Positions 1 through 64,000 of a DNA stretch of 64,000 nucleotides are shown piece by piece. Origin of the DNA: Quercus robur (lineage: Eukaryota > Streptophyta > Magnoliopsida > Fagales > Fagaceae); assembly GCF_932294415.1 (NCBI RefSeq), contig NC_065537.1:744001-808000 (forward strand). Reading direction: 5' to 3'. Each line of letters opens with the position of its first letter. Within the stretch, counting starts at the first letter, position 1. A model generated the notes under the pieces. The model saw only the letters and a program-made list of their open reading frames with translations. It made no database searches and had not been told where the DNA came from. The position numbers and the translations under genes were made by a program.

Positions 1-144
1 GAAAGGAACAAGTATGTCCTGGACCTTGTAAGTAAAATGAAGTCTTTCGGATATGATTTGGATGCTTCTCTTTACCGATCTACAAAATTCCTCCTATATG
101 GTCACTGGAACATGCAGGAGATTGAGAATGCGTCCCCTGGATGA
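1..144 (+). CDS. 3' end of a probable PPR protein gene (partial)
   Basis: The first frame is open from base 1 to a TGA at 142-144 and encodes the last 47 residues of a protein that begins outside the window. The visible part contains YVLDLVSKMKSFGYDLDASL followed by a tail ending NASPG. A helix of the form 'L..KMKS.GYDLDASLY' resembles the second helix and turn of a pentatricopeptide repeat, and PPR proteins often end shortly after the last repeat. If right, it would be an RNA-binding protein of chloroplasts or mitochondria. With one motif visible, the family is a guess; that it is a coding 3' end is fairly likely. It converges on the isocitrate dehydrogenase gene. Confidence 0.4.
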   Translation, partial: ERNKYVLDLVSKMKSFGYDLDASLYRSTKFLLYGHWNMQEIENASPG

Positions 145-1888
145 TTATTGGCAATGGCAGACGAATTGCAGCCAATAATGGTCCTTTTGGAACAATTCTT
201 AAACATTCTGTCCTCATCAGGACAGCTGTTGTAAAAAAAATAGTCTCAATTTGATATTTATAACCAACCCCATTTCAGAGATTCTTTTGCCAGCCTTGTA
301 GCCCTTGGAGTAGGTACTTTGGGAGTGGAATTGATTTGTTCTAGTTAGTATGAGAAATAAAAGTGTTAATACGACTAAGGAAGTGGATGGCATGGATAAA
401 TTCCTATGCATCTAGAAATTTTTGTAATGCATACTCGAACCTTTTGTAACTTTGTTGGACCTATTTTTGGTGAAATGTAACATTGTTGACTTGGGAGAGC
501 ACCATAAATTCATTTTTATCATGAATTCAAAGTTGTTTTGATGTTTCATATTCTATTCTTTATTCCACATTGTAACCTCAAACGTTCTGATGAAAAGTAC
601 CAGGTTTGATTGTAGGATCAATGTAAATTCTGTTCAATGAAAAATTTGAAAATTTCTGCAATTTTTGCTTAATATGTGATGGCCATAATTTGTGATATTC
701 TGTGGAATTTAGTTTCCTCTTGAAGCATAATCATATATTTTGCACGTTTTTCATTCAGCACTACTGCTGTTGTAGGACGAACTACTCGTATTGTCACAAG
801 AGCAACGTCTACTATTTGCTTAGGATCCAAATTTTCGGAACTCTATCTGTTGCCTCTCAAGCTGCTGTTTGTGTTTATTGCCATATTCCATAGGCAATGA
901 AGAAACAATGTCCATATATCACCTCCATGGCCTTAATTAATATTGATGATTTTGTCTTTGAGATTTGAATATATATTACTCTGGACCTTGCATAAAAAAA
1001 CAGAATCTATGGTTATTTGTTTTTATTTTTTATTTTACATTTTTATAGATTCATAAAATTCCCGGACACACTTTTACATGATTTTGCAAATCTAACCATT
1101 GAATTGCATGTTTTTTTATTCTTAACACGTATGTTAATTTTCGTACTAATCGGATATTATTTATTATTCGATTCATAAACTTTTTTTTTTTTGGCATAAT
1201 TTTATAGTGCAAAAACTTATTTGTGCCTTTGGCAACAATTCAAGCTGGAGCATATCCCTATGGGCAGCAGATGCAGTGAGAAACTATTGCAATGATTCCA
1301 TTCCAAGTTCATTGTAGTTGAAGGAATGGAAGAGATATTTAAGACAATGACAAAGAGAGTAATCTATACATTACAAATGACTCAACATGCTGATTGTGAG
1401 GAAAGCAATCTAATATTCAATAATCGATTGTTTGAGATTGCAGGGTTTGGCCCGCTAAACCCATGGACCCTGGGCGTGATTCTACCTTGACAATTCACAT
1501 GTAGATCCAACCACTTTAATGCCCCACTTGGTAACAAGCCTAAGTTACGAGGCTCGGAACAAATGACTCAACATCAAAACAGAAATATATCATTTACCTT
1601 CAAACCCGTTGGAGCAATTAACATCTTTCAGATTATATCATTTACCTCTGTAAATTAGTTTCAGTGGCCTATATAGCAGGCTAATTAGAAAAAACAGTAC
1701 CATAAAATATTACAAAAGAGCATTCAGTATTCTACCATTTTATTTTAGAATTTCCCAAATTGTCTTTAACGTCTCTCTTTGTCTTCTCCTCCAACATTCA
1801 GTGAGAGATCAGGGGATTGATGCCGCTTATGAGTAGAAGCATACTGCAACCTTATTTCCAAGCATAAAACCAAGTTGGTGGCATTTCT
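145..1888. other. Convergent intergenic region; 3' UTRs, no gene seen
   Basis: AT-rich sequence between the two convergent genes. No ORF with recognisable content. The stretch 700-900 has a short ORF with more balanced composition, and 1440-1560 is locally GC-richer, but neither resembles a known protein. The region probably holds the 3' UTR of the left gene, possibly spliced, and of isocitrate dehydrogenase. Confidence 0.5.
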
Positions 1889-5449
<3,561 letters not shown>

Positions 5450-5800
5450 TTGTAAATTGTGATCGACGATGATGTCGTTTGTTGTGCGTTGATGTTGTTC
5501 TTCAGCCTTGTCTGGATCACTGTCTTCAAACTCCAAACTCTCGACACAAACCTCGGAAGCTAGGCTTTGAGATGTCCAAAAGTTTGATGGCAGGTAAATG
5601 GCCTAATCGACGGAGTTAATGACACTTAGATTTCTCTTCCTCAATCTCAATTCCTGTGTGTGCCTCCGGTTTTGGTGTTCTGAGCCTGGCGAGGGAACGG
5701 ATGGCGGCGAAAAATCTGTGTGTGATTTTATCTTTCTCAAGCCGTTCGTTTGTATTTTTACCAGACTGTTCTCTTCCTCTTTCTCCGTACAGCAATGTTT
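5450..5800 (-). promoter_or_regulatory. ICDH 5' leader
   Basis: The 350 bases upstream of the ICDH start are clearly less AT-rich than the flanks and have no in-frame ATG-started extension. This fits a transcribed leader. Composition drops sharply to T/A runs beyond about 5800. Confidence 0.45.
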
Positions 5801-5836
5801 TTTTTTTTTTTTAATTGATTTATGCGGTTAATTTTT

Positions 5837-5847
5837 TTATTTATAAT
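5837..5847 (-). promoter_or_regulatory. possible TATA box of ICDH
   Basis: Minus-strand TTATAAATAAA lies about 390 bases upstream of the ICDH ATG, just outside the GC-richer leader. Distance and position are plausible, but similar AT words are common here. Confidence 0.25.
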
Positions 5848-6407
5848 TAACCCGTCACACGCACTTCGCATATAACGGAATTTTTCTTTTCTTTTTTTGG
5901 TGGTAGTAGCAAAAAAAAAATTTATGTTTTTTATTTTATATATATAATTTTATTTTGAGAATCTAATTTATAAGTGAATAAATAAATTTGAAAATCAATC
6001 GGTGAGTGACAATATTTTTTAGATAATGTTTTAGTGAAAATTAGGTTCTATTTTTATCAAATTGTTATTTAATTTTGTCTCTACTTAAATATAGGGATGT
6101 AGAGGCATTTTAGAAGAAAAAAAAAATCAAATCCAAATAGAAGAAGCCTCTTAAATAGTAGTATAGAAAAAATTAGGATAAATTTGTATTTTTGTTATTA
6201 TTTGATGTCTCTCTCCTCTTAAAACATAGAAAACTAAAATTAAAAAAAAATTAAAAAAAAAAAGTCAAGAAAAAGGGAAGATATAAAAGCTAAGTTTTGT
6301 AAAAATTAAAATCTAATTTTACATCATCTTTTCATATATGATTCTCAAAAAAAAAAAAAAAAAAAATTCATATATCAACTTTTAGATCTTTTATTTTAAC
6401 ACATTAA
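5848..6407. other. AT-rich intergenic DNA
   Basis: Simple A/T runs with no coding signal and no element borders that I can define. Confidence 0.5.
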
Positions 6408-6601
6408 GGTTGTGTTTGGAAAACTTAGTTTTTGTCAACTTATTTTATTATTCAACTTATTTTTGCTACTATTCATGACCTCATTGTACTTTTTGGTACT
6501 AATCATAAGTCTTACTGTACTATTTCATCTAATTTTTACCTTTATCTACCGTACTTTTAGTAAAAAAATTTCGACAAAATAAGCGAATCCCAACCAGATC
6601 C
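6408..6601 (+). mobile_element. Tourist-like MITE (PIF/Harbinger type), 194 bp
   Basis: Flanked by TAA on both sides (6405-6407 and 6602-6604). The left end GGTTGTGTTTGG is an imperfect inverted match to the right end CCAACCAGATCC. Family membership is supported by the element at 43511-43710, whose reverse complement matches most of the body (for example CAACTTATTTTATTATT). Three-base TWA target duplications with a GTTTGG-like end are typical of Tourist elements. Confidence 0.7.
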
Positions 6602-6775
6602 TAAAATAGCCAATAATATCAGATAAACAACCTTTTTGGTGCTAATTATGAGTCTTACTTTACTATTTTATATAATTTTTACCTTTATCTACCATACTTT
6701 TAGCAAAAAGTTTTCAACAAAATAAACGGATCCTAACCTGACCCTAAAATAGCCAATAATGTCAGACAAACAACC
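6491..6775. repeat. 143-bp tandem duplication of the MITE 3' part
   Basis: Bases 6491-6633 and 6634-6775 are near-identical. Each contains the last ~110 bases of the MITE plus the adjacent 'TAAAATAGCCAATAAT.TCAGA.AAACAACC'. The second copy has diverged at roughly a dozen positions, so the duplication is not recent. Confidence 0.85.
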
Positions 6776-7380
6776 AATAATGTCGCTTTAGCCTTATGGT
6801 GAAGAAATTATTATGTCTACCAAGAGGATTGCTGACGCAGTCCTCACTGACCTCCCAACCAATAAAATGCTGTTATTTATGTAAATGTGACATCATCTGG
6901 TAATTTTTATTTTTTATTCCTTGTACTAATTAGAAAGCTCACACATATATTTATATAGATAGCATCATCTTATTAGTCAGAAAGGACCACATTGGCTCTC
7001 CTTTAGGTGTAAATAATAATTTCTCCAACAAATCACAAGTAAGCAAAGTGTCATTTCCTCTAAAATATTCTTTGTTTTATAAAACCAATGAACACAATTT
7101 TCATTATTTTTCTAATATACCCTTTTTCTCTATCTTATTAAAAAAAAAAATTCTATACTTCTTTTTACATTTTTTTTTCACTACAAATTACGTTAAAAAT
7201 GTCTAATATTCTAATATTAAAAAAATGTCTAATTTTTAAACTTATTTTTGTTAACTTTATTACTCTTTTTTTAAAAATTAATATTGGAATTTTGGACTTT
7301 TTAAAAATGTCTAATATATAAAAAAATGTCTAATATTCCAAATTATTCTATATTAGATAATTTTTTTGATATTGGAATAT
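6776..7380. other. AT-rich intergenic DNA
   Basis: Short A/T-rich repeats of a 'AAAATGTCTAATAT' type occur between 7190 and 7380. No coding signal. Confidence 0.5.
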
Positions 7381-7383
7381 TTA

Positions 7384-7872
7384 CGGTACGTTTGGTAAAC
7401 TGAATGTGGATTACAACAGGAATGGTAATCTTTATTACCGAGAATAAAATATGTTGTAATGGAATAACTAAATTTATTCATTAGTTTGGTTGTAAGTTGT
7501 AACATTAGAATAAAACATATGATCTATTTTAGAAAATATCTAATTCATACAATTATATTTCTTAGAAAATAATATATTTTAAATTTTAAAGAGATGAGTT
7601 ATTTTTTGATGATTTTTTATTTCCATAATTGTTAGGTGGATATAGAAAGTTTATTTATTTGAAAATATATTAATATTAGAAATTATTACATCTACTAAGG
7701 AATAACTATTACAACCCTTTTAAAGAGTAATAGTTATTCCTTATTTTAAAGAATAGCTATTCATAAGGAATGACTATTCCCTATAATAAAAACATAACCA
7801 AACTATTGAATAGTTAAATCATAGGAATAGTTATTACATTATAATGCCTATTACAGTCTACCAAACATGCCC
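7384..7872 (+). mobile_element. Tourist-like MITE, 489 bp
   Basis: Flanked by TTA at 7381-7383 and 7873-7875. Left end CGGTACGTTTGGTAAACTG pairs with the right end CAGTCTACCAAACATGCCC (14 or more matches over 19). It has no coding capacity, and the internal sequence 'GGAATAGTTATT' is itself partly palindromic. The TTA duplication and GTTTGGTA end fit a PIF/Harbinger-derived MITE. Confidence 0.8.
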
Positions 7873-7875
7873 TTA

Positions 7876-8254
7876 GATGTGCGAAAAAATGTTATCCATG
7901 AGAGGCTAAACTTTGTTTTGACGTTGTCCGTTTCTGAAAAATGAGTAATTTTTAAAATTATTTTATATTTCTATATTTAGTAGAACCTTAAAAAAGTGTA
8001 TACTATATCTTCGTTTTCTTTATTTAGCTTGGCACAATATTAATTTTTTTTTCCTAAAAAATTTAATGAAAAATAACCTCAAAAAAGAAGTCATACTTTT
8101 AATAGGGTTTCCATTAATGATAGATAGTATTGACTCTTTTTTTCCCCCCCTGATTTTACCAAACACAAAAAAACAAAAAAAAAAAATATATATATATATA
8201 TATTTTTTTTTTTTTTCACATAAAGTTTTCCATCAAAATAAATGGAGGCTATAG

Positions 8255-8291
<37 letters not shown>

Positions 8292-8601
8292 GATGAAACG
8301 TAATATTTATTATTACTACGCTTCAGTTTAGTCACATTAACAGCCGCATTATCCACCTATTTCCAACACTTTCTCTCTCATTTTTAACTATTTTCCTCTT
8401 TATTAATTTTTCAACTTATAATTATTCTTCCTCTAACATTTCCCCCTCATTTTTACATTTTTATCTCTCTACTACTTTATACCTAAACATTATAATTTTT
8501 GCATCCATTCATCTTCTTTTATTTTGACTCTTCTTCTCTCTTTATATTTATTATATAATTTTTCTATTATCTCTTTCCATATTTTGCCCACACAAAAAAT
8601 G

Positions 8602-8645
<44 letters not shown>

Positions 8646-8734
8646 GTGTGAATTTTCAATTCTTTATTCATCTCTATTTTAGGTTAATGAATTTTTGTGT
8701 TGAACATTACTTTAGGATGATGCGATTTAGTAAT
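7876..8734. other. AT-rich intergenic DNA with microsatellites
   Basis: Contains a (TA)n run near 8188-8202, another at 8258-8288 and a (CT)n run at 8608-8642. Pyrimidine-rich 'TCTCTC' sequence dominates 8370-8600. No gene seen. Confidence 0.6.
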
Positions 8735-8915
8735 AGTTTAATTTGTTATCTTTTTTTCCTTTCTTTTCCTTGATTGATAGATGTCATCCTATGATATTAT
8801 ATAGTTTATAATGATATAATGTTATTTTATTACGTAGTATATTTTGGATAATTCTTTTTTACAACCATACCTTTCCTTTTGAGTATATTACTTTACTCAT
8901 ATTCTTTTATATAAA

Positions 8916-8944
8916 CTAGTATGTAACCCGTGTTTATGCATGGG
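8916..8944 (-). other. Helitron-like 3' terminus (reverse orientation)
   Basis: On the minus strand this reads a short stem-loop (CCCATG, loop CATAAA, CACGGG) followed about 7 bases later by CTAG and then T. Copy B at 37884 has CTAG with a partner arm CACGGG intact, so the ancestral stem was probably CCCGTG/CACGGG. A hairpin then CTRR followed by T is the diagnostic Helitron 3' end. I could not identify the matching 5' TC end. Confidence 0.45.
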
Positions 8945-9786
8945 AATAATGAATTGTAGTAGTGCTATTGATCATAGTTTGATTATGACATTTGGAGGTA
9001 CTAAAATAGTTTCTCCTTGCAAATTTAATGATATTGGTTATGCCAAGTTTCTCATTACATTGCTATTACATATATAATTTTGAAAATTACTATTAGATAC
9101 TACATATACAATATCAATTCATAATTATTGTCTGTGAAAATTTACTAAATACAACACAAAACAAAATAATAAATTGGTCAAATAGTATTTCCTAAATTGA
9201 ATGGGAATAGGTGCTCGAAATCGTTTAGCTTAATTACAATTTGTTACAAAACTTTTAAATATCTTCACATACAAAAAATTTAAATTTAAATAGTATAAAA
9301 ATATGCTTATTAGTTCAGAAAAAAAATTGCAAAAATCTAAACTATTTAATTTGTATGGAAAGCTAACAAAAGCAAATTTTAATTTTGATTTTAATTGAAT
9401 TTTCTCTAAACTTTGGTTTTAAAAAAAAATTACCTAGTTAGTAATGGACCATATATAGTTATGGTATATTGCATAAATAACTTATAAATTTGAATTGTTT
9501 TTAGTTATACATAAAAAAATGGTTCATAAATTAGATTTTTAATGGTTTATTTATATTGGACTCCTCGTTTTTTACACTAATTAAATTATTTGGCACAAAA
9601 ATTGAAAAACTTAGATTCGATGGACACTTAACCTAAAATTAAACTTTAACTGAAATCCAATTTTTACATTAAATTAACTCACTTGGTACAAAAATTGAAA
9701 AACTTAAATTAAATGGGACACGTGATGCAAAATAAGACTTTAATTGAATTCCAATTTGAAATCTAATTGGATTTTCTCTCAGTTTT

Positions 9787-9791
<5 letters not shown>

Positions 9792-9824
<33 letters not shown>
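9792..9824. repeat. (TA)n microsatellite
   Basis: Alternating TA tract in copy A; the same tract, of different length, is at 39087-39117 in copy B. Confidence 0.9.
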
Positions 9825-9831
<7 letters not shown>

Positions 9832-9891
9832 GATTTACTATTTTTCTCACATTATCTCCCCAAAAAAAAAAATGTGACTATTTTTCTCACA

Positions 9892-9894
<3 letters not shown>

Positions 9895-9963
<69 letters not shown>
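9895..9963. repeat. (CT)n microsatellite, about 69 bp
   Basis: Pure TC/CT repeat. The homologous tract in copy B (39163-39187) is only about 25 bp, showing large length change since the copies separated. Confidence 0.95.
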
Positions 9964-9965
<2 letters not shown>

Positions 9966-10429
9966 TTTAGATAGATGAATTTTTTTGTATCTCTACTTTG
10001 GTACATTTTAGTGGTGTGTTTTTTGAGTTCCCCATTGCATGTACTCTCTCTCCTTCTTATGTACTCTCTCTCCCTCTTATAGTTTTAGTTTGAGCTAATT
10101 CTTAAAATATTTTGAAACTAAGAATTTAAGTTCATATTAAAAAAAAAAAAATCTACATGGTTATGTATTTGAATGTGTCTATCAATTATTTGAGTAATAC
10201 CCATGGAGATTGTATATGTCAATTTTTTTAGTAATACCAATCGTAAATTTGTGATGAGGTTTGATAATTATGATAATAATCTCTTTAAGAGAATGGGAAT
10301 TTTGAATCATTAATTTGAAACTTAAAAAATTTTAGTTGTACCAAAATAAAAAAAGAACACACTATAAAAAATAAAAAAATAAAAAAAAAATTTTTGAAGA
10401 ATATAGAGCACTTATAAAAATAATAATAT

Positions 10430-12287
10430 TGTGGTGGGCCTTTTTGTGTTTTTTCCTTTTTAGGCTGGACTGCTTCCTACCGCACTGTGGCCCAATGATT
10501 CTAGGGTAGGAGAGTCAAGACCGGCTTGATTGAAACCCACCTCAAGTCGGCTTGTGTGCAAGCTAGAATCCTTTCACCAAGATCTTGATCACTCGCTTAT
10601 GGCAGAGGACACTGTTATAAAAAATGTTATGGCAGGAGACATATAATACAACAAGAGTACGTCTACTGACAATAAAAGATAACATTTAAACCATTTTCTT
10701 AACAAGAAAATACGACTGTGTGAATATGACAGGAGTATGGTTAGTTATACGAAGGAAGGCAAAAGGGAATTAGTCTGCTGTATTTAGTTCATCAGTGGAT
10801 TAAGTCCAAGAAGGGAACCAGCCTTCAATGTGAGCAATCTCACATGGAAATCCTGCCATAGAAATTTCTTACTTTGAAGAAGTGGACCTAAATTGCTTGA
10901 TCCCGAGTCTTCTAACTTGCTCGGGAGTAGGCTATTGAGAGGGAGAGAAGGAAACAGCCTATTAGTGCACGCCTTATCACACTTTTTTGTATTCTCTCTT
11001 TCCTTTTTTCTTTTTCTCTCTTTATTTTCCCTGTTGTTTTTCTCCTTGCTATTTTCTCGCTTGTTTCCTTTTCTCTCTACTTTTTTGTTCTTGTTTTTTC
11101 CTCCGCCTTTTGTCGTGCACAACTAAGGCCTTTTTGTACTACCTACCGTGATAAGTTTTAATGTTTTACCCCTTAACTACTTTTGGCCTGGTGTGGGTGT
11201 CCTTCCTGAACCACCCATTAATTTGCTGGCTGCTCAGCTAGCACCACTACCCTACACTGGCTACACCATGTCTTGATTCTAGACAAAAAGAGTTTTTGTT
11301 TTACTTTCTTGCCTTCTGTGGCATTCCCCTCCGGATAAGAATTGGACATTCTCTCTTACTAATTCCTATGGCATGCACCTAGTGATTCCAGCTCATCTTT
11401 CCCCCTTTTGGGTGGTATGTCATCCCAGCAAGACATTTTCCAAAAGAGTTTCGAGAAGGAATCTTAGAATAGACTTTTCCCTTGTAGTGGTTTGGTACAA
11501 GTGAGTGATGTCTAAGCCTTGTGTGTGCTTCACTTCCATGTGAGCCTAGGGCTTGTTTGTCATTCATGCGTTTGTCGTGGCCTATGGATTGATCTGATCC
11601 ATCTACGCATCCTACTGCTAATTTTTTAACCCTTTGTGGTATGGAGGAGTCACTGGGTCTTTATTCTCTGTATGTCATTCCTTCCCTGGGCTGGGCTTTG
11701 ATCGAGTATGGGTTCTTTCCTTCTTCAATCCGACCCCTGCCTTTTTTATGGGTCAGCTGACACTTCTACCATGCCGCTCCATTGCTTCTACCATGTTGTC
11801 ATTTGAGTTGTGCTTACTAGGCCTCCTTGGGCTTGTCGTACACTTTCCCTTTACTTAGTTCACGTTGCCCAGTACTTCTACTAGGCTTGTTCTCATACTA
11901 TTTTGGGCTTCCTTGGCCCATTTCATCCATTTGGAGCTTCCTCGGCCCGCTTCATTTCTTTGGGCATCCTTGGCCCATTCCATTACTACATTCCCATGGG
12001 TTTCTACTAAATCTTTCAGGCTTCCTTGGCCCAATTACCACATCATTTACTAATTCCTTCCCTTGGGCTCATTTGGCCCATTTTTGCTTGCTTTCCATTT
12101 CTTATGATACCCATGGGCTTCCTTTGGGCCCGTTTGCATTATTTGTGGCCTTTTTACTATTTTATAGGCCTGTGGACCATTATTCATGTCATTCAGGCTT
12201 AATGATTTTTCTTTTCTTCCCTTGCCCTTTTTTATATTGTTGGGCTTCTTCTTGTTATTGAGCTTTTTGGCCAAAGGGGCATCAACA
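10430..12287 (+). mobile_element. solo LTR of an LTR retrotransposon, 1858 bp
   Basis: Starts TGTGGTGGGCC and ends GGGGCATCAACA, with an exact 5-bp duplication AATAT at 10425-10429 and 12288-12292. Copy B of the host repeat has the uninterrupted sequence 'AATAATATCAATTAAAC', a true empty site. No internal coding region, primer-binding site or second LTR is present, so this is a single LTR left by recombination. The body is unusually rich in 'GGGCTTCCTTGGCCCA' words at 11820-12150. ORFs on both strands here are not conserved and look spurious. Confidence 0.88.
11820..12150. repeat. degenerate GGCCCATT/GGGCTTCC minisatellite in the solo LTR
   Basis: At least eight spaced copies of words like 'CTTGGCCCATT' and 'GGGCTTCC' recur every 25-50 bases. 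GGCCCA is also a known plant promoter element (TCP/site II type), but here it is most simply LTR substructure. Confidence 0.6.
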
Positions 12288-13034
12288 AATATCAATTAAA
12301 CACACCCAAGTTTCTCAACCAAAAAAAAAAAAAAAAAAGAATATATTTGTAGAGATAAAGATATGAAAAATATTTTTAGAAATAGTTAAATTTTTAAGGA
12401 GAACAAATGATCTTCAATAAATTTGAAAGAATAAATTATATATTATACCATATATGAATTAAGGTAAATAGCAGTGGTGAGATGAAAATGTATAAGGGAG
12501 GAAGAAATGTTTGAGGAAGTGTAACAATAAGTTGAGAAAATAATAATGAGAAGAGTTAAAAATAAGAGAGAGATGTTATTTTGATTGTTAAATAATGGAT
12601 TTTTTAATTCATTTTAAATGAGTAAATGTAAAAAAAAAAAAAAAATACCATAGGAAAAATTAGAAAGAAAAAAGATAATGGCATGACCACTAATGTGGCT
12701 TAACTGGAGTATAGCAAAAATAAATGTTACAATTAAAAAGTGAAAATAAAATTTAATTTGAAAATACAATCTAATTATCTCAAGGAGTTAACTATGATTG
12801 AGAATAAGAAAATTATATGATTATACAAAAATTCATATAATGTTACAATTGTTAAAACACTCTATGAATAATAACAACAAAGGTTAACGACTGTTAACAA
12901 ATTAGTCAATCATATAATCTTATTATTTTAAATAAGAAAATATTGCAGGAACAATATAAATTGGCAAATACAATCAATACAAAATTTAATTTTTGTATAA
13001 AATATAAAAAGAGTTACAATTATCATAAGCCACT

Positions 13035-13296
13035 TTAGTCTCACACAACTTGAACTCATTATATAACTTAAAAGTAAAATATTAATTTATTTTTATTATT
13101 TATTTTAAGTAAATTAATAAAAAAATTATTTACATATGAATTTTGATTAAGTCATGCATTGGACGGATATAATGCTAGTTAATAAAATAAAATAAATACC
13201 AAAATGAACAAGATACTTTTATTTTCTATTACATGGGTCCCCTTTGCTTCCACAAGTCCAGCAAATTTGGGCTTCTGAGTTCTATTTTCACTTTCA

Positions 13297-13334
<38 letters not shown>

Positions 13335-14389
13335 AAAAGAAAAAGAAAAGAAGAAGAAGAAAAAAAAAAAGAAAGAAAGAAAGAAGCTTTTATTGATGTC
13401 ATTTCTATTTCTTTCCTAGTCATTTGCCACTGCTCCACCTTCTCCTGTGATTCTGTTGACTGCAAGCAGCCTGGTGGGCTTAAAATACATTTAAAAAAAT
13501 ATTAAAAAATTATTATATGGAATCGAAGACTGAACAATCCAAACAAATTTCTTCACACTGCCTTCTTCATTAATCTTATTCATCAGTTGACTCTCTCCTT
13601 ACAAATTTCATAGTCAGATCTACCATCTTCTAAAGATCAAAGTGAACGTGTTGATTATACTTGCAGACATGAGAGAGGGAGAGGTAATATATATATATAT
13701 ATTTTTTTTTTTGGGATAATTGAAAAGTTAAGGGAATTTAATTTAGTTCTAGATATTATTACTGTCAAAAAAAAAAAAAAATTCTGGATATTATTGATTT
13801 GCAATGAATTGGGCTACAAGAATTTTGGCAAGAGAGAAATATTTTTGAGAATAGAAAATTTAATAAAGAATGTGTGTATATTGCTAATGTTTTAAAATTT
13901 ATTTATTTATAAAAAATGTTAACTGATGTTCTAAGAGTATTAATTTAGAAAATATTTTGAAAAAATTTTTACGCAAAAAAAAAAAGCCAAAAAAATTTTA
14001 CTTTTTTTTTTTTTTTGCTGATGTATTAAATTTAAGTGGCATTTTTTTTTCTTTATCAACGTTAGATCTAATCAAATTTATCAAAAACTCATGTCGCTTA
14101 AACTCACCTCTATATATAAGAGTCATATATATATATATATATATAATCTATAAAACGTTTGATTTTTTTGTTGATATTTTAATATTTTATCACAATTACA
14201 TTTATATTTAAACAGTCATTAAAATCATGATATATTATATTTTATTTAAATATTAAAAAAATTTATTCAAGTAATGTTACGTCAACAATATTTTCACAAC
14301 AAATTTTAGGTGGCATGATATTATTAATTCTAATCTGACCTCACCATTGATTTTACTTTTTTACCCATTAATAATAACTTCCAATCTAA
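13035..14389. other. AT-rich intergenic DNA
   Basis: Contains the purine run described separately and short TA tracts near 13690 and 14130. No gene seen. Confidence 0.5.
13299..13332 (+). repeat. A-tract followed by A/G-rich run
   Basis: About 34 A followed by AAAAAG-type purine repeats to about 13384. The long ORFs called across it on both strands are low-complexity artefacts. Confidence 0.9.
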
Positions 14390-15300
14390 GAAAAATTATT
14401 GTAAAAATGTTAGGTTATGTTTGGGAAGAGAGATGCAAACAACAAGATAACACCGAGACATGTTATCGAAGAGGAAACCAAAGTACTTGGCGAAAAACCT
14501 CTCCACAGCCCTCTAAGCCAAAATGATCCACTAGTGAATAAAGTTGGAGTACAAAGATATCAAAAAGACTCCAAGCCTAATTTACCCACCGTACTTGAAC
14601 TCTTCGAGTTCCAGCTACCAACGAACTTCATTAAGATTTAAGTCATTTCTTCACTAGTTATCCGGGTCTTGCAATTAGCTCCAAATTGCATCCACCAATC
14701 AATGGCTTCTTCTAATGCTTCCCACACACACCAAAACTTCTCTCAACACTTAGATTGGGTGAGATAAGTGTTTGAACTAAGAACCTCTCAAGGATTTGTA
14801 ATTGGAGAAGTAAGAGTAGAGGAAAACTAAGAGAAATTATTTAGATAATTATGAGTTTACAATCTCTAACTCTCAAGTGTATTGCTAAGGTTTTTGCTCT
14901 GAAAGTCTCCTTATAATTTTGTGAGTAATGTGGGCTTATATAGTATGGGTAAAGAAAAGAGGAAAGCACTATTTAAATCATCCAGGTAGAGAGTTTTGCA
15001 AGTCACTCGCGGGTTGACCAAGTCACGAAGTGACATGCAAAATACAGCCTGGAAAGAGACTATTCGATTTCTAGCATGTGCTTCTCACGTGACCTTTTGC
15101 AGGTTGTCCACTCGTGAGTCAATCGCGATCAAGTCGTGAACTTCACTATCTTCACAATTCTTCACCAAACTCTCACACTCAACTTTTACGTTAAATCCCA
15201 CAAACATACTGAGAAAAGATTGACAGAATATAATCAAATTTTACACAGAATTAAAACCAACAAAACATAATTGAAAATCACAACTTTACAAATTTTATAT
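14390..15300. mobile_element. degenerate retroelement-like fragment
   Basis: GC content rises relative to the flanks and the text (for example 'ACATGTTATCGAAGAGGAAA' at 14459-14478) resembles non-coding internal or LTR sequence seen in plant retrotransposons. There are stretches of old coding-like composition but no intact ORF and no paired termini. Identification is from general resemblance only. Confidence 0.25.
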
Positions 15301-15639
15301 AAACTTATAATGTATTACGCACGAAATATCCATATACTAGTAAAAGAAATATCAAGACAAAATAAAGAAATCTAGAGATAATATAATACAGATAAAAATT
15401 CTTTATTCAAGTGGTCATCTACGTTACATTATAGATTTTTGGATATCTCTATCTCTCCATATCATAATTAAACACACACATTTATATACGTTATTTGAAG
15501 CATTTTTGATAGTGCCAAACTATTTAATTGGCATAAGAGGATGACGAACTTGATTAGCAAGAGAAGCTGTCAATCTTGATTGAGTTTTAGAGGTTACACT
15601 ACATACCAAAAAAGTGTCGGCCACTTTACATTTAGAACA

Positions 15640-15975
15640 ACTTAAACTATATTACATATGTTTTCGGTACTATGCATACATTAACTAAAGTCATAACAAA
15701 GTTAACTATATTATTAGTTTATTACATTTGACAATGGTTCTTTATCGTCTACTTTATGGCATCCGTTCGATAATTATTGTTTTTTATTATTAGATTAAGA
15801 TATTAATAGATTTTTGGTGTAGATGAGATAGATACTGTAGATCTCTTATTTTAGTCTAGAAACTTTTCTAATTGAGCTATTTAAAACCCACTATATTACA
15901 TTTAATATGGGTGGTATGCATACATTGGCTAAAGTTGACACAAAATTAAAGAGCAGCAGCCGGTTATAATATGAT
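15640..15975. repeat. direct repeats of 'ACTATATTACAT..TATGCATACATT'
   Basis: The stretch 15646-15690 (ACTATATTACATATG .. TATGCATACATTAACTAAAGT) recurs at 15890-15935 (ACTATATTACATTTA .. TATGCATACATTGGCTAAAGT). It suggests an old local duplication upstream of the UGT gene. Confidence 0.6.
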
Positions 15976-16052
15976 GTTTTTTTTTCTTAGGCCAAGTGAT
16001 TCGTCTTTTATAAGTAATGCTACATTCACAGTATTAGCGCAATAAATCTTAT

Positions 16053-16122
16053 TATGTGACAAACTATTTCTGGTAGTCATTCTTTATTAAGCAAAAAGAG
16101 AAAAAAGTTGCCCATTATGGTT
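16053..16122 (+). repeat. distal copy of a UGT-proximal 70-bp block
   Basis: 'ATTATGTGACAAACTATT..' with 'TTATTAAGCAAAAAG' and 'AAAGTTGCCCATTAT' is repeated at 17381-17449, directly upstream of the UGT gene. The two are same-strand and about 1.3 kb apart. Confidence 0.8.
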
Positions 16123-16152
16123 ATTTCTCATGAGACGGTATCTTGTGAGACG

Positions 16153-16238
16153 GGCACATGCGCCCATTGTCTCACCAACATGTAGGTTCCATACATATGG
16201 AACCCACATGTCGGAGAGACAATGGGCGCATGCGCCCC
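16153..16238. repeat. imperfect palindrome with GGGCGCATGCGCCC-type ends
   Basis: The left arm 'GGGCACATGCGCCCATTGTC' pairs with the right arm 'GACAATGGGCGCATGCGCCC'. The centre 'TTCCATACATATGGAACC' is also palindromic. The DNA can fold into a hairpin of about 85 bases. Confidence 0.8.
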
Positions 16239-16492
16239 TCTCACGCACAATTTTTTCTACTCTAATATTGATGCTTATAAATAAATAAATAATTGATATT
16301 GATGTATTAAATAATAATACTAAAATAGGCCTCAAATAAATAGCGTGGGATTTAAATGTTGTAAGACAATGGGCGCATGCACCCCTCTCAGATAAAACTT
16401 TTTCTACTCTGATATTGATGCTTTTAAATAAATAAATAAATTATACTGATGTATTAAATAATAATACTAAAATAAGTCTCAAATAAATAGTC
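16219..16492 (+). repeat. 147-bp-spaced direct duplication
   Basis: 16219-16345 (from GACAATGGGCGCATGCG to CTCAAATAAATAG) recurs at 16366-16490 with about ten differences. The first copy's start overlaps the right arm of the palindrome, so the palindrome arm has been carried along. Confidence 0.8.
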
Positions 16493-16496
16493 TTAG

Positions 16497-16854
16497 TGAT
16501 GTAGCGTAGGCGTGTAGCAGCAGAATCTGTAACACACAATTACTACAATTCTTCCACAAAACCTAAGTTCCACAAGAACACTAGGCTAGTAAGCAAAATA
16601 ATAGAGAAAACCTCTCTAACAAGCTTTTATTAATCAACACATAACATAAATAACCTCTCTATAAAGAGTATTTATAGGAATAGAATTTTTCCTACTCCTT
16701 TTAGGAAAAGAAATAATAAACCTACTTCTACTTGAGAAAGGAAAAAACAATTTAGCTAGGAAAAGAAAAATAATTAAAATCCTAATTCAACAAGAAAAAA
16801 GAAAACAACATAAAATATTAACATATTTTATTCTTCCTTAACTAATCTGCATCA
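16497..16854 (-). mobile_element. small solo LTR, 358 bp
   Basis: Begins TGATGTAGCG and ends CTGCATCA, so the termini are TGATG..CATCA, with an exact 5-bp duplication CTTAG at 16492-16496 and 16855-16859. Minus-strand CTATAAATACTC near 16670 would be a TATA box, suggesting the LTR points left. Copia-like or TRIM-size; no internal region. Confidence 0.8.
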
Positions 16855-17034
16855 CTTAGTCATTGTACTTGTAGTGTTCTGATGTGTGGGCAGAGCACAC
16901 AAATTGAATAAATATTAAATAGTTATAATACATCAATAAGTATTAAAAAAAAAAAAAGGTAGAGTTTGAATTTTTTAATGATGTTTACATGGATTTCCCT
17001 TGACTTGTTACTTGTCTTTTCTCTACCATTTGCC

Positions 17035-17372
17035 CATTTGCATGTGCCCTCTCATTATATCTTATAATATACATTCTCTTCCATTTGTGTGCTCATTATA
17101 TCTTATAATATACATTCTCTTCCATTTGTGTGCTCGACAAGTAACAAGTCATTTAACAAAACAAAAAAAGACGAATAAGTTTAGTGCCACAAGTTGTGGC
17201 ACTAAACTTATTCACAAATTGTGGCATAAGTTGTGGCACTAAACTTATTCACAAGTTGTGGCATTAAACTTATTCGTCTTTTTTTGTTTTGTTAAATGAC
17301 TTGTTACTTGTCGAGCACACAAAAGGAAGAGAATGTATATTATAAGATATAATGAATGGGCACATGCAAATG
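17035..17372. repeat. 338-bp foldback (long inverted repeat) upstream of UGT
   Basis: The left arm from CATTTGCATGTGCCC through CTCGACAAGTAACAAGTC and AAAGACGAATAAGTTTAGTG pairs with the right arm ending GGGCACATGCAAATG. Arms are about 125 bp and nearly perfect. The left arm alone carries a second copy of a roughly 42-bp segment (TCATTATATCTTATAATATA .. TTTGTGTGC). The loop holds three copies of a GTTGTGGCA.TAAACTTATTC motif. It could be a foldback transposon or an inverted duplication. Confidence 0.9.
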
Positions 17373-17510
17373 TACGCTTATTATGTGACAAATTATTGCT
17401 GGCATTCATTTTTTATTAAGCAAAAAGGGTAAAAGTTGCCCATTATTTGAAAGAGTCAAAGAGCAGTCGCAGGTTATTTCTCGTATGTTTGGTGTCCAAG
17501 GAAGAGAGTG

Positions 17511-17521
17511 TATATATTATA
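17511..17521 (+). promoter_or_regulatory. probable TATA box of the UGT gene
   Basis: TATATATTATA lies about 55 bases before the UGT ATG, the expected place for a short leader. Confidence 0.4.
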
Positions 17522-17570
17522 AGACTAGGCATATGCATTTTGTGCTCACACACACTATAGAACAAAGGAA

Positions 17571-19108
17571 ATGGATTCAAAGACACAAGTTGCTAATAAG
17601 CCTCATGCAGTTTGTATTCCATGCCCAGTTCAAAGTCACATGAAGGCAATGCTAAAGCTTTCAAAGCTTCTCCACCATGAAGGGTTTCACATAACCTTTG
17701 TGAACACTGAGTTCAACCACCAACGTTTTATGAAATCCAGAGGTCCCAACTCCTTAGATGGCTTGCCTGACTTTCGATTTGAAACCATCCCCGATGGTCT
17801 TCCTCCATCAGATATCAACGCCACCCAAGACATCCCTTCTCTTTCTGAATCCATTATGAACAACTGCTTGGCTCCATTTTCTGACCTCCTTGTAAAACTC
17901 AACAGTGCAACTTCATATAATCCTCCAGTTACTTGTATTGTTTCAGATGCTACCATGGCGTTTACAATTACTGCTGCTCAAGAATTCAAAATCCCTGTTG
18001 TGATGTTCTTCCCTATCTCTGCTTGCAGCGTAATGGGTGTTCTGCAGCTTCCTACTCTTAAGGACAAAGGCATTGTACCTCTTAAAGGTGTAACAAAAAG
18101 TGCAAAATCCAATTGAAATCTTGCATTATTTTTTTGTAATTAATCATTGTATGCTGAAAAATTTTTGTCTTTGCAGATGAGAGCTATCTGACAAATGGGT
18201 ATCTTGACACAATTATAGACTGGATTCCTGGTATGAAAGACATACGTTTGAGGGATCTTCCAAGCTTTGTACGAACCATTGATCCAAATGATATTGTTTT
18301 TAGGTGTGTGATTGATGTAGCAGAGAGAGCTCCTAGTGCTTTAGGAATTATTGTTCACACATTCGATGAGTTAGAGCAAGAAGTTTTGCATGCTCTATCT
18401 ACCATGTTTCCTCATGTATATGCTATTGGCCCTCTAGAACCACAACTAAATCACTTATCCAATGATCATTTGGAATCAATTGGGTATGGTTTATGGAAGG
18501 AAGAAACCGAGTGCCTCAATTGGCTTAATTCAAAGGCATCCAACTCAGTGATATATGTGAGTTTTGGTAGCATCGTTGTCATGACACCATCGCAATTGGT
18601 TGAGATTGGTTGGGGACTTGCAAATAGTAAGCACCCATTTTTATGGATAATCAGGCCTGAATCAGTTGAAGACGGATCAACGATTTTGTCACCTGAGTTT
18701 CAGGAGGAAATTAAAGAAAGAGGTCTAATAACTAGTTGGTGCCCTCAAGAGGAAGTGCTAAACCACCCCTCAATTGGAGGGTTCTTGACACATAGTGGTT
18801 GGAATTCAACCATTGAAAGTGTGTGCGCAGGAGTGCCAATGCTTTGCTTACCATTCTTTTCAGATCAGCAAACGAATTGCAAGTATACTTGCAATGAATG
18901 GGCTATTGGCATGGAAATTGACTTTGATGTCAAAAGAGTGGAAGTAGAGAATATGGTAATAGAATTGTTGGAAGGAGGTGAGGGAAAGAAAATGAAGAAA
19001 AAGGCCAAGGAGTGGAAAAAATTGGCCAAAAAGGCCACAGGTCCACTTGGTTCCTCATCCATTAACTTAAAAAATTTGGTGAGTGAAGTCCTTTTAACAA
19101 AAGGCTAA
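17571..19108 (+). CDS. UDP-glycosyltransferase, UGT85 type, complete, 2 exons
   Basis: Transfers a sugar, usually glucose, from a UDP-sugar to a small acceptor such as a terpenoid, phenolic or cyanohydrin, in the cytosol. Exons 17571-18087 and 18177-19108 join in frame (G|AT codon) to 482 residues, the usual UGT85 length; the intron is 89 bp with GT..AG. The catalytic His is at about residue 23 and its partner Asp at about 126 (CIVSDATMAF). The UDP-sugar box starts WCPQEEVLNHPSIGGFLTHS near residue 360 and ends FFSDQ near 402, with Gln last. The intron position and the LWKEETECLNWLNSK motif fit UGT85A. The N-terminal acceptor loop reads PVQSHMKAM where the family normally has P-AQGHINPM, which may change substrate choice. 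Substrate cannot be told from sequence. Confidence 0.92.
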
Positions 19109-19781
19109 TGTACCCTGCTACTCTCCTTAAGCTTAGGTTCTGTTACTTCGCTTGTCTTTAGACTCTCTCTCAATTTGGTCTTTCTCTTTCAAAGGTTTTT
19201 TTTTTTTCCTTGTTTTTTCTTGTTTCCGAGGTTGGCCCTTTGTTGTTATTGTTAATGTTAATGTTTTTTAATAATAAATGAAAGGAATTATTTAAGATAT
19301 AGACATTTAGATTTACTGCACTAGCACTCTCTGACTCAACCCAATTATATTACATCCTAAATATAGCATTGAAAAACTAAAGGATACTGGGAAAAATCAA
19401 TAGTTTTGCTGCTTTGATTTCTACCTATTGTTGCCAAAATATCAGTGCTATTGATACCATATTTATTGGCTTTTAAATTTTAATGGAAATTTAAGTCTTG
19501 AATAATGAGATAAACCAAATTTTATCCACCCAAATTTTTTGTTTATTTCAATCAATTTTGATTGGATTAACCAAATTTAACTGAGATTTACCTGAAATCT
19601 GTCCATTTGAATCTTTGATTGAAGTAATTTAGTCCTATATAATATCGTGAAACTCCCCTCAGAATAAATGTTCACAAGCAAAAGTCAAGCTTGAAACGTT
19701 TGTTGTTTTATAAAATATACTACAATTTTCTATTGAAAATTTGAAATACATCATGGATTTTTCTTTTTCTGAAACATTGTC
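19109..19781 (+). other. UGT 3' flank, no gene seen
   Basis: T-rich 3' UTR to about 19280 with AATAATAAATGAAA at 19270-19283 as a plausible poly(A) signal, then AT-rich spacer up to the retrotransposon target site. Confidence 0.45.
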
Positions 19782-19786
19782 ATACG

Positions 19787-20624
19787 TGTTAGGTTCTAAG
19801 GATTAGGAACTAATATATTAGAACTCTAATTTGTATTGTTCGCAAACCATGATCAAAACAAGTTTTAGTCTTATTTATACTTGCTCAAAGTGTATGCATT
19901 TTATGTAAAGTTGGAATTGAGTTACTACAGAATTTATTGTGCAATTCTGTCTGGCTCGATTGATCGAGAATTAGACTCAATCTATTGAAACTTGGGCATA
20001 ATGTTTTTTTGCAAAATTTTCCAACTCAGCCCTAGCCCGTTTGACGTGTAGGGTTTTATGTTTTGTCTTAAGTATAAAAAAGAAAACCCTAGCCACGTTT
20101 TGGTTACTCCTTATGCTGTGTGTGTGAATCTTTTGTGAGATCAAGAGGTGGTTGCCTTCACACATACTTAGGGTTTCCAAGATTCAAGATTATGTCAAGA
20201 ACTTTGTGATCATTTCAATTTCTACATTAAGAGCTCAAAGATATACAAGTGGGAGTGCTTGTACTTGCTGGAGAATCCAAGAAAGAAGGAGTCCGTGATC
20301 TCGGAGCTTGCACGTGGTCGTATCAGTAAGTTTCTACTGGTGGGTAATAATAGGATGTTAGTGGTCTAAGTCGCTATTGTAAAACTTCGATTCTTTCATA
20401 GTGGATTCAGGTTTACCTTGAGAATAGCTAGGTTAAATCTTCCCTAAGTTTTTACCGGTGTGGTTTCCTAGGTCATCATATCTTTGTGTTCTTTATATTC
20501 CGCATTTTACATTGATATGATTATATGATTGTGTTAACATAGATCTGAAATTTGGACTAAGTAATCACTTGGTTAATTCACTAGGTTAATCAGATTCTGT
20601 TTTTAAGGGGTCTAAAAACAAATA
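19787..20624 (+). repeat. 5' LTR of the Copia-like element (838 bp)
   Basis: Starts TGTTAGGTTC and ends CTAAAAACAAATA. The 3' LTR ends CTAAAAACAAACA, so the final bases vary. A short ORF in it on the minus strand is matched in the other LTR but is not a gene. Confidence 0.9.
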
Positions 20625-20626
20625 AG

Positions 20627-20638
20627 TGGTATCAGAGC
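20627..20638 (+). other. primer-binding site, tRNA-iMet type
   Basis: TGGTATCAGAGC starts two bases after the 5' LTR. This is the standard initiator tRNA-Met complement of plant Copia elements. Confidence 0.9.
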
Positions 20639-20697
20639 AAGTTGCTCTCTTGTTGTAGATCTTTTGATCTCTGAGTTGATCCTTAACCCCTGTTGTC

Positions 20698-22544
20698 ATG
20701 GAACACGGACACTCTTGTTATTCCACCTCACTTTGATGGGAATAATTATGCTTATTGGAAAGTAAGGATGAAAGCCTTCCTGAAATCAATTGATGAGAGA
20801 GTCTGAAACTCCGTTGAATACGGATGAGAGAAGCCCGCTACACCTGTTAATGAGTGGCAAACTTCTCAAAAAGAAGCAGCCGCATTCAATAGCAAAGCTA
20901 TGAATGCTATCTTTAACACTGTTTCTATGGAGAAATTTAAGAGAATCTCTAATGTTGAGGTTACTCATACTGCTTGGAATATCCTCCAAACTGTGCATGA
21001 AGGCACAAAGGCTGTTAAAATTAATAAGTTGCAGCAATTAACTTCTAAATTTGAAAGCATTAAGATGATTGATGATGAATCTTTTGATGAATTCTATGCT
21101 AAGCTCAATGATATTGTTAATTCTGCATATAATTTGGGTGAAACATCTATGATCAACCTAAAATTGTTAGGAAGATTCTTAGATCTTTAACTGAAGATTT
21201 TAGACCCAAAGTGACTGTCATCACTAAGAGTAAGGATGTGAACTCCATCCCTGTTGATGAACTTGTAGGATCTCTTCAATCCTATGAGTTGGACCTACCT
21301 AAGACTAGCAAATCAAAATCAATGGCTCTCAAGTCTGTTGATGATGCTGAGGCGAGTGGATTTGATGATGATCTCTTTGCTACTGAGATTGCTTACCTTA
21401 CCAAGAACTTTAGAAATCTTCTTAAGAACAATAACAGAAGGGCAAGAGGTAATAACATTGCTGAACCTAGAAATTTTAGGAGGAATGATCCCACTAAGGT
21501 TAATAACATTGAAAAACCTAAAGAAAAAGTAGGTCAACCTTCTAATAATTCAATGGGTCCTCAATGTTTTGGATGTCAAGGGTATGGTCATATGAAATCT
21601 GAATGTCCTACATACTTGAGGTCTAAGGGTAAGCCTTAGTGATAATGAAGTTTCTGATGATGAGTCTGGTTGTGATGAGGATGGAAACTTCATAGCTTTC
21701 ACTGCTACTGCTGTAGTCAATGAAAGCTTGTCTGTTGAAGAGAACCCTTCTGATAGGGAACTCTTTGAGGATGCAGATCTTCAAGAAGCCTATAATAAGC
21801 TTTGCAAAGTTGCTGCAAAGGATGCTATGAGTGTTGAATTAGGCTTAAAGAAAATTGCATCTCTTGAGCTTGATAAGAAAAATTTGCTTGTGAATTTATT
21901 TGATGCTATTGAACTTTTGAATAATGTGAAGACTAAGAATAAGCTTTTGCTTGAAAAAGTCAAGAAATTGGAACATGAACTACCTGTTGCTAGAGAACAA
22001 ACTGATAGGTCTGCAAGCTCCAAACTAGATCACATGCTAAGTGTTCAAAAGTCTCCCTCTAACAAAACTGGCTTAGGTTTTGTAGAAAGCATATCTGTGT
22101 CTGCACCCCATTCCACAAACTTTGTTCCTTCTTCTTCTTCCGAATCCCTTGTGAGTGAGATTGTCAAACCCTTTGTGAGTGAGGCTAAATCTGTAGAAGT
22201 TACACCACCTAGGAAGATTAGGGTTAATCTGAAAGAGTCTAAACCTAAGGAGTCTACCCTTACTAAGAACAAGTTGCATGGTAAGCCTGCTTAGGTTTGT
22301 CATTTTTGTGGAAAGTCTGGGCACATTCGTCCAAACTGTTACAAGCTGTAAGCTGCTAAGAGAGCAAACAAACCAAAAATACTTGTGCTTCAAACACAAG
22401 ATCCTATGGTTCTTATTGGTGAATTGGTAAAGGCTTTAAACCTTTATTCCAATCCTGGAGTTGGTAATCACTCTCATGTGAATAAGAACTCCATTGCTCA
22501 AAGAGCATCTAAAAAGTTTTGGATGCAAAAGGCTCAGTCTAAAT
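20698..22544 (+). pseudogene. decayed Copia-type gag
   Basis: Nucleocapsid-type Gag of the element. In the N-terminal half, the segment from about 20735 reads HFDGNNYAYWKVRMKAFLK, then KLQQLTSKFESIKM and DESFDEFYAKL: the UBN2/gag-polypeptide family of plant Copia elements. Two CCHC zinc knuckles are present, CFGCQGYGHMKSEC (about 21567-21608) and CHFCGKSGHIRPNC (about 22301-22342), separated by a charged coiled-coil-like stretch. It is dead: a frameshift near 20706, TGG-to-TGA type stops at 20803-20805 and 20824-20826, a frameshift near 21150, TAG at 21638 and TAG near 22293, and TAA near 22349. No protease or pol follows. Confidence 0.85.
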
Positions 22545-24606
22545 GAGTCTTTCTGACATGGTCTTTGTGCTTCATCGCTCTACTCTTTGTGACCATTGTT
22601 ATTTTTTTGTTTTATTTTGCTTCTAGGACTTGCATTACATAACATTCATGCATTGCAAATTAGGACTGTTTTTGTTTCTTCTTTTCAAAAAAAAAAAAAA
22701 AAAAAAAGGAAAAGGAAAAAGGAAGCAAATTGTGTTTTGCATTTTTTTTCTTAGATTTGAAATCAACGTTGGCCAATTTAATATTTACATAACATGTCTA
22801 TGTACTTTTTTTAGCTTGGATGAGTTTATTTATTACACTTTACTAATTGAAACTTTGTAGTGCATGTTGTGTGGGAAGATGTTTATAGCTTTTGATCACA
22901 TGATCTTGATCTTGAAGTAACATGCTTTTGATCGTCGGACTTGAACTTATTGAGAAAGGCATAAATAACCATCTCACCATTATTTTCTAGCCAATCATGA
23001 ACACTTTGGTGCATATCGTAAGATTTTGTGCTCGAGAAAGTGTAGCATATGTACAAAAAGAACATAAGGTGTAGTCTCGGCTTTAATAACTTCACAATCA
23101 AATAAAATTGGTGTGTACACTATCCCGACTATTATTAATAAGTTTCTGAACAAATAAAATTGGTGTGTACAATATGAGGAAATTCAAGAAACTTACATGA
23201 TTGCAAGCTTGTTTTCTAGGAGATGTGAGAGTTATATGATGTAACTCTTTAGGTGATAGTCTCTTTCAAATTCAATGTGATGAATTTTGTAGAAATTGTA
23301 GTTGATTTCTATTTACATTTCACCTCACAAGTATCTCAAGTTTTTGCTAGTTGCACACACTACACAAGTTATTCTTTGCTAAACTTCATACATGTTATTG
23401 TGTGTGATTTTGGTTTGGCCAACCAAGTTTGAAAATTCCTTGTATTTTATGCAAAATGTGTTTGAAGCCTGAGAATTTAAAGAGAATTGTTTGAACATCT
23501 TAATTTTGGGAAAACTGGGTTCAAAACAAGTGTTTTTGAAAAGTATTTCATCTCATACTCATGCATTTTATTCATAAAATTCAATGCTTTGAGGAGTTTC
23601 TGCAATATTTTGCTTTGATTTTCAAAAAAATATTTTTTCCAGAATTTCAACCAATCGAAAGTGTTTTTCAACCGATCGAAATTGTGATTAAAAGTTTTGG
23701 TTCGACTCTGTGTATTTTGATCGATCAAATTTGTTTTTCGATCAATCAAAATTGCAATTAAAAATTCTTGGCTTGGTTCTGTGTGTTTCGATCGATCAAA
23801 CCTATTTTTTGATCAATCGAAAATCGTATAGAGAGTTTTTTTAAAAAACCTTTGTTCCTCACATGTTCTTCACTATTCAAACTTTTCCAAAACACGTTCT
23901 CTCTCTATTCGATCGGTCCAAGAATCCTAGCAAGTTTTTTTTTTTGTCGTTTTCCTCCAAAATTTTTGCAAGGTTTTTCTCCTCTAAGGCCAGTAAGACC
24001 TTTTTACCCTTCTTTTTGCATTTATTTTCATGTTTCATGCATTAAATCATGCATTTTGGGGAAAATTTCGGACCTTGAAAAATTTGGGGATTTTGATGTT
24101 TTAAGCTTTTTCTTTCACAATTGATCATTGGGTTTTTGCTGTGGGACACTATAAAACTATTCTTGGTGAATTGATTTGATCAATTTGATGAATTTGGTGA
24201 AATTGAAATTTCTAAGGCTTGAAAGTAACCGATTTGGGGTTTTTGTTCAATTTGGTTTAAATTGATGAAATTGGCTTGTTTGGTTGATTGATTTGGTCAT
24301 TATGAATTGTTATCTATCATGTATAATGATCAATTTGGTCAATCTATTGGTTTTGTGAAATTGGGTTTTTCAAATTTTGGGATTTTTTATGTAAACTCTA
24401 TGCTCAAGCCAATTTTGTGATTTTAAAGCTAAATTGAACTTATTCTCACTGCATTAGGGCATGCATCATGTGTTGATAATGTTCATGCATTATATAGAAT
24501 TGTTATTTCTATTTTTTTTTTTTTTGTGCTAACTTGCAGTCTGCCTCTGGTTTTTCTTGTTTCTTTTTTGGTTCTTTTCTGTGTGTCTTATCCCTTCATT
24601 AGCATC
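22545..24606 (+). other. non-coding internal region of the Copia-like element
   Basis: Where pol would be expected there is T-rich, stop-filled sequence. It has an A-tract near 22688-22706 and a block at 23645-23830 of repeated ATCGAT/GATCAATC words. No RT, integrase or RNase H motif in any frame. Confidence 0.7.
23645..23830. repeat. tandem array of CGATCGATCAAA-type motifs
   Basis: Six spaced copies of ACC(A/G)ATCGAAA, TCGATCAAA or ATCAATCGAAA alternate with two copies of TGTGATTAAAAGTTTTGG-like/GCAATTAAAAATTCTTGG-like spacers, about 80 bp period. GATCGA words recur inside the LTRs (19957-19965, 36980-36990). Confidence 0.7.
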
Positions 24607-25706
24607 ATGCCTGGGAAACTAGAGTCAATAGGACCTCCACTTCTTCTCCTTCCCCCACCTTTGATAGTGATAGGTTCCTGAGTGAGAAAAACCAAGAAGC
24701 GTTAGAGAAGCTTAACCTTAGGAGAAACATTTGGGCTGAGAGAAAGGTTCTTTTAGATGAGCTAGATCCCGAGATTAGGCGTAACTTTGAGCATAGGGGC
24801 TGGTTACCTTTGTTGGATATTTCACATCCACCTCCTGCTACCTTGATCAGAGAGTTCTATTCGAACCTCTCTGTCTACTCCTATGACGCCAACACTCTTG
24901 TGAGGAGTTGGGTACAGAGTGTAAGGTACACCATTACCCCTTCGGTAGTGGCTGATGCCCTTGGGGTTCTGGTGGTCCATCATCCTGTCTACCCTTATGA
25001 TGAGTCTCCTCCCTTGGATGACATCATGTCTTATATCATTGGTTCTTCTATCCAGTGGGGTTCTGATCCTCAAATCACCACTGCTGAGCTCACTAAGATT
25101 CATTATCTCTTCTTTCAGATTACTTGTCATTCTTTTTGGCCTATCTCTCATCTGCACACCATTCCCTTGGAGCGTTGTGCATTTTTGTATGCCCTGGTTA
25201 CTGATGCTCCTATTAGCTTTCCTCATCTTTTTATTCGTTCCTTAATTGAGGTGCATATGAGTAGTTCTACTGCTCATGCTTTGTTCTTCCCCGTTTTTAT
25301 TCACCGGATTCTTTTGCATCTAGGTTTAGTTACCCGCGTCTGAGCCTGTTCACATAGTTTCTCCCATAGGTGCCACCTTTCTTAGGCAAAGGGTTGCTCA
25401 GTTGAGAGCTAGCTCTAAACGCCCTAGGGTAGAGCCTTCCAGTGTCGCACCTCCTCCTCCCTCTTCTACAGGTGATACTACAGCTGAGGAGCCCGTTGAT
25501 CATGCTACTGATGCTGCTGCTGCTGATGTTCCTTCACCTCCTACCTCGGATGATTCAGACATTCGACGTATGTTGGAGACTGTCGTGACCATTCAGGCAG
25601 CTCATGGACAGATTTTGGTGGACATGCTTATGAGCTTCGTGCTTTGCAAGCGAATCTGGAGCATTTGAGACGATTGCCTCCGCCACCTTCTTTTGATGAT
25701 ATGTGA
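24607..25706 (+). pseudogene. decayed 'putative plant transposon protein' ORF
   Basis: Second gene of the Copia-like element, function unknown. ATG at 24607 is followed by a one-base loss, then an open frame from about 24638 with FLSEKNQEALEKL and then PEIRRNFEHRGWLPLLD. The open part at 24810-25343 continues LIREFYSNLSVYSYD and ends LHLGLVTRV. This pattern matches the domain labelled 'putative plant transposon protein' (I recall Pfam PF20167; not checked). After a frameshift at about 25343 a Pro/Ala/Asp-rich tail follows (25402-25640), and a final frame shift leads to PPPPSFDDM and TGA at 25704-25706. Not protease, integrase or RT. Confidence 0.7.
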
Positions 25707-25726
25707 TTGCCCTTTGGCATTCTGTC

Positions 25727-25741
25727 ACAAAAAGGGGGAGT
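25727..25741 (+). other. purine tract resembling a second PPT
   Basis: CACAAAAAGGGGGAGT lies just after the second ORF. It resembles the true polypurine tract at 36796-36810 (CACAAATTGCCAAAGGGGGAGT). No LTR follows it. Confidence 0.5.
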
Positions 25742-26589
25742 ACACTTGTAGAGGATTTTTGTAGTTAGGAGGAGATTTTTGTACTTGTGGAGCTTGTGAA
25801 GCTTGTGGAGCTATTAGATTGTATCTAGGTGCTTCATTGTGTATTTATTTATTTTTTGGCTCATGATGTTTTTTTTTTTTTTATTTGATTGGGTTTTTCA
25901 TGATAAGGGGAGATACATTGATTGGTATATGTTTCTTGTTTCACATTGCTTATTGATTTATATTTATGAGTCATTCATGATATATGTCTTTATTGTGTGT
26001 TATGTGAAATCAAGAAGTTATTTTTGTTTTACTTGTATTTTCCACTTGTAAAAATGTACTCCCATTGTAAAAATGCGTTCTCCCCTAGATTGAGGGTTTT
26101 ACATGGAGTTGCCACTTATTTAATTTAAAAAGAAAAACAAGAAAACCTTTAATGAAAAATACTTTTGTTGCATTAATGTATTTGACAATTTACATCGAAT
26201 TTTGTAACAAAAATTTACAATGCTTTTTGTCCTAGGTACAATCTAAGAAAAGTAAATTACATTACTTTATTTCCTAGTTACATTCTAAAAAAGGTAAAAT
26301 TGTATATACAAGAGCATTGTCTAGAACCCTTGATCTTGGTTCGGAGGCTAATTTACGAGATGGGAAGGGAATAAGCACCCATCTCGCCCGGTAAAACCGG
26401 TCTTCCAGGTTAAGGTGGCCAATGTCATGTCATGTCAAACAAATACAAAGAATATGTAATATAAACATGTGATTTGCAAGAATTGTAAATAAATATGTGT
26501 TAGGGGAATTTGACGTAAAGAGAAACAAAAAATAAAATAAAAATAAAAATAAAACTTATTAGATAATAATTTTAATGTAAAAAAAAAAA

Positions 26590-27075
26590 TGAAGGTAGTG
26601 GCATGTTCATCCAAAAGATCAATATAAGTAAAGAATTCCTAGCCTAGACATGTTCATCTAAGCATGTGAAGGAAAAACAAGATTGTCATGTTATTTGTCA
26701 TCAACATAATTGAAAAGAGAAACAAATAAAAAATAAAACCTTTAAGCATATTTGATCATCCAAGCAATTATGAAGAGAAGTAAAGGAAAAACCCTAGACA
26801 TGTTTATCTAGACAAAATCAAAATACTTTGACATGTTTTGTTCAAGCATTTAAAAAATAGTAAAACAACAACCTAGACATGTTTATCTAAGTATTAAAGA
26901 GAAAGTTTTGTTTTAGCCTAGAAGTGCTCATCTAAGCATTCAAAAGAAAATTGTGTATTAGCCTAGAAGTGTTCATCTAAATATGTAAGAGAAAACCAAT
27001 AAGATATATAGGCATGTTCATCCAAGCATAGCATAAAAGAAGTGAATAATGATTTGTAAGCATTTATTCTAGCAT
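26590..27075. repeat. degenerate ~60-bp minisatellite in the LTR
   Basis: About ten spaced copies of (G/C)CCTAGACATGTTCATCTAAG-like words, each followed by CAT and an AAAG-rich spacer. The same array is in the other LTR at 34830-35300. Confidence 0.75.
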
Positions 27076-27445
27076 GTATAGAGAATTAAAAAAAAAAATA
27101 AAATAACTACTTACCAGCATAAATTAAAAGGGGAAGTGATCACTTAAAGGGCTAGGGAGAAAGTAAGGAAGTACTAAACTACAACCAAAGTAAGAACAAT
27201 GGTTGTTAATTAGCTTTTCTTTTATGCTTTTTCACTAACTCTCTAGAGGGAATTCGTGGTCCAGAAAATGGAAGAGGTCTTTTCTATTTATAGGGGAAGG
27301 GATGGCTTAGCTTTAAAGCTAAGTTATTAGCTTTCTTCTGAAGCTAAGGGAGTAGATAACTGTTTAAATGAGCTGGGGACGGATTTGGTGTTGATCCCCA
27401 TTCAAATTTTGAAATGATGCTGCCCCTGCTTCTTATTTTGGCTCT

Positions 27446-27985
27446 AATTTTCCGCTCAAAATTCCAATTGATTCAAGATGGGTGTTTTTTGAAAGGAAAT
27501 TCAATTATCTACAACTTTTTCAGAAATAGAAAAGGCCAAATTTCAAAGTTATCCATGCCAAAAATGTGTTTCAAATTGCTGCTGAAAATAGTAACGTCTT
27601 TTGAGCATTTTTTATTTTTTTCATAGGCTGTATCTGTTTCTTTACCCAATTTATTTTTCAAAAATATTTCTTCTGAAGCAAAGGGAAAGGATAAGTCTAT
27701 TAGATAGGCTGGAACAGATTTGATGTTGAGCCCATTTGAAATTTTGAGAGAAAATTGAAGATAATGCTGAATTTGTGTTATCTTCTGCACCTGTTTGGTT
27801 TTTTGGCCATAACTTGCTGCTCAAAATTCCAATTGATTCGGGATTGATGTTTTTTGAAAGGAAATTTAATTCTCTACAACTTTAATAGAAATAGAGAAAT
27901 CCAAATTTCAACGTTTTTCTGACCAAAAATGCGATTCAAGTAGCTGCTGAAGATAATGACATTTTTTTAGCATTTTTCTGTTTTT
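27446..27985. repeat. 370-bp-spaced direct repeat in the LTR
   Basis: 'CTCAAAATTCCAATTGATTC' with 'TGTTTTTTGAAAGGAAATT' and the following ~120 bases occur at 27458-27610 and again at 27826-27985. The second LTR has both copies too (35680-35840, 36047-36205). Confidence 0.85.
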
Positions 27986-28363
27986 TTGAATTTTTCATGA
28001 TCATGTCTCCAAAAAATTTTAAAAGAGCAAATAAGATGCCATAAAGAAATTTTTTTTTTTTTATCATTTCTTTAAAAAATGAAATAAAATGAAATCCAAT
28101 CAAAAATCACACTTAATTAATTTTAAATTAGTTCTTGTGAGAACCAATCAAAATTAAGTGTTTAAAATAGGATGTGATCAGGCCCATTGTGTAGGCAAGT
28201 CATGATCATTGAAAATTGTTTATATGATAACTTTTGATCAGGTGATCCGATCAAAACCTATGACATACCATTATGATCATTAGAGCATCAAGATTTGTTT
28301 TGTATCACAAATCTGAAGATCTACTGGTTGGTTAAATGCAAGTTGTAAAATGGGGTGTCTACA

Positions 28364-31300
28364 GAATGCTTCTCATTGACAGAGCTTGAAAAGCAAATGT
28401 CAATGTAAAAGAAAGACACCAAATTTTGCAACTTGAAATTTAACCGATGTGCGATGAAAATTTGTTAAAGTTGTGGAAACTTGTTGGTTTCCAGAAAAAT
28501 TTTAATCCAAAATGTTTTGGCAATTTTTTCAAAAAAAAACTTGTTATTATTTTTTTCAAAAATTTTGAACCTGTAAATTATCTTAAAAATACCTTGTCAG
28601 GCTTTTTTATTTGAAAAGTCGGTTGGGCTTTCTTGTAAAGATCTTGACAAATTTTCTAAAAACTTATCTGTTTTTTGAAAAATTTTTGAACCCAAAATTT
28701 GTTGAGAAACTTGTTGAATTTTCTTTTGAAAATTTTGATATTCTTACCCAAATTTGTAAACAATGTTGGGCATTCTTGGAATGATCTTGTCATGTCTTTT
28801 GGAAATTTGATAAAAATCTTGTTGGAAGATCTTGGCAAATTTTCTAAAAACTTGTCTGTTTTTTGAAAATTTTTGAACTTGAAACTTGTTGAAAATCTTG
28901 TTGAATTTTCTCTTGAAAATTTTGATATTCTTATCAAAATTTGTATTTGTGAAAACATGTTGGGCATTCTTGGAATGATCTTGTCATGTCTTTTGAAAAT
29001 TTGATAAAAACCTTGTTGGGTTTTTCTGAAAACTGTGTAACATTGTCAAGCGTTCTTTTTCTGAGAGATGTTTGAAGATCTTGTAGAATTTTCCTCAACT
29101 TTTGAAAAAGATGCTAAAACTTTCTAAAATTCTTGTTTGATTTTTCGAGAAAATTATGAAAACCTTGTTTTGAAAAATTGTTGACAAACCTTGTTGGGTT
29201 TTTTTTATGAAAATTTTGTTCACAAACCTTGTCGAGTTTTGAGAATTTTATTTTTTTGAAAATTTGTTAAATAAAGTATGAAAACCTTGATGGGTTTTGT
29301 TGAAAATTTGTAAGAATTTTGAAAAACTTTCAAGTTTCCTTGAAAAAAAATTTATGAATTTTCTAAAAATCTTATTGGATTTTTCTGAAAACTTTTTGTG
29401 ACTTTCAAGAAAAAAAAACCTTTGTCAAACCCTAGAGCCTGAGATGTTGCACAATACTAGTCAACTTCAATGAATGCAAGAGACTCCTTAGTTGAGCCTT
29501 ATGTGTTGTGGGAGACTTCTTAGTTGATCCATGTGAGATGTGAGACTTCTTAGCTGATTTGGTGATCTGGACTTGAAGTTGTTATTGAATGCTGAGAGAT
29601 TTTTGCTTAATTCCTGCAAAGATGAAAATTTTCCTTTATCAAACTTGTTAGAAACAAGTTAATTTGAACCAATGCCCCTAGTATAAACATGCTTGCATAG
29701 AAAAATAGATGAAAAGCTTGCATATGAAAACTAATGGACCAATGCTCATAATTTAGGCATGCTTAATGCAGATAAAAAAGCAAATGGGCCAATGCCCCTA
29801 GTTTAAAGCTATTTGCAAACAACTTTGGGTCATTGTCTTGATTTGGTACCTATTGTTTACAGAGCCTTTAACAGGTTGCCTATGCACCTTTCTTCACGAG
29901 GACTAGGTTAGACATAGTTCAAGTTTGTAGGGAAGACATCTAGTCCACCCAAAAGATGATCATGGCTTCCAACCAAACCTTGCATTGCATTTTCAAAATG
30001 GACTTGATCATGAAAAATTTTGTTTTTGAAAGAAATTGATTTTCTTCTTGAAAAACCATTTGGTGAATAGTGGTGCCTTTTGAGAAAATTCTTTTTCTTT
30101 CTCAAATGATCATGAGATAATCCTTTCAACAACTATTTTAGCATATCATATTGTTTAAGAGTCAAGTCAATCTTTTGACTAAAAAGGATCACAGTCATTG
30201 AATGCATGTAATCAAATTTGCTTCTTCTTTTTAAACATTGTTGGATTAGGTCTTCAGGGACAATCAAAGAAATGAAATGTAGAGATATTTGAGAGTCATG
30301 TGATTTTTTTTTTTTTTTTTTTTTTGAGTGCTTCAAGTTTGGGTGACACTTTTTTTTTTGGGATAGAAACAAAGAGGAGTGCCCCAAATTTGGGAGTCAC
30401 ATTTGTTGGAAACAAACAAAAAGGGAGTGCCCTCTATTAGAGAATTCTTTCAAGTCATTTGAGAATTTAAGAAACTGTGTTATGGAGATTACTTGCCAAT
30501 GGGGCTTGATAACCTCAAGCATTTTTCCTTTTTAATCCAAGAGAAAATATTGCCAGAGTTAAAGATGTGCCTATGACTAGCAGAACTTCAAGGAGGTCTT
30601 TATGCATGGGTTGTAATGTAGGCTAGGTTCAGGTTATGAAAGAAATGATATAAAAATGCTCAAAATCCCCTGTAGATATTCCACTCAAGTGTGCAATACT
30701 CAAAAGTTAGGCATTAGAAGGATTTTCTTGTTTCTCCCTTTCTTGACATTGTGCTGAAATTCTCATCATTCTTGTCATCTGCTCATTGGTCATCATGGAT
30801 CATTTGTATCAAAGTTATATCATTCTTGTTTGCCTTGTATTCTTCTTAGGCAACTCTTTTTTGAGCTTTCAAATTTTCTTCTTTGATTCGAATTTGTGTT
30901 AAGGTCTTTGTTGTGATTCAATTTTTCTGCCTTTCTCTTCATTGATCTATTATATGAATGTGCTTTCATGCTTGTTTTTCAAACCTCTAGACTTTCATCT
31001 TGACAAATCTTTCCTCTTCTTTTGTAACTTGTGACTAGGCCGCCTTTTCAGTTTTTGACCTTCTTTGTTCTTCTTTTTTCCCTTCTTTTGAAACCTATGA
31101 CAATGTTGCCTTTTCTTTTTCTCTTCTTTGGGCAATTGTGACTAGGCTGTCTCTTCGATTTTCGACCAATTGGACTTCTTTTGTTCTTTTGTATTCCTCT
31201 TTCTTTGATAGCAAATGAATGAATGATTTTTTTTTTATATGACTGTGTTTGAAAAAGCTGCCTATGTACCTCTTTTAAAAGAAGGATCAGGTCATCCATA

Positions 31301-32699
31301 GTTCAAAATAATTTTTTGTGCCTTAATTTTTGCCTAGACTGCCCTTTCGGGTTTTCAATCTAGCATTGTTTTTTTTTTTTTTTTTAATCCCTAATTTTTG
31401 CCTAGACTGTCCTTTCAGGTTTTCAATCTAGCGGGATTTTTTTTTTTTTTTTTTTTTTTTTGGTGTTGCTTCATGCTTTCTGACTTGATGAGCTCTCATC
31501 TCTTTCCGTATGATGGAATCTCTTGGCTTTCATTTGATGAAGTCTTGTCTTCTCACCTTGATGGAGTATTATCATCTACATTCTCAAATGTGATCTTCAT
31601 TGTTTCTTCTAATCTTGATGGACTCTGCTTTTCTTGATGTCTTCATTGAAGCAATGAGATTGTCCTCCTTAGCATAAAATTTGAGTATGCACACTCGAAT
31701 TTTCCCACCCTAGGTTTAGGTTGTTATGGGTTCATGAAAAAAAGGCTAACTGTTTAATAGCTCAAATGGGCTAGCAATGGATAATATATGTAATGGGTGT
31801 CAAGGAATAATGTGGCTAAACCAAAGATGGCCTCCTATCCCTAGTAAGGCATGTTAATAGGCACGGTAACTCGAACTCTTTTAGTAACTTCCTCTTGGAA
31901 TAAAAATTATGAATGCTTCAATATTGTGACACAAAAAAATGTTCTAAGATTTGGATTGAGTGTACATTGTTTAAGAATTCTAATTGGTGGAATCTTTTTT
32001 TGTTGAGATTTCCTAATAACTGGATTTTCTTTGATTGCCTTTTAGGACCTTCTCTTCTTATGTTCTAAGTGATTCAGCAAAGATCCTTACTTTGAATTAG
32101 ATGAAATTAATTCTCTCTTGGTGCACATTGATTGGTTGGCCCATTAAGCAGTATGATTTGCAAAAGATTTGCCAAAGGAATTCTCATGTAGTACTTGAGG
32201 AAAATAACATTTGAAAATTTTGACCTCTCACACTCTTTCCAGGTGGACTAGGCTTTGATGAGAAGATTAAGCCTTACATCATTTTTGAAAATCCACTAAA
32301 GGGCCAAATGCCCCTGGTTGGAAGATTTATTTTTTGAAAGTTTTCCTTGATTTTATTTTACTATTTTTTTTTTCTTTTTGAAGAAAAGCATTTTTGTAAT
32401 TTTTGAAGGATTATCATGAACAAGTCCATTTTGACAAAAATTGTAGGCCTCAAGGAAACCATTTTCAATTGGGCTTTGAAAGGAGTCAAAAATGTCACTA
32501 AAGATCCCAATGCCCCTAGTCCAAAGTTTTCTTTAATTTTTATTTTTATTTTTTTGAGTTTTTGAATTTATTTTTTTTTTAATTTTTGCATCAAACACAA
32601 CATGAATAACAAAATGCATCAAACAAGAAATGAAATTAAAAAATGGAAACAAGTAAGGAACAAACAAAGCTTATAATAAAAAAAAAATTCTTGAAAAAC
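28364..32699 (-). other. non-coding internal part of the nested element
   Basis: 4.3 kb of T-rich plus-strand sequence with no RT, integrase or protease motifs. 28600-29440 is built of degenerate 'CTTGTTGGGTTTTTCTGAAAA' units; 28641-29015 is a ~188-bp tandem duplication. 'AATGCCCCTAGT' words recur at 29670-29810 and 32310-32520. Short ORFs with K/R-rich or F-rich content are composition artefacts. Confidence 0.7.
28641..29015. repeat. ~188-bp tandem duplication
   Basis: 28641-28827 and 28828-29015 both start GATCTTG(A/G)CAAATTTTC, contain GGGCATTCTTGGAATGATCT, and differ by small indels. Confidence 0.85.
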
Positions 32700-32717
32700 C
32701 CATTATGGCTAGGCAAC

Positions 32718-33560
32718 TCATGAAGTAGAGTTGGATTGATTGGTAGATGCTGGTGCAGCAATGATTTGTTGGCCCATGAGATCTTGGATAATCCCACCGT
32801 TGTTGATGGCATCTTCAATTTGGGTTCCAACAGCAATTAGGGTCTTGAAGTTAGGAAAGTATCAAGCAAATAGATACTTGTTGTAGGTCGGGAGGAGATT
32901 CTTCACAATCATGTTCAATTGTTCTTCCTCATTGGGCCTAATGATCATCTGGGCTGCTTTTGTCCTTCACCTTGTGATGAATGCATGAAAAGATTCACTG
33001 GAATCTTGCTTGGTTGTCTCAAGGTCTCGCCAAGTGATGTCCACCTCAGTATTGTACTTGTATTGCTTGTAAAATTCATGGCACATATCTTTCCAAGTCC
33101 GAGTTCGAGAATCCTCCAAATTTAGGAACCAACGTAGGGCAGCTCCCAAGGGTTGCAATGCTCTTATGTACATGTTCAGATGGGCTTTAGGGCAGCTCAT
33201 GCCATCAAACTTGTCCAATGTTGGCATCTTAAACTTTGGTGGGGCCCTTGCTTAAGGAAAGAGCGAAAGTGAATGCAGATCCATAGCTTCTTTAACCCTT
33301 CTAGATCTCATTAGGAGCTTTTCCATTTGGTCCATTCGTTCAACCATCTTCTTCTCATTTTCAATCAACACCAAGCCATGGCTTTCTTTAGAATTTCTGG
33401 GTCCATTATCATTTTGGGCCCTCAAGGATTCATGAGAGTTCTTGTTCCCCATTTGTTGGATCAATGCTTGGATGTCCTTTTGGAGTTGGGCTTGACCTGC
33501 TACCAAAGTGTTGAGTAAATCTTGATTGGTGAGAGGCGGTTGTTCCCTGTGATCATTCAT
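32718..33560 (-). pseudogene. decayed TAT/Ogre-like gag
   Basis: Reads on the minus strand. 33560-33252 encodes an N-terminal region (MNDHREQPPLTNQDLLNTLV, Gln-rich helix) ending at a stop. 33227-32967 encodes the conserved retrotransposon gag core with CPKAHLNMYIRALQPLG, AALRWFLNLEDSRTRTWKDM and YKQYKYNTEVDITWRDLETT, then a TGA where a Trp is expected. Further frame to 32718 includes NEEEQLNMIVKNLLP and TQIEDAINNGG. A short segment between PLG and AALRW, present in related gags, seems deleted. It is truncated, with no protease or pol behind it. Confidence 0.85.
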
Positions 33561-33789
33561 GTGTCAATCTTCTTGGTTGTTGGCCATTTCTCAATTGGAA
33601 GCCTTGGTTTTGATGTTTGCTAAGGCCTTGCACTTTAAGATTGGTGGCTTTAATCTTGATGTCTTTAAGCATGATGATCTTGAGCTTTTAGATATGCTTT
33701 GAACTTGGTGGGCTTGAACCCTAATTGAGATTCTTTGGTCTCAACCAAAATGCATAAGTTACTTCTTTTTTTTTTTTTTAAAGAAATCT

Positions 33790-34276
33790 TAAACAATTAT
33801 GATGGGCCTAAGCATTAGACTAAGGCACATCATGGATCAAACAACGGCCAAACACATTCATGTGATGCAATGTATTTTATGGGATTAACCTAAAGATTAG
33901 TTCTATGGCTTCTTACATGAAGGTAAAAGGTAGGCTAATAGGTTCCCCAAAAGCTAGGACGTTGTACCTCCCAACTTGTGACGTACGAACGCCGCGTTGG
34001 TTCAAACGGTAGAGTTTGTCCTTTACAAAACGTGAGAAAGATCAAGCGAGTCTTAGGCGATGGGGTGGTAGGTTCACCACTGGGTACACAAATCTAGGAG
34101 GACCGCGATCCATGGCTACAATTACTGTGGTTTCCGGGCAAAAAACACAATTCATATCCAATTCCAATTATGCAAATGATGTTATAGCAAGCAAATATGA
34201 CATATTATTAAAAGCAATAAACAAACAAATGACATGGTTGGCCACCATAACTTAAACTAGAGTCTAGCCTTCAACA
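33790..34276 (-). other. leader of the nested element
   Basis: Region between primer site and gag. It is GC-richer than its surroundings at 33960-34130. A 79-codon plus-strand ORF crosses it but is in the anti-sense direction and not recognisable. Confidence 0.5.
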
Positions 34277-34294
34277 TCCCCAGCAGAGTCGCCA
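34277..34294 (-). other. primer-binding site of the nested element
   Basis: Minus-strand TGGCGACTCTGCTGGGGA begins one base after the 5' LTR. It starts with TGG, complement of a tRNA CCA end. Such sites are usual in TAT/Ogre elements; the exact tRNA was not determined. Confidence 0.75.
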
Positions 34295-34295
34295 C

Positions 34296-36606
34296 TGTAA
34301 AAATGTACTCCACCCTAGATTGAGGGTTTTACATGGAGTCACCACTTATTTAATTTAAAAGGAAAAACAAGAAAACCTTTAATGAAAAATACTTCTGTTG
34401 CACTAATGTATATGACAATTTACATTGAATTTTGTAACAAAAATTTACAATGCTTTTTGTCCTAGGTACAATCTAAGAAAAGTAAATTACATTGCTTTAT
34501 TTCCTAATTACATTCTAAAAAAGGTAAAATTGTATATACAAGAGCATTGTCTAGAACCCTTGATCTTGGTTCGGAGGCTAATTTACGAGATGAGAAGGGA
34601 TTAAGCACCCATCTCACCCGGTAAAACCGGTCTCCTAGGTTAAGGTGACCAATGTCATGTCATGTCAAACAAATACAAAGAATATGTAATATAAACATGT
34701 GATTTGCAGGAATTGTAAATAAATATGTGTTAGGGGAATTTGACGTAAAGAGAAACAAAAAATAAAATAAAAATAAAAATAAAACTTATTAGATAATAAT
34801 TTTAATGTAAAAAAAAAATGAAGGTAATGGCATGTTCATCCAAAAGATCAATATAAGTAAAGAATTCTTAGCCTAGACATGTTCATCTAAGCATGTGAAG
34901 GAAAAACAAAATTGTCATGTTATTTGTCATCAACATAATTGAAAAGAGAAACAAATAAAAAATAAAACCTTTAAGCATATTTGATCATCCAAGCAATTTT
35001 GAAGAGAAGTAAAGGAAAAACCCTAGACATGTTTATCTAGACAAAATCAAAATACTTTGACATGTTTTGTTCAAGCATTTAAAAAAAAGTAAAACAACAA
35101 CCTAGACATGTTCATCTAAGTATTAAAGAGAAAGTTGTGTTTTAGCCTAGAAGTGCTCATCTAAGTATTCAAAAGAAAATTGTGTATTAGCCTAGAAGTG
35201 TTCATCTAAGCATGTAAGAGAAAACCAATAAGACATATAGGCATGTTCATCCAAGCATAGCATAAAAGAAGTGAATAATGATTTATAAGCATTTATTCTA
35301 GCATGTATAAAGAATTTTTAAAAAAAAAAATTAACTACTAACCAGCATAAATTAAAAGGGGAAGTGATCACTTAAAGGGATAGGGAGAAAACAAGGAAGT
35401 ACTAAACTACAACCAAAGTAAGAACAATGGTTGTTTAATAGCTTTTCTTTTCTGCTTTCTCACTAGCTCTCTAGAGGGAATTCCTGGTCCAGAAAATGGA
35501 AGAGGTCTTCTCTATTTATAGGGGAAGGGATGTCTTAGCTTTAAAGCTAAGTTATTAGCTTTCTTCTGAAGCTAAGGGAGGAGATAACGGTTTAAATGAG
35601 CTGGGGATGGATTTGGTGTTGATCCCCATTCAAATTTTGAAATGATGCTGCACCTGCTTCGTATTTTGGCTCTAACTTTCCGCTCAAAATTCCAATTGAT
35701 TCAAGATGGGTGTTTTTTGAAAGGAAATTCAATTATCTACAACTTTTTCAGAAATAGAGAAAGCCAAATTTCAAAGTTATCCATGCCAAAAATGTGTTTC
35801 AAATTGCTGCTGAAAATTGTAACGTCTTTTGAGCATTTTTGAATTTTTTCATAGGCTGTATCTGTTTCTTTACCCGATTTATTTTTCAAAAATCTTTCTT
35901 CTGAAGCAAAGGGAAAGGATAATTCTATTAGATAGGCTGGAACAGATTTGATGTTGAGCCCATTTGAAATTTTGAGAGAAAATTGAAGATAATGCTGAAT
36001 TTGTGTTACCTTCTGCACCTGTTTGGTTGTTTGGCCATAACTTGCTGCTCAAAATTCCAATTGATTCGGGATTGATGTTTTTTGAAAGGAAATTTAATTC
36101 TCTACAACTTTTATAGAAATAGAGAAATCCAAATTTCAAAGTTTTTCTGACCCAAAATGTGATTCAAGTAGCTGCTGAAGATAATGACGTTTTTGGAGCA
36201 TTTTTCTGTTTTTTTGAATTTTTCATGGATCATGTCTCCAAAAAATTTTAAAAGAGCAAATAAGATGCCATAAAGAATTTTTTTTTTTATTTCTTTAAAA
36301 AATGAAATAAAATGAAATCTAACCAAAAATCACACTTAATTAATTTTAAATTAGTTCTTGTGAGAACCAATCAAAATTAAGTGTTTAAAATAGGATATGA
36401 TCAGGCCCATCGTGTAGGCAAGTCATGATCATTGAAAATTTTTCATGATCATTGAAAATTTTTTGTATGATAACTTTTGATCAGGTGATCTGATCAAAAC
36501 CTATGACATACCATTATGATCGTTAGAGCATCAAGATTTGTTTTGTATCACAAATCTGAAGATCTACTGGTTGGTTAAATGCAAGTTGTAAAATGGGGTG
36601 TCTACA
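34296..36606 (-). repeat. 5' LTR of the nested element
   Basis: Collinear with 26047-28363. It has one extra ~20-base repeat near 36436-36460 (CATGATCATTGAAAATTTTT twice) that the other LTR lacks. Confidence 0.9.
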
Positions 36607-36795
36607 CCACTTGCGTTTATGTGTTTGTTGAGTATTTTAGGAAATATACAGGTTGATTCCGTCGTGCTGCTGTCTACACTTGCAACTGATAGATAGTAAT
36701 TAGGTTGAATTTGTTGTGTTGGGCTATGTTTTTATATTGGGCTGTTTTTATGTAAACTTTGAGCAATTTTGTTTAGTTTTGTGTTTTGTCACAAA

Positions 36796-36812
36796 TTGCC
36801 AAAGGGGGAGTT
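36796..36812 (+). other. polypurine tract of the Copia-like element
   Basis: CCAAAGGGGGAGTT directly abuts the 3' LTR start TGTTAGG at 36813, the standard site for plus-strand priming. Confidence 0.85.
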
Positions 36813-37629
36813 TGTTAGGTTCTAAGGATTATGAACTAATGTATTAGAACTCTAATTTGTATTGTTGGCAAACCATGATCAAAACAGGTTTTAGTCTTGT
36901 TTAGACTTGCTCAAAGTGTATGCGTTTTATGTAAAGTTGGAATCGAGTTACTGCAGAATTTATTGTGCAATTCTATCTAGCTCGATCGATTGAAACTCGA
37001 GCAGAATGTTTTTCTACAAAATTTTCCAACTCAGCCCAAGCTCGTTTGACATGTAGGGTTTTATGTTTTGTCTTAAGTATAAAAGAGAAAACCCTAGCCA
37101 CGTTTTGGTTGCTCCTTATGCTATGTGTGTGAATCTTTTGTGAGATCAAGAGGTGTTGGCCTTCACACATACTTAGGGTTTCCAAGATTCAAGATTATAT
37201 CAAGAACTTGGTGATCGTTTCAATTGCTACATTAAAAGTTTAAAGATATACAAGTGGGAGTGCTTGTACTTGCTGGAAAATCCAAGAAAGAAGGAGTCCA
37301 TGGTCTCGGAGCTTACACGTAGTCATGTCAATAAGTTTCTACTGATGGATAGCAATAGAATGTTAGTGGTCTAAGTCGCTATTGTAAAACTTTGATTCTT
37401 TCATAATGGATTCAAGTTTACCTTGAGGATAGCTAGGATAAATCCTTCCCAGGTTTTTACCAGTGTGGTTTCCTGGGTCATCATATCTTTGTATTCTTTA
37501 TATTCCGCATTTTACATTGATATAATTATATGATTGTGTTAAACTAGATCTGAAATTTGGACTAAGTAATCACTTGGTTAATTCACTAGGTTAATCCAAT
37601 TGTGTTTTTAAGGGGTCTAAAAACAAACA
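36813..37629 (+). repeat. 3' LTR of the Copia-like element (817 bp)
   Basis: Matches 19787-20624 end to end, lacking a ~20-base segment near 36985. Followed directly by the target duplication ATACG. Confidence 0.9.
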
Positions 37630-37883
37630 ATACGTTTCTTTGTGGCTTGGATGATCCCAAAATTTTGGACAAAAATTATAAATTATAAGTTTCATTTTGG
37701 ACTAAGTTTAATTTGTTATCTTTTTTTCCTTTCTTTTCCTTGATTGATAGATGTCATCCTATGATAGTATATAGTGTATAATGATATAATGTTATTCTAT
37801 TACGTAGCATATTTTGGATAATTTCTTTTTACAACCATACCTTTCCTTTTGAGTATTACTTTACTTATCTTCTTTTATATAAA

Positions 37884-37912
37884 CTAGTATGTAAACTGTG
37901 TTTATGCACGGG
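37884..37912 (-). other. Helitron-like 3' terminus in copy B
   Basis: CTAGTATGTAAACTGTGTTTATGCACGGG on the plus strand is the counterpart of 8916-8944: CTAG, spacer, stem arms around TTTATG. One stem arm is mutated here (ACTGTG) and the other arm in copy A, so neither copy folds perfectly. Confidence 0.45.
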
Positions 37913-38060
37913 AATGATGAATTGTAGTAGTACTATTGATTGTAGTTCGATTACGACATTTGGAGGTACTAAAATAATTTCTCCTTGCAATTTTTATGAT
38001 TTTGGTTACGCCAAATTTCTCATTACATTGCTATTACATATATAATTTTGAAAATTACTA

Positions 38061-38321
38061 CTCCCTCCGTCCCACTTTGTTTGTCCTCTATTCCATTTTG
38101 GGATGTCCCAAAATACTGTCCTGTTTCTAAAAATAAAAGTTATTAATATACTAATGTTCCTATTATACCCCTATTAATTTACTAATTCAATTTTTTGATA
38201 AATTTATTTAAGGGTAGTTTTGGAAATTTATACATTTTTAAAAGGTAGACAAGACAATAAATGATGTCCCCTTAAAAAGTTTGACTTTTCAAACAGGACA
38301 AACAAAGTGGGACGGAGGGAG
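38061..38321 (+). mobile_element. Stowaway-type MITE (Tc1/mariner), 261 bp
   Basis: Perfect terminal inverted repeats of about 27 bp start CTCCCTCCGTCCCACTTTGT and end with its complement GGGACGGAGGGAG. A TA duplication flanks it (38059-38060, 38322-38323). Copy A has the uninterrupted site 'AATTACTATTAGATAC'. No coding capacity. Confidence 0.95.
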
Positions 38322-39081
38322 TATTAGATACTACATATACAATATCAATTCACAATTATTGTTTGTGGAATTCTACTAAATATAACACAAAAGAAAATAA
38401 TAAATTGATCAAATAGTATCTCCTAAATTGAATAGGAATAGGTGCATGGGATCGTTCCGCTTAATTACAGTTTGTTACGTTCAATATCTTCGCATACAAA
38501 AAATTTAAGTATAAATAGTATAAAAAATATGCTCATTAGTTAGAGAAAAAATAATTGCAAAAATCTAAACAATTTAATTTGTATGGAAAGCTAACAAAAG
38601 CAAAATTTAATTTTGAATTTAATGGAATTTTCTCTAAACTTTGGTTTAAAAAAAATATATTACCTAGTTAGTAATAGACCATATATAGTCATGGTATATT
38701 ACATAAATGACTTATAAATTTGAATTGTTTTTATTTATACATAAAAAAAAGGGCTTCATAAATATAAAATCATTCAAACTCTCTCTTCCCCTAATTTTAT
38801 ATATAGAGTTAAATATATTATTAGGTTTTTAATGGTTTATGTATATTAGATTCCTCGTTTTCTAAACTAAATTAACTCATTTGGCACAAAAATTGAAAAA
38901 CTTAGATTAGATGGGACATTTGACCTAAAATTAAACCCTAATTGAAATCCAATTTTCACATTGAATTAACTCATTTTGCACAAAAATTTAAAAACTTAAA
39001 TTAGATGGGACACGTGATACAAAATTAGACTTTAATTAAATCCTAATTTGAAATCTAATTGGATTTTCTCTTAGTTTTGCC

Positions 39082-39118
<37 letters not shown>

Positions 39119-40380
39119 TATTTTTCTCACATTCTCTCACAAAAAAAAAAATGCGACTATTCTCTCTCTCTCTCTCTCTCTCTCTCTTGCAACTCTATTT
39201 TAGGTAGATGAATTTTTTTTTATCTCTACTTAGGTACATTTTAGTGGTGTGTTTTTTGAGTTCCCCATCGCATGTACTCTCTCTCCTTCTTATGTACTCT
39301 ATCTCCCTCTTATAATTTTAGTTTGAGCTAATTCTTAAATATTTTGAAACTGAGAATTTGAGTTCATATCAAAATAAAATCAATATGGCTGTGTATTTGA
39401 ATGTGTCTATCAATTATTTGAGTAATACCCATGTAGATTGTATATATCAATTTTTTGAGTAATACCAATGGTAAATTTGCGATGAGGTTTGATAATTATG
39501 ATAATAATCTCTTTAAGAGAATGGGAATTTTGAATCATTAATTTGAAACTTAAAAAATTTTAGTTCTACCAAAAAAAAAAAAAATTGAAGAATATAGACC
39601 ACTTATAAAAATAATAATATCAATTAAACACACCCAAGTTTCTCAACCAAAAAAAAAAAAAATCTAAAATAATAGAATGATATATTTGTAGAGATAAAGC
39701 TATGGAAAATATTTTTAGAAATAGTTAAATTTTTAAGGAGAACAAATTATCTTCAATAAATTTTAAAGAATAAATTATATATTATACCATATATGAACTA
39801 AGGTAAATAGTAGTGGGGAGACGAAAATGTAAAAGGGAGGAAGAAATGTTTGAGGAAGTGTAACAATAAGTTGAGAAATTAATAATGAGAAGAGTTAAAA
39901 ATAAGAGAGAGATGTTATTTTGATTGTTAAATAATGGAGTTTTTAATTCATCTTAAATGAGTAAATGTAAATAAATAAAAAATACTATAGGAAAAATTAG
40001 AAAGAAAAAGGATAATAACATGATCGTTGATATGGCTCAACTGGAGTTTAGCAAAAATAAATGTTACAATTAAATAATGAAAAAAAAATTTTAATTTGAA
40101 AATACTATCTAATTATCTCAAGGAGTTAACTATTATTGAGAATAAGAAAATTATATGATTATACAAAAATTCATATAATGTAAACAATTGTTAAAATACT
40201 ATGTGAATAATAACAAAGGTTAACAACTGTTAACAAGTTAGTCAATCATATAATCTTATTATTTTAAATTGTTTTACATTAGATAATATTGCAGGAACAA
40301 TATAAATTGGCGAATACAATAAATACAAAATTTAATTTTTGTATAAAATATAAAAAGAGTTACAATTATCATATGCCACC

Positions 40381-40644
40381 TTTGGATTGTAGGGTAGAAA
40401 AAATTGGGTTTGAGAAAATTTGTTTGTTGTGAAAATTTCAAGTAGTAATTCAAAAGGTAATTCATGTTGTAGTTCATTTTTTAATTATATAGTTGTATGA
40501 TGAATTTTGGTTGTAATTTATAAGTTGTTTAGGATATTAAATGCGTGTAGTGTTTGATTTATGGAGTAGTCAATTAATTTTTCATTGTCTTTAAGTTAAT
40601 AAGAAACTTACATATACTTTTTTTTTCTTTTAAAAAAAATTTAG

Positions 40645-40682
<38 letters not shown>

Positions 40683-41018
40683 GAGAGGAAGAAGAAGTAG
40701 AAGATCACCATAAAAAAATTATCACGCACAATACACAGGTTTATTGATAAAAGATTATACCACAGGTTAGTTGGTACATATTTATTAATTCATATATGAA
40801 TCTACTATTAACATCACTTTATTATTCACCTTTAACAAGAGTATATTGGAGTGGACTCGACATGGATTTTTAATTGAGGTGACTATAATTGGTCAAACCT
40901 AATAGACACATTGCACATGTTGCATGTTACCAAATTGCAGGTAATATGCTTCCACCATTAATAAATTGTTAGCTTGATAGCTGTAAAATATTTGTGAAAA
41001 TTTTTCATGTCATTGGAA
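40381..41018. other. AT-rich spacer, with a possible decayed Helitron end
   Basis: An A-tract at 40651-40678 precedes AAATTATCACGCACAATACACAGG (40718-40741), which resembles the Helitron 3' end at 43436-43458 but lacks CTAG. Otherwise nothing recognised. Confidence 0.4.
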
Positions 41019-41497
41019 TCTATATCTATATATTACTAAAAGATAAGGTGTAGCATTTAATGTTCTTACGCTCACATTGAACCACATCAGCAGTCACTTC
41101 CTTACCATTCTTTTTTCTTAATTTTTCCTATAATTTTAAAATACTGCTAAAAAGAAAATCCTCACGTTAATGCTGTATGTCCACCAATCCATAAAGCCCA
41201 AACCCAATCCGAATAGTCTTTACTCTTTAACGGCAATCCTTTTTGTCTCCCCTCCTTTTACTCTACATGTGTTTCATGGTTTCAAAACTTTAGCCCTTCA
41301 ACTTGCTATCGCCAATTCTTCCAAAGACAGTTTCAAAACTTCAGACCTTTGGCTCTCTAATCTAATTAATGATAAATAGATAAATAATTAGACATTCAGA
41401 ATTTTGAGATGCACAGCTATTTTAACACTTCTAGGGCTTAATTGCCCCACAGCATTAGTAAAATTGAAGGCTGGAGGCGCCGCATCACCACACAGAT

Positions 41498-41778
41498 GCA
41501 GGCATTTTTCTACACAGGTAACTTCTCTCTCTCTCTCTCTCTCGCTTTCTTGTCTGATTGCTTGTATTTCTGGCATGGCGCCTCAGCTCTCATTCTCTCA
41601 ACAGCTCAACTTGCCTTCTTCTTTTTCTTTCTTTTCCTGTTTTACTTTCCTCTATGTTTCATCATTTACAATGTAAAGTGTAACAAAGCTTCTGTTTTGT
41701 GTGAACAGTGAATAAATATTGCAGCAAACTAGAGACAACCACCCAACAGTTGCAGACATTTTTCTACAGAGGTAACTC

Positions 41779-41812
<34 letters not shown>

Positions 41813-42012
41813 GCTTTCTTGTCTGACTGCTTCTATCTCTGGCATGGCGCCTCAGCTCTCATTCTCTCAACAGCTCAACTCTGCCTTCTTCTTTTTCTTT
41901 CTTTTCCTGTTTTACTTTCCTCTATGTTTCGTCATTTACAATGTAAAGCGTAGCAAAGCATCTATTCTATGTGAACAGTGAATAAATATTGCAGCAAACT
42001 AGAGACAACCAC
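41498..42012 (+). repeat. 254-bp tandem duplication inside the Helitron
   Basis: The unit GCAG(G/A)CATTTTTCTACA.AGGTAAC, CT-rich tract, TCTGGCATGGCGCCTCAGCT and CAGTGAATAAATATTGCAGC is present at 41498-41751 and 41752-42012. It looks like host-derived non-coding sequence with a possible GT donor at 41517 and acceptor-like ends. The paired ORFs in it are not recognisable. Confidence 0.85.
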
Positions 42013-43164
42013 CCACGTGTATGGTTAAAATTTTTTCTACAAAAGCAATTGTGTTTGCTGTAGCCATGTAGACCCTTTGATTGTGAAGCATATTCAAGCA
42101 TTCCCACTTTCCTAGGTACAGCCGTACAGAGGTATTCTTCTTTACCTTTCTTCTCCTTCTTCTTTTTTCATTCTTTTATTATCATATATTTGTTTGTTTT
42201 TATATTAATCAATATATCATATAATTGTTTCTCAAAAAAAAAAAAAAAAAAAAACATATCATATAACATTATAATTTATAAATGTACCTGATTAAAATTT
42301 ACTTCTATTTATCATTTAATTAATTTATAGATAAACTTCCATAAAAAAATTTAATTTATAGATAAAAATAATATAACATGTATTTTGTTGTACTTGTATT
42401 TTATTAGATGATTTTTATTCATTGAAGTTTGAATGATTATTTTTAAATTATTAGTATTTTTTTTTTATCTTAGTCATTATACTTTGCCCATTTCATAGTT
42501 GATTAAAGATATTAAATTTTTTTTGTCAATTTTGTCTCATTATTGTTTAATTTTAATTAGATACACATTTTGTAGCATATATTGAATTATAAACTACTTA
42601 ACTTTTTTTCTTTTTTTTTTTTTGAGAAACTATAAACTTGTATGTACATTACTATTTTAGATTTTATAGTGAAAATTGTTAGTCGACTGAATATTCGATG
42701 ATGAACTTCAGGTACCCACATCAAAAATTACACCTTTAAGACTTGAATGCAAAACTAGGTACTGCTTATTTATTTATTTATTTAAATGTTAAATTTTTTA
42801 TAATGGGTTTTATTTATTTTGATCATTATGATATTTGTAGGTGAACATCTTTATAGTTTTTGTCAGTCACAATTATAAAAAGGTGGTCAAGAGGAGTAAG
42901 AAATAAAATAGAGATGGTTATACAATGGACATTGAAAACATTGTAGTGCAATAAAATCAACCATTACATTCACTTAATTAAATCAATAATCAACAGTACA
43001 AAATAATATAATACAAAATTTAAATTAAAACTAATCAAATTCTGACTAGAGAAATTATATTTCCTATCATAACTAAAAATGAGATGTTCTTCAGTAATTT
43101 AGAAATTATATTAGAAATAAAATTGGAAAATTTTATAATCTCATTTTTTGACATTTCATTTAAC

Positions 43165-43207
<43 letters not shown>

Positions 43208-43348
43208 CATAATCTTCATACACCATGACTTAAAAAGATCTAATAAATAGTTCTTCCTCTTATTTAATTTCTATGTTATGCAAATCATCAACCAATAAAT
43301 ATATGATAATGGTGAAAAACGTTATAGACAACATTATGAAAAATATGA

Positions 43349-43359
<11 letters not shown>

Positions 43360-43391
<32 letters not shown>
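43360..43391 (+). repeat. A-tract near the Helitron 3' end
   Basis: About 32 consecutive A. Confidence 0.9.
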
Positions 43392-43395
<4 letters not shown>

Positions 43396-43510
43396 TTATA
43401 AAGTCTAGGGACTAAAATAGTATTTTACCTAAAAAATTATCACGCGCAACGCACGGGTCTGTGACTAGTTATTTGTAATTTAAGAAGCTTATATCTTTTT
43501 AAGAAATTTA

Positions 43511-43710
43511 GGGTCCGTTTGGGATCCGTTTATTTTGCTAAAACTGAAAACTTTTTGCTAAAAGTACTGTAAATAAAAGTAAAATTTAACTGAAACAGTA
43601 TAATAGAACCTATGAATAATGCCAAAAAGTGTAGTAGAACCCATGAATAATAGTAAAAATAAGCTAAATAATAAAATAAGTTGGTAAAAATAATTTTTGT
43701 CAAACAACAC
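43511..43710 (-). mobile_element. Tourist-like MITE, 200 bp, same family as 6408-6601
   Basis: TTA on both sides (43508-43510, 43711-43713). It begins GGGTCCGTTTGGG and ends TCAAACAACAC. Its reverse complement matches 6408-6601 over nearly its whole length, including 'GTACTTTTAG' and 'AAATAA.CG.ATCC'. Confidence 0.8.
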
Positions 43711-43713
43711 TTA

Positions 43714-44273
43714 CTAATCATGATTGTAAATTTAGAACCAATTGCCTTACCATTTTTCCTTTCCATCTCTTCAAATTAGTATTATATATTAGATTTTTTT
43801 CTCAATCTCTTTAGTACGAAGCTTCATATAGCCAGAATAAGTTTTTCGATTCAACCTAGAGTAATAACAATTAAAATTATTATTGTTGATATTAGAGTGC
43901 CTGAAAGCTGAATACTTCTACTTCAAATCATCTTAAATATAGTGACATCATTACAAGAAACCCAAGGAAACCAATTCAGTATATTGATTAAGTCTTGAAT
44001 ATTAACACCCGCCCCCCAGAAGGAAAGAAAAAAAAAAGTGAATACAAAACCTTTGAATGAAGATTTCCATCCCTACATATATAATATATTTATTCCTCTT
44101 CATCTGAAATGTGAATCAATGAAATAATGTTATGCTCCAGAGAGGTCTTCTTTAGTACACCATCAACAAATATGTCTAATTAGGATTCATTTGTTTGTTT
44201 CTGCTCTTCATACAATGTAAATTCCCTCCAGAAATGTATAAAATCGTCAAATTAGAAGGCGGGTCTCTTATTT
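43714..44273 (-). other. kinase 3' flank
   Basis: Probable 3' UTR of the kinase gene to about 44100, then AT-rich spacer. No other gene seen. Confidence 0.5.
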
Positions 44274-46841
44274 CTAAAAGTACTCGAAATCTATATAAGG
44301 AGGATCCTTAGGACTATTGCTGTTTTTGTCACCTCCTCCAATTTCTGTCATTTTCTTCTCTGCAGGGATTGCCTCTTTGCTAGCATATTGTGAGAAGTCT
44401 ACAGGATCAGGAACGTGGGGAGGTGTTGCACATCTCACCAAGGCCCAGTTCACTCCCTCAAAAAATGGGTGTTGTTTTATTTCTGTAGCACCCCTTTTAT
44501 ATGCAATCCGCTTATTTGGTTCTTTTACCAAAAGTCCTCGTATGAGATCACGAGCCACATTGCTTACTTGTGGAGTTTCAGGAAATCTAAGTGGCTGGCC
44601 TACAACATTGAAGAGTGTGGCACGATTGCCTGAACCTTTGAAGGGAGTTGTCCCATGCAATAGCTCATACAAGAAGATGCCAAATGTCCACCAATCCACT
44701 GCACTACCATGACCCTCGCCACGGATGATCTCCGGTGCTAGATATTCATGTGTACCAACAAAGGACATTGAGCGCACATTTGTTGGCTCTGCCATCAATT
44801 CAGGAAGGGAGCCTCCAGCACACAAACCAGAATCTGATTTTGATTTTCTATTCTTTTTACTTGGTAAAATGCGTGGAAGAAAATTTGATGGCTGCATACA
44901 ACCATGAATTACCAACTCATTATCTAAGATTCCCCCAGCAACACCAATGTTGTTTACATTGGTAGCTGAAGACTTCACAAGTGTAGGACTCACGGAGCAA
45001 CGTAGGGATAAGTCAAAATCCGAGAGCATGATATGGCCCGCTTCTCTCACTAGTACATTTTCAGGCTTCAAATCCCTGTATACAATTCCTAGCATGTGCA
45101 GGTACTCAAGTGCTAACAACACCTCTGATGCATAAAACCTGTTAAAAGATGTAAGAACTTAAGAAATCTATTTCCTCTGAATGTCTAAAATCAAATCAAC
45201 ACAAGAAATTCAGTTCACTAAGCAAATTTCGATGAGTGTTAATAATTCTTTAAAATTTTTAGACCTCCTTTATTCTGGTTGGTCTAATAGTGCAAGGTAA
45301 TGCTATATCAAATCCCTGCATACAATGCCTAGTATGTGTAGGTACTCAAGTGCTAACAACACCTCTGATGAAAAAAATAAACCTGTTAAAAGATGTAAGA
45401 ACTTAAGAAATATGTTTGCTCTCAATGTCTAAAATCAAATCAACACAAGAAATTCAATTCAATAAGCAAATTTAGATAAGTACTAATAATTCTTTAAAAA
45501 TCTTAGGCCTCCTTTATTCTAGTTGTTCAAATAGTATGATGTATATGCCTTAAATACCATCATAAAATAAAATTCATCATCAGAAAAATAAACCAGTTTC
45601 AACAATTTGTAGAAAGATAAACTTGACTGATAATCAAAGAATACAGTGAAAATGTAAATAGGTGGTAAGTACTAACCGTGCAGCCTCCTCAGTGAAGTGT
45701 TTGTTGGGTTGTTTCTGGCGAAGAGAATGAAGATTACCACCACTACAGAATTCCATGATCAAACAATAGAATTTATCAGTCTCAAAGTATGAATATAGAG
45801 TAGGCAAGAATGGGTGGTCAAGAAGTCCAAGTATCTCCCTTTCTGTCTGTGCTCGCAAAAGCTTGTTTCTACTCGCAAGAGAGCCCTTGTCCATGACTTT
45901 CATGGCAAAATAGGTCTTTGTTCCTCTAAGCTCGACAACATAAACACTCCCAATATCTCCAAAACCAATGCGCTTGAGAAGCCGAAAATGGCTAAGATTT
46001 AGAGGGCAACCTTTGGAAACTATGTTAATGGCATCCCACCGTACATCTCCACCGGTGTGTGGCCTGAGGGGTGTGTTGGAGCCCTCTAAGCTATTGCTAC
46101 GAGAACCATTCACAATCCCTTGGCTAGGGTTGGTGAAGGAACTGGTACTCTTTCCACCATTTGTCTTTGTGCTTGCTGGTGTTACTCCAGCTATCCCTGC
46201 TGTTGGAGTTATTGGGAATCCAGATTTTCTAGGTGTCCTTGGGCTTGGAATTCCATTACAGCTTGGGCTAGGAATTCCATTATAGCTTGGGCTAGGAATT
46301 CCTTTATAGGCACTGTTGGAATTAGAAACAAACTTGCCAACTGGCTGCTCCAAGTTTCTGAGATCAGATGGTGGGTCAATTGTCAAATTTGGTTTCCTTC
46401 TGGACTTTGGATCCTTCTGTCCAGGTTTACTTGTTGGATCTTGAGATGAATCAACATAAGCTTTTGCTACTTTATCGAGTTTTTTCGGCTCATACAGTAA
46501 GTGATTGTCTGAACCAGCAGCACTATTTGCAACATCAACCATCTTTTTGGGTCCCCATGGTGCTTTTTCAGATGAAATGTGGCTCATCTGTATTAACAAA
46601 TGAAAATTTTATTTTTATCACAATATGTAATTCTTCACATGTTTAAATAATTAGTCTAAACTAATTTACAGTTTTATTTCCTCTTCTCAATAATTTCATT
46701 GAAGAGTAATCCATTTCAAACAATAATATCATGTCTATTGTTAGATTTGTTTCTAAAAAGAATGGTAGTGCATGAATGAGTCTAGATATAGAGCATATTT
46801 ACCTCAGATGAGTCTGGCCTCTTGACAGGATTTGATGACAT
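44274..46841 (-). CDS. AGC-VIII (AGC1 group, D6PK-like) Ser/Thr protein kinase, complete, 3 coding exons
   Basis: Phosphorylates Ser/Thr on target proteins; relatives act at the plasma membrane in auxin transport and cell polarity or pollen-tube growth. Coding exons 46841-46803, 46587-45677 and 45138-44274 total 1815 bp, 604 residues, all GT..AG. The first exon gives [13 protein letters not shown]; the frame opens into an intron upstream of 46587, so an ATG at 46599 is not the start. The N-terminal ~200 residues are Ser/Pro-rich with three GIPSP repeats (about 109-129). The kinase domain starts near 214: Gly loop GFGDIGSV, Lys about 243 (YFAMKV), catalytic YRDLKPEN with Asp about 339, and DFD (about 357-359) instead of DFG, the hallmark of plant AGC-VIII kinases. 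A ~75-residue insertion follows before [12 protein letters not shown]. The C terminus DFEYF resembles the FxxF PDK1-docking motif. Closest by eye to AGC1.5/AGC1.7. Confidence 0.93.
45308..45530 (-). pseudogene. partial duplicate of kinase exon 3 with its flanking intron
   Basis: 45308-45530 is a ~90% copy of 45069-45290: the first ~70 coding bases of exon 3 plus adjacent intron. It lies in the last intron. The copy keeps an AG acceptor-like site but has four extra bases near 45371-45376, which would shift the frame. It is a non-functional exon remnant. Confidence 0.85.
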
Positions 46842-47700
46842 TTTTAAGGCTACGAAACACCACCACTCAGCAGGAGCTCTGACAAGTTTTGTATAAATAT
46901 GAATTATTTCTCCCAAAATAAAATGCATAACAAATTTGTAACAGATGACATGATGTGATCTTGTGTGTATTGAAAGGTTGGACATTCGAGATCTTGTGTA
47001 TCGATACAATATTCTCAGATTAATCAGCAACTAGATCCTCCATTCAAATGAATCATAATCTATAAACCTTGTGGACAATGCAGTTGCCAATTCTTCTATA
47101 CATGTATCCATAATAATCATTTATGAGCCTAAACTCCTTTACGTGTATGAAATTTTGCAATGAATAAGAACATGTCAAACAAATAAGTCCATAGCAGAAG
47201 CTACCAACTTTTGAAACATGTATTATGCATACCAAATCAACATGAGTGGCATGCACGTTATGGTACGACACAACACACAAAACAAAAGGTCATAGTTGGA
47301 TTAAAAAAAAATGCAGACAAGCAAAAAACAATACAACAAGAAGCACACACACACAAAAACAAGGAAAAGATCAATGCAAATGCAAAACTAGCAGAGACCA
47401 ATATGATAAAATATAGAAGGGAATGCAGGACAAACCAGAAATTGAACAATGATAGCAGCAAGAGGAACCAAGTTGTAATTTTTTTTGTTTGTGTTCCTGA
47501 CAAGTCATTGCATTTGTGTTGAATAATATGAATGAAAGGGAACAACTTTTTGTTGGAATTTGGGAGAGAAAAAAGAGGAGAGGGAGTAAAGGGAGGGAGG
47601 GAAAGAGAAAGGAAAAGGAAACTGGGTGTTGAGAGTGAATGAGTTGGAACTTGTTCTTGATTGAACCACCATGCACCACCCATCATCAGGAGTGACAATT
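46842..47700 (-). promoter_or_regulatory. kinase 5' leader and possible leader intron
   Basis: On the minus strand 47640-47480 is pyrimidine-rich (runs of CTTTC/TCTCC), typical of plant 5' UTRs. The ATG lies 700 bases further on, so a leader intron is likely. ORFs called here are low-complexity. Confidence 0.35.
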
Positions 47701-48887
47701 TTTAAGAGAAATTTGTGGAACAAAATTGAGAGACTAATAACAGAACTACAATTAGAAAATCTCAATTTTATATTTTGTATATAAAAAATAATAATAAAAA
47801 AGCAAAAAAATAAATAAATAAATCAATTTGTGTGAGTGTCAAGGAGAAAAAGAGAGAGTGTTTCAAACTTGTAACAGGAAGGAAAGAGAAAAGAAAGAAA
47901 AGGTCATGAGTGGAGACGGATGGATAGGCACTTAGTTCTCTCTATCCTTCAATTCAAACTCTATAACTTACCAAATTTAGCCTAAACTAAAACTAACAGA
48001 ATTGGGCAGTAATTTCATTGCGGGTAACTTGTTTCATGACGTAAATTATTTATTTATTTCATTTTTTGTTTTTGGATCAAGTAAGACACATTGCACAAAT
48101 TGCATGTCACTAAAGCAATATCACTACATTACCATGTCACCATTTTTTTAAGGGCAAATTACATTTTCCCTATCATAATCTTTCACAGAGCTTTTTACAA
48201 TCCCCTCCCCCCACCCCCAATTTCAAATTACTAAATTACAAACATTCTAATTTGAGAGAATTGTATTAATATCCACTCCACTATTCTATCTAAATTAGGG
48301 GTTCATTTAAGAGGAAATGATGTTGAAAAACAACTCATTGATTAAATTGCCACTCATTGATTACAATAGTAAACAAACCAAAACTGAGCACTACCATTCG
48401 GTCTTCTTTAGCACGACTTGAATACTTAGTACATGTTTGAGAATCTCATAGTTTTTAGTAGCTTATAATAATATACTGAGGTTTTCTATTATTATACTCA
48501 GCTCTCTTGTAATTTATAATAATACACACCTACCCTAAAATTTAAACTATTGATACTGCTTTCCCCTAAATAGTTGAAAAAATATTTTAAAAATTTCCCA
48601 AAAAGAAAAGGATTAGAAAAAAATTCCAAATTTACTATTAGAGAGAGTATAGAACCTATAGATGACTGTTTAAGTGAAGGTAAAACCAAAAAAAAATTAA
48701 AGTTTTTATTTTTAAGTATTTTTACACTCATTCAACCTTAATGCAATTTTGCCTATGTGTCCCTTGAAACTTCTACATTAATGGTTAAAAAAAAAACAAA
48801 AAACAAAAAAAAACAAAGGTGGAAAAGCAAATGTAAATCCCAAAGCTATATCCAAGGAACAGGAGTAGTAAGTCAAGTTGAAGAACA
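47701..48887. promoter_or_regulatory. shared divergent upstream region of kinase and nitrobindin genes
   Basis: About 1.2 kb with no ORF, between two genes transcribed away from each other. It contains GA-rich sequence (47845-47905) and AT-rich sequence with no certain TATA box. Confidence 0.45.
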
Positions 48888-51800
48888 ATGGAGAGCCCAA
48901 CACCAACACCAACACCAACACCATCTTCATCATCATCAGCATCAGCATCGGCCGTACACCCAGGAATAGCACCAATATCATATCTGCTGGGAACATGGAG
49001 AGGCCAAGGAGAAGGTGGTTTTCCCACCATCAATTCCTTCTCTTACATCGAAGAGCTTCATTTCTCTCACAACTCTTCCAAGCCCGTCATTGCTTACTCC
49101 CAGAAGACTTGGAAACTCCATTCTGGGGAGCCCATGCACTCTGAGAGTGGCTATTGGAGACCCAGACCCGATGGTACCATTGAAGTTGTCATTGCTCAAA
49201 GCACTGGCCTTGTTGAAGTCCTGGTAGGTACTGCAGGGTAGCACTACTTATCTATGTTTTTTGTGCCCACTCATCAATTCTAAACTTAATAGTAATTATC
49301 TCTCTTTTTTCTTTTCTGACTTCACTTGGGTTATTGTTTCAAACAATGAAGAAATGGGTCAAAGTTGATTCTTTGATTTGATGCAAAATTCTGGGAATCA
49401 AGAAGCTATCTTTTCTTTAATTTATGTAATATGAAATCATAAGCAGTTCACATATATCATTGTTCTCTGTTTGGGGATGAATGTGGTGTTGATGTTATAT
49501 TTGTATCCATTCCAGAAAGGGGAATATGATGCAGAAGAAAAAGTCATAAGGCTTCAAAGTGAGCTTGTGGGCAATGCTTCTAAGGTAATTTATACTGATT
49601 ATTGATTGTGGTATCATGATGCAAAACAGGTTTAAGATATGATGGGTTCACATAGAAGAATATCCTACTATTTAATTTTCCTACTAAATGAATGAGTTTT
49701 CTTTAGAACTACTTAACTCTCCTATGACAACTCAGTTTTGCCCTCTTCAGTATGGATTGGTTGTGCTGATAAATTCATGGTTATTTTAGAGGTTATATGT
49801 AAAAATGGTGAGAAATGAGCTTTCTTAACCGTCTCTATTCTTTATTTTTATTTTTTGAAGTGGAGGTAGAGCTGTATTTTCTTTTTTCCTATTGTTGTCA
49901 AAAGGTGAAAGTTTTGTAGATGCATTTGATAATTGGTATATATATGATAATGTTATCCGGGAAATGGCTATGGAATTCTTCTAATGACGTGTAGAGAGCA
50001 TTCATAGGTGAATACTTTCTTGTTAAGCGGTTGTTTTATACTCCAATGAAGATAACAGACTCCATTATTGTTTTCATCTTTTTCCCTCTCATTTTGGCCT
50101 AAAGACACTTTATATGAGAAGGAATATTAACATGATCCTTATATGTCTAATCTAAATTTATTTATTGCAAAAAGTGTCAAGATGGTGCTCTAGTGCAGAG
50201 AAAGTTAAGTTCTTCAACTTGACCTTGAGACAGAAGATACCTCCAAAACGTGCATTTGAGTTGAGCTTTGAATAGCAATGTTAAAGATTGCTTGCATCAT
50301 CTTTGTTGTGGAGATTCAGTTACATTTGAGGTTTGTCCTTGGGAGAGGTTCTCGTCACTTGACTTTTGACTTAAATTGATTGTGATAATGCCTCTGGAAA
50401 ATCTGTAGGGATCTGTGATCTCAACTAAAAATCGAGGTAGAGTCATAGGCAATTCATTCTTGATGGTCCTTTTCTGTTTAATGGGTATGTTTTACGTACT
50501 TTACTTCCCCTCGTGCTTACTATTCATCTGCCCATCTGGACACTTGATGCCTGGTATTTGGAAGTTATAATTATTATTGCTTCAATAGATTCATAAAAAA
50601 TAGGGATATAGAATGATCACCAACGGCATTTAACCTGAAGCAGAGTATACAAATCTAATTATTTAATAGTGTAAAGGCATTCTTTTGTTGGTGAATAAGT
50701 GAGTTGATGATTAAAATTGGTTGTTATTAGTACTGCCCACTATCATCCTGTTTTGAGTCTGTAAAATTTGTTTTGCATATTACTAGAGTCAAATAGATTG
50801 CACTAATCTCTCTACTTTTGCCTCTAAATGATGTGACCTTGCCTTTGCAAGAGCTTCCCAATCAAAATTTTAGGACTTGGACATTGTGTTATATTGATAT
50901 TAGCCACCCACTTCGATTCTTTTCTACTTATATTCTGCCTCCCACTTCCTCTAAGCACAAGCAATTAGACTGTTATAACTTATTACTTACATATATTGCA
51001 TAATAAATTAAGCATTTCTATTGCATTTAATGTTTAGACCAGCATCTAAGTTATCAGATGATTTCTGATTCCATGATTATCTGGTTAGTTTTGGTTTAGT
51101 ATTGTTGAATAGTACATATATCATGCAATGTTGATGAGAAGTTGATAACTGTCACTAAGATGACAGTTTTAAGATAATGATTTAGAAGTGTGCAAAGAAA
51201 ACTTCTGATGGGACTGGTAAAAGAAGTGTCCTTCTGTGAGATAAAAGGCCTATTTGGGCCAAGCAAGTCTGATCATATCTACAGATTTGATAAATGTCCC
51301 TCTCTCTCGGGTAAAAGGATATGAACAAAACAGACCAAGAGATCACTGGGGAGGGCCTATCTTGATTTATGGAAGTATCATGGGGACATGAGGAAGGTAT
51401 ACCAGGTGACATTCTGAGGGATATTAATGGTCATTCTAAAGGACACTAATAAGGGAAGTGATTGTAATTTTGTAATTTATTAACTGAGAAAATTTGTTGC
51501 ACTTTTGGAAATGATGATTTGTAAGATCAAGCATCATTTAAATTCTAAAACTGATATAATTATGTGTCTATGCAAGCATCTTGTTGGACTAATCTACACG
51601 CTAATATTATAAATGAATTTATTTCTGACAATCTATTGGTTGTTCATTCAAATTCTTTAAGCAATTTTGATGCTTTGGTAAGAAAATTCCTTTTTTCTCT
51701 ATTGTGGACACCAGATGCAGCCATGCAGTCCCCCAATCTTATTGTTGGATGATGGAGGCCCATTGAACCTGATTGACTCTATGCGATTTGATTTGATTTA

Positions 51801-52122
51801 TTCCTGGAATTAATATAACTGAATTTTGAGTTATTTCCTTTCATACTGGGTTTAAAAAATTATTTCATTTCCTTACTTGGGTGCCAATGTTAGATTTTTT
51901 TTCTTTCATTGGTGTAACTTGGAATTTTGTGCTGTGTCACCCTCTCTAAATAAAATGTTTTGACCGTTAAGTAATCTATGTTCCTTTCCTTTTCTGCTAT
52001 AGGTGGAAAAGATAACCCGAGTTTTTCAGTTAATTGGAGGAGATCTATCTTATGTGGTTCAGATGGCTACAAATGCTACTAGTCTTCAACCACATCTCAA
52101 AGCCTCACTCAAGAAATTGTGA
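48888..52122 (+). CDS. nitrobindin-like heme-binding protein (THAP4-like/UPF0678), 3 exons
   Basis: Small beta-barrel protein that binds heme; relatives bind NO and isomerise peroxynitrite. Exons 48888-49223, 49516-49584 and 52003-52122 are all in phase 0 and total 525 bp, 174 residues, close to Arabidopsis nitrobindin. The N-terminal ~22 residues are a Thr-Pro/Ser-Ala tract produced by microsatellite DNA. The barrel begins PISYLLGTWRGQGEG (Gly35-Trp37), then SKPVIAYSQKTWKL and ESGYWRPRPDGTIEVVIAQS. The C terminus LQPHLKASLKKL keeps the His (about 166) that ligates heme iron in the family. No transit peptide is obvious, so cytosol is likely. Intron 2 is 2.4 kb without identifiable insertions. 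Confidence 0.9.
49585..52002 (+). other. intron 2 of the nitrobindin gene
   Basis: GT at 49585, AG at 52001-52002. AT-rich; ORFs inside have no coding features. No element borders found. Confidence 0.7.
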
Positions 52123-52641
52123 TGCAAACATGCTTTAGAAAAGTAAAGTGTATAAATGAGCATCAAAATAAACTCCTATATGAAACTGACGCTGATGGAA
52201 AGGTATAGTTTCCCGTTTGTTCAAAGGATAGTGATATCCAGCTTGGTTTGAATTTGGGGATGGACACTTAAAATTGAGTCTTTATTAGAATACAATTTAG
52301 TTCTTCACAAAGTATATTTACATCAATAAATTCTGATTTTTTGCTTATTTCCACTTTCTAGTCCAAGAGTTATGCCATATAACTATGAATATTGTTGTTC
52401 TCATCTCTCTCTCTCTCTCTCTAAAAGGTAATTATGTCACTTGTTGAAATTCAATGAAGAAGACAATCTCAATCTGTTGAATTTGCTGTCAACAGTTTTT
52501 AGCCAAATTGAGAGGGGAGGGGGTTGGGTTAAGGGACAACCTGTCATCTCTCTCTCTCTCTCTCTTCTTACAAGCCAATCCTTTGACCGAGCCACCAATT
52601 GTGCCTTTGTCTCACTAATTGCCATGAATTCGTCTTCAGCC

Positions 52642-52699
<58 letters not shown>

Positions 52700-53262
52700 G
52701 CGTGTGTAAATATTTCATGACCCATGCCACCGATATCAAACCTAAATGATCATGTAATTGAATTGATATTATGAAGTGCATCCAAATTTATAGACTTCTA
52801 ATAAGCTTCTTTTTTTTTATTTCTTTTTTTTTTTGGTGATAAATTTGATAGTTACAACAGAAATGAGAGATTTGAATTTTGGAAATTATTAGAAACATCA
52901 AGAGATGTCAGTTGAGCTATAAGACTCTCAATATAAGCCTATTATTGTTGTTGTGAGGATGAGACCTATGATGCACACAGTCGCTTAGGCATAAGAAACT
53001 GAACAATAACTTGCATGGTGTAACATAGAGAGGAAACCAATTAGGACTAATTAAAATTAACACTAAAATCAAAATTTTTTGAGCATTTATGCCGAGTTTG
53101 ACTTTTGTTAAGCTTCTTGTATGCGCATCACATACAAGATTTTGCTCGAGAGATCATCAGAGTCAATAAACAAGATATCGTGACCACCAGTACATGGTGA
53201 TGAAAAAGAAAAAGGAAAAACCCTCTATTGCAGAGGCACAATACTCTACAGACTCCGCCTAT
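52123..53262. other. convergent spacer with CT/TA microsatellites
   Basis: 3' UTRs of nitrobindin and helicase genes. Holds (CT)n at 52402-52424 and 52548-52565, and a compound (CT)n(TA)n at 52649-52699. ORFs on both strands there are repeat artefacts. Confidence 0.7.
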
Positions 53263-54785
53263 TTAATGCCTTGAAAATTGTCGTTTATCATCTCCACCTC
53301 CCTGTCTTCCATAAGGGTTGCTCTCACTAAAACCATGTTTAGCTCCTTCAACTTTTCGCATTTTCCTTCTGAACTTTGAAGCACCACTATCTATGTTCAG
53401 ATTCACTTTTGGTGGGTTTGAAAAGCAAAAAGAAGCTGCAACAGCCTGAACAAACAAAATACCCAGAACATGAGCATTGTATTATATGTTGTATATTACG
53501 GCACAACAAACAGAAATCAATCAATTTTTCTTTAAAAAAAGTCAGAATCATTTGAACTCAGGTCACCAAGCATGTCAAATTGGTTACACAAGCTACACCT
53601 CTAGCCTAAACAAATCAAGTTGCTGCCTAATGATATCACCGTAAGTATTCAGCACAGTTGTCTTGACATTTTTGAACCAAAAACAAGCTGATCACAAGCT
53701 AAGGCATAGTTGGTCGTACCAAAAGAAATCAGTTTTCTTCTTCCAAAAAATGCTAAATGTCCTAAGCTCTAGCCTAATGAGAAGCAAAAGCCTCTCCAAA
53801 AATAGAAACCAGTCTGGCTGGTTTCTTTATTTGTCATTCCCTAGTGGAACATACCACAAACACCTAGAGCTGGCTTCTTTATTTGTCATTCCCTAGCGGA
53901 ACAAACCACAAACACCTAGAGCTTACACCCTAACAGACATCCAAGGTTCATAGTTGATGAGATGTTATTGTAACCCTTAGCATTCAAGCACTATGTTGAT
54001 ATAGGGACTTCATTTTTCTTTTAACTAGCTAAGTGCAACTTATTATTAATTTTCTTCAATATTTCAATAAGTTTGCCAAGAATATGGTAGGTTAATTGGT
54101 TGACACTTCAATTTCCAATAGAGATATTCATGATTCATATCCCCAAACTATCGATGTATAAAAAAAATTTTAAATAAATTTCCTTGTAAAAAATTGTAAC
54201 CTTAATTATTTTATAAACAAAATAGAAATCATACTATGTGTGTGTGTTCACAAATTGAAAATTACATGATATAGAAGTTAATAAAGATAAACTTATTTCA
54301 TACCTACTAAAAAAATGCATATATCCTTCAATTATTGTTTCTCATATAAATGTAGAAAAATTATATTAAAGAAAACACACACACACATATATTACATGTG
54401 ACTGAAAGGAGTTAGGAAATTTAAAGGACTAAGATTTATTTTAGTGAATTCACAAATATTTAATTCTTTCATGGCTCTTGTGTCAATTGTTGTCAAAGCA
54501 ACTAAACATGAGAAAGAATGTCATATTCTAAATTTATTATTATTATTCCAACTAAAAATTATCTCTTAGATCGAATTTATAAATATAATCATATAAATTC
54601 ATTTGATATAAATAATTAATGTACAACTATATATAATTAATATAAGCATTTACTCTATTAGCTAATTTAATGAACTAATACTTTAATATAAATGCAAACT
54701 TTGTTGATTTAGAACCCTAAATAAAGAGAACTTCAAGAAATGCTCCACATGGCACAACCTCATACTCTTTAGCATGAGGTCTCTG

Positions 54786-54846
<61 letters not shown>

Positions 54847-57800
54847 TTTGATATGATTAGATATTTTCCCATGCATATGTTTGGTTGGATTTTCTCTTTA
54901 CCCAAAATTTTAGGTTCACAAATATGGAGAGAAACTCCCATAATTGGGGGATTAAAATCCCCCCGTTTGGATTAAAATGGAGATTCCATCAAGAAATCCA
55001 TTGTTGTTCTATACAAACATGCTATAAAAACGTCTTAAAAATTTTAATAAAAAATGACACATCTTTTCACAATGTGCTTAGGGCTGTCCCCCTAGGGTCA
55101 AAGCAATACAGATTTCCAAATGGACACTCTCCATTTGAACCTAAATTGAGAGGATCCTTTCCCAGAATTAGTGGATATAAAGCTCTCCCAAAACACCAAT
55201 TTAGCCAGCTAGGTGATACTTATTTGGAACCAAATTGCTCGAGATACCTAAATTCAAGAAAAGGCCCTTAAATTTTTTATTTCTAGAACTTTGTTGTCAC
55301 CCCTAAAATTGTTGTCAACAGTATATATTTAAAATGATAGAAGTTCCCATTTACCAAGCTGAAAGGCTTTTACCAGCAGATCACTTATAAACATAAAAGG
55401 CTTTTACCTGCAGATCAAGGCGGTGAACATCAAAGATGTCTTTCATAGAGTGAGAGTTATATGCTAATAAGTAGGATCTGTATGCATCTTTAGCTGACTT
55501 ATTCAAGTAATAGTTACTGCCCACCAACTTCTCCTGCAATAATCCAAATACTCCAAACTAAATCCAGCAGTTTAAAATAGAAGAGCTATTGACCATAAAA
55601 TGTGGAAGCAGTAAAGTACCAGGTGAGACTGCACATTAGCCAACTTCTTTTGATCAAATTCATACTCTTTAACGTGGACTTTTTCTGCCTGAAAGTAGAC
55701 ATCATCTTAGGATGCAAAACAAGCAACTATACAGCAACAATTTATTGTGGAAAATAAAGGAAAAACCTATTGGCCACTAATTTGATTCCTACTCATTTTT
55801 CTTCACAGGATCCTCCACAAAGCAATAGTCTTTTTCTTATTTTTCATTTTTTTTTATAAGCTCTTTTAATGTATTTATTTTTTAAAAAATAGGTAAGTTA
55901 CACATGCACTTAATGGGCCTTGAACCCAACTCCGCATTCCCATTCTTCATTTTAATCTAAACTTTAAGTTATACAATAACAACACCACCCCCCCCCCCCC
56001 CCCAAAAAAAAAAAAAAAAAAACTAGCCTCTTCACATCATACTAAATATGGACGTGTCGACTTTAACATAAGGATTGTCTAAATCAGTGGCCTCTAGTTT
56101 GTTTTGTTGGATTGCTTTTCCTTTTTCTTATTCAGTGAATAAACTATACCTTTAGAAGGCGAAGAAGTTGCAACTCTTCAGGTATCAGAAAAATCAGAGC
56201 ATTTCCTATTGCACCTTCCCCACGAGCTGTTCGACCAACCCTATGAACGTAATCCTGAAAGGAGTAACCCCAAGCTAAATTTCAACATTATACTAAACAT
56301 AGAAGAATAGAATAGAAAACAGAGATTATATTAAATTTGTTATAGGAGGGCAGGATGGGGAAGTAATCACCTTGGGCTCATCTGGAGGATCATACTGCAC
56401 AATCCAGTCCTACAAACGAAGACAAGGGGAAAATAACAGAATTTAAAACCATATCAGGAATAACAATAATAGAAATTAATAATTATGTCACATAGTAAAC
56501 AAAAGAAACATACCACATCAGGAAAATCAAGCCCACGAGCAGCAACATCAGTACATAATAAGATCCCCTTCTCTGCTTTGCAGAAGTCAAAAAAGGTTGA
56601 TGTCCTTTTCTGCTGCTTTTGCTTTCCATGGATATCAAGGCAGTCCACCTGAATGTATCTCAGTAGTTCAGAATGAAATTTGACCGAATTGCATGAAGAG
56701 AAGAAGACCATCACTTTCTTTGACAGATTCCTTTTCAAGAAGGAATACAAAAGAATAAATCTCTTGGCGCTGGGCACAACACAATAGCCTTGCTGCAGCC
56801 CTTCATTGGTGACCTATAAAATCCAGGATCTTGTCAGATTTCAAAGGCAAGGGGCTGAAGAAGAAGCAACATGATATAAATTCAGGACATCAATACTAAG
56901 TGGTTAAATGAACAAGGTCATTGACACAGGACATGGCAACATAGCAATTCCTGAAAAATTAGGACACCTCATGGTGGAGAGATGATAATTAATTAATTAA
57001 TCGTTTAATACATACTTTTAGGCAAAATTTATGGCTATTTTAAGTTTTCAAAATAAATAAAAACATATCTAAAATCAAAGGAATTTATTTAAATATCATT
57101 TTTTTCTCCCAACACACTGAGGACACGCATGTAGTCCCCAGCAAGTGTGTCTGTGCTCTCACTCTTTAAAAGACAATATTATCAGGCCATAAATTAAAGC
57201 CTACACAGTCTCATAATCTCATACTCAAAGACATCCAATAAATCAGTGTTAAAAGGTACAATAAAAATATCATGTTAATAGACGTGACATCAGTAAAGTT
57301 ATCAATAGCAATTATTTGATAGAAGATCACTCACTGTCACAATAAGCTATTTATGTGCACTGCATGTCAGGTAGTAGTATATTAAATTAAACTAATCTAC
57401 CTTTTTTCTCCCAGCATCCACATCAATATAGATAGGAGTTGTCTGAAATGATAAGCGTGCAAGGTCCTCAACCTACAAATTTACAGGAAAAACATTAGAA
57501 TCCAAATCAAAACCAAACTATTTGATATTTATATGACACACACAAGAAAAGTGAAAGTATGTTGATACCAAATTTTCTCCACAAAAGAAAGAAAAAGAAA
57601 TAAATAGCATAAAATATTTGTAAAGTGGAAAAGAGAAAAGATTAACTACCATGCGGCTTCAAAATGACTAACCTTTTTAGTCTGGGTAGCTGAAAATAAA
57701 GCTGTTTGCCTATTCTGCACATTGAGTAGCGACTCACAATCAGTTAAAGAACCTTGGATATTACCACAAATGATATAGCATATGATTTCAATTACTAACT

Positions 57801-59601
57801 GATAAGTAAATGGAACTGAGAATATTTACATTTTTAATCATTACATTGCTAAACAAAGTTGAATCTTTTCAGAAAAATAAATTGCATGCTAGATGTAGAA
57901 ATTGACTAATAAATAACATCTGTCCTTAGCAGCAATGTCCTAGCATCAGACCCACAATCCTAATTTCAAGTGGTGGAATATTGGAATCTATGAATTAGCT
58001 GACATGAATCACTTTGTTTGTTTTGTTGTAAAAGGTCTTCACATGTAATATGTTTTTATAGCAAAACATTTTCAAGTGTTTGGTGTGACATAAAATTTTC
58101 AATTGAAAAAAACACGACAGTGCCTCCTAGCCACCAGATACCATGACCGATGGCTAGACAACCAGATGGAGAGGGGACAGCCACTGTGTTTTTGTAAAAT
58201 GTTTTACCATGTTTTTTGTTGGTTAAACGTCTTACAGATTTTTACAAAGAGTTTTATGGTCAATGGAAAACATTATTAGGTTTGACCAAATTTTACCATG
58301 AAACAAACACGGTAAAATGCTGAAATTACAGCAAAACAAAGGGTAGTGCATGCGTGTGTGAAAATTTTATTGAAAATAGATAACACCACTGAGTACACAA
58401 ACTGTGTGCTCAGATAATAAAATCAAGACAAATTACAGCAGTCAAGAAACTCTTTAACAGATTGGAACACTGGTGGAAGCATCCCATGGATGCAACTACA
58501 ATAATTGAAACCAATAGTTGAGACAATTCTTTCAATTAGTACATCCATTCCAAGGAAGCAAAGTGAATGCAACTACAAGTAAGGCATTTTATCAACTTGA
58601 TTTGTCAGTAAAGTTAACATTGCATTAAAAATGCATGTCTGCTCAGCCAAGTAATATAACTGATGTAGAACAGTGTAAGAAAATAAAGATAAAAGAGGAA
58701 CAACAGGATAAACATGACAAACCCTAGGCTCCACCACCTAGAATCTAGCTGAAAACCTTAGGCATCACCACCTAAGGGTGTTTGGCATCACTACCAAACA
58801 AAAGAGGAGCACATTCTAAACTCATAAAATTGTTATTCCAAATCACACTGCCTTTCACAATTACAAGAGCAATAGTTTAATAGGGTTCAGTGATTACACC
58901 AATATGGAAAATACCTAATTAAATTCCATAAAAACCTTAACATTAAAAACCAAATTCTAAATTCAAATTCAAAAAAAAAATTAATTTCAAATTCAAAAAT
59001 GAAATTTTAAATGATTTTGGTGTTCCTTGCATCAATAACCTTCTTCAGAACAGATATATGTTCAACTTTACTTTCCCTCCATTGGGATCTTGGGTAGTAC
59101 CAAATGGAGAAAAACAACCTAGATTAGTTTGGAAAATGCTAAGGAAACAAAGTCAGTTTCTCACCATTACCCCTTCCTTTTTCTTTTTCCCTTGTCTTTC
59201 TTCCTAATAACTAAACATGACCTGGCTCTATTGTTAGATTTGGTGAAATCTTGACACAGCATTAAACCTTTTTTTTATAGATGATACAGCATTAAACTTG
59301 CACATGGTGTTTACTTCCATATGATAACTGCCTTAATTCACTCAATGATAAATAAATAAATATATATATATATATATATCATATTTTAAAAAAAACATAG
59401 ATTACAACATATTTTTACCTTTGGTAGGAGCTTAATAATCTGCCTCATTTCGTCCTCAAAGTTTGATTCTAGTATCCTGTCAGCTTCATCAATTATTAGG
59501 CACTGCCAGTTCAAGTTTATAAGAAAAAAAAAAATAAGAAGAGTAATTAGAACATATACAGATAAATTGCATGGAATAACTAGCTTTAACTAGAGGGGGG
59601 G

Positions 59602-59648
<47 letters not shown>

Positions 59649-62600
59649 AGATATCTTCATAGAACAGCCTAAAACTGCGGCCCCTTGCAAATTTTTTACT
59701 TTTTATTTTTGGGTTTGAGACGACTTTTTTTTAGTGTTTACTAGAATCAACATGGCACAAATGATGTGAATGCTTAAAAAAAAATAAAAATTAAAAAAAA
59801 AAAAACCAACAACAGCGGCAGCAGCAGCAGCAACAAAAACAACAACAACGAGCTGGGAGAAAGATCAAATGCTCGACAACCAACAATATACAACATAACA
59901 AGTTTTACCCGTACAAGTGATGCATGTTAAGCCTCGTTTCTAGGTAAGTAACAAAAACACACGATTATAGCACAACAGGCCAATCACTGCCAGCTGCTTG
60001 ATGCTTGTAGTTAAAGTATGATTGCCCAAGACAATATGGCATGACTTGTGGTCACGCTGTTTATGGGAGAGGCAATCACATTCAAAGTCAAGCTTTTTTT
60101 TTTTTTTTGATAAGTAATAAACTTCATTGAAAATTGATATAAGGAAAAATAAAAATAAAGCAAGGCACACAGGCAGTGTGCTAAAAGGCAACAAAGAAGA
60201 GAAACTAATTAGGAATGAAGGTACAAAAGTCAAGCATATTAGGAAGAGAAATGAAAGTAACAACACCCAAAGCATTTGCCCATTCAACAAAGTCTGAAAG
60301 AAGAAGTGCTTCAACTCATGAATCGACCTTTCATCCCCTTCAAAAGTAGGTGCATTCCTTTCCCTCCATATGGCCCACATAAGAAAATGAGGGATCATAC
60401 TCCAAAGCACCTTAGTTTTGAGTCTGTTAAACTTATGAGGCCAACTTGCCATAAGTTTCACAACACTACACAGCATGACCCAATGAGCCCCAAAAAGGGA
60501 ACACACCATATTCCATAACTCTTGAGCTACTAGGCAATGTAGAAGTAAGTGATCAATAGTCTCCCCGTTCCTCTTACACATGCAACACCAATCCACCACC
60601 ACCAGTTTTCACCTCCTTAAATTATCAATGGTGAAAATCTTCCTTAACGCTGCTGTTCAAATAAAAAAACTAAACTTTGTAGGCACCTTAAGATAGGGAT
60701 CATGCATTGGACTATCCATATAATTCTAGAGACTAAGGATGAACAAACCAGTGTTTTTTTTTTACTTTGATAAAGACGAGCAAACAAGCAATATACTGTC
60801 TATAATTAATGTCAACTTTGTGGAACTTACAATCAAGTCAGTACATTTTAGGGACTTAAACAGTATGATGACTCAATGAAGGACGAGAGAACACAGCATA
60901 TATATATATATATATATATATTCCAGGGTAAGAATGCAATATTATTGATAAGAATAAAATATTGTTTCTTTCATAAATAAGTTTTGGCCCTGTGGAGGAA
61001 AAGAATACGTGTGACCGACCTAACTAATCAGTTGAGGATCCATAGCCCATGAAGGTGAAAAGGGTGGGGGGGGAGGAGGAGAGGTTCAAACTAGTGATAT
61101 CTGCTTCATGGGGCATGGTCCCTAGTAGATTGTGCTACCTTGGGGTTAAAAACGATATTATATTTTTTTGTGAACTGAAATTCTCCCTGATTCCCATCCC
61201 CAGACCCAAGGAAAACTTAGCCAAAGGAAACAACACGGACATCAACTACATTGATGCTCATAATTGATAAAATAATAAATGTACCTCATTACAAATAAAT
61301 GAATTAAAATTATATTACAAGGTAAAGAAGTAATGGAGAGTATACTGCAGATAGAATAGAATGGAGGAAAATAATACGTGTGGCTAACCCTAGCTAATTT
61401 GTTGAGGATCCATAACCGACCCTAACATTTTGGGACTAAGGCTTTGTTGTTATTATTATTATTATTTTTTGATAGGTAAAAACAATATTATTGAAAAGAG
61501 ACTACGTCATGAAAATAAACAAGAGGTAGCCTATAGAACTACAATGGGATAATATCTACATAAGAGTTGACTCTATGAAGGAGTGAATGGAAGAATTACT
61601 ATTAGTAAGACCCAAACAAAATACCCCTCATAAAGAGAACTAAGAAGACATGCACTCCACATCTTCAAAAATATGCTGATTTCATTTCCTCCATATAGGT
61701 CCACATCAAACATAAAGTAATTACTCTAATAAATACACTATAACCTAGATTTTCTGAGGCAAATGTAATCAAACACAAGATTGAACTCAAACGTAAGCAA
61801 GAAACTAGTCAAAATTCAACTCGAAATCCAATCGAAAATGGCCCATTGCCATCACTCTTTTTTTTGATAGGTGGCCCATTGCCATCACTCATTCACAATA
61901 CTGAGACATGAGAACTAGCATATAGTATGCATTTAATTAGAAATTATCAAATTCATAAACAGTATCTATATATATCATCTCTTCTTTGTTGGTAGGTTGT
62001 AGCCACATTATGCAATCCAATAAGGACAAGTTTCATAACGTTGTAGATTTGTGAAAGCTGCCTGAAAGAAATTCTGTATAAAGCAGCTGTGAGATTTTTG
62101 CTATAATATTTTTTGATAGATGATTTGCATAAGCATCTGTATATATTCAAATTGCTTTGATGAATTTTGGTAAATATTCTTATAGAAGTGCAGTAAAAAT
62201 TTGAAGTTAGTCAGTTACCAAGGAGGATATCATGGTATGATTTGAGAAAAATATAAGAATTTGATGGGATAGATTTTACAACAGCAATACTGTTAACAGT
62301 TTGAAGTTACAAATGAGTTTCGATGAGAAAGTCACATATAGCAACATTCGCCTAAACAGCTAAAAAAGTATAATTTGTAGAAAAAATATTAATAATAACA
62401 ACAAAAATAATGTTAAGAAATTGTGTGTGCATTACCTTCAAGGTTTTAAACATGAATCCCTTGGTATTTTGAAGATGATCAAGCAGTCGACCAGGGGTTG
62501 CAACTAATAAATTCACTCCTTTGACAATACGCTCTGCTTCCGATCTTCTAGCTGAACCACCAATAACCAAACCAAGAGTCTGGGAATGGTACTTGAGAAG

Positions 62601-63866
62601 GTCTTTCGCGACAGCATGAGTCTGTATTGCTAGCTCCCTTGTTGGGCAAATAACGATGACTCCGGTTCCATTACGTGAAGAAAAATGGCTGTGATGTAAC
62701 AACTCGACAGCTGGTATTAGAAAAGCAAGAGTTTTCCCAGAACCTGTCCTTGCAGCTCCAAGAATGTCTTTGCCAAGCAATAGTGGTGGAATTGCTCTGG
62801 CTTGAATCTGCATTGCATTTTTTAAAAAAGCGAGGTAAAAAAAATTGACTAAGCATAATAATTAACAAGTCTTCTTCTACAAACTTATCTTAAGCCTACA
62901 ACATAACATGGAATAGAATAAAAATACTATCTTTGATCAAATACATGATCCCATAAAATACAAAGTGAGAGAATTTCCCTTGCTAAAGAGTATTTACATA
63001 ATGACCCAAAAATTTTCACAAGATAAATGACAGCTGCCAAGGTGTCAAGTTATTAATAGTAGATGAAAATCAATAAAAATTTGCTAAATTAATTGTCGTA
63101 GTAGCATTAGGGTCCATTTGGTTAGGCATTTTGGGAGCCTAAAAGTGCGTTTGTTTTGCAATAGCAACTCCTCGTAGCTTTCTTACAAACGTTCATTTTA
63201 AACCCAAAACACGGTTTTGCAACAGCTTATACAAATGCACCCTTACTCATGTATCAAAGAACAGCAGTAGTCATATATTCCAAAGTAAACTCATATTTAA
63301 GGAAATGAAGTTTCTTTGCTCATGAAATCAGACTAACCCAATAATAATAATAATAACAATTAAGGTTGAATTGAAATGAAACAAGCAAAGGCAAGGCAAG
63401 GCTTTTGAAATTGAATTATAAATTTAGTGAGAGAGAGAACTTGGGGAAAGCTAACCTGAGTCATATATTGAAATCCAATATCTTTAATAGCATTGGAAGT
63501 GGGTTCAGAGAGACCCAAAGATTCAAAGGACTCACTGCTCATAATCCCACCACCACTCTTCTTCACCTTCTTCTTCTTCTCTTCCGTCGATTCCTCACCA
63601 TTCTCTCTCTCTTCCTCTTCCTCTTTCTTCTCCTCTTCAATCTTCATCTTCTTCTCTTTCTTATTCTTCTTCTTCTTCTTCTTATTCATCTTATTCTCCT
63701 CCTCCTCAACCTTTTCAACTTGTTCTTCTTCATTTTGAGGGTTTTGAGGCTCCTCCTCCTCCGCTGAATTCTTGTTGGGTCTATTTCTCTTGCGCTTCTT
63801 CTTCTTCTTGTTGGTCTCGTCGGCGACCATTGTTGTGCGCTTTAGCTCTGAATCTTCTTCGGCCAT
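53263..63866 (-). CDS. RH27/RH51: DEAD-box RNA helicase, Has1/DDX18 (RH27/RH51) type, 11 exons
   Basis: ATP-dependent RNA helicase expected in the nucleolus for 60S and 40S ribosome assembly. Exons on the minus strand: 63866-63456, 62807-62436, 59502-59419, 57714-57673, 57472-57401, 56813-56514, 56409-56371, 56254-56150, 55688-55620, 55533-55408, 53445-53263. All are phase 0, total 1803 bp, 600 residues. The N terminus is Lys/Glu-rich (nuclear-type) to about residue 110. Then Q motif ([19 protein letters not shown]), motif [10 protein letters not shown] (155-163), PTRELA (192-197), TPGR (241-244), DEAD (266-269), SAT (297-299), ARGLDFPDV (about 419-427) and HRVGRTARG (444-452). The tail [14 protein letters not shown] and FGFSNPP-like FCFSNPPKV are Has1-clade features. 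Start taken at the ATG at 63866; a longer frame upstream begins only at TTG. Several introns carry inserted repeats, but no exon is damaged. Confidence 0.95.
53817..53920. repeat. 52-bp tandem duplication in helicase intron 10
   Basis: CTGG(T/C)TTCTTTATTTGTCATT .. ACAAACACCTAGAG occurs at 53817 and again at 53869 with three changes. Confidence 0.9.
54790..54838. repeat. (TA)n microsatellite
   Basis: About 48 bp of alternating TA in helicase intron 10, followed by a T run. Confidence 0.95.
54870..55290. other. unassigned GC-richer block in helicase intron 10
   Basis: A 128-codon ORF (54885-55271, plus) lies in a block less AT-rich than the rest of the intron. It has a G5/C6 hairpin at 54947-54966 and repeated 'CCGTTTGGATT', 'TCCATTTGAACC' words. 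The protein is not recognisable and runs antisense to the helicase. It is more likely a decayed DNA transposon than a gene. Confidence 0.35.
55986..56022. repeat. poly-C followed by poly-A tract
   Basis: About 17 C followed by about 20 A in helicase intron 8. Confidence 0.9.
59592..59646. repeat. A-run plus (TA)n microsatellite
   Basis: Next to helicase exon 3, in intron 2. Confidence 0.9.
60096..60725 (-). mobile_element. 5'-truncated L1-type LINE in helicase intron 2
   Basis: On the minus strand it encodes the zinc-binding end of a plant LINE reverse transcriptase: [36 protein letters not shown], then [16 protein letters not shown], ending in a 3' UTR and TTACTTATCAAAAAAAA (poly(A) at 60096-60110). 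The N-terminal RT and endonuclease are missing, as usual for LINE copies. A stop and frame shift lie before about 60602. It lies in the same direction as the helicase transcript. No target duplication found with confidence. Confidence 0.85.
61440..61790 (-). mobile_element. older LINE tail in helicase intron 2
   Basis: Minus strand reads [13 protein letters not shown]-like remnants of the same MW..WRERN segment, and ends ACCTATCAAAAAATAATAAT at 61445-61475. No intact ORF. A third short tail, CACCTATCAAAAAAA, is at 61859-61874. Confidence 0.5.
63110..63242. mobile_element. Tourist-like MITE, 133 bp, in helicase intron 1
   Basis: TTA at 63107-63109 and 63243-63245. Left end GGGTCCATTTGGTTAGGC is an inverted match to the right end TTATACAAATGCACCC. 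Confidence 0.75.
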
Positions 63867-64000
63867 GTTGTTGTTGTTGTTCAGCTGATTCGATTCCAAT
63901 TTCCAAAGAAAGAAGAAGAAGATTCGAAGTATGAAGTATGAAGGGTTTTTGGGTCAGTCAGTCACTGTTACTAAACCCTAGCCACCATTTCTTTTTGATT
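63867..64000 (-). promoter_or_regulatory. helicase 5' leader
   Basis: Sequence upstream of the ATG. On the minus strand it contains AAACCCTAG at about 63973-63981, the telo-box (AAACCCTA) that is common in promoters of plant ribosome-biogenesis genes. This fits the helicase role. Confidence 0.5.

Follow-up and report, generated by a model that had tools for sequence, protein, structure and literature searches.

A family of Copia-type LTR retrotransposons in Quercus robur carries gag and pol on separate elements with one common backbone. This backbone consists of an LTR, a 73-nt leader, a common ATG, a cassette, a spacer, an ORF for a PF20167 protein, and an LTR. The cassette is either gag or pol, each found in dozens of the places examined. 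Each form includes complete insertions flanked by target site duplications (TSDs), and LTR divergence is similar in the two. The element in the window, the 64,000-nucleotide stretch of DNA analysed here, is probably a dead copy of the gag segment of a Copia-type retrotransposon split into at least two parts. The under-described system proposed in the initial annotation of this DNA is real, but only half of it had been noticed.

Structure of the window element

The host element spans 19787–37629 on the + strand and is bound by the TSD ATACG on both flanks (19782–19786 and 37630–37634). Its 5′ LTR (19787–20624) and 3′ LTR (36813–37629) are 92.2% identical (K2P 0.084), and its length from coordinates is ~7.3 kb without a nested insertion. 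The primer binding site (PBS; TGGTATCAGAGC) lies immediately 3′ of the 5′ LTR, and the PBS and leader up to ATGGA (20625–20702) are common to pol-form and third-form elements. A gag of the Ty1/copia type follows (20698–22546; PF14223, Pfam E 1.9e-9), with two CCHC motifs that are visible by eye and match weakly, under the Pfam cut-off. The spacer (22547–24606) has no Pfam domain in six frames, and a six-frame scan of 22545–24606 returned no Pfam family at E 0.01, in agreement with the initial annotation, which had reported this interval to be free of pol. ORF2 (24607–25714; open over 24810–25343) codes for PF20167 (Transposase_32, 'Putative plant transposon protein'; Pfam E 1.7e-20), confirming a domain call first made without a database. 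Both gag and ORF2 are interrupted by stops and frameshifts. The 3′ tail occupies 25715–26046 and 36607–36812, with a polypurine tract (PPT; AAAGGGGGAG) ahead of the 3′ LTR. The PBS, PPT, gag, and plant transposon protein ORF described at the outset are all present in the window element.

Between the two parts of the tail is an unrelated LTR element (26047–36606), placed on the − strand by an antisense gag match. It has its own TSD (CCACT) and LTRs of 2.3 kb that are ~95% identical (26047–28363 and 34296–36606), and represents 10.6 kb inserted later in the host tail. The interval 20625–36812 had been treated as one element; the host is real, and this separate insertion, which is outside the gag/pol/PF20167 family, is included in that span.

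Gag-form and pol-form elements

The genome (786 Mb, 42 contigs) was searched with DNA queries for gag, pol, and ORF2, and the best 40 of 998, 715, and 1225 first-look candidates, respectively, were scored. The best 40 ORF2 candidates match at least 958 of 1100 bases at 84%–100% identity, a recurrence beyond chance. Surrounding sequence was fetched for 9.9 kb at 20 of the 39 non-window copies and for 4.15 kb upstream at 10 more. Including the window, 19 of the 40 ORF2 copies are gag form, seven are pol form, and two are a third form. The gag-form count includes two copies assigned by coordinate across insertions (L011, L015), two gag fragments (L018, L019), and one with a divergent gag (L039); two of the seven pol-form and one of the two third-form copies were assigned by coordinate alone. 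The other 12 have no form call (L021, which is deleted; L024, L033, L035, L037, and L038, where the form is ambiguous; and six outside the fetched set). L027 and L028 are one duplicated insertion with an identical TSD, and L025 and L034 look like another, so copy counts are counts of places and not of independent insertions.

The order LTR, leader, gag, spacer, ORF2, tail, LTR occurs in 10 of the 20 long loci, some with insertions (L009, L010, L012, L013, L016, L017, L020, L022, L027, L028). Seven independent perfect TSDs bound gag-form elements (window, L010, L012, L013, L016, L017, and L027/L028), in a set that leaves out L009 and L020, where the 3′ LTR match broke off, and L022, where the 5′ end was not fetched. 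Recurrence of the pol-less layout was the condition set in the initial annotation for a distinct family, and the layout does recur, with independent TSDs. Open stretches of gag are longer in L016, L017, and L022 than in the window. The spacer follows gag in the window element and in 10 loci, with a 1.1-kb insertion between them in L022; 20 further gag copies (181 nt each) lead into the spacer (n = 17), an LTR (n = 2), or unknown sequence (n = 1). Gag ran into pol in none of the 31 copies examined, which came from the best 40 of 998 candidates for a query without the gag 3′ junction. This result counts against the alternative raised with the initial annotation, that most members carry pol between the two ORFs.

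Pol-form elements have a different cassette between the same leader and spacer. In L014 and L023 this interval codes for Pol_BBD, gag_pre-integrs, rve, SH3, and RVT_2, in that order, with integrase before reverse transcriptase as in copia elements, and contains no gag match; L025 and L026 match the same pol by DNA. TSDs are perfect in L023 (ACATG), L025 (GGATT), and L026 (GTCTT), which have pol, no gag, and intact ends in the manner of Tos17, and that of L014 agrees at 4 of 5 bases within an AT repeat. The pol frame starts at the same ATG as gag and has a conserved hydrophobic N-terminus (MDTWKIFLLICHLVYLLFLSL...; best 19-residue Kyte-Doolittle mean 2.2–2.5). A conserved N-terminal extension of ~50 codons is not seen in gag forms. 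A protease motif follows the N-terminus (WYLDSG in L023 and L025, WYLDNG in L014), and YVDD is found in all four pol forms, together with internal stops or frameshifts.

The leader is joined to pol without gag in 38 of the 40 scored pol copies (best 40 of 715), namely L014, 20 of 20 copies with 551 nt upstream each, and 17 of 19 with 161 nt upstream each. Among these 17, the leader is only partly kept in L070, L071, and L083; the LTR end was not matched in place in the 161-nt pieces of L071 and L078. ATGGA is present in 17 of the 20 pieces of 551 nt. The two remaining copies are L073, which has no form call, and L080, a gag-pol chimera in which a gag without its C-terminal CCHC part is joined to pol inside the N-terminal extension. 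L080 fits recombination between gag and pol RNAs. It is the one element among the 40 pol copies with gag and pol together, as in an autonomous LTR retrotransposon; the pol query held ~150 nt of the N-terminal extension, and the best 40 are biased against gag-pol elements that have no extension.

The initial annotation envisaged a pol-less family that keeps gag and an accessory gene and borrows pol. The pol-less family stands, and the description was incomplete: matching pol, without gag, is on sister elements. 'Borrowing' is better read as a split family because these sisters have the same LTRs, leader, and PF20167 ORF, and the accessory ORF belongs to the gag and pol halves alike.

Third cassette and the PF20167 ORF

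One further locus (L042) has the leader and ATG followed by an ORF that combines a CCHC motif with a stretch resembling a coiled coil, and the family ORF2 lies downstream. With this third cassette as the query, the best 40 of 770 candidates were scored, two of which have a listed ORF2. L063 and L064 have LTRs 76%–79% and leaders 83%–87% identical to the family. The third ORF of L063 has 233 codons and two zinc knuckles (PF00098), and a gag domain is not matched in it at E 0.5; L064 has an altered start codon. The third cassette may be a third, nucleocapsid-like segment or merely a truncated gag.

ORF2 is open over 368 amino acids in L015. An AlphaFold model of it (10 rows, 368 aa) has a mean pLDDT of 37, and the best match among PDB sequences (E 0.14) is not meaningful. 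PF20167 is little studied. One report places it in a 3′ ORF of sunflower Athila, described as related to Athila ORF1 (PMC11728184). The label 'env-like' is common for plant 3′ ORFs and is called controversial in a review (PMC7264820).

Cassette junctions and backbone phylogeny

Alignments of the forms were used to locate the cassette boundaries. On the left, identity between forms stops at ATGGA (four gag, two pol, and two third-form rows), and on the right it resumes ~10 nt past both stop codons (four gag and four pol rows). With junctions at the ATG and just past the stop codons, cassettes are close to whole-ORF replacements.

Trees of ORF2 and of the tail plus 3′ LTR (21 rows, four without a form label at the time) intermix gag and pol forms, and the starred branches force at least three cassette changes. 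The gag form L022 is sister to the pol form L025 in both (100/97 in ORF2, 89/80 in the tail). Mean ORF2 identity is 0.901 for gag-gag (78 pairs), 0.903 for pol-pol (6), and 0.904 for gag-pol (52) comparisons; the corresponding values for tail plus LTR are 0.896, 0.901, and 0.900. When labels were shuffled, 500 of 500 shuffles were as low, a result that rests on four pol rows and only says that form labels are unclustered. All four pol forms are closest to a gag form in ORF2, and three of the four are in the tail, a result of little weight by itself with 13 gag forms among the 16 possible neighbours. Cassette type does not sort the backbones. Independent gag and pol lineages would be expected to have separate backbones, and the mixture is the pattern that template switching between co-packaged RNAs would produce. 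Repeated identical deletions or gene conversion may also give mixed backbones.

Age and selection

LTR divergence was used to compare the ages of the two forms. K2P values are 0.065–0.093 for gag forms (L009 and L020 from partial LTRs), 0.057 for the gag form L022 over the 502 nt compared, and 0.063–0.091 for the four pol forms. This similarity indicates that both forms moved in the same period, and at 6%–9% divergence the insertions are old. Shared gag variants show a weak third-position enrichment relative to singletons (p 0.026, or 0.014 when the cut is stricter). ORF2 (p 0.54) and two regions of pol (p 0.77 and p 0.92, from few sites) show no such enrichment, and the spacer, used as a control, gave p 0.068 in the opposite direction. 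Median pairwise dN/dS is 0.53–0.55 for gag, ORF2, and the reverse transcriptase part of pol, inside the range of the shifted-frame controls (0.48–0.76); the 5′ part of pol has a median of 0.36, a value without a shifted-frame control. The case for ORF function thus rests mainly on domain conservation and not on the codon tests or dN/dS.

A split family and its alternatives

We consider it somewhat probable that gag and pol forms are mutually dependent parts of one split Copia family, with RNAs that enter common particles and recombine. Gag would be expressed from one RNA, and protease, integrase, and reverse transcriptase from the other, with a single type of LTR promoter and start codon serving both. 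Gag shells would package gag and pol RNAs through their common leader, and Pol would enter particles without a Gag-Pol fusion. Foamy viruses express Pol separately from Gag. Reverse transcription and integration of both RNAs would follow, and template switches within the spacer or ORF2 would transfer gag or pol cassettes to new backbones. The PF20167 protein is a putative accessory factor common to both halves, kept whichever cassette is present. A broader form of this model is plausible, though we hold it with less than even confidence: a multipartite LTR retrotransposon with gag and pol segments and perhaps a nucleocapsid-like third (coiled coil plus two CCHC), all with the same leader and ATG. 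These segments would be co-packaged, template switching would reassort them over a common PF20167 backbone, and the family would not need a full-length form.

The main rival to the split family is a full-length helper, which we judge unlikely at perhaps half the weight of the split reading or less. Under it, the gag form (TR-GAG-like) and the pol form (Tos17/BARE-2-like) would be independent parasites of a full-length gag-pol element beyond the reach of the searches, and would have common ends because both are deletion derivatives of that helper. Such one-sided dependence is known, and sampling of the best 40 together with the bias of the pol query leaves room for a helper; the absence of pol after gag in all 31 copies examined, from a search with a query that did not span that junction, argues against one. 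L080 has family gag and pol on one element, as a helper would, but its loss of the gag C-terminal CCHC and retention of part of the pol extension are as expected for a late chimera.

It is improbable that alternative splicing of RNA from one gag-pol parent, followed by retrocopying, gave rise to the two forms. The junctions are precise and repeated, one at the ATG and the other close to the stop codon, and splicing is a known route to Gag without Pol in BARE1, which makes a spliced gag-only RNA (PMC3735527). However, no parent was found among the copies examined, the conserved pol extension does not occur in the gag forms, and both forms occupy many places with similar LTR divergence. Loss of pol by a private deletion in the window copy, old and broken as that copy is, is refuted by the other copies with the same layout and independent TSDs.

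Relation to known elements

The split family differs from related systems mainly in having both halves on one backbone. TR-GAG elements are known with gag as their only ORF. The gag form resembles them in having LTRs and gag without pol, as far as they are described in the material available, but it has a second, PF20167, ORF, and the pol that matches it is carried by sister elements that share its ends. Pol-less Athila families likewise keep gag and a 3′ env-like ORF, and recombination between families, including a recombinant that gained pol, has been described (PMC2410132). Athila is Ty3/gypsy, and a pol half that lacks gag but has the same backbone does not feature in the available part of that report (PMC2410132).

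Tos17 of rice, a Copia element with pol, LTRs, and PBS from which gag was cleanly removed, is like the pol form (PMC3977881). Its closest complete element, Lullaby, has gag and pol together; unlike in the oak family, the portions of the study available describe no gag partner with the same LTRs, and the Pfam table there has no PF20167 (PMC3977881). BARE-2 of barley is gag-deficient, as is the pol form, and is packaged in BARE-1 particles, a dependence described as one-sided parasitism in the available part of the report (PMC3735527).

The nearest analogue among the systems considered is the bipartite florendoviruses, deduced from plant genome sequences, whose reverse-transcribing genome is divided into complementary components with partial redundancy (PMC10377300). 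The oak family, with its split likewise known from genome sequence alone, also has two complementary components with partly common sequence (LTR, leader, ORF2), but it is an LTR retrotransposon and florendoviruses are caulimovirids. Caulimovirids are not known to have LTRs or integrase. The titles and abstract openings searched, a set with most subscription journals outside it, included none on an LTR retrotransposon with gag and pol divided between matching elements.

Tos17 and BARE-2 have been read, in the parts of those reports available, as one-sided users of a complete helper (PMC3977881, PMC3735527). The oak family looks cooperative because each half has what the other lacks and both have a third gene and common ends. 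Both halves may be classed as defective when annotation assumes that gag and pol occur together. Two questions become testable in one genome: whether two different, recombining RNAs are carried in plant particles, and whether an LTR retrotransposon can maintain a multipartite genome.

Additional cassettes and neighboring elements

Loci matched elsewhere in the assembly revealed a third cassette, which lies behind the leader common to the gag and pol forms (L042:3079–4151, L063:1632–2403, and L064:377–1289). Its protein has a coiled coil and CCHC, and no capsid-domain match was found in it. A genome search yielded 770 first-look candidates for this cassette. A gag-pol chimera is present at L080 (C5:41262770–41262930) and L104, and the join point with gag falls within the pol N-terminal extension, the ~50 conserved codons between the shared ATG and the protease. 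A clearly divergent gag occupies L039:2823–4151 on the same spacer as other family copies, a pattern that resembles replacement of the gag cassette alone.

Closely similar element pairs were found on contig C38 at 3.55 and 3.74 Mb (~0.19 Mb apart, with identical TSDs in both members) and at 44.80 and 44.94 Mb (~0.14 Mb apart). Both pairs probably represent segmental or assembly duplication.

Within the window, a nested LTR element (26047–36606) has 2.3-kb LTRs and the TSD CCACT, and is probably on the minus strand. Its PBS-like TGGCGACTCTGCTGGGGA is, we presume, reminiscent of Tat/Ogre elements. Six-frame scanning of the element's inner part gave a single retroelement domain, a degraded Retrotrans_gag (PF03732, E = 2.7e-8) that points to the minus strand; a Mating_N match there was slightly below its cut-off. 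An ORF of 291 aa (18233–19108), 0.7 kb upstream of the gag-form element, encodes what we take, by motif, to be a putative UDP-glycosyltransferase.

A further PF20167-like protein (L024:380–1564; 33% identical over 132 residues) lies within sequence common to three loci (L024, L018, and L035), upstream of elements of the gag-form element's family. This shared sequence perhaps represents a second PF20167-bearing family.
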